A stretch of 64,000 nt of DNA, taken from NCBI GenBank assembly GCA_002150815.3, contig NDFF03000020.1, positions 62,001-126,000 of the forward strand, given 5' to 3'. Numbering within the stretch: the first letter of the stretch is position 1; the number at the start of each line of letters is the position of its first letter. This DNA comes from Grammothele lineata (Eukaryota; Basidiomycota; Agaricomycetes; Polyporales; Polyporaceae). This document shows positions 1-64,000 of this stretch, one piece after another. Both the position numbers and the translations under genes were made by a program. Below the pieces are notes generated by a model. The model was not told the DNA's origin. It saw nothing but the letters and a program-made list of their open reading frames with translations, and ran no database searches.

Positions 1-805
1 AGTTCATAGCGACATACACCACCGGATGTCCAATCTCGATCGAGCGAGCGACGATTTCTTGGCCGGATTGCAACGCTCTGTAGTTGTCATCAGCGAGAGT
101 GTCCCTCGTCAAACGGAGAGATACCAGCTCACACGGCGTTGGAGCCGAACTCGTACGCGCCTTCGAATATCCACTGAAGAGCGAGCGGTAAGCGGATGAC
201 CATGCTTTTTGCACCACGGAGATACTGACCACGATCACCGGTAAGGAAGAGTCCCTCGTCGCGTTCGCAGGCACGATCACGTTCAAGTTCAGACCTATAC
301 TCCATGAGTCCCTACCCTCACACCCTTACACCAACACCCCAACACGGTACTCACAATCCTCACTCTGCGGCACCCCCGCCGGCGTCGTCACCTCCGAAAT
401 ATACTCCCTCGCCGCGTCGGGAAGCGAGGGCGGGAAGTCGATGGCGGGTAGCAGACGCTGGACGCATTGGTTCCCGAACGCGGTCGCGTTTATCGTCGTG
501 GAGGTGTTGTATGCGGGGAGGGATTTGGGTGGGCGGAGGCGGAGTGGGCCTACGCTGTGCAGCGTCGCCAGTTCCATCTATGAGTAAGCCTTACTAAACT
601 AGTGGGAGGGAGAGGGGACTCACGGAGGCTCGGCGAAGGGTATACCGAGGAATTGGGTGACGGAGCCGTTCGTCTTCCCGAGGACGGTCGCTCCGTCGAG
701 CATTATTGTCGGCTGGGCATCCTGGGAGGTCTGAGCAGCGGCGAACGTGCCACGCACAAAAAGCGCAGCAGTGAAGATGGCGTAGAAAGAGTTCGGGGAC
801 AACAT
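1..805 (-). CDS. Type-B carboxylesterase/lipase, N-terminal part (cut by window edge)
   Basis: Five exons keep one frame: 624-805, 355-554, 230-294, 133-173 and 1-77 (continues off the left edge). The ATG at 805 opens a hydrophobic signal peptide, so the enzyme is probably secreted. Family hallmarks seen in order are FLGIPFAEPPVG-LRLRPP, AFGNQC, a PQSEDCLNLNV block spanning intron 2, VWIFEGAYEFGSN (oxyanion-hole region) and GHPVVYVAMN. Introns are 41-69 nt with GT-AG ends. The catalytic serine motif (GESAGG in this family) would lie beyond the edge, so activity cannot be judged here. The family hydrolyses carboxylic esters; the substrate cannot be inferred. Confidence 0.88.
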
Positions 806-1478
806 CGAGCAAACCGAAGGGAACCCTACGTGCCCCTAAAATGCCACCAGACCCCCCATATAAGAGCACCCGTGCAGCTGCTCCCGAGCGCACCGGCGAA
901 CATCCAGCCACACCACGAAGGGCACACCAAGTCCGGTTCCGATTCAAGCGCACGCCGTTGTCCCGCCCTCCCGCACCCGAGCCCCGATGCCGATCAGCCC
1001 GTGGGCGTCGAAGAAGCCTGAGTCCGAAGCAGGACGAATTGGTCGTTGGCGGTGTCCCGCGACCGCACAGAGGCTGAGAGGCTTGGGCTTAGGGTCGCGG
1101 TAGCGATACGTCATCGCCACCTGGGGAGGGTCTTCGATTGAATGGAGGATCCGGCTTCAAGTGCGGGATGCTATGTATGTGGGGCTTTCCCGAGTCTGTC
1201 GGGATCGGACAGGTCAAACGCACACCATCGAAGCATACCTCGTGCGCTCGTCCTAGTAGCGTGAAACGGATTTGTATTATGGCTCTCTCGTGTCATCTTC
1301 AAAATTGAGGTCCAGCGACTAGAATGACGCGTCGAGCGATCTCCATTAAAAACGTACAACTCGGGGTATACATACACAGCCGGGCAGCCCACAGACCAGC
1401 TCTATCGAACCGTCAGCAAACCGGCATCTTCAAAGCAGAAAAAATGTTAACACTCACCTGAACGCCTAATAGAACGCA
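806..1478. other. Intergenic stretch
   Basis: Lies between the start of the carboxylesterase and the stop of the next minus-strand gene. Short open frames on both strands show no family motif. I see no RNA gene or repeat. It should hold the esterase promoter. Confidence 0.5.
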
Positions 1479-2885
1479 TCACCTCCCGCCCACATACGAT
1501 GGCGGCATCCCCTCTCCCTGCCCTCCTCCCTCCCTCCCAAGCCCAGACCTCCCTAATGGCCCGCCCTCAAGTCTCACTCCACCATCTCTCGACCGCCGAG
1601 CCCGCCCGCCCGCAGCACCCCTCCGCCTCCGTCTCTCCCTCTCCCTCTCCCGTTCAGGACTTGGACTCCGGCTCCGGTCCCTATCTCGGTCCCGGTGGTG
1701 GCCAGGGGGCGAATCCCGGCCCCACCCCTGCGCGCGGAGCGCAGCGACGAGCAGGGCGTCCGTCCCGTGCCCTCTAACAGATGTGTGTTCTTGCTCCGCT
1801 TGTCCCGCTCCCGCTCCTCCGCGCCCGAGCCAGCCCTCTTCCGGTGCGAGTCGTTCCTCTGGTGAAGGTAGTGGTCTCACGCCCCGCGAACGTCCCGTCC
1901 CTCCTCCTCTCACTCCCAAGTCGAACCCCGGAGAAGGCAAAGGCGAAGACTCGAGCTGGACTGGAAGCGGAGGCAGCGGATGCGCAACGAGGTCCTCAGG
2001 CGCAGGCTCGAACGCGCCCGAGCGGCGGGTGCGGTACGAGGGCGGGAGCGTGGACGCGGTCGCGACGGACGCGCCGCTGTCGCTGTATGCTGTCGAGAGG
2101 CGCGCTGGGTGGGGGTTTGGAGCTTGCGGTGAGGGTGGAGGAGAGTGGGAGGGAGGGGAGGGTGAGGGTGGGGGAGAGGGCATGTATTGCCTGACAAGGA
2201 AAGGAGAGTCGAGGGGAAGGGGCGCGAGGGAGGGCGAGTCGCGTCCGAAAGCAGCGGCGAGAGCTGCATAGCGTGCGTTGCGTCCCGTGTCTTCGAGGTG
2301 TGTATCGGGATGGTACGAGCGGGCAGAGAACGTTGCGGAGAGGACGCGGTCGTTCGCGGGACCGGTGCGCGTCATCACCAGGGGAGGCCTCGCAGGCGCC
2401 TGGGACTCGCGCGGGGATAGCGGAGAGCGCGGGGATAGCGGAGAGTGCAGAGATTGCGAGGACTGGAGAGAGTGGACGGAGTGAAGGCGGTTGGGCACGA
2501 GCGGGTCTCCGGGGCCAATGCTGGTGATCGGGGTGTTGACGTTCGGACTGGGATGGAGGGAGCTGACGTCGCCCAGGGAGAGCTCCAGGTCTGCCTTTCC
2601 GAACGATTCCGCTCGATCGAGCTCACAGACAGGACGGTTTTCCGCTGTGGTACGCACGTTTGAGACCGCGCGCATACAGCCATAGCAGAGCGACTCACCT
2701 TGACATCCCTCCTCCCTCCCGCCTCTTCTCCACCTCGACAGGAGGCTCTTGAGCCAGCGCGGCCGCCATCCCTTCCAGACCCCAACGGCAAAGAGCCCGC
2801 CCATGACCGCGACGAACGCGACGACGGCGATGACGACCGCCACCGCGATCCCGGGCAGCCCCTGTACGACCGAGGACGCGCCCAT
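1479..2885 (-). CDS. Single-pass membrane protein with long Pro/Ser-rich tail (PPSY and DGGVRL motifs)
   Basis: The frame is open throughout, but 2645-2698 is very probably a 54 nt in-frame intron (GTGAGT...CACAG), giving exons 2699-2885 and 1479-2644 and 450 aa. A hydrophobic segment starts about residue 10 and is followed by a basic stop-transfer stretch (WKGWRPRWLKSLLSRWRR). The remaining ~390 residues are disordered, rich in Ser, Pro and Arg. Three tail motifs recur in other genes of the window: TLPPSYRTRRSGAF mid-tail, DGGVRLEGGP near the end and MPPSYVGGR at the C-terminus. No signal peptide or catalytic domain is visible. Function unknown; an adaptor or receptor-like tail is inference. 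Confidence 0.72.
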   Translation of the reverse strand: MGASSVVQGLPGIAVAVVIAVVAFVAVMGGLFAVGVWKGWRPRWLKSLLSRWRRGGREEGCQGESLCYGCMRAVSNVRTTAENRPVCELDRAESFGKADLELSLGDVSSLHPSPNVNTPITSIGPGDPLVPNRLHSVHSLQSSQSLHSPLSPRSPLSPRESQAPARPPLVMTRTGPANDRVLSATFSARSYHPDTHLEDTGRNARYAALAAAFGRDSPSLAPLPLDSPFLVRQYMPSPPPSPSPPSHSPPPSPQAPNPHPARLSTAYSDSGASVATASTLPPSYRTRRSGAFEPAPEDLVAHPLPPLPVQLESSPLPSPGFDLGVRGGGTGRSRGVRPLPSPEERLAPEEGWLGRGGAGAGQAEQEHTSVRGHGTDALLVAALRAQGWGRDSPPGHHRDRDRDRSRSPSPERERERERRRRRGAAGGRARRSRDGGVRLEGGPLGRSGLGREGGGQGEGMPPSYVGGR

Positions 2886-3425
2886 CGTGCGGACGAGGGC
2901 GGGGCGGGGTCAAGCGGAGAGGACCACAGAAAGCGAAGCGGAGGCTAGAGAGACAGAGGTGGACAGCGACGGGTCGTCGCGAGGACGTCGAGGGTTGGCA
3001 GGCACGGGAGCAAAAAGAGAAGAAATCACTTCGCCGCGCGATATTTAGCAACGTCCTTACCCGAACCTGACGTGCGCGATCACGACTGCCAGAACGCCCG
3101 CGCCACTCCACCTCTACGGTCTATCGCAATACGTAAACGCGCTCGGGGTGAGAAGGTTGTGGTCGGGCGGATCGCAGCGGCCTTCGAAGGACGCGCTTCG
3201 TATGATGGGGATGTCGATGGGTCGGTACCGCACGCCGTACGGGGACCGTGGAGCTCGAAGCACGACTGGAAGGGATAGTATTGGTAGCGCGGGCGAGTAG
3301 ACTCGTATCCAGTCTCCACTTGGCACCTGCGATATATGTTGGGCGTGGGACAGGTCAGAGGAGCGAAGGGCGCGGTTTGAGCGGGTGGGATACTAGTATG
3401 GGTGGCAGTAACGGTGCCGTGGAGA
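2886..3425. other. Intergenic stretch left of the inverted repeat
   Basis: Contains the putative promoter of the minus-strand gene starting at 2885. A long minus-strand open frame at 3080-3694 crosses the inverted repeat and has no recognisable domain. Nothing else is seen. Confidence 0.45.
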
Positions 3426-3500
3426 CTGGGATAACTGCAAGGGGAGCGAGTACAGTAGAATTTTGAACTCCGCATATACCCGTTTTGGTAGCCCGCACGT
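3426..3500 (+). repeat. Left arm of imperfect inverted repeat around the DUF6589/RecQ pair
   Basis: The core at 3452-3473 reads ACAG-TAGA-A-TTTTGAACTCCGC. The reverse complement of 9741-9764 gives ACAG-AG-TAGA-T-TTTTGAACTCCGC. Exactly 21 bases inward from the CCGC, both arms carry GCACGTG. Outward of ACAG they carry CTGGGATAACTG (left) and CTGGAACAACTG (right). The arms are similar over roughly 75 bp with small gaps. No convincing target-site duplication could be fixed, so the outer boundary is uncertain. Confidence 0.7.
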
Positions 3501-3581
3501 GCGTTCCACGACGCGTCCCGAGTCGCGGTGAGCGCCTCATTATGGAGAACTCGACGCGTCCCGGACGCGTCTCTCTTCGCT

Positions 3582-6500
3582 ATGTCTATGCAGCCCCCGA
3601 GAAAGCGTCGCTCTGACGCAGAGAACAACGCGTTTTCTGTCATCGTTGATACCCCACCTCCTAAGCGCGTCCGCCGCACTCTCCAGCCTCTCACGCCAGA
3701 TGCCCTGCTTGCGGAACAGCAGCGTCTCGCCCAGGAACGCCGAAGGCAGGAAACAGCCGAAGAACCAGCCCATCGTGAGACAGAGAAGGCTCAAGCACGC
3801 GCGCAAGAGGAAGCCCGCCAGCAGCAGGTCAACGCGTCCCTCAAACGCGTTGTCAGCGAGGCAAAAGCATCTGGCTTGGGGACTCTTCCAGAGTTCCTCG
3901 CGTCTCTTTTCTCCACCACTGACCAGCAACTCTCTTCCAACGTCTCTCGGGCAATCGGAACTCACGGAACCACGCTACTGAACCTCATGCATCACCGGCA
4001 GCCCGAGGTCACCAGCAACTGGGCCTTTGCCCATGTTCAGCGGGAGATACAGACGGAGGTGGGGAAGCTGGCGGAGCAGCTCAAGCGGCCGTCTGGCCAG
4101 AGCCTGACCGACATTCTCTCGGAGTGGACTTTTGAAGGACTTTTGGAGAAAACCCAGGAGCTTGCGCCAACGCTCTGGAAGACACTATGCGCAGCTGGAT
4201 CAGGAGGGTCAGCGTCATCGGGGGATACGGCACAGCGAAGGGATCGGAACTTGGTATGTCACTTGCTCTGTACTGTATGGCGATGGTTGGCTACATGTTG
4301 GTTGCTCCGATAGGTTTTCGGCAGCGTGGTTGCAATGCTCGCATATGCTTCCAATGAGCGGGCCAACGAGCTACAAAGTGTTCTGTGTATTTATCTACTC
4401 GCATGTGGAGCAACACGATCACAGTTCGAGGTCCTCAACCACGCTGGACTTGCGTGCTCCTACCCCACCGCCATCCTTCATCTGAAGGAGCTCAGTGAAG
4501 AGAGATTAGCAATGATCCAAGATCTAGTCCGCCGTTTTCCGTGTATGATTGCATGGGACAACATCAACATTGCATTCCGTGTCAATGAGCAGCGCCACGA
4601 CTCGAAAGACCATTTCGATAACGGCACAACAGCGACAATCATTCGCCTCTTCGACGTTCAATATGGTGCCCTTCATCTGGAGCTCAAGCCCCCTCGAGAC
4701 ACCCGCTTGCCCGTTTTGGACTTCGGCCCCGAACATCTCCTGCCGTCAGTAGCTCAAGTGAGGCAGCTAGAAGAAGATCAGTTATGGCATCTCGAGAATA
4801 TCCTTCTCGATTTCATTCCTGCCCTTCGTCGGCGTCTTGGCGAGTCTTTTCCGCCTCCGCCAGCTGTCCTTCCAATCCCTCTGCACCGTACTGAGCAATA
4901 TCCACTTCCCGCAATGCACATTGACGAGTCAAGTCTCGACGGCACCATAGACGTGATGGACACCATTTTCCGCAAGACGCTGAACCTCTCCGATGAGGAC
5001 ATCCGTAAACACGGCCTCTTCATCTGTGCAGGGGATCAACTATCCATTTCGCTTCTTGACAAGGTAAGTCGACCATCAATATAATATATAGCTGTTCCGT
5101 ACAACTTAAATTCGGTTGCGCAGGCCTCTGCATCACGCCGTGATGACACGGACCTCATGGACAATCTCGGGAAGTACACGGTTGGCCAACTCGGCCTTTT
5201 TCATGTCAAAATGGCGGCAGACCGAATGGTTGCCAACGAGTTCTGGGGAGCTCCCAATTCTAAGTCGCCGTGGTCACTTTGGCGCATGAATGCTCTCCTC
5301 GGGCGGAAAGCTATCACCGCAGGGTGGAAGGCTAAAAAACTCCCGCCATTCCGCCCGACATGGGAGCTCATCACGCGCCTTGTCTTACCGGCCAACGTAC
5401 TCGACGGGTATCGGCTCTTCTGCCCGGGCTCTGACCTCGATGTGTGGGCTGCGAGTGTTCCGGACTACGCCAGCGTGAGGAGTGTTACCCTCCGTGTGCA
5501 TAACGAGTTATTCTCGTCTCGGCGAGTGTCCACACTGCGAAGATTGCCACCAACCCAGCGCGACGTTCCCCTAGAGAACATCATCCTGCACAACCGTGAT
5601 GGTCTCCTTCTCGTGCAGTTTGCTTTCGCAGTCAAACGTGGAGATATAGGGGCGGCAGTAAATGTACTGGCTATGTGGAAGGTTCTCTTCCGGGGGACAG
5701 GGTCGATGAACAAGTACGCAGATGCGCTTTTCCATGCTCTAGTCACACTCGAAAAGATGGATTCTACGCTCCGGTGAGTCCGCTTATACACTGTGCACAT
5801 TCAACTAATCTGACTCGATACAATATACAGGAAGGCATTTTTGATGAACTGGCTTGTCAATCTCACAGGCCGCCCAAATGCCTGGAAAGAAATCGACCTT
5901 CTTGAGGAGCATCAAAACTTTTGGGCGAAGGTGAGTGCTAGTGTTGCGAGACCACGCAGTGCGCACTTGCCTTATACTGCACACTCTTACATGCTCATTT
6001 ACAGATTATCTACAGTGCAAAGGGTTCAAACCGCTCTTGGAAGTGGCTAGCCATGATCACGCTGGTAATTTTCCTCCTCCGAGACGTCATCAGGAGTGTT
6101 CAGGCTGGATACAAGACACCGCACAATGGAAAGACACATACCAGCCCAGATATCCGCCAAGACATCATGACGATTATGAAATACCTACAGGAGCACACCA
6201 TTCAGTCCTACACTCCTCAGAGGCCTTACAACACTCACGCGACAGAGGCGCGAGATCTGATGGTCAAAGGTGCGGAGTATGGGAGCACTGCGCGCGCCTT
6301 TAAGAGTTTCTCTAGTAGTACAGGGCGTGCGCATTACAGACAAGCCGCTAGAGGTGAAGAGAGTGTAGATATAGAGTCTGAGGATGAAGACGAGCAGGAG
6401 GGCAGAGAAGCGAACTTGTCGCCTCACTCTGAGGCGGGTGAAGCGGACCAGGACTCGGAGGAGCCTGATATTGAGATGGACGATCTGTTCATGGACGACG

Positions 6501-6583
6501 AGGACTTGCCTATTGAGGGTAATGTAGAGGATCTCATACGTACAGTAGAGGGTCTTATTTCTGAGGTGCAATCTTGTATGTAA
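3582..6583 (+). CDS. DUF6589-type protein, candidate transposase-like enzyme
   Basis: Five exons in consistent phase: 3582-4253, 4314-5063, 5124-5773, 5831-5930 and 6005-6583, giving 916 aa. The first ATG in frame (MSMQPPRKRR) is used. Residues 1-110 are basic and predicted coiled coil (repeated R/E/Q/A), with KRVRR-type nuclear signals. The core from about 230 to 700 resembles the large agaricomycete DUF6589 family as I recall it. Motifs are CMIAWDNINI (Asp306), FICAGDQLSI (Asp465) and GLFHVKMA (His501). The C-terminal 100 residues are strongly acidic (ESEDEDEQEG, DDLFMDDEDL). It faces the RecQ-like gene tail to tail (stops 295 bp apart) inside the inverted repeat. A DDE/RNase-H-like role is inference; the family itself is of unknown function. 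Confidence 0.85.
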
Positions 6584-6878
6584 CTGTAGTTACCCACCAG
6601 GAAAGTAGCCACAGCGACCTGACCGAAGCTATGCCGCGGTGAGAAGGTGCGATGAGCGCCTATTGCAACGTCAACGTTTGTGCCATTGTACAAGATGCAA
6701 ACCTTGCTGGAGTTACACAAAACTTGGCATATATGCTCACAAACATCACAGAAAGCACTTCTGATACTTCGCTATGCTTAGTAATCTTCCCCAAAGATGT
6801 TATAGACAACTCTCCGAACCCAACTGTGCGCTCTCGGAGGTCGCCGAGATATAAGCGCCCAAATGCCCGCCTGCATAC

Positions 6879-9582
6879 TCAGGCTGCCCTCCCTCCTCTT
6901 CTGCTCCGCCCAGCACGACCTCTTGGACGACTGCTAGCTCGCCCCCTCTGCTCTGCTACTCCATCTCCTCTTCCTCGCCCCGATCCTCGTCCTCTACCGC
7001 TAGTTCCTCCCCCCCTACTAGTACTTCTTTGCCCCCGGCCTCGGCCTCTCCCTCGCGCCCTTCCCCTGGCCCTCCCTCCCTGTCCTTGTCCTTCATTCTC
7101 GTCCGCATGTGCATCGTCCTCTGATGCTTCTTCCTGGCTTCCATTGTGAGTACTTTCATCTGCCACGGGTGATCCTGACTCGGTATCTGACACAGATGAT
7201 CTAGAACCATTGTCAGCAGTGGTTGTGCTCGACTCCGAGTCCGAATCCTGCTCTTCGCCTAGCTGCTGTTGGACTCCAGTGGACGACCCTGCCGTGCTGG
7301 TGCCAGAGCCATAGAAGGTGCTAGGAGGAATAGGGCCCCCTCGGTGAGTAGCCTTTTTGAGGATCTCCGGACCCTCCTTCTGCATGAAGTCGTACTTCTT
7401 GTACGCTCGAGAAAGGACACCAAGGAGCTCCCTCCCGTATGATGTGAGCGCTGTCCGCGAACGATCCGTAAACGCCTGCGGCCATCGTGAGTGCTTAGCC
7501 AGGGTGTCTACTGTGTATATCCGAGTACCGCAAGTTGCAATCTGCTCGATATCGGAGTCCGGAAGTATTGCCTCGGCACTGATGAGGGTGCTTGTCCCAG
7601 GAAACATTGCATCGAGAAGACAGGTGTCTCGCCAAGTACGAACATCCAGGCGCACTCTGCATTCAAACCTAGGCGTAAGTTTCTTCTTCCGACCCCGCTG
7701 GAGTGAAGGGACGGCAGGAGAGACGACAATCTGAGGCAAAGGAAAGCGGGTGGGCTGACAGTTGTCGCAGCAGCGGGCATTGGGATGATGTTTGTAGGTA
7801 GAGTTCTCAGGATCGATAATGGACACTGGTCACTCAGTTAGCCCTGCCGTCAATTAAATCATCAGTGAAAACAATTGACGTACGCTTTTTATCATTTTGA
7901 AAGAACCGATCCCAAGGTTTCCGCCGGCACTCCGTGGTCTGTAGGAACATAGAGAGAGCACGCGCCTCTATGCTGTTGCATCCAGTGGTTGTCCGCTTCT
8001 TCTTCACAGTCCTTGCGGATGAGCTAGGTTCATCGGCATCCTCCTGCTCTCCTCCGCGCTCAACACGCACCCCTCCCTCCTGCACCCAAACGACCTCGCG
8101 GCCTTCGGCAACTGTAGCCCCACCGTCGAACCCGGCAAGATCAGGATCCTGTGAAGGGTCGTCTGTCGGCTCGTCGGTGGCAGTTACGGTGTGATCGCGT
8201 GCCTCCTGAGCTGCGAACGTGATGGCTAAGTCGACGATGTCCTGTGTTACAGCCTCCTTAAGATGCTTGGCTGGCACTATGACGATTGCTTCCCCTAATG
8301 TTTCCAGATCGCGGGCTGCACGTCCCACACGCTGTACGAGAGCACAGAACGAGGGAGGTATATCCCAGAGGATCACACGAGCAATATTGCGCATGTCACA
8401 TCCCTGCCAAGCACCAGAACCCCGTGAGCACGAAAGTGTATAACTGCCTTGAATATGTGGTCCAGCACTCACCATTCCAACCGCGTCTGTGCATACGAGG
8501 ATTCGTACTTCGCCCTTTGCCAACTTCTCTTCCAACTCGCGCTTTCGCTTTGTGCCGATTTTGGCATGGTAGTAGGCGACTGCCGTCTTTGGAATGCCAG
8601 ACTCGTCTAACCATTTGCGTAGCCGGTCGGTGACATCCTCACAGGTGAGGCGAGAGTTACAGTAGATGAGTGTTACCGGGATATCATCCGCGGCTTTTGC
8701 TGACTGTGGAATGAGAAAGCGTAGGTCCGCTTTCGACTCGTTGGAGTAACGCATTGCACGGACTGATAGAGCAACGTTGAGGCGTGCGTTAGACAGGCGG
8801 ATGGCGTCGTAATCTTGCGCAAGGCCGAGTTGGGCACGGACATCATCCAGGATGTGTGAAGGAAATGTGGCTGATGCAATGAGGAAGGGTACATTGGCAG
8901 GGATGCGACCTCGGAGGACTCCTAAGGCGGAGTACTCCGGACGAAAGTCACCGCCCCAGAGGCTGACGCAGTGTGCCTCGTCAATGCACACGACCCGTAG
9001 GTTTTCGTAGAATGTTGCCCGAGAAAGAACCAGGCGCCGGAACTCCGGGGACGTGCAGATCTCCGGTGACACGTACACCTGACGGAATCTGCCACTTGCA
9101 ACATCCTAAAATGTGTTTAACCTCGGAGTTGCTGTGGCCGAGATGGTATGGGCCTACCTCGAAAAGTCTATCTTTACCTCCGGGTGCATTCTGTATCGTT
9201 TCTTGACAAACGGCCACTGCTCTGAGGGACGAGCTTTGAACCTAAATTTCAGTTAGTATGCGGTGCGACCCAATGCAGAGTTCGAGAGACCGCAAGCATC
9301 AGCCTCCAATCCACAAACCTGATTGACCATGAGCGCCGATAGTGGGGAGATGACCAGGGCTATGTCGGTTTTGCTGTGAAGCAGCGGCAACGAAAAGCAC
9401 AGGGTCTTCCCACTGCCTGTGCCAACGTCGAGAACAACGTCACGGCCCGCCATAATCGAGGCGGCACACTTCAGCTGCCATTGGAAGGGCCGGATACTGA
9501 ACTTGTCGAGTGAGAGCTGGGCGAGTTTGTCCGCATCAAACCTCTCTTCGCGGATACGAGTGACCTTCGACAGACGAGACAT
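6879..9582 (-). CDS. RecQ-like DEAH-box DNA helicase with basic RG-rich tail
   Basis: Five exons: 9319-9582, 9158-9241, 8473-9105, 7884-8403 and 6879-7825, giving 815 aa. Superfamily 2 helicase motifs are intact: Walker A DVGTGSGKT (51-60), DEAH (158-161) in CIDEAHCVSLWGGDFRPEY, motif III IASATFP, motif IV TLIYCNSR and motif VI QRVGRAARD (from 351). The sequence WGGDFRPEY after the DEAH box is typical of RecQ enzymes. After the helicase core come a Cys cluster (ARCCDNC) and a charged Ser-rich linker. The tail of roughly 70 residues is made of RGRGRG-type repeats, likely to bind nucleic acid. RQC/HRDC domains are not obvious. Predicted to unwind DNA 3'-5' in the nucleus; pairing with the DUF6589 gene suggests a joint role in element mobility or maintenance. 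Confidence 0.9.
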
Positions 9583-9712
9583 GCGGGATGAAGGAGAAAA
9601 ACAGAATACATTTTAGGGGCTACGAGCTACATCGTGTGCGGCGAGGCGGAAGAGGCTACAATCGTCGAAGAGGGAGTGCCACAAGCGCTGGCCTAGCTGC
9701 TCGCGCGGGAGC
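9583..9712. promoter_or_regulatory. Probable RecQ-like gene promoter, inside the inverted repeat
   Basis: The 130 bp upstream of the helicase ATG reach the inner edge of the right inverted-repeat arm, whose CACGTG palindrome (an E-box-like site) mirrors the one upstream of the DUF6589 gene. The two genes may therefore share arm-borne promoter elements. No TATA box is clear. Confidence 0.3.
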
Positions 9713-9788
9713 CACGTGCCGCCTTCCTTGTAAGGGATAAGCGGAGTTCAAAAATCTACTCTGTTCGTCTCACTGACAGTTGTTCCAG
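9713..9788 (-). repeat. Right arm of imperfect inverted repeat around the DUF6589/RecQ pair
   Basis: Read on the minus strand, this arm gives CTGGAACAACTG, then ACAGAGTAGATTTTTGAACT followed by CCGC, and 21 bases further in GCACGTG. It matches the left arm at 3426-3500 block by block with the same inner spacing. The 13-base identity TTTTGAACTCCGC is the firmest part (9741-9753). Confidence 0.7.
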
Positions 9789-9827
9789 ACGCCTTGGTAT
9801 GTGATCATCCTCCACCAAGGCGTCTGG
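9785..9827. repeat. Perfect 14-bp inverted repeat (hairpin) at the outer edge of the right arm
   Basis: CCAGACGCCTTGGT at 9785-9798 is exactly complementary to ACCAAGGCGTCTGG at 9814-9827, with a 15-base loop. CTAG follows at 9836-9839. It abuts the right arm of the element. It could be a terminal structure of the element, a transcription terminator or chance; no equivalent is clear on the left. Confidence 0.6.
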
Positions 9828-9839
9828 TGACGAGACTAG

Positions 9840-10224
9840 CGGGCGAGTGGGAGGGCACAATCGTTGATAGTACATACATACACAGAGGGAACCCGCCCTC
9901 TGGCCATGAGACAGCCGGGCGCGACGTGATCGTGATGAGGAATTCGGAAGCTGCGGGACCGTGACGGGACTAGATGGGAGCGGGGCGCCTGTGCGTCTGT
10001 ACGTCCGTACGTCGTTTCGCAGCGCAGCGTTCACCTTAGTAGATCGTCAGTACGTAGACTGGAAAACAACAAGTAAGTTATGATAGCAGAGTCTGCGCAC
10101 GCGCACAGCATATAAACGTGTCAGACAAGGTGCGCGCGTCATAGTGGCCAGTCGAGGCGTACCTGATCGTCATAATCGCACACCGTTCGCCTCTTCGCCT
10201 TTCCGCCTTTTCGCTTTTTTGACT
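9840..10224. other. Intergenic stretch
   Basis: Lies between the element edge and the stop of the next minus-strand gene. The minus-strand frame over 9756-10034 has no family motif. Nothing else is seen. Confidence 0.45.
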
Positions 10225-11536
10225 TCAAAACCTTCCACCAACCACCTGCGGGCGGTACGCAGGCGTAACGCTCGGGCCGCCCGCCTCCTCCCTCATCGCG
10301 TGCCCTCTCGAACCTAGACTCCGTTCCCTCTCCCCGCCTCTCTCCCCACCCACCCCCGCCGAAGAGGACGTCCGTCGCCTCCTCTCCGGCCTCCTCTCCC
10401 TTTCCCTTTCCCTCTCCCTTTCCTTCTCCCTCTCCCTCTCCCGCTCCCGCTCCCTATCCCTCCCCTCCCTCGCAGCAGCAGCCAACAAATCGCTCGTCCT
10501 TCTCACATAATCCTCCTCCGCCTCCCTCGCGCGCTGCAGGATCGCCCGCCCCGGGTCTTCCGGCGCCCTTGGCAACGGGTTCGCGTTCCGGGGCGCGGAT
10601 GGGTGGGGGTGGGGGTGGGGGTGCTCGTCGAGGTATTCTCGGATGCGTTGGGATGTTTGTTGTCCCTGTTCATGTTCATGTTCTTCATGTTGCTGATGGC
10701 GGTGGGAAGAAGATGGGGCAAGAGCGAAGACAGAGACGTACGGATCCGGCGCGGTAGCGGGCGGAGGGGCGGAGAGGACAGACGCGCCGTCGCCCGCGAC
10801 AGCCGCTGTCGACCACTGCGGGGAGACGGTGGACGGGAGCGGGCGTTCGCGGTCGTACGCCGGCCCAGGCGCAATGGCGTGCCCGTTCGAGCCCGAGGGC
10901 GAGCGGGCGTGGGAGGGGGCGCGGGTGTGGGTGGGATTATGAAGGGGGGTGTACACTGGGACCGAACCTTCCGGGATCGCCATGGGGGCAGTGGACATGG
11001 ACGCGGACGCGCTCGGGCTTCGCGCGTGCGCGGGTGGAGGCATGCGGGGCACGTTCGCATTCACGGTCGCTGCGCCTGGGGGTGGGGGCACAACCGTCAC
11101 AGATTTCCGACTCTGGTGGTGGTGGTGGGTTTTAGGCGGGTGCCCGTACGGGATGGCAGAGACGGGCGGCATAGGCGGGTGGTACGAGGACGGTTCTTTG
11201 GGCGGGAGCGTCGGTGCGCGCGAGGGCGCGGGCGACGCTGCATCTGGAAACGCACCCAGCTCGACGTCCCGTTTCGACAAACGGCGAGCTACGCGCGACG
11301 GCGCTGGCGGCAGCGAATCTGCACCGGACGGGGCGCGGGGAGTTGGAGGGGATACTTGCAGAGCGCAGGGCCAGAACAAAAAAAAACTCACCGACGAGGA
11401 CGCCCTTCTTCTCCTGCTGCTTGCGCTGCTGCCGCGGGACCCACCAGAAGGAGTAGGTGACGGCGAAGATGGCGATGACCCCGACGACGATGCCGACCCC
11501 GAGCCCGGGGAGGCTGAGGACGACTTTGTTGGGCAT
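10225..11536 (-). CDS. Single-pass membrane protein with His/Pro- and Arg/Glu-rich tail
   Basis: Exon 1 is 11392-11536 (ATG, MPNKVVLSLPGLG). Exon 2 is preferred as 10225-11318 after a 73 nt intron; a 37 nt intron ending at 11355 also keeps frame. The preferred model gives 412 aa. A hydrophobic segment lies at about residues 11-32 and is followed by WWVPRQQRKQQEKKG, so the N-terminus is probably outside and the long tail cytosolic. The tail contains EHPHPHPHPHP-type runs from a G-rich DNA repeat, HHHH, and a long alternating Arg/Glu stretch near the end. It ends TPAYRPQVVGGRF, resembling the terminal PPSYVGGR of the 1479-2885 gene. No enzymatic domain. Confidence 0.65.
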
Positions 11537-13000
11537 TAAGGTCTGCACCGGGCCAGGACAATGAGCGTCAGACTAGCTGGGTTGCACATGCAACGTCGAC
11601 GAGCTGTCAGATAGTGCTCGACGTACCGTGTAGCCCCGTCAAGACGTGAACGTGATGAAGAGCGTGAGGGAGAAAACACGAGGCGGCGCGGAAGAGGTGG
11701 AGGAGGGGGGGAGGGCGACCGCAGCTCAGAAGAGCGGCATGGTCTAAGAAGAGGCGATCGAGCGGGGCTCAGCCTGGAGACGCCTAGCGCGTCAGGTGCG
11801 TGCGTCCCGCGCGCGACCGCCTTGCGCGCGCCGCGCGAACTATAGTAGTGTACAGTACTGGTCCCGATGGCCGCGCGCACAGACGCAGATGCAATAGATG
11901 CAATAGATGCGCGAGCGCGAGTATGTATTTAATCATAGCATCCCCCCTCCTTCGTTTGCTGCGTCCGACGAGGGCCCGGGCGCATTGAAGCACTGGCATC
12001 ACCAGCCAGAACAGATGGACCGCGACTGCGCCGCTGCGGAGGACGACTCCCTGACTGGGGACGAGCAAGCCACAGCGAAGGCGTTGCGAGGGCCGAGAGT
12101 GGGCGAGCGGCGTTGGGGATAGAGTGCTCTGCGATAGCGAGTCCGACCGCGAGTCGTTCATGCACGATGGGGGGTAGGACCGTCTCCCGACTCTGAAGAA
12201 GAGAGGGCGACGAGACAAAGATAGCGTCGGGCCCGGGCCCGACGCCCCGCCGACGCGCGCAGCCGCTCCGGGCCCGCCCTCCCGAGCTCGTGCCTGACCG
12301 CCCTTGTCACGAGTGACTCACGCCATCATAACGCCAAGCACGTGACGAGATCACCCACGTCACGTCCAACAAACCGCCCGGCATCAGTCGAGTTTGTGCG
12401 GCAGATTGAGCTGCCTACGATCTTTTCGAACCCACTCACATCTGCTATTTTCCAGCCGGGTGCTGACTCCTGTGTCTCGTATCTTCTCTGCCTGAAATGC
12501 CTAGCGACACGTCTCCCCGCCGGCTATGTTCGCCACGTGCCAGTCCGATGTCTCTTCCGGTCCACTCCCCCTTCTCCACGCCGACCTTCTCCGAGCAACA
12601 GATCCCCGTCTCGTCGCCACGGCCACAAGCACGACGCACGCTTCCTCTCCGCGCCCCTACGGCATCCTGCCCCCCGAAGCATGCTCGAAGCACAGCCCCT
12701 CCCATTCAAATACGCGCGGAGAACAGACAATTCGCCATCTGAAGGACGTCCTGCACGCTAGAACGCTCTCGCGCGCACTCACGCTACGTCTTGGCCTGAC
12801 GCAACTCTCCAGCGACCCCTTCGTTTTGCATTCATGCCCGCCAGAGGGGCCATGCGTCTCCATGGCGAGAGTCTGACCTCGGATTTCTGTTCTGCACGAT
12901 CGAGAACGCCCGCCCACGAATAGACGTGGTCCATGATCACCGAGGGCGGTACCATCTGGATTCTGCGCCAGCGCGCGTGCGGAGGTACCGCGCACGCAAG
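11537..13000. other. Intergenic stretch
   Basis: About 1.4 kb between a minus-strand gene start and the promoter of the next plus-strand gene, so both may be driven from here. Open frames on both strands are short and compositionally biased. I see nothing I can name. Confidence 0.45.
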
Positions 13001-13023
13001 AAATTGAACTCTGCTGAAGCGCG

Positions 13024-13029
13024 TATAAA
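13024..13029 (+). promoter_or_regulatory. TATA box of the HsbA-like gene
   Basis: TATAAA in a GC-rich setting, followed by a CT-rich tract (about 13060-13090) as often seen at fungal transcription starts. The ATG lies about 200 bp downstream, leaving room for a long leader or a leader intron. Confidence 0.5.
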
Positions 13030-13230
13030 GGCCTGGGCGGGTGCAGTGCAGTGTTCCTCCATTCGCCTTCACCCCTCTTTTCTCCTTTGCAAGTTCTTCG
13101 CTCACGGCCTGGTGCTGTCTACCTGCTGGTCCTGTCCTCGCATCGGTCTTCGCTTTAACGCTCTCAAGTCCCAACTCTTCAACTTCACGCCCTCGCTTAG
13201 GTTTCAACGCCCACTCTTGAAATAGCCAAG

Positions 13231-13952
13231 ATGTTCTCCTCCGTCGTCGTCTTCTTCTTCGCCTTCCTCTCCCTCCTCGCAGGCTCGCAGATCTCCGCAG
13301 GTGCGCGTCTTTCGCTTCTCTCTCACACATGTTTTTCTCACCCTTGAGCCTTTCGTTATACACGTAGCTCCTGTCGCGTCCATCGTCGAGCGCCAGATCG
13401 GCAACATCCAGTGCAACATCGACCGCCTCGGGATCGTCACCGGCCTCGCCCAGCTCCAGGGCACGCTCAAGACCATCTCCTCGAGCGAGTGCGTCTCCTC
13501 TCCCCTTCTCCCCCTTCTCCCCCTACCCCCTCCTCCCCTTTCACCTCTCTCTTTCTCTCACGAGACTCGCGCTGACGCACGCGCACACGAACAGCGACGC
13601 AACGACCGCCGCAGGCGCCCAATCCGTCGCGGACTCCGTCACGGGCGCGCAGGGCGCGATCGGCGTCATCGCCAAGGCGCTCCTCGCGGGCCAGACCGCC
13701 CCCGCCGACGCGCGCGACCAGGTCGCGGGAAACCTCACCGCGGCGCGCACGACGCTGACCGGGTTGAACTCGTACGTGTCTCGCCTCCTTTCGTCTCATC
13801 GCGTTGATTCTGCGCCGTATTGTGCTGTGGATGAGGCTGACACGCGCGGGGACAGGACGGACCCGCAGGTGTCCGCGGACCTCTCGAAGGCGGTCTCGCA
13901 GCTCGACAAGTCCGCGCAGGCGGGCGAGGGCGTCGTCTCGAACTGCAAGTAG
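13231..13952 (+). CDS. HsbA-like hydrophobic surface-binding secreted protein
   Basis: Four exons in phase: 13231-13300, 13368-13488, 13595-13771 and 13856-13952, giving 154 aa. A clear signal peptide (MFSSVVVFFFAFLSLLAGS) precedes an Ala/Gln/Thr-rich helical protein. Blocks typical of the basidiomycete HsbA-like family are seen: IQCNIDRLGIVT near the start, AKALLAGQTAPADARDQV in the middle and AGEGVVSNCK at the C-terminus. Two cysteines (one near the N-terminus, one penultimate) could pair. The family includes proteins that coat hydrophobic surfaces and assist hydrolases; that role here is by homology. The TATA box and short introns suggest a strongly expressed extracellular protein. Confidence 0.88.
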
Positions 13953-14355
13953 GCTCCCCCGTGCCTACCCGGCGCATTGCAGTGCTCGGGTTATCGGGTG
14001 GCAGGATGCAGGAGGGGCGACACGGACACAGCCTATTGGACGTTGACCTGTTGGACTTCACGCGTACGTATACGATCACGGACCCTCGTGCACACACGTA
14101 ACGGACAGGACAGCTGTGGACCCTTGAATGCGCGCTTGCGTGTACTTGCATAGCGTATGCGTGTTATGGTACTTATGAGCATGGCCTCAGGGGAGGTGTT
14201 CGCGATGTATTCATGCGTGCATAGCCTGGAGAAAAGCTCTGAAATACGCGCTTATAGCCCGCCGCGGGGCGCATACAAGCACGCATTACATCAAGCCACC
14301 AACACTATCACCAAACCCGCTATGATTCCCCCCAAAACACCTCATGCACAGCTCG
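13953..14355. other. Convergent intergenic stretch
   Basis: Lies between the HsbA-like stop and the stop of the minus-strand gene ending at 14356. It should hold two 3' ends. No gene-like frame is seen. Confidence 0.45.
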
Positions 14356-15959
14356 TCAATATCGCATATACGGCGGCGGCCTGCTACTCCCTACCGCTTC
14401 TGCTTCCGCATCCGCCTCCATCTCCCGCTCCCACTGCGCTATCTCCTCAGCACTCATGTCCGCGGGACCCCCCGCGAGGCGCACGCCCCCGTCGACCGAG
14501 TCGCGGTTCGCCCTCCTCTCCTGTGGTTGAGTGTCATCCTCGCGCTCGCGCACACGCACGAGGTCGAGCCGGATTTTCTCGCCGTCCCCTGGGAGACGTA
14601 CAGGCGCGGCAGCGACGGAGGGAAGAGGAGGGACAGGGTCGTCGTACGCGCCCTCCTGTGTCGCGCTGTACGCTGAGGGGAGGGACACGGTGCCCGAGGG
14701 CGGGCGCGCCGTTGTCCCGCTGAACCGTTCTGTGGTTTGGGGGCCTGCGCTGCAGGGAGGGAGGAAGAACGTCGCGGAGTGTGGTGCGGGAGAGAAGACG
14801 TCGTTGGGGTCGGGATCCTTGGCTTGGGGCTGGGGCTGGTAGCCGTACGATGGAAACGAAGTGGGCGCGAGCAGCTTCGAGGAGGAAGTGAGCGGGTCGT
14901 GTCCTGATAGGGCGTGCGGGTGCATATAGTAAGAGAATTGTAAGATCCAAGACGAGAAAACGAGAGCCAACCTCCGCTAAAGGGCGACGCCTCCCTCGCC
15001 CGCCTCGCCCGCCTCCTCCGGCAGCACCACCACACGCCCGCGCCGAGAACGAAAAGTAATACGACAGCGCCCACCGCGATCCCCGCGTACGCGCCCGCCC
15101 CAAACGAGCTCTTCGAGGAAGCCGAGGAGAAGTTGGCGTTGACGCCGCCTGTCTGGGTAGAGCCGTCCCCGGCGCTAGTCGTGCCTGGCAAGGAGGTGTC
15201 ACCGCTCGACGTCGAGGGTGGTTGGATGGGGCCCGACGAAGTCGCATTATTCCCATTGTCGCGGGATTCCTTTAACGAGGGCTGTGCGCCGTCACTAGTG
15301 GTGGTACTCGAGGGTCCCGCGTTAGTGGTCGGGCTGCGTTCTGACGAGCCCACTGAGGTCGACTCGGGTGGGGGTACGTTCGTCGTGGAGCCGGCGGTCG
15401 TGGGCGTACTCGTCGGTGGTGGCGCCTCCGTCGGGCTCGTCGTCACAGGCGTCGTCGTGGTCGCTGGTCCCGGCGCAGAGCCGTCGACGACAACCTGGAA
15501 GTAGTCGACCAGGAAGGATTGGCCGTAGTTCGTCATGACGAGGGTGTGGTGACCGTCCGCGATGGTACTTGCGTTGTAGAAGAGTACCTGCTCCTGCTGC
15601 AAGTTGACCGCGTTCTTCTTGATGTACCACACCGTCGTACCACCGTCAAGCACGAAGGACACGTTGATATGGTCGGTAGGTAGACGTCGTCCGAACATCT
15701 GAATGGATGTACCTGTACGCAGTTGGGAGAACGACGCAGCGAGTGGGTGAGCTCTATAGGCACCAGGTGGATCGGGGAGCCTGTATGGCGTACCGGTGAA
15801 AGAATACGACGCTGAGGCCTTGGTCTGGGTTGTGCCCGTGACAGTTTTCATAAAAGCCTCGTCGTCTGCGGTTTGAGACCATTGGCCGCTGTAGGAGATA
15901 GAGGAGTCTCTGTCGTCCACGGTGATGGGAACGCCTCTGGTGTTAAGTCGCCAGGGCAT
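14356..15959 (-). CDS. Ectodomain-TM-tail protein with PPPY C-terminus
   Basis: Exons 14972-15959 and 14356-14903 give 511 aa; the intron uses a GTTGGC donor, the only donor keeping phase. The N-terminal ~170 residues form a beta-rich domain of a type common in agaricomycete membrane proteins: VDDRDSSISYSG near the start, FVLDGGTTVWY in the middle and GHHTLVMTNYG near the end. A Ser/Thr/Pro-rich stalk follows, then a TM segment at about 290-311 (AGIAVGAVVLLFVLGAGVWW) and basic CCRRRRARRAR. The tail carries LPSAY, DGGVRLAGGP and ends RPPPYMRY. No signal peptide is evident at the ATG used, so an upstream exon may be missing. The related gene at 22871 has the same layout. Ligand unknown. Confidence 0.75.
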
Positions 15960-17394
15960 GATCTTGTTAAACGTCGCCCAGCTTTGAGGGGTGAAAGCAC
16001 GTCTACAGAGTAAAGAATGTAAGCACGTGGGGGAGAAGGAGCGGAAGGACCAGAAGGACTCAAGGAAGGACAGTGGGGAACGGGTGTAAGAAGTACGCAC
16101 GCGCAAGAGGTTTAGGAGGTCATACCCAGTGATATGCGATATTTTCGGCGGCGCTAGCTATACGATATAATCGCGGTATCCGCGTCTAAGAAGAACACTG
16201 CATCAGCGGACTTGAAGAGAGAGACAGATTGACAGGTCTTCGCCTCGAGAGATGATTCTCCTTGACACAACTCGTGAGTGCAAGGCGATAGCGAAGAGCG
16301 CGCGGTGCTTTGCCACACGGCGCAGACATACTGAACGCACTCGCAAAGCTTCTTGGGGCTTAACGGAACGATCATCAAGAGATTATGACACGCTGCGGAG
16401 AACTCTTTTTCCACTAACTCACTAAGCAGAGGGGATATGTGCGTGCGTGCGAGGGAATGATGTGGTTTGCGGCATGAGCGCACGGTAGCCGTGGACTGGC
16501 CGCGGGCATGTTCAAGGCACATCACCGGACAGTGGTTGTATGCAATCCGGGAGCAGTCTATAATGAAAAAGCAGAAGAGCGCTCACAAGGAAGGGCATGC
16601 GGGAGAAGAGATGGAGATAGGGGCCTCTCTTCCTGATACCGAGCTCGAGGACGCTCATAGCCTAAGACAGATCGTGTAAATATGAATTAGGATGCCTAGA
16701 GACACATCAGGCGCACCAAGATGAGGCCTTTTCAACACCGGCCACCATTTTCACCACTTTCAGACAGTTTCTCAGGAGACTCTAAGTGACCGAAGATGGG
16801 GGAGCTGCGAAGCGATGGACGAGGTATCGGGGACAGTTGTCGTCCATCTGGCGGGCTGAACAGTGCATGCACGATCCTTGTGTATTTCGGCTCTTGATAG
16901 TGTAGGAGAACGACAGCGTCGCGCAGTTGAGAGGCATACATCGGGGGATATCATACATACGGAGGGCAGCAACGTGAGTGTAAAGCTCAAGAGCGGAGGT
17001 GCTTGACGCCAACGGATGCTGGCTCGCTCGCGTGGTCATTAAGCGCCCATGTTTTTCAGCCCGAGCGGTAAAATTCAGCGGGGCCTAACATCACCAGCGA
17101 AAGTACCTTAAGAACTGTGCGTTGGCCATCTCAGCGCCGCTCGCGCACCCTCTGGAGTGAGCCAACCCCAATGGATATTCATAAAGCACAACAAAAATAA
17201 GTAGTACGCATGACGCTGGCCTAAACGTACACCCCAGAGCTAGCGTACAGCCTCAAGCTCAGGCTCAAGCCCGGCCAGTACTTACGCAGACCGACCATAT
17301 TTTCCTAATGCAAACGTACAAATGTCAACACACCGTCGAGCAAAACACCAAACACCGTCGAGCGCCCCCCCACGCGCGTTCCCCTCACGCGAGC
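15960..17394. other. Intergenic stretch
   Basis: About 1.4 kb upstream of one minus-strand gene and downstream of the next. The frame extending upstream of 15959 to 16106 lacks an ATG and crosses a likely acceptor at about 16002, so a leader exon of the previous gene could lie here. Nothing else is recognised. Confidence 0.4.
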
Positions 17395-19248
17395 TCAATA
17401 CCAATACCGACTATACGCCGGCAACGCGCTCCTCTCGCTCGTCCCATCCTCCCCCGGCCCCGGCCCAGACCGCGCGATCGCAGCGACAAGGCTAAAATCA
17501 AAAGGAGGGAGCGCGAACGAGCCTTCCCCAGGGGCGTACGGCGGGCTCGGCACGCTCGAGCGTCGCCGGAAGGTTGCGGTGCTCCGGCGGCTCGAGGGAC
17601 CGGGCAGGTATTCGGAGCTGGGGGGAGGGTGGTCCCATGCGTAGGGGCTTGTGGGGGGGAGCGGGAGCGGGGAGGTGGGTTCCTCTGAGGAGGAGGAGAG
17701 GGGGCGGTGGGCGGGAAGTGGGGGTGTGAGTGGGGTGGAGGAGGGAGAGGAAGGCGAAGCGGCAGGCGCGGGTAGGGTGTAAGCGGAGAGGAAGGGGTTG
17801 GAGGAACGCGCGGCGCTGGGTTGGGCGGGCGAGTGTGAGGACGTCTCGGTGGGGGAGGTGACAACGTATTGAGACGAAGGCGACACAGCGACAGGCGAGA
17901 GCGCCGAGAGGAGAGACGTATGCGGGGCAAGTCTTCCGTCTGTGCTCACCCCTAGTAAGGGCGACGCGCGAGGAGAGGGGGACCCAGGCGCGAGTGCGGA
18001 GAGGAGAGACATGTGCCCGCTCGTGGGAAGGAGGAAGGTCGACGAGTGCGGCGTTACAGTGGCGGATGCGGGCGCACCATCATTCCCAGAAGTGAGGGAC
18101 GTTGCGTACGAACCCTCGATTGACTCGGCTCCGTACCAGCCCAACGCGGTCTTTTCCTCGTACGCTGTTGGCCACGGAGAGGACGGGGGTGCCGAGTGGG
18201 TCTCCGAGTGGGTCTCTGACTGGGATTCGGGCACCTGAGGGAGAGACCGGGAACGGGCAGAGTCATGCGAGGCAGTCGAAGGCGAGTAGGTCAGCGCAGA
18301 TGCGCGACCGGCGGGCGTTGACGAGGCCTCGTTGTCCTCAGCTGCGGTAATACGGGTACCGCCAATGCCCGGGGCGGACGAGAGTATAGTCGCGCTCGCT
18401 CGCACGGGCTCCATCATCTCGCTGCCGAAGGTTGTCGGACGTGTCCAGATGCTGCGAGCGGAGGCATCTATGAGTAGGATAATCAGTAAGTGGAACGAGG
18501 AAATAGGACTTTGTGAGTGAAGTCGCGCATACAGTCACATACCATCATAAGTAACGTCACTCGAACCCGAGCCCATCTCGTTCGCGCGCGCACGCCTCCG
18601 CCGCCACGCGTACCACAGAACACCCGATAGCGCGATGACGCTCAAAACCGCAACGACGACCGCCGCGATCTCCCCGGCGCTCATCCCTCTAGATGGCGAC
18701 GAAACTGTCTGTGCTGCTGCGCCGCCTGTAGGGCTCGCTGGACCAGGGTCCGCCGTGAACGTGATAGTCTGCCCGGGGGACGTGCTGGTGAGGTAGACGA
18801 CGGAGTCTGTGCTGGAGCTGGGGGAGCTGGAGGAGCTGGTGTCTGCGTGATCTGCTGCGGAGGACGCGGGCGGAGAAGATGCTGGAGCCGAGGATGATGT
18901 TTGAGCGTGCGATGAAGACGACGGGGAGGCAGAGCCAGTATTTGTAGTGTGCGTACCGGAGGTCGAGCTGCTGCTACTCGAGATGCTCGAGCTACTTGTC
19001 GTTGTGGGAGTCGAAGGTGTCGATGAGCTGGAAGGAGGCGGAGCCACGACGGTAGACGTGACCTGGCTGACGGAGGTAACGGTAGTGGTTGGTGGAGGGG
19101 CGGCCTGAGAGGTAGTCGTAGGTTGTTGGACCTCGGTTGTTGAGGTTGTCGAAGTCGATGAGGTGCTGAAGCCGCCGAAGCCCGGCCACCCGAAGGTAGG
19201 GAAGAACCCAATATCCTCGTTTCCTATTGCGCGGTCATGAACGGGCAT
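17395..19248 (-). CDS. Ser/Thr-rich stalk, TM and cytosolic tail protein
   Basis: Two exons, 18543-19248 and 17395-18467, join in phase (donor GTATGT, acceptor CTCATAG) to give 592 aa. Residues 1-40 are aromatic/Gly-rich (FFPTFGWPGFGG) and about 40-185 are almost entirely Ser/Thr/Pro, probably a glycosylated stalk. A TM segment lies at about 193-213 (IAAVVVAVLSVIALSGVLWY), then WRRRRARANE. The 370-residue tail is low-complexity Ser/Pro and ends ALPAYSRYWY, an LPxY motif. No signal peptide is seen; the TM may act as a signal anchor. No catalytic domain. It fits the stalk-TM-tail group of this window but lacks the DGGVRL block. Confidence 0.72.
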
Positions 19249-20768
19249 GCTGACGAAAAACGAGGCAAACTAAAGTGAAGTCTGTAGCATCCCAGCCCTT
19301 AGCATCGACCAAGACGACTGCCTAGGAAAGACGTACGCACAAACGAGAATCGGCGATCGGGTTCGATACGTCGGAGACGTTCAGTGAAGACTTGATCCGC
19401 GATATACGTACGACCAGCTCAAGCTGCCCCTCAGTCTCCCTGCCAATCCGTAGCGTATATAGGGGTTTGAACGAGCGAAAGGATGCGAACGAGTGACAGT
19501 TGGAGCTTTGAAGTCCCGCGAGGCCGAGGTAGGAAGACCCAGCCCTAGCGACAGACAGACAGACAGTAGAAGGCTGAGAAGGGGGAACGCAGAGGTCCCC
19601 CACGTCCCCTACTTACATACTCGTCCCCACGCCCGCGCCAACCCAGGTCGTCGGGAACGGCGCGGTGCGGCGGGCGAACGAGCGAACGGGGCGGCCGCGC
19701 GGGTTCACGTTTCGAATATCAATAATCTGTCAATGGAGAATTGATGGGGAAGGTGAGGAAGTGCTGTGGTCATCGTAGGCAGTAGCTGCTGAGAGCACCC
19801 GTATACGGCCTCGATGGGTATGTTTGGGCCTTGTCGTAACAGATGGCATGGACGTCTTGGGGCTACCTAGTGCAGATCGAGACGGGCTATGGCTGCTGGC
19901 GTACATCCAAGGGATGGACGTGCTGGCCGGGGACGTGGTAATCCTGAGGTGGATGCAATAGCGACTCCACCGGCCCACGAAGCGGACCCGAGGCGGGGCG
20001 GATTCGGGTGGACGCATGTGCGTACAGAACCCGTAAGAAAATGATTGATCTGTGGTTCTGGATGATTGCGGTGTGAACAGAAGGAGGAAGTCGACAAAGA
20101 GTTAATGGAGTACTGACCACCTCGTGATCGCAGGCTGTATTCCACATACGTACAGCTGGGGACGTGGGATGGGTTCGTCGGCCGGGGCGGCGACGCAGGG
20201 AGCAACCAGAAGTCGTCGGAACTTGCGACTTCGTGATGGTAAAACGGCGGTATCGCTCAACGCCGGTCGAGAGGCTGGCCGGCTTTCAAGAGATAAGGCC
20301 CTTGGCCAGAAGTAGGCGTAGACATCATCTGACATAGAATGGCTGCAGTAGAGAAGACGCGGGTCGCACGACGATCCTTGGATCGACGTGGCACGAGGAA
20401 AGCAGACAAATCGCTTAGCGCCCACAGGGTCGAGGACACTTGTCAATCGGCTATCGCCGTACCTATGATGTCATCAGCAATACCTCTGCGAGTCGTGGAT
20501 TGCGCACATCGACGACAGTTCTAGCCGTACGGGCGACATATCATGCGCGACTTACACATGGATGGCGCGACAGGTGCGTATGCCAGAGACCGCATTGGAG
20601 CACGTTCCTCAACCAGTCCTACACACGAAACAAAATGACGACAGATCTGCAATGTTTTCGCGATAGTATACACATGCGATAGACTCTTCAGCCCCCTCGT
20701 ACACTTTTTCTTCAAGAATCACCTAAGCACGACACCGATCATATCGTAAAACCTAGAGCTAAGCACAC
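19249..20768. other. Intergenic stretch
   Basis: About 1.5 kb between two minus-strand genes. Several 60-110 codon frames exist on both strands without family features. Nothing recognisable. Confidence 0.4.
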
Positions 20769-21577
20769 TTAGAGCTTCGCAGCGGAGGTGGCCTCAAGGA
20801 AGCGCTTCTCGGCCTCCTCCCAGTTGATGACGTTCCAAATGGCGTTAAGGTACTGTGCGTACGCGCGCGACCCGTGAGCAGATAGCGAGCGCAAAAGCGG
20901 GGCGAGGACTTACGTCAACCTTGACGTTGAGGTACTGGAGGTAGAACGCGTGCTCCCAGATGTCGACACCAATGATGGGGACGTGGGTGAGGAGCGGGTC
21001 CTGGTTCGCCGTCGTCGTGATCTCGATGACCTTCGTAGCGGGGTTCCAGCCCTGTACGATAAAAGAGATTAGGGAACGTCCTCGTCGCGAAGCAACGCGT
21101 AGTAACTTACGAGCCAGCCCCAGCCGGAGCCCTGGATACCAGCGGTGGTAGTGTTGAACTCCTTCTTGAAGGCGTCGAGGGAGCCCCAGTTCTTGATGAT
21201 GGCCTCCTTGAGAGGGCCATCGCGGAGGAGACCACCGTTGCCCTTGCCCTCGGAGGAAGCGGGCGCGAGGTTCTTCCAGAAGAGCGAGTGGTTGATGTGA
21301 CCTACGGCGCAGCGCAGCGCGACGCGTTCGCTGAGATCGTGCGTGCGGGGAGGAATGGACGAAGAGAGGACTTACCACCGCCGTTGAACTTGAGTGCAGC
21401 CTGGAGGCCGATGCGCTCCTTGGGCGTGGAGGCCTTGGCGTAGGCCTGCTCGGCGGCGTTGAGCGAGTTCACGTAGGTCTGATGGTGCTTCTTGTGGTGA
21501 AGCTCCATGATCTGCTTCGAGATGAAGGGCTCGAGAGCATCGTAGGAGTAGGGAAGATCGGGGAGGACGTGGGCCAT
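20769..21577 (-). CDS. Mn superoxide dismutase
   Basis: Four exons, 21376-21577, 21111-21301, 20914-21051 and 20769-20852, give 204 aa, normal for the Fe/Mn family. Metal ligands are in place: a His of [11 protein letters not shown], the His region of [11 protein letters not shown], and Asp and His in [21 protein letters not shown] in the middle is also family-typical. It dismutates superoxide to oxygen and peroxide. The protein starts directly with [17 protein letters not shown] and has no mitochondrial presequence, so it is probably the cytosolic form of Mn-SOD known in some fungi. Introns are 59-74 nt with GTAAG-type donors. Confidence 0.95.
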
Positions 21578-22870
21578 GGTCGTCGAAATACGGTGTGGGG
21601 AGATAGGAGGACTGGAGAAGGAAACGAGAGCGCGACCGTATTTATCGCCTCATCGACTGCTCATCGCATAGGCGCTCGGGCCCCGCGAGACCAAGAATGA
21701 TGTAATCGCCCTGTAAGGCGGTCACGTGCGCCGTCCCGTCGGGCATTCGATGCTGCTCGTCAGGTTTGCCTTCGAGCTCGTCGTCGTCCACGTTGACGAT
21801 CGTATTCATGTTCTTCGCGCACTTCTTGCTTCTTTCCGTCCTGTCGTATCAACACAATCTCAGTACAGGAGCGATAGGCGGAAAGTCGAGCATTATCCCG
21901 TTGAATCCTTCGGGTTTGTCAGGAGGTGAGGCCATGACTAGTCGCGATTGCGTGTAATCGTGCGGTCGATCCCTCGCGAACCTCCGCGGTCGAACCTTCC
22001 AAGTTCCAACGTTTATCCATCCTCGCCACACGAACTATGGCGGCCCTCCGACGCACTTCACTTCTGAACCCAGACCACGAGCACGAAGCTGAACGAAGCC
22101 AACTCTCTCGAATCCTTCTTTGCCTTTCCTGGGACAACTCTCGCACTCACCTCGTCAGGGTCGTCAATGTCACCGCTCCCTGTAATGGCTGACGGGTAAC
22201 ATGAACGTTGACAATGCACGAGACGCGACCTGCCCCGCGTTCTACCCGCAACGCTTGGAAAACCGTGCATGACACATCGCGGCCTAGCGTACGTCTTCCG
22301 TTTGAGATTGTTACGCTGGTGGATGGGAAGGATAAGGTCTTGGGGAGGTATACGAAGTCTACGGCGGCGTGTAGAGGAGGACGTGGTCGCTGAAGGGGTC
22401 GTGCAGGCATCATGAATGCCCGCAGGTCGGCAGGCCGTGGACATCGGATCCTCGGCTACACCGTCGTATGCTTGCAACAACAACCTCCCGCCATCAGGCA
22501 AAATGTGCTGCACTCACCCGCGTTTCATTTTCCCCCGCCAATCTCGCCCAAGACCACCATCGCTCGCCCATTGGAGCTGTGCAGCCATCACTTTGATCCT
22601 GGACCCTCCCGCTCTCTCCTTTTGTCCATCTCGTCGCTCCTCCAGACCACAATTCCTGATCCACGCGCGCGCCTCTCGCGCTCTAGTGCGAACTCGTTTC
22701 CCATCAAGACGTGCGCGACTTGGCCCAATTTCATCCGCGGAGGCAGTCCAGGCACGCTAGCGGGTTTATGGCATCCCTCTAATGCCCGAAGAATCGCTCT
22801 TATGCGGGCGATCGCTGTCCTTCGCGCTGCTCGCGCTCGTTGAGCCTCAACCAGCTCGTTGTCCACTCCG
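21578..22870. other. Divergent intergenic stretch
   Basis: About 1.3 kb between the minus-strand superoxide dismutase and a plus-strand membrane-protein gene, so it holds both promoters. Open frames here show no motif I can name. Confidence 0.45.
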
Positions 22871-24382
22871 ATGCGCTGTACTCCTCTCGTCGCACTCGTC
22901 GCCGCATTTTCCGTCGGAAGTCGTGCCGCTGGTATCATCGACGTTCAAGACAATGACGCGGGCATGGTCTACACCGGAGAATGGACTGGGGACGGGTCGC
23001 CGCTCGCCCACGGGGCGCACGAGACGTGGACGAACCAGACGGGTGCGAACGTGTTCTACGACTTCCAAGGTGCGCTTTCCGTCTCCTCACACACCGTATG
23101 CGCGTCCTGATTCCGCCCTCCGTCGCGCTCGCGCTCGCGGCACTGCAGGGACCCAAGTCAAAGTGTTCGCGACGATGCGACCGACTGGCACGTACCTGAC
23201 CAACGTCTCCTTCGCGATCGACAACGACGTGCCCACGTTCTGGACGACGAACGCCACCGTGGAGGCGGACACGTACAATAAGCTCGTGTACGCGTCGGAC
23301 ACGCTGTCTGCGGGCGGATTCCACCGGATCACTGTGACGAATTACGGGAGGATATTTTGGTTAGTCTATATGGAGATCACTACGGCGGACGCGACGAGCG
23401 TGACTGCGAGCGGTAGTGGAAGCAGTACGGCGAGTAGCGGGACAAGCACGACTGAGATTACGGGCGCGGTGCGTTGACCTCCTGATACCCCCTCCGCGCG
23501 GTCTCTGAACTTCTTCTGCAGACGTCAGTATCAACAGCAACGTCCTCCGGCTCGTCTGGCTCCCCAACGGGAGGCAGCTTACAAGGCGCCTCGTCGTCGA
23601 GCTCCTCGTCGCATACCCCACTCATCGTGGGCGTCGTCGTTGGCGTGCTCGGCGCTGTCGCCCTGCTCGCCGCGCTCCTGATCTGCCTTCGGGTCCGATC
23701 GAAATCGCGCCAGCATGCCCTTACTGAGGCAACGCCGTTCGGTACGCACATTGCTCGTTCCTCCTTTCTCCGTCTCATGGTGTATATGCGCGTTCTTCCA
23801 GCCGGCCAGCCTCTCCCCACTTCCGAACTCGCGAAGAACCGGGCTCCAGAAGCCCCTCCCTCGTTCCCTCAGTACCCACATCCCCAGGCCGGGTTTAACC
23901 CCTCAGTCGCGGGATGGCCCACGAGCGAGCTGCAGTACGGAAACGTCTTCGCAGCGCCGTCACCGCACTTGTCCCTGGCGCACACCGCTTCTCCCCTCCC
24001 CGGCGCTCCCCTCCCCGGCGCCCCTTTCCCTTACCATCCCCAAGAAAAGTCAACTCCAAACCTCCACGGCACCCCGCTCGCGCACGCCCTCCCAGCGCCA
24101 ACAGGCACGAACACGCCCTCACTCGACGCAGGCAGCAGCACCGTCTCGGGCCCGTCTTCGCACCCGAGCACGCTCCTCCTCTCCCCCCCAACCTACCCTC
24201 ACCCCGGCCCCCCACGCCGCTCGCGTGACGGCGGCGTGCGCGTCGCGGGCGGGCAGCCAAGGGAAGAGGGTGCGAACGCGTGGGTCCCCACGGAGTACGA
24301 CGCGGTGGGGACGGCGGTGGGGGCGAGCGAGGTGGGCTCGACGTTGCCGCCGTCGTATCATCAGTATCGTGCGGGGTCGTAG
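22871..24382 (+). CDS. Ectodomain-TM-tail protein ending in PPSY motif
   Basis: Four exons, 22871-23069, 23149-23468, 23522-23741 and 23802-24382, give 439 aa; the last intron (60 nt) is in frame. The ATG gives a signal peptide (MRCTPLVALVAAFSVGSRAAG). The ectodomain to about residue 150 resembles that of the 14356-15959 protein: QDNDAGMVYTGEW near the start, VSFAIDNDVPTFWTTN in the middle and GGFHRITVTNYG near the end. A Ser/Thr-rich stalk follows, then a TM segment at about 207-229 (LIVGVVVGVLGAVALLAALL) and RVRSKSR. The tail carries RSRDGGVRVAGGQP and ends TLPPSYHQYRAGS. Topology: N-terminus outside, tail in cytosol. Ligand and signalling role unknown. Confidence 0.82.
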
Positions 24383-24703
24383 GGGTTGGAACGGGGAGTG
24401 GGGAGTACGGTGAGTACGTAAATTGGGGAAGTGTGGGAGTGTGCGTTACTTACTTGCATGCCGCAGTATTTACGATTGTTACGAATGTGATGCACAATTA
24501 TCGCGCGAATCGAGCGATCGGTGGGCCGTCTCTTCGATGCGAAAGACGATTCGGCGTACTCTCCCCAACTCTCTCACTTTCTATCACGCGCGAGAGAGAA
24601 CAACAGCATGGCATTCCAATGGACCTCGACATCATTTCCGCCTACTTCAATCGTACATAGTTCGCACTGTGTTTCACGATCGTCACGATGGCCTGATGTC
24701 TCT
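24383..24703. other. Convergent intergenic stretch
   Basis: Lies between the stop of the 22871 gene and the stop of the first cysteine-rich peptide gene. No supported gene. Confidence 0.5.
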
Positions 24704-25136
24704 TTAGGAGGGCTGTAAGACAAGCTCGTTAGCAAAACATACATATGTACCTATTTGTGCCGAGCCCGGTATCGAAAAATGGGGGTAGGGTGACCCTCCG
24801 TACACCGCGTGCACTCAACATGGTTTACAAACGGCACTCACGCAGCATAAATCGCAGTCCCCGGTGCAGAACTGCAATGAAGACGTCAGCGACCGCTCGC
24901 GATAAAGCGCGACTAAAGAACGTTTCACTCACGGTCGGGCATCCACAACCCGGAGGGTCCTCGCAGCACTATCCTCAACGAAAGCACATGGTCAGGTGGT
25001 GTCAAATGAGAAGAGATCAGCTCGCCGTACTCACGTCCTGGCGAGGAATCAACTGGCCCCGTCTGTTGACGGTCGTGCCCCCCGGGATAGAGGCAGCGAC
25101 GAACGCCGCGAGGGAGAGGAGGATGAACACGCGCAT
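24704..25136 (-). CDS. 58-residue cysteine-dense secreted peptide, copy 1 (four micro-exons)
   Basis: Exons 25035-25136, 24933-24968, 24842-24871 and 24704-24712 are exactly 34, 12, 10 and 3 codons (last includes TAA), all in phase 0 with GTGAGT/GTGAGT/GTGAGT donors. Residues 1-16 are a signal peptide (MRVFILLSLAAFVAAS). A dibasic site, TVNRR, could be a Kex2-type cleavage. The last 24 residues hold eight Cys: CCEDPPGCGCP, then FCTGDC and a terminal CCPS, spaced CC-x5-C-x-C-x3-C-x3-C-x2-CC. Copy 2 at 26422-26814 has identical exon lengths. Likely a disulfide-rich or metal-binding secreted peptide; I do not recognise the family. Open frames alone miss it because exons are tiny. Confidence 0.82.
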
Positions 25137-26421
25137 CTCGAGCAAAGTTTGAATTCGCAGCAGTAGATGATAGTGAGCAACAGATATGCGGGGGATGCTG
25201 GTGTCCTAAGAGGTCCTGAGGCTCAGCTTATATATGGTCATGGCGCTGTGCGGAGGTAGAAATGTGGCGTCTAGAGTTGTACAGGGCTGGCCGTAGTGTA
25301 TCAGCGGGAAGCTAGATCGCAGCTCTTGCTGAGAAAGACCCGCGCTACTACACGGTATGAGAAGTTCACGAGGTCGACTACTGGAGATGGATCGTCCCAC
25401 TTTCCTGCCCACGGGGACAAGTGGCCGACATCACAGATGCCCTGCAATGCGGAGAGGGCTCGACCAGCTGGATTCGCTTCCTCGGCGGTAGCCAGAGTTA
25501 CGAAGTTCGTGCGCGCTCATCTTTCTTCATTGTCTATCTGCACTGACGGAACGTAGGCATCGAACAAATATGAATACCTATTCAGCTTTGAAAACATCAC
25601 CAGACACTTTATCGACTCTGCCATGTCAATTCAAGATATACATCTAACGACGACACCAACTTGCAATGGCTCAGTCGTTGTACATGCTCGAGTGCGTCAA
25701 CAATATGATCCGTGACGCGGCTACGCTGTTTGCAAGGGGGAACGGACAGTCGATATGTTACGGACTTCCAGCCTTGGAGAGTGCCTGCCTTACCAGGATA
25801 ATAGTTCGTAGGATAGGTTCCGGTGGTCGTTATGAGTCTCCATTAATAGAACAAGTGCCGGTTCCATCATAGCTCGAAGGGCACCTATGGCGCTTTCAGT
25901 GGACGCCGTGTCCTAAGGTAGCGTCAGGCTGGTGCTGGTGAAGACGCCGCTTCAATTAGAAGCACATCCAGTTCTGCGGTCAGCGTGATACTGGGTGTGA
26001 TTGGGCTCAGAAGAGAAAGACGGCAGCGAGATCGCAGATAGAAAGAAGAATGACACGGATGAGCTGACCCTATGGATCCTCCGTGCCAAACTTCGTGCAG
26101 CGCCAAGTTGGCGCCGCACATTATATGCCCGCCTGACCCTAGCTGAGAGGCGCTGAATGTCCTTGCTGTTTTGGCATGGACTAGTAGGAGCCACTCTTCG
26201 CGTTTAAGGATTTATTAGAAATTTTAAAGAGGGCGCAGCAGCGTTGCTACATCCCTGCGCAACTTGGATAATATGTGCAATCTTTACAGTCACCGATCAC
26301 GCAGAGAAGAGTAACATCATAACTGTTCATTGGTCCGCGACGCTATCTTCGATAACACCACACAATCGTACATTATTGTGACTAGAGAGAGCGAGACTTG
26401 CTTCTCAGTGCTGACGCTTCT
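25137..26421. other. Spacer between the twin peptide genes
   Basis: The proximal ~100 bp matches the upstream region of copy 2 (shared CCTGAGG-type block, TATA box), consistent with gene duplication. The remainder has no gene I can support. Confidence 0.45.
25227..25234 (-). promoter_or_regulatory. TATA box, peptide copy 1
   Basis: TATATAAG on the minus strand, about 92 bp upstream of the ATG at 25136. The equivalent box of copy 2 has the same spacing. Confidence 0.6.
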
Positions 26422-26814
26422 TTACGTGGGCTGTGAGCAGAGACATTTTCGTTAGCATCATACTCTCACACAAAAACAGGTCTCTGGGATTGAGCAACGA
26501 ATGTTTCAACGCAAACGGCACTCACGCAGCATCCAGCGCAATCGCCGCTGCAGTTCTGTGGTAGCGACGTCAGAAATTGTATACGAGGGTGTGTAAGACG
26601 GGATAATTTTGCTTACGTCGGGGCATCCGCAGCCGGGAGGATCCTCGCAGCACTATGATCCGCAGAGTTCAGTAACCGTGAAGGGGGAAGGCAGCCCCGA
26701 GCCTGTACTCACGTCCTGGCGAGCGATCAACTGGCCGCGTTTGTTGACGGTCATGCCCCCGGGGACGGAGGCGGCGACGAGCGCCACGAGGGAGAGGAAG
26801 ACGAAAACGCGCAT
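26422..26814 (-). CDS. 58-residue cysteine-dense secreted peptide, copy 2 (four micro-exons)
   Basis: Exons 26713-26814, 26617-26652, 26527-26556 and 26422-26430 are again 34, 12, 10 and 3 codons. The signal peptide (MRVFVFLSLVALVAAS) and propeptide-like PGGMTVNKRGQLIARQD are close to copy 1; here the dibasic site is KR. The mature-like end keeps all eight Cys in the same spacing (CCEDPPGCGCP, NCSGDC, GCC, ending PT). Changes between copies fall between the cysteines, as expected if the fold is under selection. The two genes lie 1,678 bp apart in the same direction. No known family assigned; roles such as effector, antimicrobial or metal binding are open. Confidence 0.82.
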
Positions 26815-28900
26815 AGTAAACGAAGCTCGAATGTGCAGTAGTGATGAACAGAGAGCAGTAGAGATGATGGGGGTTGCTGAGCACCTTAGACCTGCTGAGG
26901 GGCAGCTTTTATACCGTCGTTCGACCCATCCAGGCGGCAATATCTTATATTGGATCGAAAACAGCTCCATAGGATCTCCAAGAAGCTGGATCGCAGCCAG
27001 TGGTGACCAAGTTGCGCGTCTCGTGTGGGTTACGGCGTTTGTGACAGTGTCGGTTGGAGACAGACGGTTCTACTCTTTTGCGTGTGGGGTCAAGTGGCTG
27101 CCGCATACAGGCCATGGGCCGTATGCGGGATGCCAGCTGAGCTCGTCCTCTCGGTAGAGAGCCAAAAGACTCCCATTCAGGTGAATATACTCGCCATGTC
27201 CTTGAGAGAAAGTACACTCGGCGAGATGGTCGATATATCGTTGATGATGAAAGACCACTAACACCCACCCTGTCAGGTATACGTCAGAGGTTAACACTAA
27301 ATACGACAAGAACACCAGCTCACGACGATCACGGCCTGCCGCATGCGCGGATATGTCGGGATTGGAGCAACTTGAAGGCAGGCCGCAGCGCGCAACAAAG
27401 TAGTGTGGCTAAACGATCTTTCCACATCCGTCGACGGGGAACGTTCGCCGTATGCTATTTTGGGGATCCAGAATTCGGAATTGGTAGTCATTCATGACAC
27501 CACTGCCAGTCCGCTACCTCGAGGTCGAAGCACGGGACTTTCAATCGATTTGAAAAAGGACGTCGACGTTAACACCTTTCCTGGAGCCCATGTGCATAGA
27601 CCGCATCTCAGCATGCGTCAGATGTGCACGGAGTGTTGGAGCTTGACGTTTTTTCTTCAATGCGCAGTGTTTAGAAAGGAACGCCCTATCAAATCACGCT
27701 CGAAATCAGCTACCAATCTCCACTCGCTATTCGCAAACTTTCAGTCATCGTCCGAGACTCTGCGGATCATGATGAGAGCCCCTACCGTAGTCAGTCTCAT
27801 GCCCTCCGACAGCGACCGAAGCGCCACTTCTACGGCCCTTGGCCGATACAATACAGGACGGGATGACCGACGTTCACGTACCCGTGTAGTATTTTCGCTA
27901 TGCAGACCTACCCGCAGATGCAATGTCAGTTAGGCTTTCCAGCTGAATGCATAACGATAGACCGCGCGCGCCATTTCCACCTTACAGATCTGGTACGAGA
28001 TGTCCACCATGCAAGGGAATCGGCACCACTCGCCGGGCGAGACGCGTGACCACCTAACTCCCTCGGCGCAAGCCTCGTAGCCAATAGTCACTGTCCCAGG
28101 CTCCACAAAGGCCACGTGTCCCTACATACGAAAAAGCACTCGCGGTCTATCGTTATGCATTCAGCTGTCATGCAGCTATACCATTGGCTTGATTCCCTAG
28201 GCTGTCGGAGTCTGACAACAGTCGGACGATACCGAGGGAAGTGCATTGGCCCAAAGCGCCTCACCGGCAAACTCGGACGAGAAGTTAGGGAGGGAAGCCG
28301 GGTAGGTATTGTCTCCGTATAGGGGCGGTGGTCTCTCCGTACAATGTAAACGCATAAGCTAGGATCCTGAGAGGTTCTGAATGGCAAAGAGGTGAGGTTC
28401 TTGGCTTGCGCGAAGAGAAAGTGACCGGGCTCTCGGCGGTCACGGCGACTCGGACGTCTGTAGCGCCCTCGAGATGGGATGCTGACGTCATCTGGAGGCT
28501 GGCGCGTTGTTTGCCTTTATTGACATGCGCCACAGACGCGACTTGAGTCTCGCATGCGCCATCTACTGCACGGCGTACGACGTGGCTCATCTCCACTATG
28601 TCCCCCTCATATCTCTTTAGCGCGTCGCTACTCGGGAAGGGAAGATAGCACCTATCTGTGCAACACGGTGAGGCTGTCGTGTTGGGCCGCAGTAGAGTAC
28701 ACGACTGACTTCCTGCGGATGCTCGCGTTCTCAGGTGAGGGGCCATGCTGGGTACGTATCGGGGAGAGCGGATGGCATATCTCACTAATGCGAGTCTTGC
28801 AGATCCTGTATAGAACGTTGGAATGTGGTCTGTAGAGTACACTATCATAAGCGTGGAACTCGCCTCAGTAGAACCAGGATCAATGTAAAATAGTGAGTAA
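26815..28900. other. Gene-poor stretch
   Basis: About 2 kb with frames under 190 codons on both strands and no motif, splice-consistent model or repeat that I could support. It includes the promoter of peptide copy 2. Confidence 0.4.
26906..26913 (-). promoter_or_regulatory. TATA box, peptide copy 2
   Basis: TATAAAAG on the minus strand, about 93 bp upstream of the ATG at 26814, mirroring copy 1. Confidence 0.6.
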
Positions 28901-29103
28901 TGTCATTGACTTCGGCGTTTCAACGAGCGTCAGTAAGCGCAGGCTGAGGCTCGTCGTCGCCGTCCCCGCCTCTTCAACGTTTAACGTCTTTCCCGCTGGC
29001 ATCTCGAATATGCGTTACTTCTTTAATATACACACGGTCCTCGTGCTCTTTCGCGACATATGCCACCCAAGCTTTGTGACTACACTACCCCGGAGCGCGG
29101 TTC

Positions 29104-29520
29104 GTGGGCGGACCCGGACGCAAAGCAAGAGCCCCCGGTGGAGATCTCGGGAGAGCGGTAGTGGACGACAGAAGCGAGACAGCGTCGATGCAGACGACCT
29201 CCACATTTCCTCCTTCTTACCACAAGCATCACTCAGCGCCTGACCGGCCTCTACCTATGCCTTCGCACTACTCTCAAGGTTCAGAGATATCCCTCGTCGC
29301 CGTCTACGTGCATGCCACGCCCCCACCATTGACCAATCGTGGCGAGAATTTGCGCGCACAGAGCTCTCGCGGCGCACCGTGGCTGAAACGGGTTCAGGAC
29401 GGAGGTGTGAGGTTAGACGGGGGACGGCCAGGAGGTCTAGTGGGAAGACAGGATAGTGGATACCGGGACTCGATGCGCCTCTAGTCGTACATTGGACACG
29501 ACTCAAACGAGATCATCGAA
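29104..29520 (+). pseudogene. Tail fragment of a membrane-tail gene, copy 1, truncated by a stop
   Basis: The frame encodes a tail typical of this window: SETASMQTTSTFPPSYHKHH, then VQDGGVRLDGGRP, then RQDSGYRDSMRL and TAG. In copy 2 the same place reads DSMRPPSYIGHD and TGA. Copy 1 has CTCTAG where copy 2 has CCTCCG, so the terminal PPSY is lost, and the downstream TGA has become TCA. No TM exon or reliable start is visible upstream. Probably a relic, or the last exon of a gene whose 5' part I cannot recognise. Confidence 0.55.
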
Positions 29521-29884
29521 CATGCACAATTGTACGGGGCGCGTGATGTTGTTACGTGGATGATGATACGCCCGCTGTCAAGTAAGAATAGATTCCTGGC
29601 TGTGAAGACATCACAACAGAATCAAACGTTCACACGGGGACAGCCACACAGAATACAGATATAACTTACACTTCATTTGCTGTATACGTTTTTTGTTCAA
29701 CGTTGAGACTGGCTTCGCGACGGAAAGTACTAGTGTCATCGCCCTGGGAAGATCACTGTGATCGAGCGCTGTGCAGACCTCCAGCCCCGTACATAAGTGG
29801 AATGCCACTACCAGTTGACCAGGCGGCCCGTAATTCCCTACAACGCGTCTCATCTTCCATCCGTACCTGTATTTCTCTCGAAGG

Positions 29885-30378
29885 ATGTTTCCTGTCATTG
29901 TTGTAGTGCTCGTCGTCTTCGCTTGTGTGGTTGCTGTCGCCATCGTGAGGCTGTGCTTCAAGTTCAAGCAGTATTCCGGGTATCGCGGATGGCCCTGGAA
30001 ATCACGTTCCAGATATTCAAACGACCTTACAGATACCGGTGAGTTTCCTCGATGTACGTTTACGGACCAGGAACGTCGCTGGTGCTGGCCATACCTTTAC
30101 ACACTCATCCCTCCTCGGTTCTCACCTAGCAGAAAGTATTTCCGTTGATCGAAATAAACCGGTAGCCGTCCTGGAAGGGTCCCAGTGGCAAATGACTACC
30201 TTGAACTTCAATAGCAGGTAAGCAGAGCCTCTATTACAGCTGTTGGTTAAGTCACATATTGAACCAATTGAACACTGCCGCCAGTGACGCGCGGTCTAGT
30301 TCTAGTAGTTCTGGCAGTCGTTACGATACGCCGCTGCATCCGCCATACGCTGCGGCGTCAGCGGACCAAACCGTTTGA
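29885..30378 (+). CDS. Small single-pass membrane protein, tandem copy 1
   Basis: Three exons, 29885-30038, 30133-30217 and 30285-30378, give 110 aa. A TM segment follows the start directly (MFPVIVVVLVVFACVVAVAI), then a basic/aromatic stretch, YSGYRGWPWKSRSR. Exon 2 encodes NKPVAVLEGSQWQMTT. The last exon is Ser-rich and ends LHPPYAAASADQTV. No signal peptide or catalytic domain. Tandem paralog at 31449-31956. Its very short outer part suggests that the cytosolic tail does the work; function unknown. Confidence 0.65.
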
Positions 30379-30739
30379 TCTCCTCGTGGGAATGCGTTCC
30401 GAGGGAACATAGGAGCGGCGGGCCATCCAGTGGAACATCATCGGTTTCTTGGGAGGTATCTTTACGATACCTTCTCTGCACCCCATGAAATGCCAGCGGG
30501 AAAGACGATGAAGAGGCAGCGGCGGGGGCCTCAGGCCCTCAGCCTGCGCTTGCTGACACTCGTTGAAACTCCGAAGGTCAATGACGTCACTCGCTAGTCT
30601 TTATTGATTCTAGTTCTATTGACACCAGTTCCCCGCTTATAATAGTGTATAGACTATAGAACCGTCTGACGAAAACAAAGAAAACGATACCGGTGTGGGT
30701 ACGAATAGTTAGTGTAATTTGGTGGGATAATTGTACATT
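30379..30739. other. Spacer within the tandem duplication
   Basis: Contains the stem AGGTATC-TTTAC-GATACCT (about 30451-30470) and otherwise nothing recognised. Confidence 0.45.
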
Positions 30740-31046
30740 CGACTGGAGGACGTTACCAGTCCTCCACACTTCCTCTCTCCTACCACACGCATCACTCCGA
30801 GTCCATGCCTGGCCGACCTCCGCCTACGCCTTCACGCGACCACCAAGGCTCGCCAATACCCCTCGTCTCCGTCTCACGCCTCCGCCATCAGCCTCCCATG
30901 GCGAGAGCGACGGTGCACCGTGGCTGAGATGGGCACAGGAAGGCGGTGTGAGGTTAGATGGGGGACGGCTAGAGTGTCCGGTGGGAAGACAGGACAGTGG
31001 ATGCGGGGACTCGATGCGCCCTCCGTCGTACATTGGGCACGACTGA
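30740..31046 (+). pseudogene. Tail fragment of a membrane-tail gene, copy 2, frameshifted upstream
   Basis: Duplicate of 29104-29520. The 3' half is open and reads AQEGGVRLDGGRL, then RQDSGCGDSMRPPSYIGHD and TGA. In the 5' half the PPSYHKHH-equivalent (CCTCTCTCCTACCACACGCA) is in another frame, so a small indel separates the two. No TM segment is attached. Probably a decaying copy, though it keeps the intact C-terminal PPSY that copy 1 lost. Confidence 0.6.
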
Positions 31047-31448
31047 AACAAAATGAGATCATGCAATTGTACGAGACGTGCAATGTCGTTACGTAGATGA
31101 TGATACGCCGTCTAGGTTGGAATCAAGGTCAAGTATGAATAGAGATTTGGCTGTGAACATCATAACCGTGTCAGACGTTTACATGACGGTGGGCGCACAG
31201 CGACAAGTTACTTCCCAGGGTGGATACAGATATAACTCACCCTTCACTTGCTATAGACGTTACTTGTTTAACATTGAAAGTGACTTCGCGAAGGCGCGCT
31301 TTCACCGCCTCGGAAGGCAACTTCTATCGAGCGCTGCGCAGACCCCTCAGCATGCATAAAGCGAGTACTGCCGCTGGATAACCAACCTATAATTCCCCAC
31401 ATCACGTCTCACTCTTTACTCTATACCCGTACGGTCTTTTCTTGCAGG

Positions 31449-31956
31449 ATGTCTTTTGCAGTTGCTGCCGTGTTCGTCGTCTTTGCTTGTGTGGTTGCTG
31501 TTACCATCTTGGGGCTGTGCTCCGTACATTATTCCGGATACCGTGGATGGCCCTGGAAGCCACGTTCTAGTCGTTTGACTCAGCGCGCAGAACCCGGTGA
31601 GTTCTTTTGCTATACGTCTGGGAATAAACAAGACACAGAAACGGAGTTGCTGATGCTGGCGGTACCCTTTCTGTCGTCCCCTGCTCAATCATGGCACATT
31701 TCCTCATCCCTCCTCAATCCTCACCTAGCAGAAAGTACTTCCGATGATCAAAATAAACCGGTAGCCGTCATGGAAGGGTCCCAGTGGCGTATAACTACCT
31801 TTCATCGTAGTGGCAGGTAAGCGGCGCCTCTACTACGGCTGTTGGTCAAGTCACAGGTTGAACACTGCCGCTCATGACGCGCGGTCTAGCCCCAGTAGTC
31901 ACGATACGCCGCCGCCTCCGCCATACGCTGCGGCGTCAGCAGACCAAGCCGTTTGA
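31449..31956 (+). CDS. Small single-pass membrane protein, tandem copy 2, shifted splice acceptor
   Basis: Exons 31449-31596 and 31732-31816 match copy 1 one-for-one (TM: AVAAVFVVFACVVAVTILGL; shared YSGYRGWPWKPRS and NKPVAVMEGSQW). At the third exon copy 1 has acceptor GCCGCCAG, but here the same site reads GCCGCTCAT, so the AG is gone. The next AG, GGTCTAG ending at 31889, restores the frame and gives exon 31890-31956, ending HDTPPPPPYAAASADQAV, 99 aa in total. The shortened tail has a true PPxY (PPPY), which copy 1 (HPPY) lacks. Function unknown. Confidence 0.6.
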
Positions 31957-32860
31957 TCACCTCGTGGAGATGCGTGTCCAGGAAACATAGGAGCCGTCCA
32001 TCCAGCCTGGAACAACTTCGATATCCTGAGAGGTATCTTGATGATACCTCTTCTGCAGCGCAGAAAGGTACGTCGTCTCTAAGATCGTCCTATAGTACAG
32101 CGTGTCTGGTGTGATACACACTCACACATGGCAGGGTTGAATGGAATGTCGATGCCCTGGTGGCATCAAAAGCTGAATCGTCAGTTCGAACGTCTATTTC
32201 GGGCTCGTGGAAGTCTAATCCATCATTACATTGGGGGCAACCGTTGAGCTGTTGTACAAGACATTTGAGGGGTGCGGGGAAAATGACGAGATTTGGTGAA
32301 CTTGAGCCTTCGGAACGAGATGACACTGTAGTAGCTCTGCCCCCATACTTTTACATCTACGGACACCGATGAGTTATATCTCTCATGAAGTGAGCAATCG
32401 AACGCTAACACCGAGAAGCAGATTAGATCTAGACCTGATACCTGTCCGTACCTGTAGCAGATTATGGATATCTTCCTTCCCGAAGACTCGATCGTAAGAG
32501 CTATCATCTCCCGCGTTACGATGCCGTGCCGCAGGACAACGTTGCGTGCGGCTGCGATCCTCTACCACACCTCCGTATCACCGCGGGCTGTGGCGTAACC
32601 CTAAAGCCTCCATGTTTCACCCGCGCAATGTACGCTGCAGTCAGTCCGCATGGTACGCAGGGAATGGGATAGTTTCGCGCAGGAGGGCCTCTCAAATAGT
32701 TCATCAGACGTTCCGAGTCGTAGTTACCCTGACCTCTTCACTCGCAACATCTCCCAGTCGAACCTGCTACTATCCCGTCAGACAACCCACTATTCGCATC
32801 CGTACCAGTATCAGTTTCTTTATACTCATCACGCTGTTCGCACCTGGCCCTTAGCACGTT
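31957..32860. other. Intergenic stretch
   Basis: After the end of the tandem duplication (about 32060) there is no supported gene until 32861. Frames are short on both strands. Confidence 0.4.
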
Positions 32861-33859
32861 ATGTCCGTGGTCGTCGACCCCACCGGTATATTCACCGAAT
32901 TCCTTCTGCCGGTGGTCCTCGTGGTGATCCTACTCCTTATAATCGCCGGTTGGTGCCTCCTCTACGTGCGATCGAAAGACCGGGCTGCAGCAGCGAAGGA
33001 GGACAGGGAACAGAGTCCCATCAGAGGCGAGTGGCAGCTCCCTGTTTGCTAATGCAGGCATTTACTTCGTGAACCAGTCGAAAGGGCGAACGCAGAAAAC
33101 GAGAGGCGATCCATCGTTCCCGCCGAGACATCAATACCACCAACACCACCATTAACGGAAATTAGAGATCTCCCACCAAACACACGCCCACCCTCAATCG
33201 AAGTTGTAACACCAACGGAAGCGTGGAGTACCTCCGGCCAAGCCCAGTCCATAGCTAGTCCATTGAACGCAGAGGCTCCACAACCTGGCCTCCGTGTTAT
33301 GAACGACGTCCTATTAGAGGCAGCGAACACACCTCTGACACCAGCGTGGGCGTCGCAGAGATCAAGCGGCGCCGTCACATACAGCGCCCCCGGACCTTCC
33401 GCACGGGCTTCCCGTCTCAGCGATGCGGGCGATGCCAGAACCGATGCTATTCCCCCAGCTCTGAGGGTCGCAACCCACTGGCGCCCGAGGGAGGACGATG
33501 GAGATGGGGCATCGATGAACACTACCGTATCGACGATCCCACCTTCGTACCACGCGCCCCACTCTGCGCTCTTCGCCCCGCTCAGATGGCCGACGCCGCT
33601 GGAGACAGTGCACGAACCCGACACGCCGCCCGCGGTCACCCTCCGAGACATCCCGCACGAGCCGGCGCATGCCCCGCCTACGCCGCCACAGCCCGTGTAC
33701 CGCAACGAACGGGAGTGGCTGGGGCGCGCGGTCGAAAGGCCAAATCATGGGCGTGGCGGCGGTGCACGGAAGTCGGATGGACGCGCGTTGCGTGCGGGTC
33801 GCGGAAACGGTAACGGGTATCAGACACCTCCGCCGCTGTACAGCGAGGACGGTGCCTGA
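32861..33859 (+). CDS. Membrane-tail protein with PPSY and PPLY motifs
   Basis: The ATG at 32861 gives a 13-residue outer part and a TM segment, FLLPVVLVVILLLIIAGWCL, then YVRSKDRAAAAKEDRE. The frame stops at 33052, but the tail frame opens at 33058 after GCAG and runs to TGA at 33859. A short intron must join them; its donor (between about 33010 and 33045) could not be fixed. The tail has SIPPTPPLTEI, TIPPSYHAPHSALF (conserved mid-tail block), a degenerate RKSDGRALRAGRG where others have DGGVRLAGG, and ends QTPPPLYSEDGA. About 325 residues. No signal peptide. Resembles the 36161-37445 gene. Confidence 0.65.
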
Positions 33860-34022
33860 AGAGGAACGGGGAGTCCCTTGTATTAGGACCGAGGTGTATA
33901 AGTACAAATTTTCTTGGTCGAGGCCACGCGCTGGCGCGAATGGAGGGTCTCTTGTCGCCTGAGCAAAAAGTCCTAACATGCCATGTTAGATAGAATCAGA
34001 TACAGCGATCGGATGCGCTCAC

Positions 34023-34532
34023 CAAGAATATCGCCACATCTTTCGGCGTGAGAAGGGTTGGTTGAGAGTGTGCGCGTCGCCATTCGGGCATAGCCAGCTT
34101 AGCACGGAATGCGAGCCGTTCTGCCTCATCGGCTGTGAGGCAATTCCTACCCGCCGCCGAGCGACCCATCAGTGCTTATACACTCGGAGCAGAGGAAGAA
34201 TCGTACCTCTCCATCAACAACGTGACGATCCTGATCGGTGAAGGCCCCGGGGCCGTTGTCTGACTTGTGTGCTTGGACACCAAGCACCATAGCTCCGGAT
34301 GAAGGCCGACGACGCCGAACGACTTGAGTATCCGGAGAAGGATCGGGACGAGCGCGAAGCGGAACATGAGATAACGGACGTCGAATTGAGCGCCATCTGG
34401 TAGCCAGTCGACGAGATCACGGGGGTGGTGAATGTTGCGTAGAGGCTCTATCGCGTGGCGAGCATCGCGAGCGGCTTTCATGGAGATAGAGGAACGCGTG
34501 AAGACGCGTTGATAGGTCATTGCGCAGGCCAT
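34023..34532 (-). CDS. Hypothetical protein, 5' exons (3' end unresolved)
   Basis: Exon 1 is 34207-34532 (ATG, MACAMTYQRVFTRSSISMKA) and exon 2 is 34023-34146. They join in phase 2 (MER|NCLTADEAERLAFRAKL) and exon 2 ends phase 0 before GTGAGC. Both exons read like protein (charged helices, even composition), with PLRNIHHPRDLVDWLPDGA near the middle. A possible third exon after GCTCAG at about 33961 would run antisense into the neighbouring gene, which I doubt. No family recognised and no TM segment beyond a weak hydrophobic stretch (YLMFRFALVPILLRIL). Confidence 0.45.
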
Positions 34533-36160
34533 CGGGGAAGACGTTGAATGGGGCTCAGAAGAGCAGCGTTTAGGGTAGAGGGATCGTTCGCGAGGCAGAA
34601 GCGTAGTGGCGCACCTTATATGCCCTCACAAAGGAAGGATACACGGATTGACGTGCCACTGGCGATGCGTCATCAGGCGGCGGACACAAATTGGGCCAAT
34701 CGCGAGTCGAGTTTGCCACTCGGCTTCGGTATCGTTGTAGCGAATGCTCGAGAACGTCGGCCTTCTTGTGTGTTTGGCTGGAAATGGCGACCACGAGCAC
34801 AAAAAACTGTACTAGGACAACACTGAGACTGTGATAGATAGGGATTAGATGCTTCCCTGGGCAGTGAACACATACCGTTACAACAAGACCTCTTTTGTTT
34901 TCCGCAAGCAACGGGAAAAGCCGTGCGAGTTCATCCCGGCCCAGCTACCACCCTTACAGTCCTGAGCCTGCCCTCCACTCCACATCTTGACCTGCTGCTT
35001 GAGGTCCTATAAGGATATCGACCGAAAGCTTGACGTTCTAGACGTGCCGATGGTATTAGACATCGAAATACTTGCTGTGTGGACGGCATTGAAGTAGGTC
35101 ACGGCAAGCAAATAATCATAACGAGGAGGAAAATCCAATTATAGAGCATGGCCGTTCTTCGTAGGGGACGACTTAGTGCATACAGGGGACAAACGAGTGC
35201 CAAGACGGTGAGGAAGAGGCAGAACACAAGGGAGGAGGGACAGGTCGGGACTCGGGAGGTATCGCGACGCTTGGGATTCATCACGTGACCAACTACGTGG
35301 CGCCCGCGGCTACCCTCGGATCCACTCAGCGCCAGAGGCGACCTAGAGGTTGAACTTGTCTACTCTTGCTCGGACGCGAGGCCATGCAAGTATGCTCAAG
35401 AACGGCCCGACGCCGGAGACCAGCTCAGGTACTTCCAAGGTGTGTTCGATATCAACCAGACCATGACGCAAATCATTTATAGGTAAATATTGGCAGATGT
35501 TCAGATTCCGCGGTGTTTAATTGAGCTGCCCATCGTCAAACGCAATCAGAGGCATCTTTCTTCTCGCTCTCGCTCGGGGACAGAGCCGGCTCCATGCCCG
35601 GCTTGTACTGAGCAGCAGTCGGTGGCGAGCCCGCCTTTACCGAGCGAACTCTGCGCGGCGCGCCAGGTACTTCAAGTTGTTGCGCTGAAAACGCTTCAGG
35701 TGTGTCGAACTCTGCAGTACCACTGCAGGACCTCGCTCACAATGCGCTCACGAACAGCGGCATATCACCAACTTCAACGGGGCTGTGCGTTCACAAGCAG
35801 CCTTCTTCACGTGAGTCGCCAGCGTGGTTCTCGGAAGATGGGAATGGCAGGATGAACACTTCCCATCGCCTTCCTGCGACTCCGCCTGCAGACGGCGGTC
35901 CCCGCCCTGCCAAATCCAGGCTTCGGTACGTCCTACTAGGTGCTGGGTGGAACAGCACCCGCGAGATCGGATTCTGCTCATACATGACTTGCCCTTCGCT
36001 ACAGTCAGATAGAGTCTGATTCTGCGTTGGGCCGCTCCCGTTAACTACAGCGGGAGCGCGCCGCCCCGGAGAAGGTCCCTGGCTGCCCCCCGCTTCACGT
36101 TCGTGGCCCTCTTCCTGGACTCTACTAGTAGCCCCCTCGGAGAAAGAGCGCCACTCTACC
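34533..36160. other. Intergenic stretch
   Basis: About 1.6 kb. A frame around 35700-35930 faintly recalls the tail modules (SEDGNGRMNTS against DDGDGASMNT at about 33500), possibly a decayed copy, but the match is too short to call. Otherwise nothing is seen. Confidence 0.35.
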
Positions 36161-37445
36161 ATGACCGTTCTCGGGTCGTCTATCGGGTTTGCAGGAGTTG
36201 GCGAGGCGGTAATTGTGGCTCTCATATGCTTGGTTGCATTATTTCAGTGCGTTCTTCGCTGCCGAAGGAGAACGAGAGTAGCTGCAGCGAAGTCGGGGAG
36301 TGCGGTACTAGACGATTCGCTCACCACCCTTCCACTGCGAAGTGAGTGTAGACTACGCCACGGCTGTAACGTGATATACTCATCCTGGAATAGGAACCCC
36401 GCCTCGGCTGCGTCTTGGGCAGCTCGAGGACGGGTTCGGCGACCCCCTGCTGAGGACCTACGATTCGGCCTCGATCTTAACTACGCCTTCGCAAGCGACG
36501 TTGGGCACGCCACAACCCCACGACCACTTCCTACTACCCCAGGTTCCGCCATACGTCTCGAGTGATGGCGCGCATTCCATGTTGAGCTTCAGCGGGAGCC
36601 TCGACCTCAAGTCCCCAGGCCTATACGCGCCCTACACGAGCCCCGACGCAGTTCCCCTCCCCTCCCCTGCGTTCCTTCGTTCGCGCTCTCTCTCGCGCCT
36701 CACCGCATCCACAGCTACCAGTCAGCCAGACCCCTTCGAGAATACGAGGACGGTTCCGCCCCCCGGGATGGAGCCTCCACGACCGCTCTCCCCAACTCCA
36801 CCCCCGAGCGAAGCTGGCGACGAAGGTTCCTCGTACGGCACGCCCGACACGAACGCGGACGCGCTCTCGCGCAAGAGCTCGAGCACGATGTCCACCCTTC
36901 CGCCGTCGTACCGCACCCGCCACTCCGCGCTGCTTAGCAACTATCCGTATACGCCCTCGCAATCTCCCCCGGCCCTCCCGCGGACGCTGCCCAACGCTGC
37001 GCCCGTGCCCGAGCTTGTTCCCACGCCGACGCCGCCATCCCCGTCGCCCGCGCCGTCGTACAAGAGCTCCGCCGCGCCTCGCGCGCACCGCCGAAGCGTC
37101 TCCGCGGCTCCGTACTCTCCCTTCCCCCGCACTCCCCGCACAGCGCCCGACCCCTTCGCAGATGCGTTGGAAGCGTACTGCGCGCTCGCCGACGCCGCTC
37201 TCCCAGAATCACCTACGCCTATGCCCGCGCGCGGACGGCCTAACGAATCCGACAAGGATCGCACAAGTCGGAAACGGGACTCGTCCGGGTCACGCGCACG
37301 GCGGCGGCTGACGAAGCGCCGAAGGTCGCTCGACGGAGGCGTGCGCCTCGCTGGGGGCCCTCCGCGCCCGCTCGCGGGGAGCGTGCCGCGCGAGCCGGAG
37401 TGGTGCGGGCGGGACGGGGAACCGTTGTCGTGCTTTGAGGACTGA
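36161..37445 (+). CDS. Membrane-tail protein with long Pro/Ser-rich tail and DGGVRLAGG block
   Basis: Exons 36161-36341 and 36394-37445 join in phase 1 to give 410 aa. The N-terminal 16 residues precede a TM segment (EAVIVALICLVALFQCVL) and RCRRRTR. The tail is disordered and rich in Pro, Ser, Arg. Motifs are MSTLPPSYRTRHSALL (near-identical to the block in the 1479-2885 gene, 34 kb away and on the other strand), QVPPYVSS, and RRRSLDGGVRLAGGPP near the end. Unlike its relatives it ends LSCFED, without a terminal PPxY. No signal peptide or catalytic domain. A scaffold for WW- or SH3-type partners is inference. Confidence 0.75.
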
Positions 37446-37514
37446 TGGGCCGTCTGAGTTAGGGAAGGACTATTGAATTATTGAGATATCGGTTTCTTTA
37501 AGGCTCTGTTCGGC

Positions 37515-38140
37515 GACATGCTTCAAGTTGTAGAGCCTCAAGCCTCATATCGAACCTCTTCCGTAGCTCGACCTACCAGCGCGCCCTCGCGCCCTCCCAC
37601 GCGCCCGTGACGCAGAGGCTCGCCCACCACTCCTGCCCTGCAGCCAACGCCCTGACGTACGCGAGCATGATATCAATAGGACGTTCCGTAGCGGGCCGAA
37701 CCTGTCCTCCGAGTCGATCGCGAACGTCGCGAACTCCCCGCACCACACCGCGCGCCGCTCTTCCCCGTGCACGTAGCGCGCGCAAGTGCCGCACGGAGGA
37801 TCGTTCATCGTCATCGCCATTGGCACGTCTCCCTCCGAATCTCCCTCCAACGACGCCGCATGCGAACCTCCATCTTCGGCGCAGTCGAGACGAGGCGACG
37901 CCACTGCATGTGTATCCACGTCCTCTCTTGACACAAAATAGGCAGGACATAGGCGGCACTGCGCCCTTCACCCCTCGGGCCCCCGGAGCTGCTCCGTCCA
38001 GAACTCGCCGCTCGCGAGGAGCTCATACGTCGCACGCGCCCGCACTGCCTCGTGCTGTCTGGACCGAGGCACCACGCGAGCTCGCGACTCGCATGGGAGG
38101 AGCGCGGGTGTCTCGTGGGTGGGTGGGGAGGTGGAGGACT
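37515..38140 (-). pseudogene. BTB-family relic (C-terminal part)
   Basis: Read on the minus strand, this aligns to the C-terminal two-thirds of the 42796-43910 BTB protein, but in pieces: ATYELLASGEFWTEQ (against AAYELLASDAFWEEH), then LPILCQERTWIHMQWRR in another frame (against LPILYCARAWLQEVWRR), then GTCARYVHGEERRAVWCGEF, then EGARARW, a TAG, and LRKRFDMRLEALQ. Two or more frame changes and at least one stop disable it. The N-terminal BTB domain was not found. It lies 4.6 kb from the intact relative and in opposite orientation. Confidence 0.75.
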
Positions 38141-39817
38141 AGATTTCGGAGATGCGCTGTTTCGCGGGGGAGAGGATTGTGGGGCAGCCTATGCTTGTTG
38201 TTTGGGAGAATTGAAGCAAGCACATATGCACGTAGACTACCCAATAATTGCAACAGCAACGATAAACAAGCAGCAGTAGCACGATGTCGAAGGATGGAAG
38301 AAGAGTTAAGATGTAGGTGGTGCTTAGTCTCCCCTAGGCAGACCAATTCCGCGCACTACTGACGGGAAGGATTGACGTGCGCTCTAGTGGTGCTCGCTGC
38401 GCGTTCGAACGCGTACGTTTAGTACGCGCCAATTCACTGGCGGCTATGGCGCACGTGGCTTGACTGAGCTCAGCCACAAGCGCGATGTTTGCATCCATTT
38501 GGGTTGTGGCTGATGAACCTGTTGTGATGCCACGTCGCGGAGAAGTTGCTTATAACTTACCTTGCATATATACGGCTCCTAGCTTCTTCGTCGCGATACC
38601 AGCCATCCTCATAAGTATTGTGCCAGCGAATGGAGACGCGAAGTAGTATGGGGAAACAACTTCGAAAGAGGTACAACAGTATCATCTCCGGCGTGCCGCC
38701 GAAACTGCTAACTTCTCGACAGTTCCATTCTCACTTACTAAGATGAAGGTTTGCAATCAAGCCGTAGTGTTTGATTCCTGTCTCCCATCGAGCAGCAGAA
38801 CATACGCGCGTTTTCCGACGTCCGCGGACGTCGAACATAGGGGGACGCACAACGCAGGACCCGCTCAAGCTGGCAGCGATCCTGTATCTGCCAACGTCCT
38901 TGTAAGGTCGGTGCCGTCTTGCTTGCATTGCGTGCTTCTGTGGACGGGATGACGTATGCAGCTTCCCCGGACACCCGTTGCGCCGTTCCCGGATGAATAC
39001 GGTCAAGATCAAGATGCGCCCGGACGATGGCAATGGGCCTCCGTTCACAGCTCTAATGTTATCTGACCCGAGCATATCACGACAGGTTCCTGGAAGCCAC
39101 AGCCGCCGCGACGTGCAGTGGCCGGGCGGGGCCACGTGACGAGCGCCGGGACCGAGCGGAGAGGGCGGGATGGGGCATGGGCCGACGCTGCGACGTTTGA
39201 TGGACTTGAAGATGGACTCGGCGCGGCGCTGGCCGTTCTCATCCAGACATGTCCGGGCCGTCTTCTCCATCAGGCACGATGTGATCACAACTGAAGTCTA
39301 TCCACCGCCCTCACTCTCCGTACTCTTGCATCTCTACGCAGTCGGTACGTCCTCGAGTCGCGCTCGTCGTTTCATTATTCACAATTTCGACTGCGCCCGT
39401 CGCTGCCGTATGTGAGCGGACGTCATTCCGCACGTCGAGCGTCCGCGCCAAGGGCCAGTGGCCAGACATCTGCATCAACGTCGGGCGTCCCAGCCGGCCG
39501 CCATCAGCATCTGTCCAGCCACGCCCACGGCCGGGGTTCGCGAAGTTCATGCCCCTCGTGCCCGCGCTGTCGCCCCGTCCAGAGTTCTACATATACCCAA
39601 TCTCTCGCAGCAGCCCTCTTCGCCTCTTCTCTCGATCCGTCGTCCGTGTCGGGTCCAGACACCGCCTCGTTCTCACTCCCCTGCGCCGCCCTCCTCTCAT
39701 CTGCGCAACGTTCTATCCCCATCGTCTCCCTCGCATCTCTCCCTACCATCGTTTTGCATGCAGCTCTCCAATCCACCACCACCATCGTCCGCTTCCCAGC
39801 ATCCACCTCCAAGATCG
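38141..39817. other. Intergenic stretch
   Basis: About 1.7 kb. A 185-codon minus-strand frame at 38731-39288 has no recognisable feature. The right part should hold the promoter of the next gene (CT-rich from about 39590). Confidence 0.4.
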
Positions 39818-40921
39818 ATGGACCGTCTCCTTCTCGTCTATACCGCCCCTGCAAACGCGACCATCCCCGCGGACTGGTGCGACCACGAACACGTACCCGC
39901 GCGCATGACAGACGGTGTGCCCTCTATCTCCTCCTGCACCCGCTGGGCCGCCGCAGACAACAAGACGCCCGCATACATCTCCCTCTACGACCTCCGCGTC
40001 GACCCTTCCCCACCCCCGACCCCCGCTCCCGCCGCGCTCCCCCGCCGTCCCGCCTCCGCCGGAGCAGATTCAGACGCGACAGACTCAGACGGCAGCGCCC
40101 GCGCCTCCTCCAGCAGCCCCGCGCCCTTCCCCTCATCCGTCTCCGCGTTTCCCTCGAGCTCGCGCTTCCCCCGCCCAGGCACCACCCCGCGCGCGCGCAC
40201 GCTCTCCCGGCCGATCCCGCGCTCCGCGCCCGCACAAATGTCCAAGTACCCCAAATTGTACACCGAGTCGTCCTCGTCGGACGACGACTCGCTCGCCGAC
40301 GCCGACTACGTCCAGGCGCGCGTGTACGAGCCCCGCTCGGACCGCACCCGCGCCGACTTTGACCTCGACCACCTCTCCCTCTGGTCTTCCCCCCGCCCCC
40401 CAATATTCCGGCACGAAGACGACGACAGCGTAGACGACGGATGGGGCGGGGGAGGCGGGGTGGAGCTGGATTGGAGATACCTCTGGGTGGTGGAGACGGA
40501 GCTGGCAGACGAAGCGGCCGAGCGCGCGTTCGAGCGCTGGTTCGACGACGAGCACGTCCCCCTCCTCGCGCGCGTCCCCGGCTGGCTACGTTCCCGCCGT
40601 TTTGCGCTGCTCGACCTGCCCTCGCCCTCGCCCTCCTCGTCCCTCTCCCGCGCGCAGGACCTCCGCCGCAGACGAAGGTGGAAAGTTAATGGGGGCGACG
40701 GGGGGTGCGAGTACGAATATGGGATGTGGGAGGACGGGCGGGGCGCGCGCCCGCCCCGCTTCTTGGCGGTTCATGAGCTGGGCTCGCTCGACGCGTTTTG
40801 GAGCCCCGAGTTCAAGCACGCGACGAGCACGCCGTGGCGCGCGGAGGTGCTCGCGGAGGATAGGGTGCTCAGGTATGACATGAGGGTGTTTAGAGCTGCG
40901 GAGGTCAAGGTGGACCCGTAG
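39818..40921 (+). CDS. EthD-like (dimeric alpha/beta barrel) protein with acidic disordered insert
   Basis: Single exon, 367 aa from the ATG at 39818 (MDRLLLVYTAPAN). Two ferredoxin-like half repeats are visible: the first with WCDHEHVPARMTDGVPSISS, the second with ERWFDDEHVPLLARVPGWL, each bearing the D/N-E-H motif of the EthD family. Between them is a ~130-residue low-complexity insert (SSSSDDDSLADADYV). The ending HATSTPWRAEVL matches FKATISTPWAQRVL of the 56251-57102 protein. EthD-like proteins include factors tied to oxidative catabolism and secondary metabolism; no substrate can be inferred. The frame is open further upstream, but this ATG aligns with the other paralog's MPGLLLVL. Confidence 0.75.
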   Translation: MDRLLLVYTAPANATIPADWCDHEHVPARMTDGVPSISSCTRWAAADNKTPAYISLYDLRVDPSPPPTPAPAALPRRPASAGADSDATDSDGSARASSSSPAPFPSSVSAFPSSSRFPRPGTTPRARTLSRPIPRSAPAQMSKYPKLYTESSSSDDDSLADADYVQARVYEPRSDRTRADFDLDHLSLWSSPRPPIFRHEDDDSVDDGWGGGGGVELDWRYLWVVETELADEAAERAFERWFDDEHVPLLARVPGWLRSRRFALLDLPSPSPSSSLSRAQDLRRRRRWKVNGGDGGCEYEYGMWEDGRGARPPRFLAVHELGSLDAFWSPEFKHATSTPWRAEVLAEDRVLRYDMRVFRAAEVKVDP

Positions 40922-41834
40922 GGGCGGTAAGGGGGTTATACTTACGATTAAGTTATGATCGTCTTCACTTGTCTTTTGCTCGCGCACGCACGCACGCACG
41001 CTCGCACCGCATTGTATCCATATCGCACGCACACGCACACGCTCCGCTTCGACGCGTTTTATCGTACCTGTCCGGGCTTAATTGGCATAGACTGGGGACA
41101 TCGCGATGTCGACCTCAGTTAGCTGCGATCGCAGGGAGCACGTTGAGATGTACGCCCTGTATCTGTCGCGTGCTTGCCCTGAGACGCCGCTGGAGTGGCC
41201 CTCTTCGCGATCTGCCCCACTGCATATATGCGCGATATTCTGCCAGTTAGAGGTTGGTGAACCTTTGCTGGCGCTGCAGAAGCTGTAGTCACGATGGGAT
41301 GGGCATTGACACAGTACTAGCACCAGTACATGCGGTGGCGTCGGGTGCCGTACGTTACATACACGGTTGGCCTCAGTTGTCCAACTGTAACCTTCGCCTC
41401 AAGTCGGGCCCACGTAAGAAAACCCAAATGGAACGAGCAAAACATACCCGCTGCCTCCCCAGTGTCGTACCCAGCCTATAATCACGATACCTTGATACTC
41501 CACCCTTCACGACCTCACAACTCAGCCACCCAATCAGTCTCCAAAGCACGGGAGTGGCTCCCCGTTCTACTCGCGACCGGGCCCCTACGAGGCGGAGGGA
41601 CGCTCGGCGCTTCTTCAGCTGTCTCCGCGGCACGAGAGACCCATCGCGCGAAACCCGCCTCCCGGGGTCGCGCGCCCGTGACGGGTATGTGGTACAGCCC
41701 CAGACGATCGCTCGCGCGCAAGTCCTCCTGAGAGGGGTTCGGAAGTATGGTGCGCGTGGTGCGAAAGGATGGTGCGTACAGCGCGGCGGACGCGCTCCAG
41801 CGATGTGTGCTCCGTTCCGCGAAGTGTGCGTATG

Positions 41835-41865
<31 letters not shown>

Positions 41866-42795
41866 TGCGGTAACGGGAGACCCGCGTGGTTAACTGAGGT
41901 GGCCTAACACACGATCAGACGCTATCTGACTGTAGCGAAGAGCAAGTCCAGTATCAACAAAGTGCAATTGGAAGTGTCCGTTTTGCCATTCCCCTCTCTG
42001 AGAGCCATGCTGGCGATTCAAGTGGCGAGGACTGCCTGTGCACTCGCAGCCCCGTTGTAGTCGGCGTATGATATACTGTGTTTAAGGGCGACTTGTGAGC
42101 CAAACGCTGATGTTATGAAAACTTTCGACACGTACCTAGTGCGTGGTCTGTACGCTGCAAGGTAAGTGACTTGCGCGCGCCGATGGACTCGTCCTCATCA
42201 GCCTGAACGACCTCACCTCGATGTACGTCGCCGAGCCTGTTGCCGCCGCGCGTTCGCGGTGGCATACGTGGCGGGCGAGTTGGGCGAGTTGGGCAACCCC
42301 ATATGTGATATATATGCAGTACTAGCCCGAGTTAGACCAGTGAGCGAACTGTATGCCAGACGAGCGTGCGCAGGCGTACCAGAAGGTTGCGCGCAAGGGT
42401 CGCGACATGGCATCTCGGAGACGACTGCGTCAGCCACGAGACAAATAGAAGTAAACATCGCGCTTGTGGCTGAGCGACGGCTAATTTGGCGCGCAAATGT
42501 CGTGGCGTTCCAGCGCGCTGGCACTGCACCGTACCACCAACACAGTTATCGTCGACCCTCACCGTTTCCGGCTCTGCCTGCATCAAGTCAGTGAATCATC
42601 GTCAGGTTGGTATTTCCGCCTCAAGAAGCTCTGATCAACCTCGTTGAACGGGCCTCATACACGTGCGTACCTTCTTCGCGCCGGTGCTGTCAGGCGTCAG
42701 ACAACCTAATTCAAGCCTCCTAGGTGTGCGTTCTCGAGACCGTTTCCAGCGTGTGCAACCTTTTCCCGCTGCTCCACGCAGCTCTGTGCCTCAAG
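40922..42795. other. Intergenic stretch with GGC microsatellite
   Basis: About 1.9 kb. Holds a (GGC)9 run at about 41834-41860 and a GCAC-rich stretch at 40980-41010. Open frames are short, and none shows a family signature. Confidence 0.45.
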
Positions 42796-43910
42796 ATGGA
42801 TCTGAAGAGCTCCCACGACCCCCTGCACACCCCAGAAAACATAGGCGGCACACGCTCGCCGAACTTCTACTACCATGACGGCAACGTTGTCATCAAAGTG
42901 GGCATGGTCTTCTTCAAGCTGCATAAGTCTCGCCTCGAAGCGCACTGCGCGCATTTTGCAGCGTGCTTTGTGGACCCGGTCCACGAGACCGACGACTACT
43001 CACCGCCCGCGCGGAAGACGCTCGACGGGTGCGAGCTGCACGGCGTCCCCGCGAACCTTACAGCAGACGACTTCGCGACCTTCCTGCGTCACTTCGAGGT
43101 GCCCATGTACGTTCTCCGCACTTATCCCACCTGCTATGGCAAAGTGTCTAACGTACGCGGCGCATGCGCACTTCCAGGTCACACCCCATCCAGCGCGCAC
43201 CCCGTACCGTCGCTCTCTCGCTCCTCCGCAGCGCCTTCTACCTAGGTTGCCCCGCGATCCTCGAACCCGCAAAGGAACGCATCGCCGAGCTCTGGTCGTA
43301 CACCTGCGCGCCCACGCGCGCCTCGCCCGCGCTCCCCTTGGGAGAGACACACGCCGCGCTTGCGCTCGCGTGGCGCCTCGGTCCGGAGATGCATGGGGTG
43401 CGCGCGCGCGCTGCGTACGAGCTCCTCGCGAGCGACGCGTTCTGGGAGGAACACATGCGCCCCGGCGACCCCAAGAGCGTCGCGCCCCCGCCGTTTCTCC
43501 CTATTCTGTACTGCGCACGGGCGTGGCTCCAGGAGGTGTGGCGCCGTGAGGTGCTAACGGCGCCGAAAGCGGGCGCGGTAGACATCCGCATCAAAGCAGA
43601 ACTTATGGACCCGAGCGCGGACGCCCCGGTGCCAGAGGACGATCGTCCGTGCAGCACTTGCGTGCGATACGCGCGGAGGGAGGCGCGGCACGCGGCGTGG
43701 TGCGGGGAGTTCGCAACGTTAGTGATCCAAGATCGGCTCGATCCGTTGCGGGACGTCGACGTCGTGCTCGCGCGCGTGAGGGCACTGGGGCAAGATTGGT
43801 GCGCGAGCTGCATCGCTGAGCGTACGAGCGCGTGGGAGGACGCGAGGGCGCGTTGGTGGGACCTGCTGAGAGAGAAGTTCGATGTCGGGTTTGAGGAGCT
43901 TCAAGCGTGA
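42796..43910 (+). CDS. BTB/POZ-domain protein (two-exon type)
   Basis: Exons 42796-43106 and 43178-43910 join in phase 2 to give 347 aa. The BTB domain starts with FYYHDGNVVIKVG at about residue 24 and continues KLHKSRLEAHCAHF, later LTADDFATFLRHFEVPM, as in agaricomycete BTB proteins. The C-terminal region carries a conserved Cys module: CSTC, AAWCGEF, WCASCIAER, then AWEDARARWW, probably metal binding. BTB proteins dimerise and often link substrates to Cullin-3 ligases or act in transcription; the specific role is unknown. A degraded relative lies at 37515-38140. Confidence 0.85.
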
Positions 43911-44263
43911 TGGGCCTTGTTTGGGGAGACTGCACTGTATGCAATGTGATATACGTGTGGCCGTGGTTATTAATTGCTTGGTTATTGTAGCCTCGAGCCA
44001 CTGCGCAAAAGCCGCCGGCGGCGAGCTTTAGATGGCTTGCTTGTATGTGTTTGGCGTCCGTGGCTGATCGTATAAGAGGGTCGGAATTCCCAGGGTTCGA
44101 ATCCACGCTATATCCTCCCGCCAGGCTCCTGGCAGCCCTTTTATAAACTTCCGTTCTTGACACAGTCCTCCCCTGTAGCCCCGGTCTAGCTCGCCGTGTA
44201 AATATCTGCTTGGATTCGTGCAATCCACCGCCTCTGGCAGGCCAATCGTCTAAGACACTAGTC
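43911..44263. other. Intergenic stretch between BTB genes
   Basis: Contains GGTTCGAATCC at 44094-44104, which resembles a tRNA B-box, but the flanking bases do not form a T-arm. No gene is seen. Confidence 0.5.
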
Positions 44264-45906
44264 ATGACATCAATGAATACGATATCAATCCGGCGACGCA
44301 AACGCGATGCCGATGATGACAACGGGAGCGAGGTTGATGTCATAAACGAGGACGACCCCGCCAGCAACGAGGGTGCTGGACAGACGTCCCCGGGTGGAGC
44401 TATCCTTCAGAACCTAACGAAAGAGGTCAGTAGTAGCGCGCGCCCTTCCTCGGATACCCAGCTGGGTTTCTAATAGCAAGGCTCACGTCGATGTTTTGGA
44501 CTGTATCAGAGCTCCAATAAAACGGCGCCCCCTGAGACGATCTCGGGATACCGCATCGGCCCTCCAGCGAAGCGATTCAAGACGCCAGATGCCGCCTCAG
44601 CGCCCGGCCCATCGCAACCTGAGACGCAACTCGAGGCAGTCCGTGCAGGGTAAGTGGAACATTACGCTCATCCTACTAGCTAGACATGGTTCTAAGGGTG
44701 CGACCAGGACGCCTTCGAATGGGGGCTCGAACCTCCAACCCTCTGGAGGCCCGTCGAAGGATGCGATTCCCCCATCGGTGGCCCCACTCGCCTCTAGTTC
44801 TACCACTCAAGCAGGCGAGCAGACGCAGGTCCGCGAAGAACCCGGTCAGGTTCCAGCTGACCCCAGCGCGTCAATCACGCGATCGTCCGAATTCTGGTAC
44901 GAAGACGGCAATATTATAGTTCGAGCTCGCAACTCTGTTCACTTCCGTCTACACCTCTCTCGCCTGACGAGATACTGTGCTTATTTCAAGGAAAAGGAAA
45001 AACATGCCAAGGTGAGTCCATAGCAAGATACTAGTTGTACTGAGCTCACCCCGGATTTGCAACGACGGCAGGAGAATATCTGCGGGTGCCCGGTCGTGGA
45101 CGTCTCGACGTTCATCTCGGCCTCAGACTTCGCCCTGCTTCTAGGACTGCTCGAAATACCCTTGTGAGTCGCGTCCGTGAGCGACGCAGCGGGCAGCTAA
45201 ATCACTCGTTCCTTGTAGAGCGCCCCCTATGAGTGTTATGCCCAATCAATCCATCGCTACGGTCCTGCGGGCATCCGCACAGCTGTCTTGCACCATCATT
45301 CGCGACGCCGCACAGAAGGAATTCTGCAAGAGATGGTCCTCCGTGTCCCCTCCCACTTCGTCAACCAAGTCTCCTCCCTACGCAGATGTACTGGGCGCAA
45401 TCAAAGTCGCGAAGGAGTTCAAGCTCACATGGACGTACAAGCGGGTCCTATACGAGCTTATGACCAAGGACGCGTTCTGGAAGAACGCACGTTCTGGGGG
45501 CTTCGATGCCCTCTCCAAGGCCGCCTGCCTCCAGCTCTACCACGCCCGCGCGGAGCTTCAGCAAGCCTGGCGCACGCTCGTCATGACGCCCCCGCAGGAT
45601 ACCGACGACGAGGACAGAGACGACTGCGTCAGGCCTTGCGTCCGCCTGCGAGAGAAGGACAATCCGCGCGAGGCGAAGACGACATGGTGCGGCGAGTTCT
45701 CCGAGTTCGTGGTCGAGGAGACGCGCGACCCGCTGCGCACGATCGAGCGCGTTCAGGCCCGCATCCGCGAGCACGCCACAGGGGGAACACGCTCGTCCGT
45801 GCCGAAGTGGTGTACGGAGTGCATGGCGGAGCGGTTGGGGGCGTGGGAGAAGGCGCGCGGCGAGTGGTGGGGTAAGCTGGACCAGTGGCTCTCCCGCGCG
45901 CTGTGA
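44264..45906 (+). CDS. BTB/POZ-domain protein (five-exon type)
   Basis: Exons 44264-44425, 44510-44649, 44684-45011, 45072-45163 and 45219-45906, giving 469 aa. All phases agree with the paralog at 52737, but the second intron would be only 34 nt, unusually short. A basic/acidic N-terminus (SIRRRKRDADDDN, PPAKRFKTPDA) suggests nuclear location. The BTB domain starts FWYEDGNIIVRARN and runs FRLHLSRLTRYCAYFKEKE. The C-terminal part has KRWSSVSPPT, VAKEFKLTWTYKRVLYEL, TTWCGEF, EETRDPLRTIERVQARIREH and WCTECMAERLGAWEKAR. Here the first CxxC of the Cys module is reduced to one Cys. Partner and function unknown. Confidence 0.78.
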
Positions 45907-46286
45907 AGGTGCGAGCGAGGGGTGAGTATTGTCACTGCTGATATCGGGTGCCGTCTACTGACACCGATATAGTATGCTAGGGCTGTCATGTACCCGATGC
46001 GCGGGTGATATGTCTCGTAGGCTTAATTACGTGCTTGTCATGCCATAAGACAGTGGCGTAGTAGAACGCCACAAACGCGTTATTTGTACGTATTTGCATA
46101 AATTGTCGTCGCGCTCACGGCGCCAACTGCGCCCGCTCGTCGTCCTTTGTCCGTTACCACTCGATCCACAGATAGAATTCAACCTCACCCTCGAAACAAG
46201 CCGACGCTCCCTCGGCCATTTGTCGTGAACACCGCGTTAGACCGTCAGACTGCGATAACGAGGTATTGAACGCCTCACCCGTAGTC
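45907..46286. other. Intergenic stretch between BTB genes
   Basis: About 380 bp, presumably the promoter of the gene at 46287; nothing else is seen. Confidence 0.5.
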
Positions 46287-47694
46287 ATGTCTGCGCCGGA
46301 CGCCACTCAAGTCTCGGGTCTCGAACCGTAAGTAGTCAATCAGCTTATGGAAATGTTAATCGCGCACGCCCTGACTTTGTCGCTGAGCAGCGCCAACCCT
46401 CAGCTCGGTGCGGTAGGGAACACCGCATCTGGTGGCTCACACAAGAGGAAGATGCCCCCGCCATCCGGAGGATCGGGGAGGTCGGAAGACAAACGGGCGG
46501 TGAGTAACCCTTTCAAATCCTGTCGCGATGATGTATCCGTGACTCATGTTCCCTATACGCTACTGAAGCGTATCGATGACTCGTCTGCAAATTTCAGTTA
46601 CACCGGAAAAGGCCACCCGGGCACCGGAAGCTCTCAGTCGAGGACAGCTCGTGGACGCTCGTCCCAGTTCTGGTATCCAGACGGGAATGTGATCATACGC
46701 GTACAAGATCGACAGTATAAGCTCCTCAAGTCGCGCCTGGCAACGCACTCTCAGCATTTCAAGAAAGTCTTCTCTAGTAGGGTCTTTCCAGGACTATTAG
46801 GGCACGTCAGCGACCCTTTCGCGGAGGATGACTGTGATACACGCGATGGCCCCGACGGTCTGACTTCGGATGACTTCACCGTTTTCCTCCAGCATCTCGA
46901 GCTCCCTATGTGAATCGTTTCTCTTGCTACTTCAAAGCGACCGTCACTAACTAATCGTTTGCTCCTTTAGGGCCCCGCCTATACAGAATGCCCCTCTCAA
47001 AACCGTTCTCTCCCTTCTGCGGAGCGCCGCTCTACTCGATTGCGCCATCCTTCTTGAACCCGCCGCCGCGCGCCTCCGTCAAATCTGTTCCGGAGAGGAA
47101 ATCCCTGCCCGCACTCACCTTGTGCTCAAGATCTCACAGATCGTCGACATCTTCTCCCTCTCTTGCAAGCTGCGGATGGTCGATATGCGCAAACGGGCTC
47201 TGTACGAGCTTCTCGTAGCGGGCGAGCGTGCCGTAGTTCCTCTCCGCCAGGCGCGCTCCTTCAACTCGCGCCACGGCTGCCACCCGGCCATTCCTAATTC
47301 CTCTCTACCCCGAGCCGACACCACTCTGCTCCTACTCTGCAACGCTCGCTCGCGCCTGCTCACTGTGTTGCGCAAGCAGGTCCTCACACCCCCTAAGTCC
47401 CGCGAGGCCGTGGTCAATGATGCGGGCGAGAACGAGATTGCAGCCAAGCGGGCGTGCAAGACGTGCACGCATTTCGTCGCGCATGAGGAGCGCCGCGCGG
47501 CGTGGTGCGCAGCCTTTGCACAGTACGTCGTTGAGGAAGTAGCTGACCCCCTCCGGGAGGTGGATGCGATGGTCGAGCGCGTGAAGGCGATGGGCGATAA
47601 GTGGTGCGCGAGCTGCGTAGACGAGCGCATCGACGCGTGGGAGGAGGCAAGGAGGAAGTGGTGGAAGGATCTGGACGAGTGGTTAGCGTTGTGA
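46287..47694 (+). CDS. BTB/POZ-domain protein (four-exon type)
   Basis: Exons 46287-46327, 46391-46499, 46569-46909 and 46971-47694, all in phase, give 404 aa. A short Ser-rich, basic N-terminus (SHKRKMPPP) leads to the BTB domain: FWYPDGNVIIRVQDRQYKLL, HSQHFKKVFSS, then GLTSDDFTVFLQHLELPM. The second half has DMRKRALYELLVAGER and the full Cys module: CKTCTHFVAHEERRAAWC, KWCASCVDER, AWEEARRKWWKDLDEWL. Closest relative is the next gene (48261-49787), so this is a recent tandem pair. Downstream at 47704 is a scrap of the other BTB subtype. Confidence 0.87.
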
Positions 47695-47703
47695 AGGTGT
47701 ATC

Positions 47704-47790
47704 GTGTCTGAGGAGACGCGCGATTCTCTACGTGCGGTCGAGCACGTTTAGGTCTGGGTCTGCGAGCATTCGGCCGTCGCGGGCGCGGCG
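47704..47790 (+). pseudogene. BTB relic (five-exon subtype C-terminal scrap)
   Basis: Only ten bases after the stop of the preceding gene, the frame reads VSEETRDSLRAVEHV, TAG, VWVCEHSAVAGA. This matches EETRDPLRTIERVQARIREH of the 44264 and 52737 genes, not the four-exon gene it follows. The stop replaces the Gln codon. Too short to be functional. Confidence 0.65.
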
Positions 47791-48260
47791 CGGCGCTCTG
47801 AGCCGATCAGGCTGAAGAGCTGTGCGGTATGCGGGTGTATGATTTGTTGCTATCACCCTTAATATCAGTTTCGCGAGGTAGACGCAAGACATTGGGGAAA
47901 TGGGAGGCCAGTAGTGCCATGCGAGCTATGTGGACGAGTGCACAACTTGTGAGAGCGGCTGAGAATCGTTCGCTTCAGTGATTGACGTCATCGGATCCCG
48001 CGAAGGGCGGAAAGCTACGCGATGCGCTTCTCCCACACCGCTACTAGTCTCCAGCTCGCTTAACTCTCTGCCGTGTCCCGTATGCAGCCCCTCTCGATGA
48101 GTCCGTGCAGTTTTGCTGGCTATCTCATTGCGGGCTGGCCAGGGACATAGTTGCTGATGATGCCACGAGTACGTTGTTTGTGCGTATTTGCATGGGTCGC
48201 CGTCGCGCCTGGCGCCAACTGATCGCCCGTCGTCCCCATCGTACGTTGCTCACCCCATCC
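47791..48260. other. Intergenic stretch between BTB genes
   Basis: About 470 bp; presumed promoter of the next BTB gene. Nothing else is recognised. Confidence 0.45.
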
Positions 48261-49787
48261 ATGTCGACTTCGTACTCGTTTCGGCGTCGGACCCTCAGTG
48301 GCCTCGCTGTCTGCTCGCTCTCCAGCAACACGGAAAGCGACGACGACAGCGTCTCTTCAGGGACGCATCGATCAGCCGCCCGCCGGTCCTTGCGCTCCCA
48401 ACGGTAAGTCCAAACTTGCCTTGTGCAATGTTAACTGCACTCCCACTGACTGCACAGTCATTGGGTAGTGTCCGGACTCAGGTCGAAGTCGCAGCCAATA
48501 CTGCCTCGAGTCGCGCAACTAGGAAGAGGAAGGCACGGGGCGCAGGATCGGAGAGATCAGAGGGCAAACGGGCGGTGAGTGCACCTTCATTCTACCCCGT
48601 CGATGCGTCCGTTGTTCGAATGGCTCACGCGCCAATGTAGCGCATCGACTCCGACTCGTCAACAACTTCCGCTTCCGACAGTGAGGGACCTGAAGGCACA
48701 AACGCAGGCCTCCCTGCTACCAGAAGTTCCCAATCGCGGACCGCTGGTGGGCGCTCGTCCCAGTTCTGGTATCGAGATGGGAACGTGGTCATACGCGTAC
48801 AAGACCGAAAATATAAGCTCTACGAAATGCGCCTCGAAACGCACTCTCAGTACTTCAAGAAAACCTTCTCTGTAGTCTTACCGCGTTTTGGAAGGCCCGC
48901 GGGCGATGTCGTCATGGTGGATGGCTGTGTTTCACATAAGGGCCCCGACGGCCTGACGGCCGATGACTTCACTGTCTTCCTCCAGCAACTAGAGCTCCCT
49001 ATGTGAGCTGTAGTTCCTTTTACTTTCGAGAGATTCTTACTCACGCAGCGCTTGTTCCTACAGGGCGACGCCTATACAGGATGCTCCTCTCAAGACCATT
49101 CTCTCCCTCCTGCGAAGCTCTGCTCTGCTGGGGTGTGACGCCTTCCTCAAGCCTGCATCAGCGCGTCTCCGCCACCTGTGCTCCGGCGCCGAACACCCTA
49201 CCCGCTCTCGCCCGACACTCAAGGTCGAGCAGACTGTCGACATCTTCTCCCTGTCTCACCGACTGAAGATGGTTGACATGCGCAAACGCGCCCTGTACGA
49301 GCTCCTCGTAGCCGGGGAGCGCGGCGCGGATCCCCTGCGCTGCGCGCGCTCTTTCTCGTGCCCGACCAGTATCGTTCCCGCCGACCCCAACACTTCTCTC
49401 CCCCGCCCCGAGGCCACGCTCCTCCTTCTCTGCAACGCGCGCGTGCGCCTCCAAACGGCGTGGCGCAAGCAGGTCCTGACGCCTCCCAAGCCCCACGAGG
49501 ATGCGGTCGACGAAGCGGGCGAGAACGAGATCGCGGGCGAACGGGCATGCAAGACGTGCACGCGCTTCGTCACGCACGGAGAGCGGCGCGCAGCGTGGTG
49601 CGCCGCCTTTGCTCGACACGTCGTCGAGGAAGTGGCCGATCCGTTCCGAGAAGTGGACGCGATGGTCGAGCGCGTGAAGACGATGAACGATAATTGGTGC
49701 GCGAGCTGTATCGACGAGCGCGTGGACGCATGGGAGGAGGCAAGGAGGAAGTGGTGGAAGGATTTGGACCAGTGGTTCGCGCTATAA
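48261..49787 (+). CDS. BTB/POZ-domain protein (four-exon type), first junction uncertain
   Basis: Exons 48458-48574, 48641-49002 and 49064-49787 are firm and parallel the 46287 gene (GSERSEGKRA, FWYRDGNVVIRVQDRKYKLY, GLTADDFTVFLQQLELPM, DMRKRALYELLVAGER, CKTCTRFVTHGERRAAWC, NWCASCIDER). A plausible first exon, 48261-48403 (MSTSYSFRRRTLSG), ends at GTAAGT, but joining it to the CAG at 48457 gives the wrong phase. Either this copy has a frameshift there, or translation starts at the in-frame ATG at 48428 (MLTALPLTAQSLGS). The BTB domain and Cys module are complete either way, so a usable protein of about 410 aa remains possible. Confidence 0.75.
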
Positions 49788-50313
49788 AGGTGTTAGCGTT
49801 TGATAGAGCAGGTTTCCGCAAACGCGGACCGCCAGCAGCATTGAACTTTTCAGCGTTGGACCTCGGCGCTGCCTGCCTGTCATGATACAAGCGCCTATCG
49901 TCGGATGGTCGTCCGTCCGTCCAAATCTTCGTCTTCTCTCCATCAAGAACCATGGCTGAGCATGCTCATCCTCTTGCCCCTGTCTCATATTGCTTCATGT
50001 GGCAGATGCCGTCTGTCTAGTTGCTGATCGTCAAAGGCGATCCTTCTCTCCATAGGGATCGAAGCGCGTCTGTTGATGTTGAAGCCGCCGCGGCGCCAGC
50101 CCGTGAGGCTTCACAACCAGCGTATCCTCAAGGCTCCAAGGCTCTTACAATACTTCTGGGATATAGCTTTCTTCACGACGGTGAGGTGTCCGAATCTCCT
50201 GCTTGCCTATTCTCAGCTGACAATCTCATGCGCTCCTCCGATTCTACCCTTCCCTCAGTACTCGGTTGGTGGGACAACGGCCACTGACAGCGTTCACCGG
50301 GAATCGAATACGC
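49788..50313. other. Intergenic stretch
   Basis: About 525 bp between a BTB gene and the Ser/Thr-rich membrane protein. A leader exon of the latter could lie at about 50000-50200, but none is convincing. Confidence 0.4.
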
Positions 50314-51758
50314 ATGGAGGCTACGTCTTCAGGGGGGGTCGTCGGAGGGTTGACCACGGATCGTGCTGTATCCGTCCTACCACCTTCCTTGTTGTCTCTT
50401 ACCCTCCCTCCACCGACGGCCTCTACGAGCCAGCCCCTAACCAGTACACCATTCTCTATCCCGATGCAGTTGGCACATCTAGACGCACCACCTTCCGTCA
50501 CTGGAACGTCGCTGACGACTGCGACCTTGACCACCATCGTAACAGTGACCCCCAGCCTTTCGCTCTCTACCACCCTTGAGACGAGTACACGCCCGCCGCT
50601 TTCTTCTAGTGAGAGCAGTACAAGCCTAACGCTCTTTTCCACTGATGAAGGCAGCACACGCACATTCCTCCCTCCCAGTGATGCGAGCAGCACAACCTTG
50701 TCGCCGCCAGCCAGCTTGCCGCCATCGGTGTTCACTATCGTGACAGTGATCACTTCTACAATTCTCTTGACGCCGATCTCGACCAGCCCCCCATTACCAA
50801 ATTCCACGGATATCCTCCAACCCTCCTCTAACACTAGTGATTCGACTTCTCTCTCCCCTACTTCTCTATCTTCATCTACCGACCTCCCAGCGCCCTCACA
50901 TCGCTCACTCGCACACGCACAAATTGCCGGGATCGCGGTGGGTGCCGTCCTTGGCGTTGCGTTGTTCTTGCTGCTTTTGCGGTGCGGCATCTTCGGTTCT
51001 GGCGTTCTGTGTGGCTTGGCGTACGGCAAGAGGAAGGATACACTGCGGGACGTCGCGTCGCCATTCTTATCTTCGACACACCTAACGATGGTCTCTCGAG
51101 GTGAGTTTCAGCGATCCTCGACCTCTACATTGTCTCTTACTGCCTTGGGTTCGATCATGTTGCACGTATTCTGACGAGATGTCGTCACACAGGGCCAGTT
51201 GATGCAACACCGCCGCGTGAGACTGCCTCAGCAAGCACAGGCAGTGGCGCCTCCCCGCCTCCCTCCACCACCTTCGCAACTCTCTCGCCGCCTAGGACCG
51301 ACACAGCCTCACCGGACATTCGCTCTGGCATCACGCCTGTCCCTCTAGGGGCCGGACGTAAAACGCCGCATCCCGTTCACGTGCGAACGGCGGGCGGCGG
51401 CGGTCTTCCCATCTTCGCCGTCCCACCACCGTCTTACCATTCCTCCCCATCTGTCACCGGTCCATCTGTTCCCCAGTCCGAGCGGCCTCTACCACCCCTC
51501 CCTCAAATACCGAGCCCGCCTTCCCCGTCGAAAGTGAGGCGGTATCCGGCTCCGTCTAGGGGAAGCGGCCCGCCCGGGCCGCCCACTAGCGTCGGTCAGC
51601 CTCCTGTTCAAGTTTTGGCCTCCGATCGCGAGCCAAAGCTACCTCGGTCTCCCTACAGAGCAGAATACGTGCTCGACATCAGCGCGGCGTATAGGGCGCC
51701 TAGTATGGCGGGTAGGGTTGGAGAGTGTGATACTCTCCCTGCGTATCGGGAGAGTTGA
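50314..51758 (+). CDS. Ser/Thr-rich stalk, TM and tail protein (LCGLxYG type)
   Basis: Exons 50314-51100 and 51193-51758 join in phase 1 to give 450 aa from the ATG at 50314; an upstream exon with a signal peptide may be missing. About 200 residues of Ser/Thr/Pro stalk precede a TM segment at about 204-224 (AGIAVGAVLGVALFLLLLRC). The juxtamembrane block GIFGSGVLCGLAYGKR is almost the same as GTFGSGVLCGLKYGDA in the gene at the right end of the window, so the two are true paralogs. The tail has VPPPSYHSSPS and ends CDTLPAYRES (LPxY). No enzyme domain. A cell-surface sensor or adhesion role is conceivable, not shown. Confidence 0.72.
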
Positions 51759-51774
51759 CTTGTCGCCATTGTGT

Positions 51775-52303
51775 GTCGACCTTCCTCCATACAAAGACGC
51801 GTTAGCCGCAATCAGGATCGCAAAGGACTTCAAGCTAACCCAGGTCTACTTAAAGCGGGCGCTGTGGTCTTCAAGCGGACACTGCCCGAGCTCCTCGCGA
51901 AGGACGCGTTCCGGAAAGACCTACGCACCGGGAGCATCAAGATGCTCCCCAAAGACACCTGCCTCTCGTTCTACCGCGCGCAGCCGGAGCCCCAGCAATC
52001 CTGGCGCACGAACAATATAGAAATGGAAAGCCGCATTGGGGCCTGCTTCCGTGCGCGGGACGACGCTCGTAGCAAGGCGGCGTGGTGCGGCATGTTCGCC
52101 GACTTCGTGGTCGAGGAGACGCGCGACCCGCTGCGCACGATCGAGCGCGTCTAGGCCCGAATCCGCGAGCACGCCACGGGGGGAACATGCTCGTTCGTAC
52201 CGAAGTGGTGTACGGAGTGCATGGCGGGGCGGTCGGGGGCGCGGGAGAAGGCACGTGAGGAGTGGTGGGCCAAGCTGGACAAGTGGCTTCCCCGTGCGCT
52301 CTG
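51775..52303 (+). pseudogene. BTB relic (five-exon subtype), 17 bp after the previous stop
   Basis: Starts abruptly with PPYKDALAAIRIAKDFKLT (paralog 52737: PPYKDTLDAVKAAKEFELT), then an insertion of roughly 30 bp shifts frame, then LAKDAFRKDLRTG, AAWCGMFADFVVEETRDPLRTIERV, TAG, ARIREHATGGTC, WCTECMAG and KLDKWLPRAL with a normal stop. The N-terminal BTB exons are absent. The breakpoint lies immediately after the stop codon of the membrane-protein gene, as if a recombination pasted the tail of a BTB gene there. Confidence 0.8.
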
Positions 52304-52736
52304 AAGGTGCGAGCGAAGAATCATGTTGTAACTTAACACTCGGTACGAGTCGCCATCCAGCGGCGTATTGTCATGTTAGGCGTTTTCCATTATACGTCGA
52401 GAACAAGTGGGTGCTGAGACGGACCAGAAGAAACAGGGAGATGGGAAATACGGTGAACTTCGCGCGATCAACGAGCCGGAGCGGAGTCAGATAGACGAGG
52501 ACGCCGCCAGCCTCAGACGCGATGTTTGTGAAAGCTTGCCAATGGTGTTTGGCGCAACTATATTGTATTGCAGCTCGGCTCTTTCAGATTTCTATTTGAA
52601 CCCACCATCGCTGAGCTGGCGATTTGGGCCTCTCGAGCGCAGTTCTGTCTCATCACTGCAACTGGTCCAGTCCCCCGTGCAATCTTCCACTCTTCACTGC
52701 TAGACTCGCGGATGCCGCCTGACCTACCAGTTCGTG
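52304..52736. other. Intergenic stretch between BTB copies
   Basis: About 430 bp, presumed promoter of the 52737 gene. No other feature is seen. Confidence 0.45.
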
Positions 52737-54305
52737 ATGACTGAGCCACTTGATGCAATATTTGGCATAACGCTGGATCAGGCATCGATTCCAAGTCGTA
52801 AACGCCCTCGCTCAGATGATGTCCCGACGTTCCAGCAATTGGATCAAGCGTCCATGCAAGATGATTCATCTGCGGATGAAGCTCTCTCTCAAGGACTCTC
52901 GAAACAGGTGAGTGAATACCATGTCTAGCGCACGGTTAGCGACACTTCGTATGCTTGCTCAGCCCGCGCCCCTTCCCGTGTTGACCCCACCGACTATACT
53001 AGAGCGCGAACAAAGTCGTGGTAGATGACACTGCCTCGTTTTTCCCGGCAGGCCCTCGTATAAAGCGGGTGAGAACGTCGATCTTTTCGTTGGACGTGCA
53101 ATCTAAGGGGCAACCCAAGGTGGTCAGTCCAAAGTAAGTTACACGATGCATTCCTTCCGTACTCCTCTCCAACATCATTGTCTAGGGCACTTTCTTCCAA
53201 ACACTCAAACGTCCAACGTCCGCTTGGCGATACTGTGCCAGGAGGTCGCAGTTTGGCAGCCTCGACTTCCGCAGAGGCGGCCCCTAGTCCGCCTATAACC
53301 CGGTCGACGACCCTTTGGTATGATGACGGAAACGTCGTAGTTCGCGTTCAAAATACCCACTTTCGCCTTCACCTGTCTCGCCTGGTGCGATACTGTGCGT
53401 ACTTCAAGAATAAGGACAGGGAAGCGAAAGTGAGTGCGCGGCGGTAATACGTTTTGTACGTTAGCCTGACCTCTAGGGAACAGGAGAATGTCGATGGCTG
53501 CCCGCTCGTGGAGGCTCCAGCTGGCCTATCTTCTTCAGATTTTACGCTGCTCCTAGAATTCCTCGAAACGCCAATGTGAGTGGTGTCCGCGGGCGCTATA
53601 GCGAACCGTAGCTCACTATTGAGGGATAGGTCGCCTCATATGGACGTCATGTCCCACAGCGTCGTCTACAGATACTTGCGCGCATCCACAATGCTCTCCT
53701 GCTCCGTCGTCAGTGACGCGGCACGGGCAGAGTTCTGCAAGCGATGGTCCTCAGCGTCGCCTCCCACTTGGTCAGACAATCCTCCTCCCTACAAAGACAC
53801 GCTGGACGCGGTCAAAGCCGCGAAGGAGTTCGAGCTAACCGGGACCTTCAAGCGGGTGCTGTACGAGCTCCTCGCGACGGACGCGTTCTGGAGGGACGTA
53901 CGTGCAGGAAAATCCAGACCACTCCCCAGGAACATCTGCTTAGAACTCTATTCCGCCCGCGCGGAGCTCCAGCAGTCCTGGCGCACGCTCGTCTTGACAC
54001 CGCCGCAGGACCCTGGTGGAGCCAAAGGCTGCGTTATGTCCTGCCTCCGTGAGCTAAGAGACGCGCCCGCTGTGAAGGCCGCGTGGTGCGGCCATTTCTC
54101 CGACCTCGTCGCCGAGGAGACACGCGACCCGTTACGCATGATCGAGAACGTTCAGGCCCGGATCCGCGAGCACTCCACCGAGGGTAATCGCTCGTCCCCA
54201 CTGAAGTGGTGTGTCGGGTGCGCGGAGGAGCGCGTCGGGGCGTGGGAGAAGGCGCGGGAGGAGTGGTGGGGGAAGCTGGATAAGTGGCTTCCGCGTGAGC
54301 TGTAG
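52737..54305 (+). CDS. BTB/POZ-domain protein (five-exon type)
   Basis: Exons 52737-52907, 53003-53133, 53186-53429, 53484-53575 and 53630-54305, all in phase, give 437 aa. The N-terminus carries SRKRPRSDD and GPRIKRVRTS, likely nuclear signals. The BTB domain starts LWYDDGNVVVRVQNTHFRLH and ends SSSDFTLLLEFLETPM. The C-terminal half has FCKRWSSASPPTW, AAKEFELTGTFKRVLYELL, AAWCGHFSDLVAEETRDPLR and WCVGCAEERVGAWEKAREEWW. As in the 44264 gene, the first CxxC is reduced to a single Cys. It is the intact template for the adjacent relic at 51775-52303. Substrate or partner unknown. Confidence 0.86.
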
Positions 54306-56250
54306 GCGTGCAGGCCCACAACGTCGGACCTCACCAACTATTGCTTCATGTAATGCGGTAGCGCACGTACAATTCACAGATCAGATGCTTCTTCACGATG
54401 CTCTATTTCAATGCGGGCCATTACATTTCTTCGATCTTGAAATGAAATAACATCTCGACGTGCGCTCAGCTGCGGCGTGCGATTGCGACTGCACGGCTAT
54501 GAAAAGCCCTGCCGAAGACTCGAAACGTCAGCTCAGATACGCGCGACGCAACATCCACACTCACCCTCACATTCAGAGCGCACTCAAAGGCATGTCGCAA
54601 TTTCCGGTGGCAAGCGCTCCAGTGTATCGCTACCCGTTGCAAGGCATTTCGAGTGTTCTGGGAGAGGTTGATATTGTCACAATCGATTTCCGGTGTCGAC
54701 AGAACGGCAGCTATGACTCTATGGTCCTGAGATCTATGCGCGGGATTTGTCTGCTTCAATACTTGAGTGAACAAAACAACTACAAAAGGGCACACACTGG
54801 ACTATATAACCGCAGACAAAGAGCACAGTTTGGATATGTGCGCTGGACCATAACGGGATCTGGAAGTGGCCGCCACGATAGATCGAAGACTACTCGTCAT
54901 ATTGCGCTTCGGTCGGACGGGATTCACACAGCGGAGTGGAAGCAGAACGCGTAGATGATACATAGACTAGGGATACTTCTCTGCAGTATACAATTCATGA
55001 TATAGCGCCGTCGCACGGTTCCTCGATCGGCATCACCCTAAGATTGGCCCAGGGCACTTTCGACTACATCACATGACTAAGTTCTGTCACGCTGGCGTCC
55101 ATTTGGCGGGGAAGAATTGAGGAAGAAACCTTCAAAAACTATCTCCTCCACAGTCAGAGTAGATATCGAAAAACGAGCACGGATGATCTGTAGTATGAGC
55201 TGCATTCTTCAATTCATCCGTGCTCGATTTCGGATACAGCTTCAAGTGCCGAAGGAGATACACTCGCAAGGGCGGCCGTGAACGGGCGTTTAAGCTCTTA
55301 TCTGGCCTGGGAAAGCCCGAGTTTCAGTTGTTTTCTCGCGCTTAGGCCACGAGCGCAAGGCATGCTAGGCTCGAGTCTCGAATATCGCGACCACGAGCAC
55401 CCCGCTGCTCTTGGTCAGTCGCATGTGTCGCAGCGTTGAATGATGTATGGCATAGTGCTATCTTCATTGGAATGACCAACTTACCCGTCCCAGCCTGATC
55501 CAACTCGAGATTCTAGTGAGTACGAGTCTGGCGCGCTCCGAATCCGAAGTCGATAATCTCAGTTGCTCGCGCGCGAGACAGGACTCTCCGCCCAGATTGC
55601 GCTCGATCAGCCATACGATGTCTACTCTTCCTATGCTCGAATCGGCGCCCGAGGCTGCGCTTCGGTATTCTGTACATGCATGGATCGTTCTGAGGTGACT
55701 CGAAGAAACGTGACTAGCAAAGGCTTGCGCCTCTTCACCCCAGCCTCGTTGATAGTCAAGGCACGCTCAGAGCTTGCCGCGCATAGCTATCAGTCGCTCC
55801 CCACGCTACACGACCTTGACGTTGGTGCGGTCGCGCGGCGGTCGCGCGCGAGAGTCGCCTCCTCAGACCGAGTCTCATGTCTGTGGGCAACCTGGAGATC
55901 GACTACATCGGGGCCTCGCGCCACCTTGCGGCCCTGCCAGGTGTTCACCTGAGCATTATGCCACTGATTCGTCAAGGGCGCACAGCGTGTGCTACAGGCT
56001 TACAGCTAGACTCGGGGCGCGAAGGACAGTGGTGTCAGCGGCCGAAACCTTTGGCGGCGAGAGGTTATGCAAGGCTCAGCCACTGCGGTCGAAGTTATCA
56101 GGTCATAAATCAGTCGGTCCGAGCCGGAGCGCGCAATTCACGTGATCGTCACGCTGTGACTATAGTAGTCGAAAGTGCTCTGGGCCAATCTTAACAGTCC
56201 GGCATCAGGATTCACCTCTACACTACGCGCAGACAGAACTCACCGCGGGC
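54306..56250. other. Gene-poor stretch with one hairpin
   Basis: About 1.9 kb. A 164-codon plus-strand frame (54460-54954) and a 129-codon frame (55563-55952) show no family feature, signal peptide or TM segment. The only structured element is the inverted repeat at 55163-55237. Confidence 0.4.
55163..55237. repeat. Imperfect inverted repeat around GAGCACGGATGA
   Basis: GAGCACGGATGA (left) is perfectly complementary to TCATCCGTGCTC (right). The stem continues outward as ATATCGAAAAAC against GATTTCGGATAC with mismatches. The arms are separated by about 26 bases. It lies in a gene-poor stretch; it could be a small transposable remnant, a terminator or an RNA hairpin. Confidence 0.6.
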
Positions 56251-57102
56251 CTACTCCCTCGTCCACGTCCTCATCAGCTTGAACGCCCTCATTTCAATGT
56301 CCGTCGCCGAGCCAAGCACACGCTGTGCCCACGGCGTCGAGATGGTGGCCTTGAACGCGTCCGTGTCCCTGAAACCCTCATCCGTCCACTCATGCAGCGC
56401 AAGGTACTTCGCAGGCTTCCCCGCCTTCGCCTTCAACCCCTCGTCCGCCCCCAGCGCACCAGAGTCCGCGAGCACGTACCGCGTGGTACGCACCCACTCG
56501 GGCAGCGCCGAGAACAGCACGACGTGCTCCTCGTCGTACCACTTGTTGAACTCCGCCTCCAGCTCCGGCGGCACGTTCGCGGAGAGGAGCGTGAGGTACG
56601 TGCCTGGCTTCGCGGGGTCGTACGCGGCCCCGGCTTTAGGGGGCACGGCGACGGGGAGGGCGGTGTAGATGCGGCGGCCGATGAGCGCAGCGCGGGCGAA
56701 GATGTCTTTCTCGCGCTCGGAGCGGGTGTCGACGAGAGTCGAGTAGGGGGGCTGGTTGACGGCGTCGGGGTCGGTGAGGTCGTAGAGGGCAGCGTAGCTG
56801 GGGGTCTGTCCGTCTGTAGCGACCCAGCGGGACCAGGAGAGGAAGGAGGGGATGGGGACGCGGAGGGGGATATGCTCGTTGTCGTACCAGTCGTTGAACT
56901 CGTCGTGAGAGAAGGCGGGGCCGGGCTCGCTGAGGACGAGGAGGAGGCCGGGCATTGTGAGTGGGTGTTGGATGCGAAGGCCGGCGATGGATGGATGGGC
57001 GAGTGTGCTTTGGCACCGACGCGATGGGGTAGATATATGCGCGCGACGGGCGAAGACTGTACGGCAGGGAGGTGAACGAGGGAGACGGGAGAGAAGGAGC
57101 AT
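56251..57102 (-). CDS. EthD-like (dimeric alpha/beta barrel) protein, possible mitochondrial form
   Basis: Single exon ending TAG at 56251. Two starts are in frame. From the ATG at 56955 the protein is 234 aa (MPGLLLVLSEPG) and aligns with the 39818 paralog. From the ATG at 57102 a 49-residue N-terminus is added that is rich in Arg and Ser and has no acidic residue (SRLPRSPPCRTVFARRAHIS), like a mitochondrial presequence. Two half repeats carry WYDNEHIPLR and WYDEEHVVLFSALPEW, the D/N-E-H motif of EthD-like barrels, and STPWAQRVL near the end. Such barrels often act as oxygenase-like or stress-related enzymes; no substrate is inferred. Confidence 0.8.
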   Translation of the reverse strand: MLLLSRLPRSPPCRTVFARRAHISTPSRRCQSTLAHPSIAGLRIQHPLTMPGLLLVLSEPGPAFSHDEFNDWYDNEHIPLRVPIPSFLSWSRWVATDGQTPSYAALYDLTDPDAVNQPPYSTLVDTRSEREKDIFARAALIGRRIYTALPVAVPPKAGAAYDPAKPGTYLTLLSANVPPELEAEFNKWYDEEHVVLFSALPEWVRTTRYVLADSGALGADEGLKAKAGKPAKYLALHEWTDEGFRDTDAFKATISTPWAQRVLGSATDIEMRAFKLMRTWTRE

Positions 57103-57883
57103 AAGCTGGGGTCGAAAAGCCCGGCCGGAGAGTTTGTAAGGCTCGAAAGAGACTCACAGGCTGAGCGCGACCAAGCAGCGATTAGACATCGCGCAGAATG
57201 GCCCCGGTAGCCAATCCAAAGACGTCATCCCACCGGAAGGCCGCGTTCCGGCTGTCACCTCGCCCGTCCCTCCGGCGCGACTAGGCTTCCAAGAACACAT
57301 CTGTGATACATCCTTTTGCGAGCCTCCGCTGTCCTGGAGTGCCAACACCGACGGTCAGCGACGTCGACGGTGCGTCATGCTGGTCTTGGGCAATTTTGAG
57401 GTTGTGGGTGCCGGAGCTGGGCGCGCCAAACGAGGCCGTGTGCCTAGGGATCCTCGTGGGCTAGTGGGCGTCGGAACGGTCCCGTTGTGCAGCCCGCCAT
57501 GTGAGTGGAGCTTGCATCGACATTGCCCGTGCGGTCTAAGGAGATGGGTGAGGTAGGAGAGGACGGGGCCGGATAGCAAGCGCTGAGCAGCGCTGAGAGG
57601 CGCGCCGCGCTGGCGGCCAACCACCGTGCTGAGAACATGCCTCGATATCCGGTACGGATTCGTCTTCCCCATTTGAACCCAGACTCTGAGCGACGACAAC
57701 ATTATACTATCCGTACACAGCCTATCACCCCCGTCTACCTATGTGCATATAATACAGTGTAATGCCCGAACGCGCGGGTATCTACCGGTACCTCGACCGT
57801 CCGCTCGCAGACGTCTAGAACACAACATAACTTATCCTCAATAACTCGCTGCCCCCCTAGCACCCGGCAGCCGCCCCTGAAGC
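57103..57883. other. Intergenic stretch
   Basis: About 780 bp between the EthD-like gene start and the stop of the aspartic protease gene. Frames are short, and nothing is recognised. Confidence 0.45.
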
Positions 57884-60471
57884 TCATCTCGGGCCTGCCT
57901 GAGGCCTTGGGGAGTCGTCGAAGGGCCGATAGAGCCCGCTCGCGGGCGACGGTCCGTCCGACTCAGCTTCGTACTGCGTCGCGCACAGCAGGACGCTCTC
58001 CTCGCCTCCTGCTTCCGCCTTTCTCTCCACACCCACCCCTGTATCTTCCGCATCTCGCCGCCACGTACCAAGGTGCTGCCCATCCTCGACGTCCTCCAAG
58101 CTCAAGCCCAAGCTCAGGCTTGCAGAAGATGAGGAAGAAGAAGAAGGGTAGGTGTACGCGCGCACGAGCGGGCGGTACCCCGCGCGCTTCGCAGCTGCCC
58201 TGTGTCTGAGACGCAAAGCGAGCGCGAGCGCAGCAGCCAGGAGCGCGAGCGCGAGGAGCAGGCCCGCGAGGACGCCGAGGACGACGATAGGGGCTCTACC
58301 GGTCCATCCCCCAGGGGAGGTCGAGTCGAGGGACTGAACCCGAAGCGCATCTCCCGCGTCTTCGGGCACAGGCGACCCCAGCGGCGGCGCCGGCCACATC
58401 GAGTGCGTCGGCATCCCCTGTGTCAGCCCCTGCCCCATCCCCACCCCCGTAGGCGCGGCGGTGAGCTCCGCCCCGGCCCACACCGCAGGCCCGGTATAGA
58501 GCGGAAGCGCGGTGGGCGGGAGGCGGAGTGGCGAGTCGGCTGTGCGGGTGGCTTGGAAGTCGAGCTCGAAGGCGAGGACGCGGGAGAGGAGGAGGGTGGG
58601 GGTGAGGTGCCATTCGGTTGAGGGGTCGATTATCTGCGAGCGTGGGAGGCATGTGAGATGTGAGAGGGGGAGGAGGAGAGGGGAGGGGAGTGGAGGGGAG
58701 GGAGACGTACGGATTGGAGTTGGATGTAAGGCTTGTCCGAGGGCGAGCTCGTGTCTCCGTACCCCCACAGGGAATATACGTTCCTGAGGAACGTGTCCCC
58801 GATCAACCAATCTGCCCGCACACATTTCTCCATTCAGCACACCTCATCCCCCACACACAAAAGCGACAGGAGGGAACCCACCGCGTTGGAAGTTCTCCCC
58901 CCCAATAAACGAGCTCAAGCACACGAACTCGCCATCGTCGAGCACCACGACCCTATGGACGTCCGCAGGCCGGATCGGGTACGCGACGCCCCCGAAGACG
59001 AAGGAGACGTTCATCGCGGTGTCGCACGGGAGGCCGTAGAGGACGTCGCCGTCGTCGACGATGCGGATCGCGCCGGGGATGGAGGCGAAGAGCTCGTCGA
59101 CGTACCAGTTCGGGCCGCGGACTGCGTGCGTTTGCTGTCAGCTTAGTCCCATCCTCGTATGCAGACAAACAGGACGCACTGAACGAAGTCCCAGTATCGA
59201 ACGTCGCGACGGTGCTCCCCTCGGGTATGTTCGCCCCGGTCCAGTTCGCGACAGCCTCCGAATTATTGGAGTGGCCGGAGAGGAAGCGGCCGTTGACGTA
59301 CATCCCGTCCATGACGGTCGTCCATTCCCCGGGCATGATGCTCTTGAGTCGGGGCGCGTTGAGGATCGCGGTCGAGTTTGCGAGCACTTCGGCTATGGAG
59401 GCGAGAGTGTCGTGTTAGTGATCGTACGGAAATACGGAAGCAAGCATAGAGCGGGGGACGCACAGATGGTCAGCAGCCCACCGTCTTGGTACCCGATCTC
59501 TGAGCGGGAGGGTCGCCAGGTAGAGTACGCTGGCAGCTCCGGCTCGTGCGCAAACAGCTGTCTCAGACGTAAGCACTGAAGGAGCACGGACGAGAGATGC
59601 TTCTGAGACTGACGTTGTACATGACGGGTACTCCGTTCTCCTCCCACTCGGTATCCTTGAGGTGCGCGTAGATGCTCGACGCGAGCGCTCTATGAATGAT
59701 CGTTGTGGTTACTCTCAGCCCCAACGAAACTCGCGCGAAGGAGACGGAGACGCACCCTCCCATACCCAACACGCCATTCGAGTACTCGGGGCTGGAGGTG
59801 CCCGTGGCTGCGCCATATGCGAGCGCTGAACAGAAATAGGTAGCAGGCGTCCGTCAGCACAGGTGCGAAACGGGGCGCACACAGTCGGGCCGAGAAGCAG
59901 AGACGCACTGATAGCTTGGTTCTTGACCGTGAACGGGCCAAAGGTGATGTCTGCGAGGACGATGGGCCCCGAGGACGAGGAGCCGTCGCTGTTTCAATAA
60001 ACGTCAGACTAGATGCGGCAACGGCGAGAAAGAGGACAGGAGACGTACACGTATACTGTGGACGAGTTCAGCCCAGTCTCGAACACGCCCGGGGGCGCAG
60101 CACCGCCAATGGACAGAGGGTCTATCCAGGTGTCCGCGCTCCCTGTGTCGAGCAACACCTACGAGTGCGACAGTGAGAAGGATGGCGGTACGAAACAGCG
60201 CACATTGACGGACCTGGTACGCGACCCCGTTGACGGTGATCGTGCCTGTGTATACTTGGTCTTCTGCATGTGTGAACCCGAAGCTGGGTGCGGTTTCGGA
60301 GGAGGCGTGGACGACGGAGACGGGGCGGCTGCTGGATGGTGTTGGCGCTCTGCGCTCGAGATGTGCGGGTGAACGCGCGAGAGAATGGCTAGGGAGCGCG
60401 AGGGATAGTGCTGGGGCGATGTATGCGAAGACGAGGGAGAGTGCAAGGAATGATAGTGAGCTTGAAAGCAT
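57884..60471 (-). CDS. Membrane-anchored A1-family aspartic protease
   Basis: Ten exons in phase: 60214-60471, 60049-60158, 59909-59988, 59756-59825, 59614-59689, 59464-59557, 59180-59392, 58882-59121, 58711-58811 and 57884-58633, giving 663 aa. A signal peptide (MLSSSLSFLALSLVFAYIAPALS) is followed by a propeptide-like segment. Both catalytic motifs are intact: VLLDTGSADTWID (Asp90) and ATFDTGTSF (Asp295). Family blocks SNGVLGMGG and WLIGDTFLRNVYSLWG are present. A TM segment at about 528-554 and a 110-residue cytosolic tail follow. Predicted to act at the cell surface or in the secretory route, cleaving proteins at acid pH. It lacks the GPI-type end of yapsins and instead has a true TM plus tail. 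Confidence 0.9.
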
Positions 60472-62262
60472 CGAGAGGGAAACTCAGGTATTCGTCGAGG
60501 CCTGAAAGGAGCGGTCGTAAACGGGGAATAGAGGAGAAAGGGAAGGGAAGGGGGCGGAAAGAGCGTGTCCGCGCGAGGCGCAGTGGCCCGAGGCAGATAT
60601 AGGACCGTAGGACCGTCGCAGGCGCATCGCGTTTGGCTCGTTCCAGGGACCGCGCTGCTGCGGGACCGATCGCGGCTAGGCGTGCGGACGAAGAAGGACG
60701 ACGTCAGGACGCGGAACGCGGACGCGGGGCAGGGACCCTCGCAGCCCTCGCACGGGGCCGCGGGCGCTCGCACGCGCTGAGCCTATCGGGATCACCGTCC
60801 GTTCGTGCGCAGCAGGTGCTTACGCCACTTGCGAGATCGCCCCATCGGACGTGGGCTCTGCAGCCGGCGTTCGCGGTGCAGATGTGGAGCCTGTGGACGT
60901 GCGCGCGGGGCGCTGGGATGAGGTGCTATGTATAACATCGTCAGAGATAAAAGAACAGAAGGGAAGCGCAGCGGACGCACGGACGACAAGGCATGCTCCT
61001 GGTACTCTACACGGAGGGCCCTCAGCGTGCGGGAGAACATAGCGACCGCAGAAATGAGCAGGGGACATCGACGATCTGCTGGGCCCGTCGCTGTTGCTGA
61101 CCGGGACCGGAGAAGACGCCTCCGCAGTCCCGACCTGAATTTTCTAGGGGCCGGCATTCTCCGGTTCCGCTGGTTATGCGCCGCCCCTTGCCTATTTTGG
61201 GAACACGTCGCGCACGGCGAGCATGTCCAATAAGCTGCTGCGCCTCTTGTCGCGCAACAGAACGTTCTCCTGGACCGGATACAAATTCCAGGCCCGGAGA
61301 GCTGCAACAGTGCTCAGTCTCTGCAGACTGCGTCTCTCGGACGGACGCGCTGACAGACGTCGCCGCGCGACAATCGCTCGACGGACGTGCTGCGGCGACT
61401 AGCCCTCCGTTCTCCTTATGAACGATCCAGCCTGTGTCTCAACAAGACCGTGAACGACGCACCAGCCGCCCCCGCCCAACCATCTCTTCTCTCCTCACAT
61501 CTCCGGGGTTATCAGGTATGTATATATGCGCCATCGTACTCACGGACACTTCGTTCCGCCCTGCGCAGCCCCTCCTCGTCGAATTCGGAGTCGACTACCA
61601 ACAGCCACCAATCATCTCCCACGCCCGCCGTGCGCGATCTACTATACAACACTCCACCACCTGCGCGCCGACGTCTGCCCGCCGTAACCCGTCCACGAGC
61701 ACTCGAAACTTAAGCTTCACCGCGGACAGCGCAGAGCCCGACGAGCCCGCCGCAGGCCCTCCTTATCCGAACCGCACATCCAGCACGTCCGCGAGGTGTC
61801 CTCCACGCTGCGGTGGAAGACGAAGCGGACGCGGACGCGGTGTCAGAGTGGAGCGTGATATACAGATAACTTACAGGGGCCCTCCCGTCGTGAGGGGAAA
61901 CGGGGGTGGTGGAGTTAGCACTTGTGCTCGTGCTCGTGTGTTCGTGTGCCCGGAGTCTGCGAGAGCGCGAAACCTGCGCGCGCGCATTCGCTCGCTCGCT
62001 GTTCGTATAGGTTCGACGTCGTCGCCGCTCGCAGCAGCGTCGGTGGTGTACAAAGCCCTCCACGTACAGAGGGCCGATTAGCACAATACCGTAGCATATA
62101 CGTACTATACAAATGGCGCACCGCCCGCACGTGCACGCGCACGCGCGGGCCGGTACGCCCATGATATCGTCCGTCACCGAGCCTCGAGACTCGTGCCCGA
62201 GACTCCAACAAGGACCATCCACCAACCAACCTCCACTCCCTGGCGTACGTCGCCCCAGCCAA
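60472..62262. other. Intergenic stretch
   Basis: About 1.8 kb, including the protease promoter on its left. Frames such as 61434-62081 (+) are open but GC-biased and featureless. No supported gene. Confidence 0.4.
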
Positions 62263-63957
62263 CTAATCCGGCCGCGCACCCACCCACCTTCCAAGCGCAA
62301 GCCCCAACTCGCTCGCGTGACTGTCCTCGGTGTGCCAGCTCGAGATGCGCACCCCGTGCGTGAACACCGAGCCCGAGCTCGCCGTCGGCGCGGGCGAGGG
62401 GCTGCGCGAGCGGAACGGGTCTTCCGCGGGGCGGCGCTGTTCTTCTCTGTCGATAGCGCGCCCCCGCTCCCGGTCTCTGTCGCTTGGGCTCAGGACGCTA
62501 CCAACGGAAGACTCAGCGCCACCGCCGAGGAAGTCGCGCGCGGGCCGGCCGTCGCTCGCGCTCGCGCTCCCAGTTGCGGTCAAAGTCCCGCTCACGGTCC
62601 CGTGCAGAGACCGGCTAGGGCTCGACGCGCGCGACGACGCAGACGGCGCCGGGCTCTCCGTCACCACGCGCTCGTACCTCCCTCCTGCTCCCCCTGCTCC
62701 CGCTACTCCTCCCACTATCCCTCCCGCAGCGTGTTCGGCGAGGGGCGAGAGCACCCTCCGCGGCAACGGCGAGTACGGCGGGGGGCCCTGAGACGCCCTC
62801 ATCCCCAACGTCGCAGGCTCCGAGACAAGCGTCGCAACCTCACTCGCGAGCCCCGGGCTCGTCGAGCGCTCCGACGGGGCCCCAGCACCCCCATAAATGT
62901 TATCGAACGCGGAGGGCGAGGTGGACCACGCCCCGACGGACGAGGCGGGGGTTGCTGCGCGTTTGGGCACGAAGCGACCCAGGAGGGTGGGCGCGGTCGA
63001 GGGGGAGGGGGAGGCTGCGCCTAAGCGCGAGCGGGGGCCCCCGGAGGAGGTTGTGGAGGAGGCGGGGAAGGAGGAGGGCGGGAAGCGGCGCGAGGAGGAG
63101 GAGGGGGTGTCTTTGGCTTGGAGATGCAGGGGGAGGGCGGAGAGCGTTGCAGAGGTCGTGTTGGTGTAGATGGAGGGGGACGGGTGGGAGTCTGCGCGTA
63201 CGTACCGTTAGAGACTTCAGAAGGAAAGGGAAAAGAGTGAGACGCACCTGGTTCGTCCGTGACCGTCGCGCCTCCGCTACCCCTCATCCGCATCGCCTCC
63301 GCCTCCTTAATGTTGCTCGGATGCCCCGGCCAGTCCGGGTACCGCGCGTCGCCATACTTGAGCCCGCACAGGACGCCCGAGCCGAACGTACCCTTGCGGA
63401 GGAAGAAGAACAGAATACACAGGAGAAGCACCCCGAGGACGACCCCGACGATGATGCCGGCGATCTGGAGGTACGGCCCCTGGTCGCCGTGGTGGGGCAC
63501 GTTGTCCTCGTTGCTAGAGTCGATCGCGGTCGAGGAGAGCTGCATGGGGAGCGTGGTGGTCATGATGAACGTGCCCGTGGACGTCGTGGAGTCGTAAGTG
63601 ACGACGTAGGTCGACGAGACGACCGTGACGGGTCCGGAGGCGGATGGAACGGCTGTGGTGGACATGGACGTGGCGGGATCGACAGGAGTGACGGTAGCTG
63701 TGGTCGGGGTGGATGACGTCGAGGTCTCTATGAAGGAGATGGAATTCCCGGCGGTCGGCGGAGGGGAACTATGAGATGACGAGGATGGGGGCGGCGGAGG
63801 CGGTGGAGGCGGTGGTGGTGGCGGCCTGGAAGAGTGTGGGGGGCTAGAAGAAGGTGGGGGATTCTGGTGCTCGTTCTCCGAGTCGTCATCGCGAGCACCG
63901 AGAAGTGGTATTGATGGACGCAGGGCTGGCAAACAGTCGGAGGACGTAGAACATACT
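62263..63957 (-). CDS. Ser/Thr/Pro-rich stalk, TM and tail protein (LCGLxYG type), 5' end off window
   Basis: Exons 63248-63957 and 62263-63191 join in phase 1 across a 56 nt intron; the first exon here begins after an acceptor (CTGCAG at about 63958), so the start lies beyond the window. The outer part has polyproline and Ser/Thr runs. The TM segment is IAGIIVGVVLGVLLLCILFF, followed by GTFGSGVLCGLKYGDARYPDW, the same juxtamembrane block as in the 50314 gene. The tail contains SIYTNTTSATLSALPLHLQA and a PPPYSPLPRR motif (PPxY). The second exon was chosen over the read-through frame because it stays open for 309 codons and is not pure Pro/Arg. Function unknown. Confidence 0.72.
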
Positions 63958-64000
63958 GCAGCTGTCAGAGAGGGACTGGAGAATGCGCGGGCGTGATGTC

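What the first reader, a model, noticed from the sequence alone, without database searches (positions are those of the whole stretch)
3426..9788. DUF6589 + RecQ-like helicase pair bounded by an inverted repeat: candidate undescribed DNA element
Two tail-to-tail genes fill the space between two arms that share TTTTGAACTCCGC in inverted orientation. Both arms have GCACGTG at the same inner offset and CTGG-x-A-x-AACTG outside. The arms sit just outside the two start codons and nothing else lies between them. A helicase plus a nuclear protein with conserved acidic residues inside terminal repeats is the layout of an autonomous transposon. To my knowledge this pairing is not an established fungal transposon class; I could not search for prior reports.
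Basis: partly seen in the sequence, partly recalled or inferred. Interest (0 to 1): 0.82.

Follow-up and report, generated by a model that had tools for sequence, protein, structure and literature searches.

The report
AcademH-like fungal DNA transposon, DUF6589 transposase
This stretch of a mushroom-type fungal genome is a complete-looking jumping gene that carries its own probable cutting enzyme (from a protein family filed as of unknown function) and a DNA-unwinding helicase, and it most likely belongs to a rare but already described class of transposons.

Summary
The arms (about 3426-3515, 9702-9788) are real but subterminal. The element is 3298-9838 (6541 bp): termini TAG...CTA, imperfect TIRs (12 of 15), perfect 9-bp target duplication GCGGGCGAG. 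A 153-bp derivative on another contig shares both ends (106/107, 43/44 bases), with its own 9-bp duplication and unrelated flanks. Of six DUF6589 loci found in the genome, five have a RecQ-like helicase neighbour; all five pairs lie between TAG/CTA termini with perfect 9-bp duplications, the sixth does not. Fifteen DUF6589/helicase pairs elsewhere share a contig, 14 in named Agaricomycetes. The predicted structure of a homologue resembles Hermes, RAG1, P element and Transib, so DUF6589 is probably a DDE transposase. Transposase, helicase and 9-bp duplications fit AcademH (Kojima 2020, not held; 9 or 10 bp per PMC10045372). Filed as a probable new AcademH member; sequence-level membership could not be tested. 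Useful part: a probable function for DUF6589, with no report found in the held library.

The parts
3289..3297 (.). left target site duplication GCGGGCGAG (9 bp)
   Evidence: exact direct repeat flanking the termini
3298..9838 (.). whole transposon, 6541 bp, termini TAG...CTA
   Evidence: TIR 12/15 plus perfect 9-bp TSD; deletion derivative on contig C215 ends at the same bases
3298..3312 (+). left terminal inverted repeat TAGACTCGTATCCAG
9824..9838 (-). right terminal inverted repeat TAGTCTCGTCACCAG (read on - strand)
9839..9847 (.). right target site duplication GCGGGCGAG (9 bp)
   Evidence: local alignment 47 vs shuffle maximum 29; function inferred
9785..9827 (.). right-end palindrome, 14-bp perfect arms 9785-9798 / 9814-9827, overlapping the right TIR
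   Evidence: I9
3582..6583 (+). DUF6589 protein, 916 aa, inferred DDE transposase; introns 4254-4313, 5064-5123, 5774-5830, 5931-6004; no internal stop; candidate catalytic residues D306, D465, E717
   Evidence: splice model, PF20231 E 1.3e-112, conservation, predicted fold of homologue P0001
6879..9582 (-). RecQ-like superfamily-2 helicase, 815-aa model; exons 9582-9319, 9241-9158, 9105-8473, 8403-7884, 7825-6879; no internal stop. The last intron is a choice among four models tried (504, 516, 606, 815 aa)
   Evidence: splice models; the Ganoderma homologue aligns over 84% of the 815-aa model, which favours it; DEAD and Helicase_C; nearest solved relatives RecQ/WRN/RECQ5

Best explanation
Window 3298-9838 is an apparently intact autonomous DNA transposon. 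Shown: TAG...CTA termini with imperfect TIRs, a perfect 9-bp target duplication, a deletion derivative inserted elsewhere with its own duplication, four further DUF6589+helicase elements with the same terminal signature in the genome, and a predicted RNase-H-like DDE fold for a homologue of its DUF6589 protein. Inferred: the DUF6589 protein binds the terminal and subterminal repeats, cuts the ends through a D306/D465/E717 triad and joins them to target cuts staggered by 9 bp; the RecQ-like helicase, encoded convergently, helps by unwinding ends or repairing gaps after excision or insertion. By composition and duplication length it most probably belongs to the AcademH lineage of Academ transposons (my estimate 0.75 for that part alone; the confidence below is for the transposon reading).
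Against: No published AcademH sequence was available, so membership rests on composition and TSD length; Kojima 2020 is not held and was not read. No empty allele was seen. Of the short matches to the ends fetched from other contigs (C215, C78, C11, C5, C51, C23), only C215 gave both termini with a duplication of at most one mismatch. No Foldseek match has E below 0.001, and the best have low TM-scores (0.20-0.24 by query) and rmsd of 11-18. The modelled protein is a 65%-identical Ganoderma homologue, not the window's own. The residue-level match of the triad to Hermes was not obtained. One of five elements (C34:497144-504862) has its genes divergent, not convergent. The Mantel correlation would also arise from common vertical descent. 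The other four elements were not judged intact: most of their DUF6589 frames contain stops, which ignores introns.
Confidence: 0.9

Rival explanations
1. It is a DUF6589/RecQ transposon of a lineage unrelated by sequence to Academ: a separate superfamily that converged on helicase plus 9-bp duplications.
For: No paper in the held library mentions DUF6589, and PF20231 occurs only in one unrelated optics paper; nearest solved folds are hAT, RAG1 and P element; Pfam names no known transposase family for it.
Against: Helicase, 9-bp TSD and low-copy occurrence in Basidiomycota are what is reported for AcademH.
Confidence: 0.2
2. It is a member of another known superfamily with a helicase or 9-bp duplications: KolobokH (RecQ helicase, fungi) or Mutator-like.
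For: KolobokH encodes a RecQ helicase and is found only in fungi, and a red-algal Kolobok has a RecQ helicase on the complementary strand (PMC9587614, passages); 9-bp duplications are usual for Mutator-like elements (recalled).
Against: Kolobok duplicates TTAA, 4 bp; here 9 bp of variable sequence. No MULE domain was reported by Pfam at E up to 0.1.
Confidence: 0.04
3. Two ordinary host genes that happen to lie tail to tail, with chance inverted repeats.
For: Both gene models are open, and the DNA search found the full-length element once in this genome (counts there are lower bounds).
Against: The deletion derivative, the five perfect TSDs and the recurrent pairing in other species.
Confidence: 0.01

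Closest known systems
AcademH lineage of Academ DNA transposons (Kojima 2020, Mob DNA 11:15; not read, seen only as cited in PMC10045372 and PMC10799480)
   Same: DNA transposon with a helicase; 9-bp target duplications, within the reported 9 or 10 bp; low copy number; Basidiomycota.
   Different: Cannot be said at sequence level: no AcademH consensus or transposase sequence was available. A link to Pfam DUF6589 was not found in the held literature.
KolobokH (PMC9587614, passages)
   Same: RecQ helicase plus DDE transposase, fungi.
   Different: TTAA 4-bp duplications; [quoted passage not shown]
hAT (Hermes), P element, RAG1/Transib
   Same: Closest solved folds to the DUF6589 homologue: RNase H core with a long helical insertion.
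   Different: No helicase gene and usual duplications of 8, 8 and 5 bp (both recalled, from no call).

Membership tests
AcademH | 9- or 10-bp target site duplications | tested here: met
   9 bp exact at five of five elements and at the C215 derivative; reported length from PMC10045372
AcademH | encodes a helicase | tested here: met
   RecQ-like helicase 9582-6879; neighbour at five of six DUF6589 loci
AcademH | DDD/E transposase (Academ is listed among the DDD/E superfamilies in PMC9587614) | tested here: met
   by prediction only: fold of homologue P0001 and conserved acidic columns; catalysis not tested
AcademH | transposase homologous to Academ transposases | not testable with these tools
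   no Academ reference sequence; Kojima 2020 not held
KolobokH | TTAA-specific 4-bp target duplication | tested here: not met
   9-bp duplications of five different sequences
Mutator-like | MULE transposase domain detectable with Pfam | tested here: not met
   only DUF6589 above its cut-off, no MULE domain listed at E up to 0.1
hAT | 8-bp target duplication (recalled; 7, 6 and 5 bp also occur per PMC12730594) | tested here: not met
   9 bp at five of five
hAT | hAT-type transposase fold | tested here: inconclusive

The most novel reading that the evidence does not exclude
DUF6589 plus RecQ-like helicase elements form their own superfamily of DDE transposons in Agaricomycetes, with TAG...CTA termini, 9-bp duplications and a regular helicase partner, separate in descent from Academ.
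Probability: 0.2. Interest if true: 0.65.

Novelty: new member of a known kind. Interest (0 to 1): 0.45.

Why it matters
It gives a probable function, DDE transposase, to DUF6589, a Pfam family of unknown function that is frequent in mushroom genomes. It supplies a complete-looking element with defined ends plus a natural 153-bp minimal copy, so the question of why a DDE transposon carries a RecQ-type helicase becomes directly testable.

Tried and rejected
The first TIR/TSD scans missed C34:497144-504862, C41 and C52 because they tolerated few TIR mismatches; C34:497144-504862 was first read by eye; the first C41 reading (inverted repeat 232438/238782) showed no duplication and was replaced by 232442-238838. 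C239 (DUF6589, no helicase found) gave no TAG/CTA plus duplication in the fetched flanks. Of the six contigs with short matches to the element's ends, five (C78, C11, C5, C51, C23) gave no termini-plus-duplication; by eye the C78 copy has 7 of 9 matching flank bases, which I do not count. A DUF6589 profile against PDB sequences found nothing significant; the viral structure library gave no match with E below 0.001. Families absent from the fold lists are not excluded by that. Splice models: one search failed for the DUF6589 gene (a pattern was not found, giving a nonsense read), the helicase models had a wrong donor or acceptor; all dropped. The 372-residue helicase query came from an early exon reading with a misread second exon. 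Literature searches. Papers: passages by term search only, for PMC10799480, PMC12730594, PMC10045372, PMC9587614, PMC8290104 and PMC12210899 (reference-list lines only) and PMC12411881.

Full report
Observation. The two genes and the inverted arms exist as described. The 13-mer TTTTGAACTCCGC occurs once on each strand of the window (3461; 9741), the GCACGTG boxes lie at the same offset of 34, and the arms align with score 47 against at most 29 in 1000 shuffles. The DUF6589 gene (3582-6583, +) splices to 916 aa and the helicase gene (9582-6879, -) to 815 aa in the longest of four models tried; neither has an internal stop. The four helicase models share about the first 500 residues; the Ganoderma homologue aligns over 84% of the 815-aa model, which favours it. 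Pfam gives DUF6589 (E 1.3e-112), and DEAD plus Helicase_C for the second gene; its nearest solved relatives by sequence are bacterial RecQ, WRN and RECQ5.

True ends. A search of the window's own genome (41.8 Mb, 252 contigs; counts are lower bounds) with 2900-10100 found one full copy, and on contigs C215 and C78 short pieces matching only the two ends, side by side. A scan for a direct repeat of 8-10 bp flanking an inverted repeat gave a single hit around the window genes: 3298-9838, 12 of 15 TIR bases, TSD GCGGGCGAG. Controls: 0 hits in 19 other windows and 3 hits in total over 500 shuffles.

Mobility. C215:192383-192535 is 153 bp long, has the same two ends (106/107 and 43/44 bases), its own perfect duplication ATCTGGATA, and flanks no more alike than chance (16/60 and 16/60). 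Of the six contigs with fetched short matches, only C215 met the scan for both termini plus duplication. A pattern search for TAGNCTCGTNNCCAG with up to one mismatch gave 240 places against 173 for the reversed control pattern, so most places may be chance. Among the 100 places listed there are 8 short inward-facing pairs, 85-256 bp apart (C10, C23, C28 twice, C36, C127, C215, C231), where about 0.1 would be expected within 300 bp (arithmetic); they look like miniature elements.

Family in the same genome. Six DUF6589 loci were found (18 matches, grouped by me) with a RecQ-like helicase next to five. With the rule TAG at the left end, CTA at the right end and a 9-bp repeat outside, all five pairs give exactly one hit, each with an exact repeat: window 3298-9838 (GCGGGCGAG), C34:83201-90191 (TCGCGCATC), C34:497144-504862 (CGCCCTCCG), C41:232442-238838 (CTTCGGCTC), C52:47052-53423 (ATCCCCGCA); the sixth locus, C239, gives none. 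Controls: 0 of 39 sliding windows; 2 of 60 cross-locus combinations, C34a with C239 in either order, probably one coincidence counted twice. Per pair tested the controls predict about 0.12 hits over the six loci scanned. Four of the five pairs are convergent; C34:497144-504862 is divergent.

Pairing in other fungi. Protein searches listed 59 plus 75 further DUF6589 proteins, 134 in all, and 66 helicases at E up to 1e-60. One of the 15 is an unnamed 8917-base contig. In two cases the locus tags are consecutive (BYT27DRAFT_7225346/7225347; D9611_012205/012206). Gene positions were not seen. The remaining 119 had no such partner in the capped helicase list; whether they have a more distant one was not tested. 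The distances of the two proteins over 13 pairs, the window's included, correlate (Mantel r 0.83, p 0.0001), as expected for a co-inherited unit, though common vertical descent would give this too.

Mechanism. Shown: ends, duplications, derivative copy, pairing; predicted: fold. Inferred: DUF6589 binds terminal and subterminal repeats, cuts, and joins to a 9-bp staggered target; the helicase remodels or unwinds ends, or serves repair after excision. The palindrome at 9785-9827 in the right end may be a binding site.

Comparison. The AcademH lineage is reported to encode a helicase and to make 9- or 10-bp duplications (PMC10045372, passage) and to be low-copy in Basidiomycota, Ascomycota and Mucoromycota (PMC10799480, passage). 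The original paper was not held. KolobokH also has a RecQ helicase, but Kolobok duplicates TTAA (PMC9587614, passages). So the element is best filed as a probable new AcademH member, with sequence-level homology to Academ untested. No paper in the held library mentions DUF6589, and PF20231 occurs only in an unrelated optics paper; that is a statement about these two searches only. The host was not identified; that it is an agaricomycete is inferred from the nearest protein matches.

Noticed in passing
G000:C239:79827-82605: A DUF6589 gene without a detected helicase neighbour and without TAG/CTA termini plus duplication in the fetched flanks; could be degenerate, partial or domesticated. It lies about 7 kb from a contig end.
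   Followed up: partly
G000:C34:497144-504862: Element whose two genes are divergent, not convergent; its left-end 15-mer TAGGCTCGTCCCCAG makes up 13 of the 35 exact TIR-pattern places listed, so it may belong to a larger repeat family.
   Followed up: partly
window 6708-6793: The stretch between the two genes has a 76% match on contig C5:55229-55314; not explained.
   Followed up: no
window 9785-9827: Perfect 14-bp palindrome with a 15-base loop inside the right end, overlapping the right TIR; no counterpart at the left end was listed.
   Followed up: no
G000:C23:212836-213002, C127:5252-5417, C231:865177-865339: Three short inward-facing TIR pairs of 163-167 bp, perhaps one miniature-element family; sequences could not be read.
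   Followed up: no
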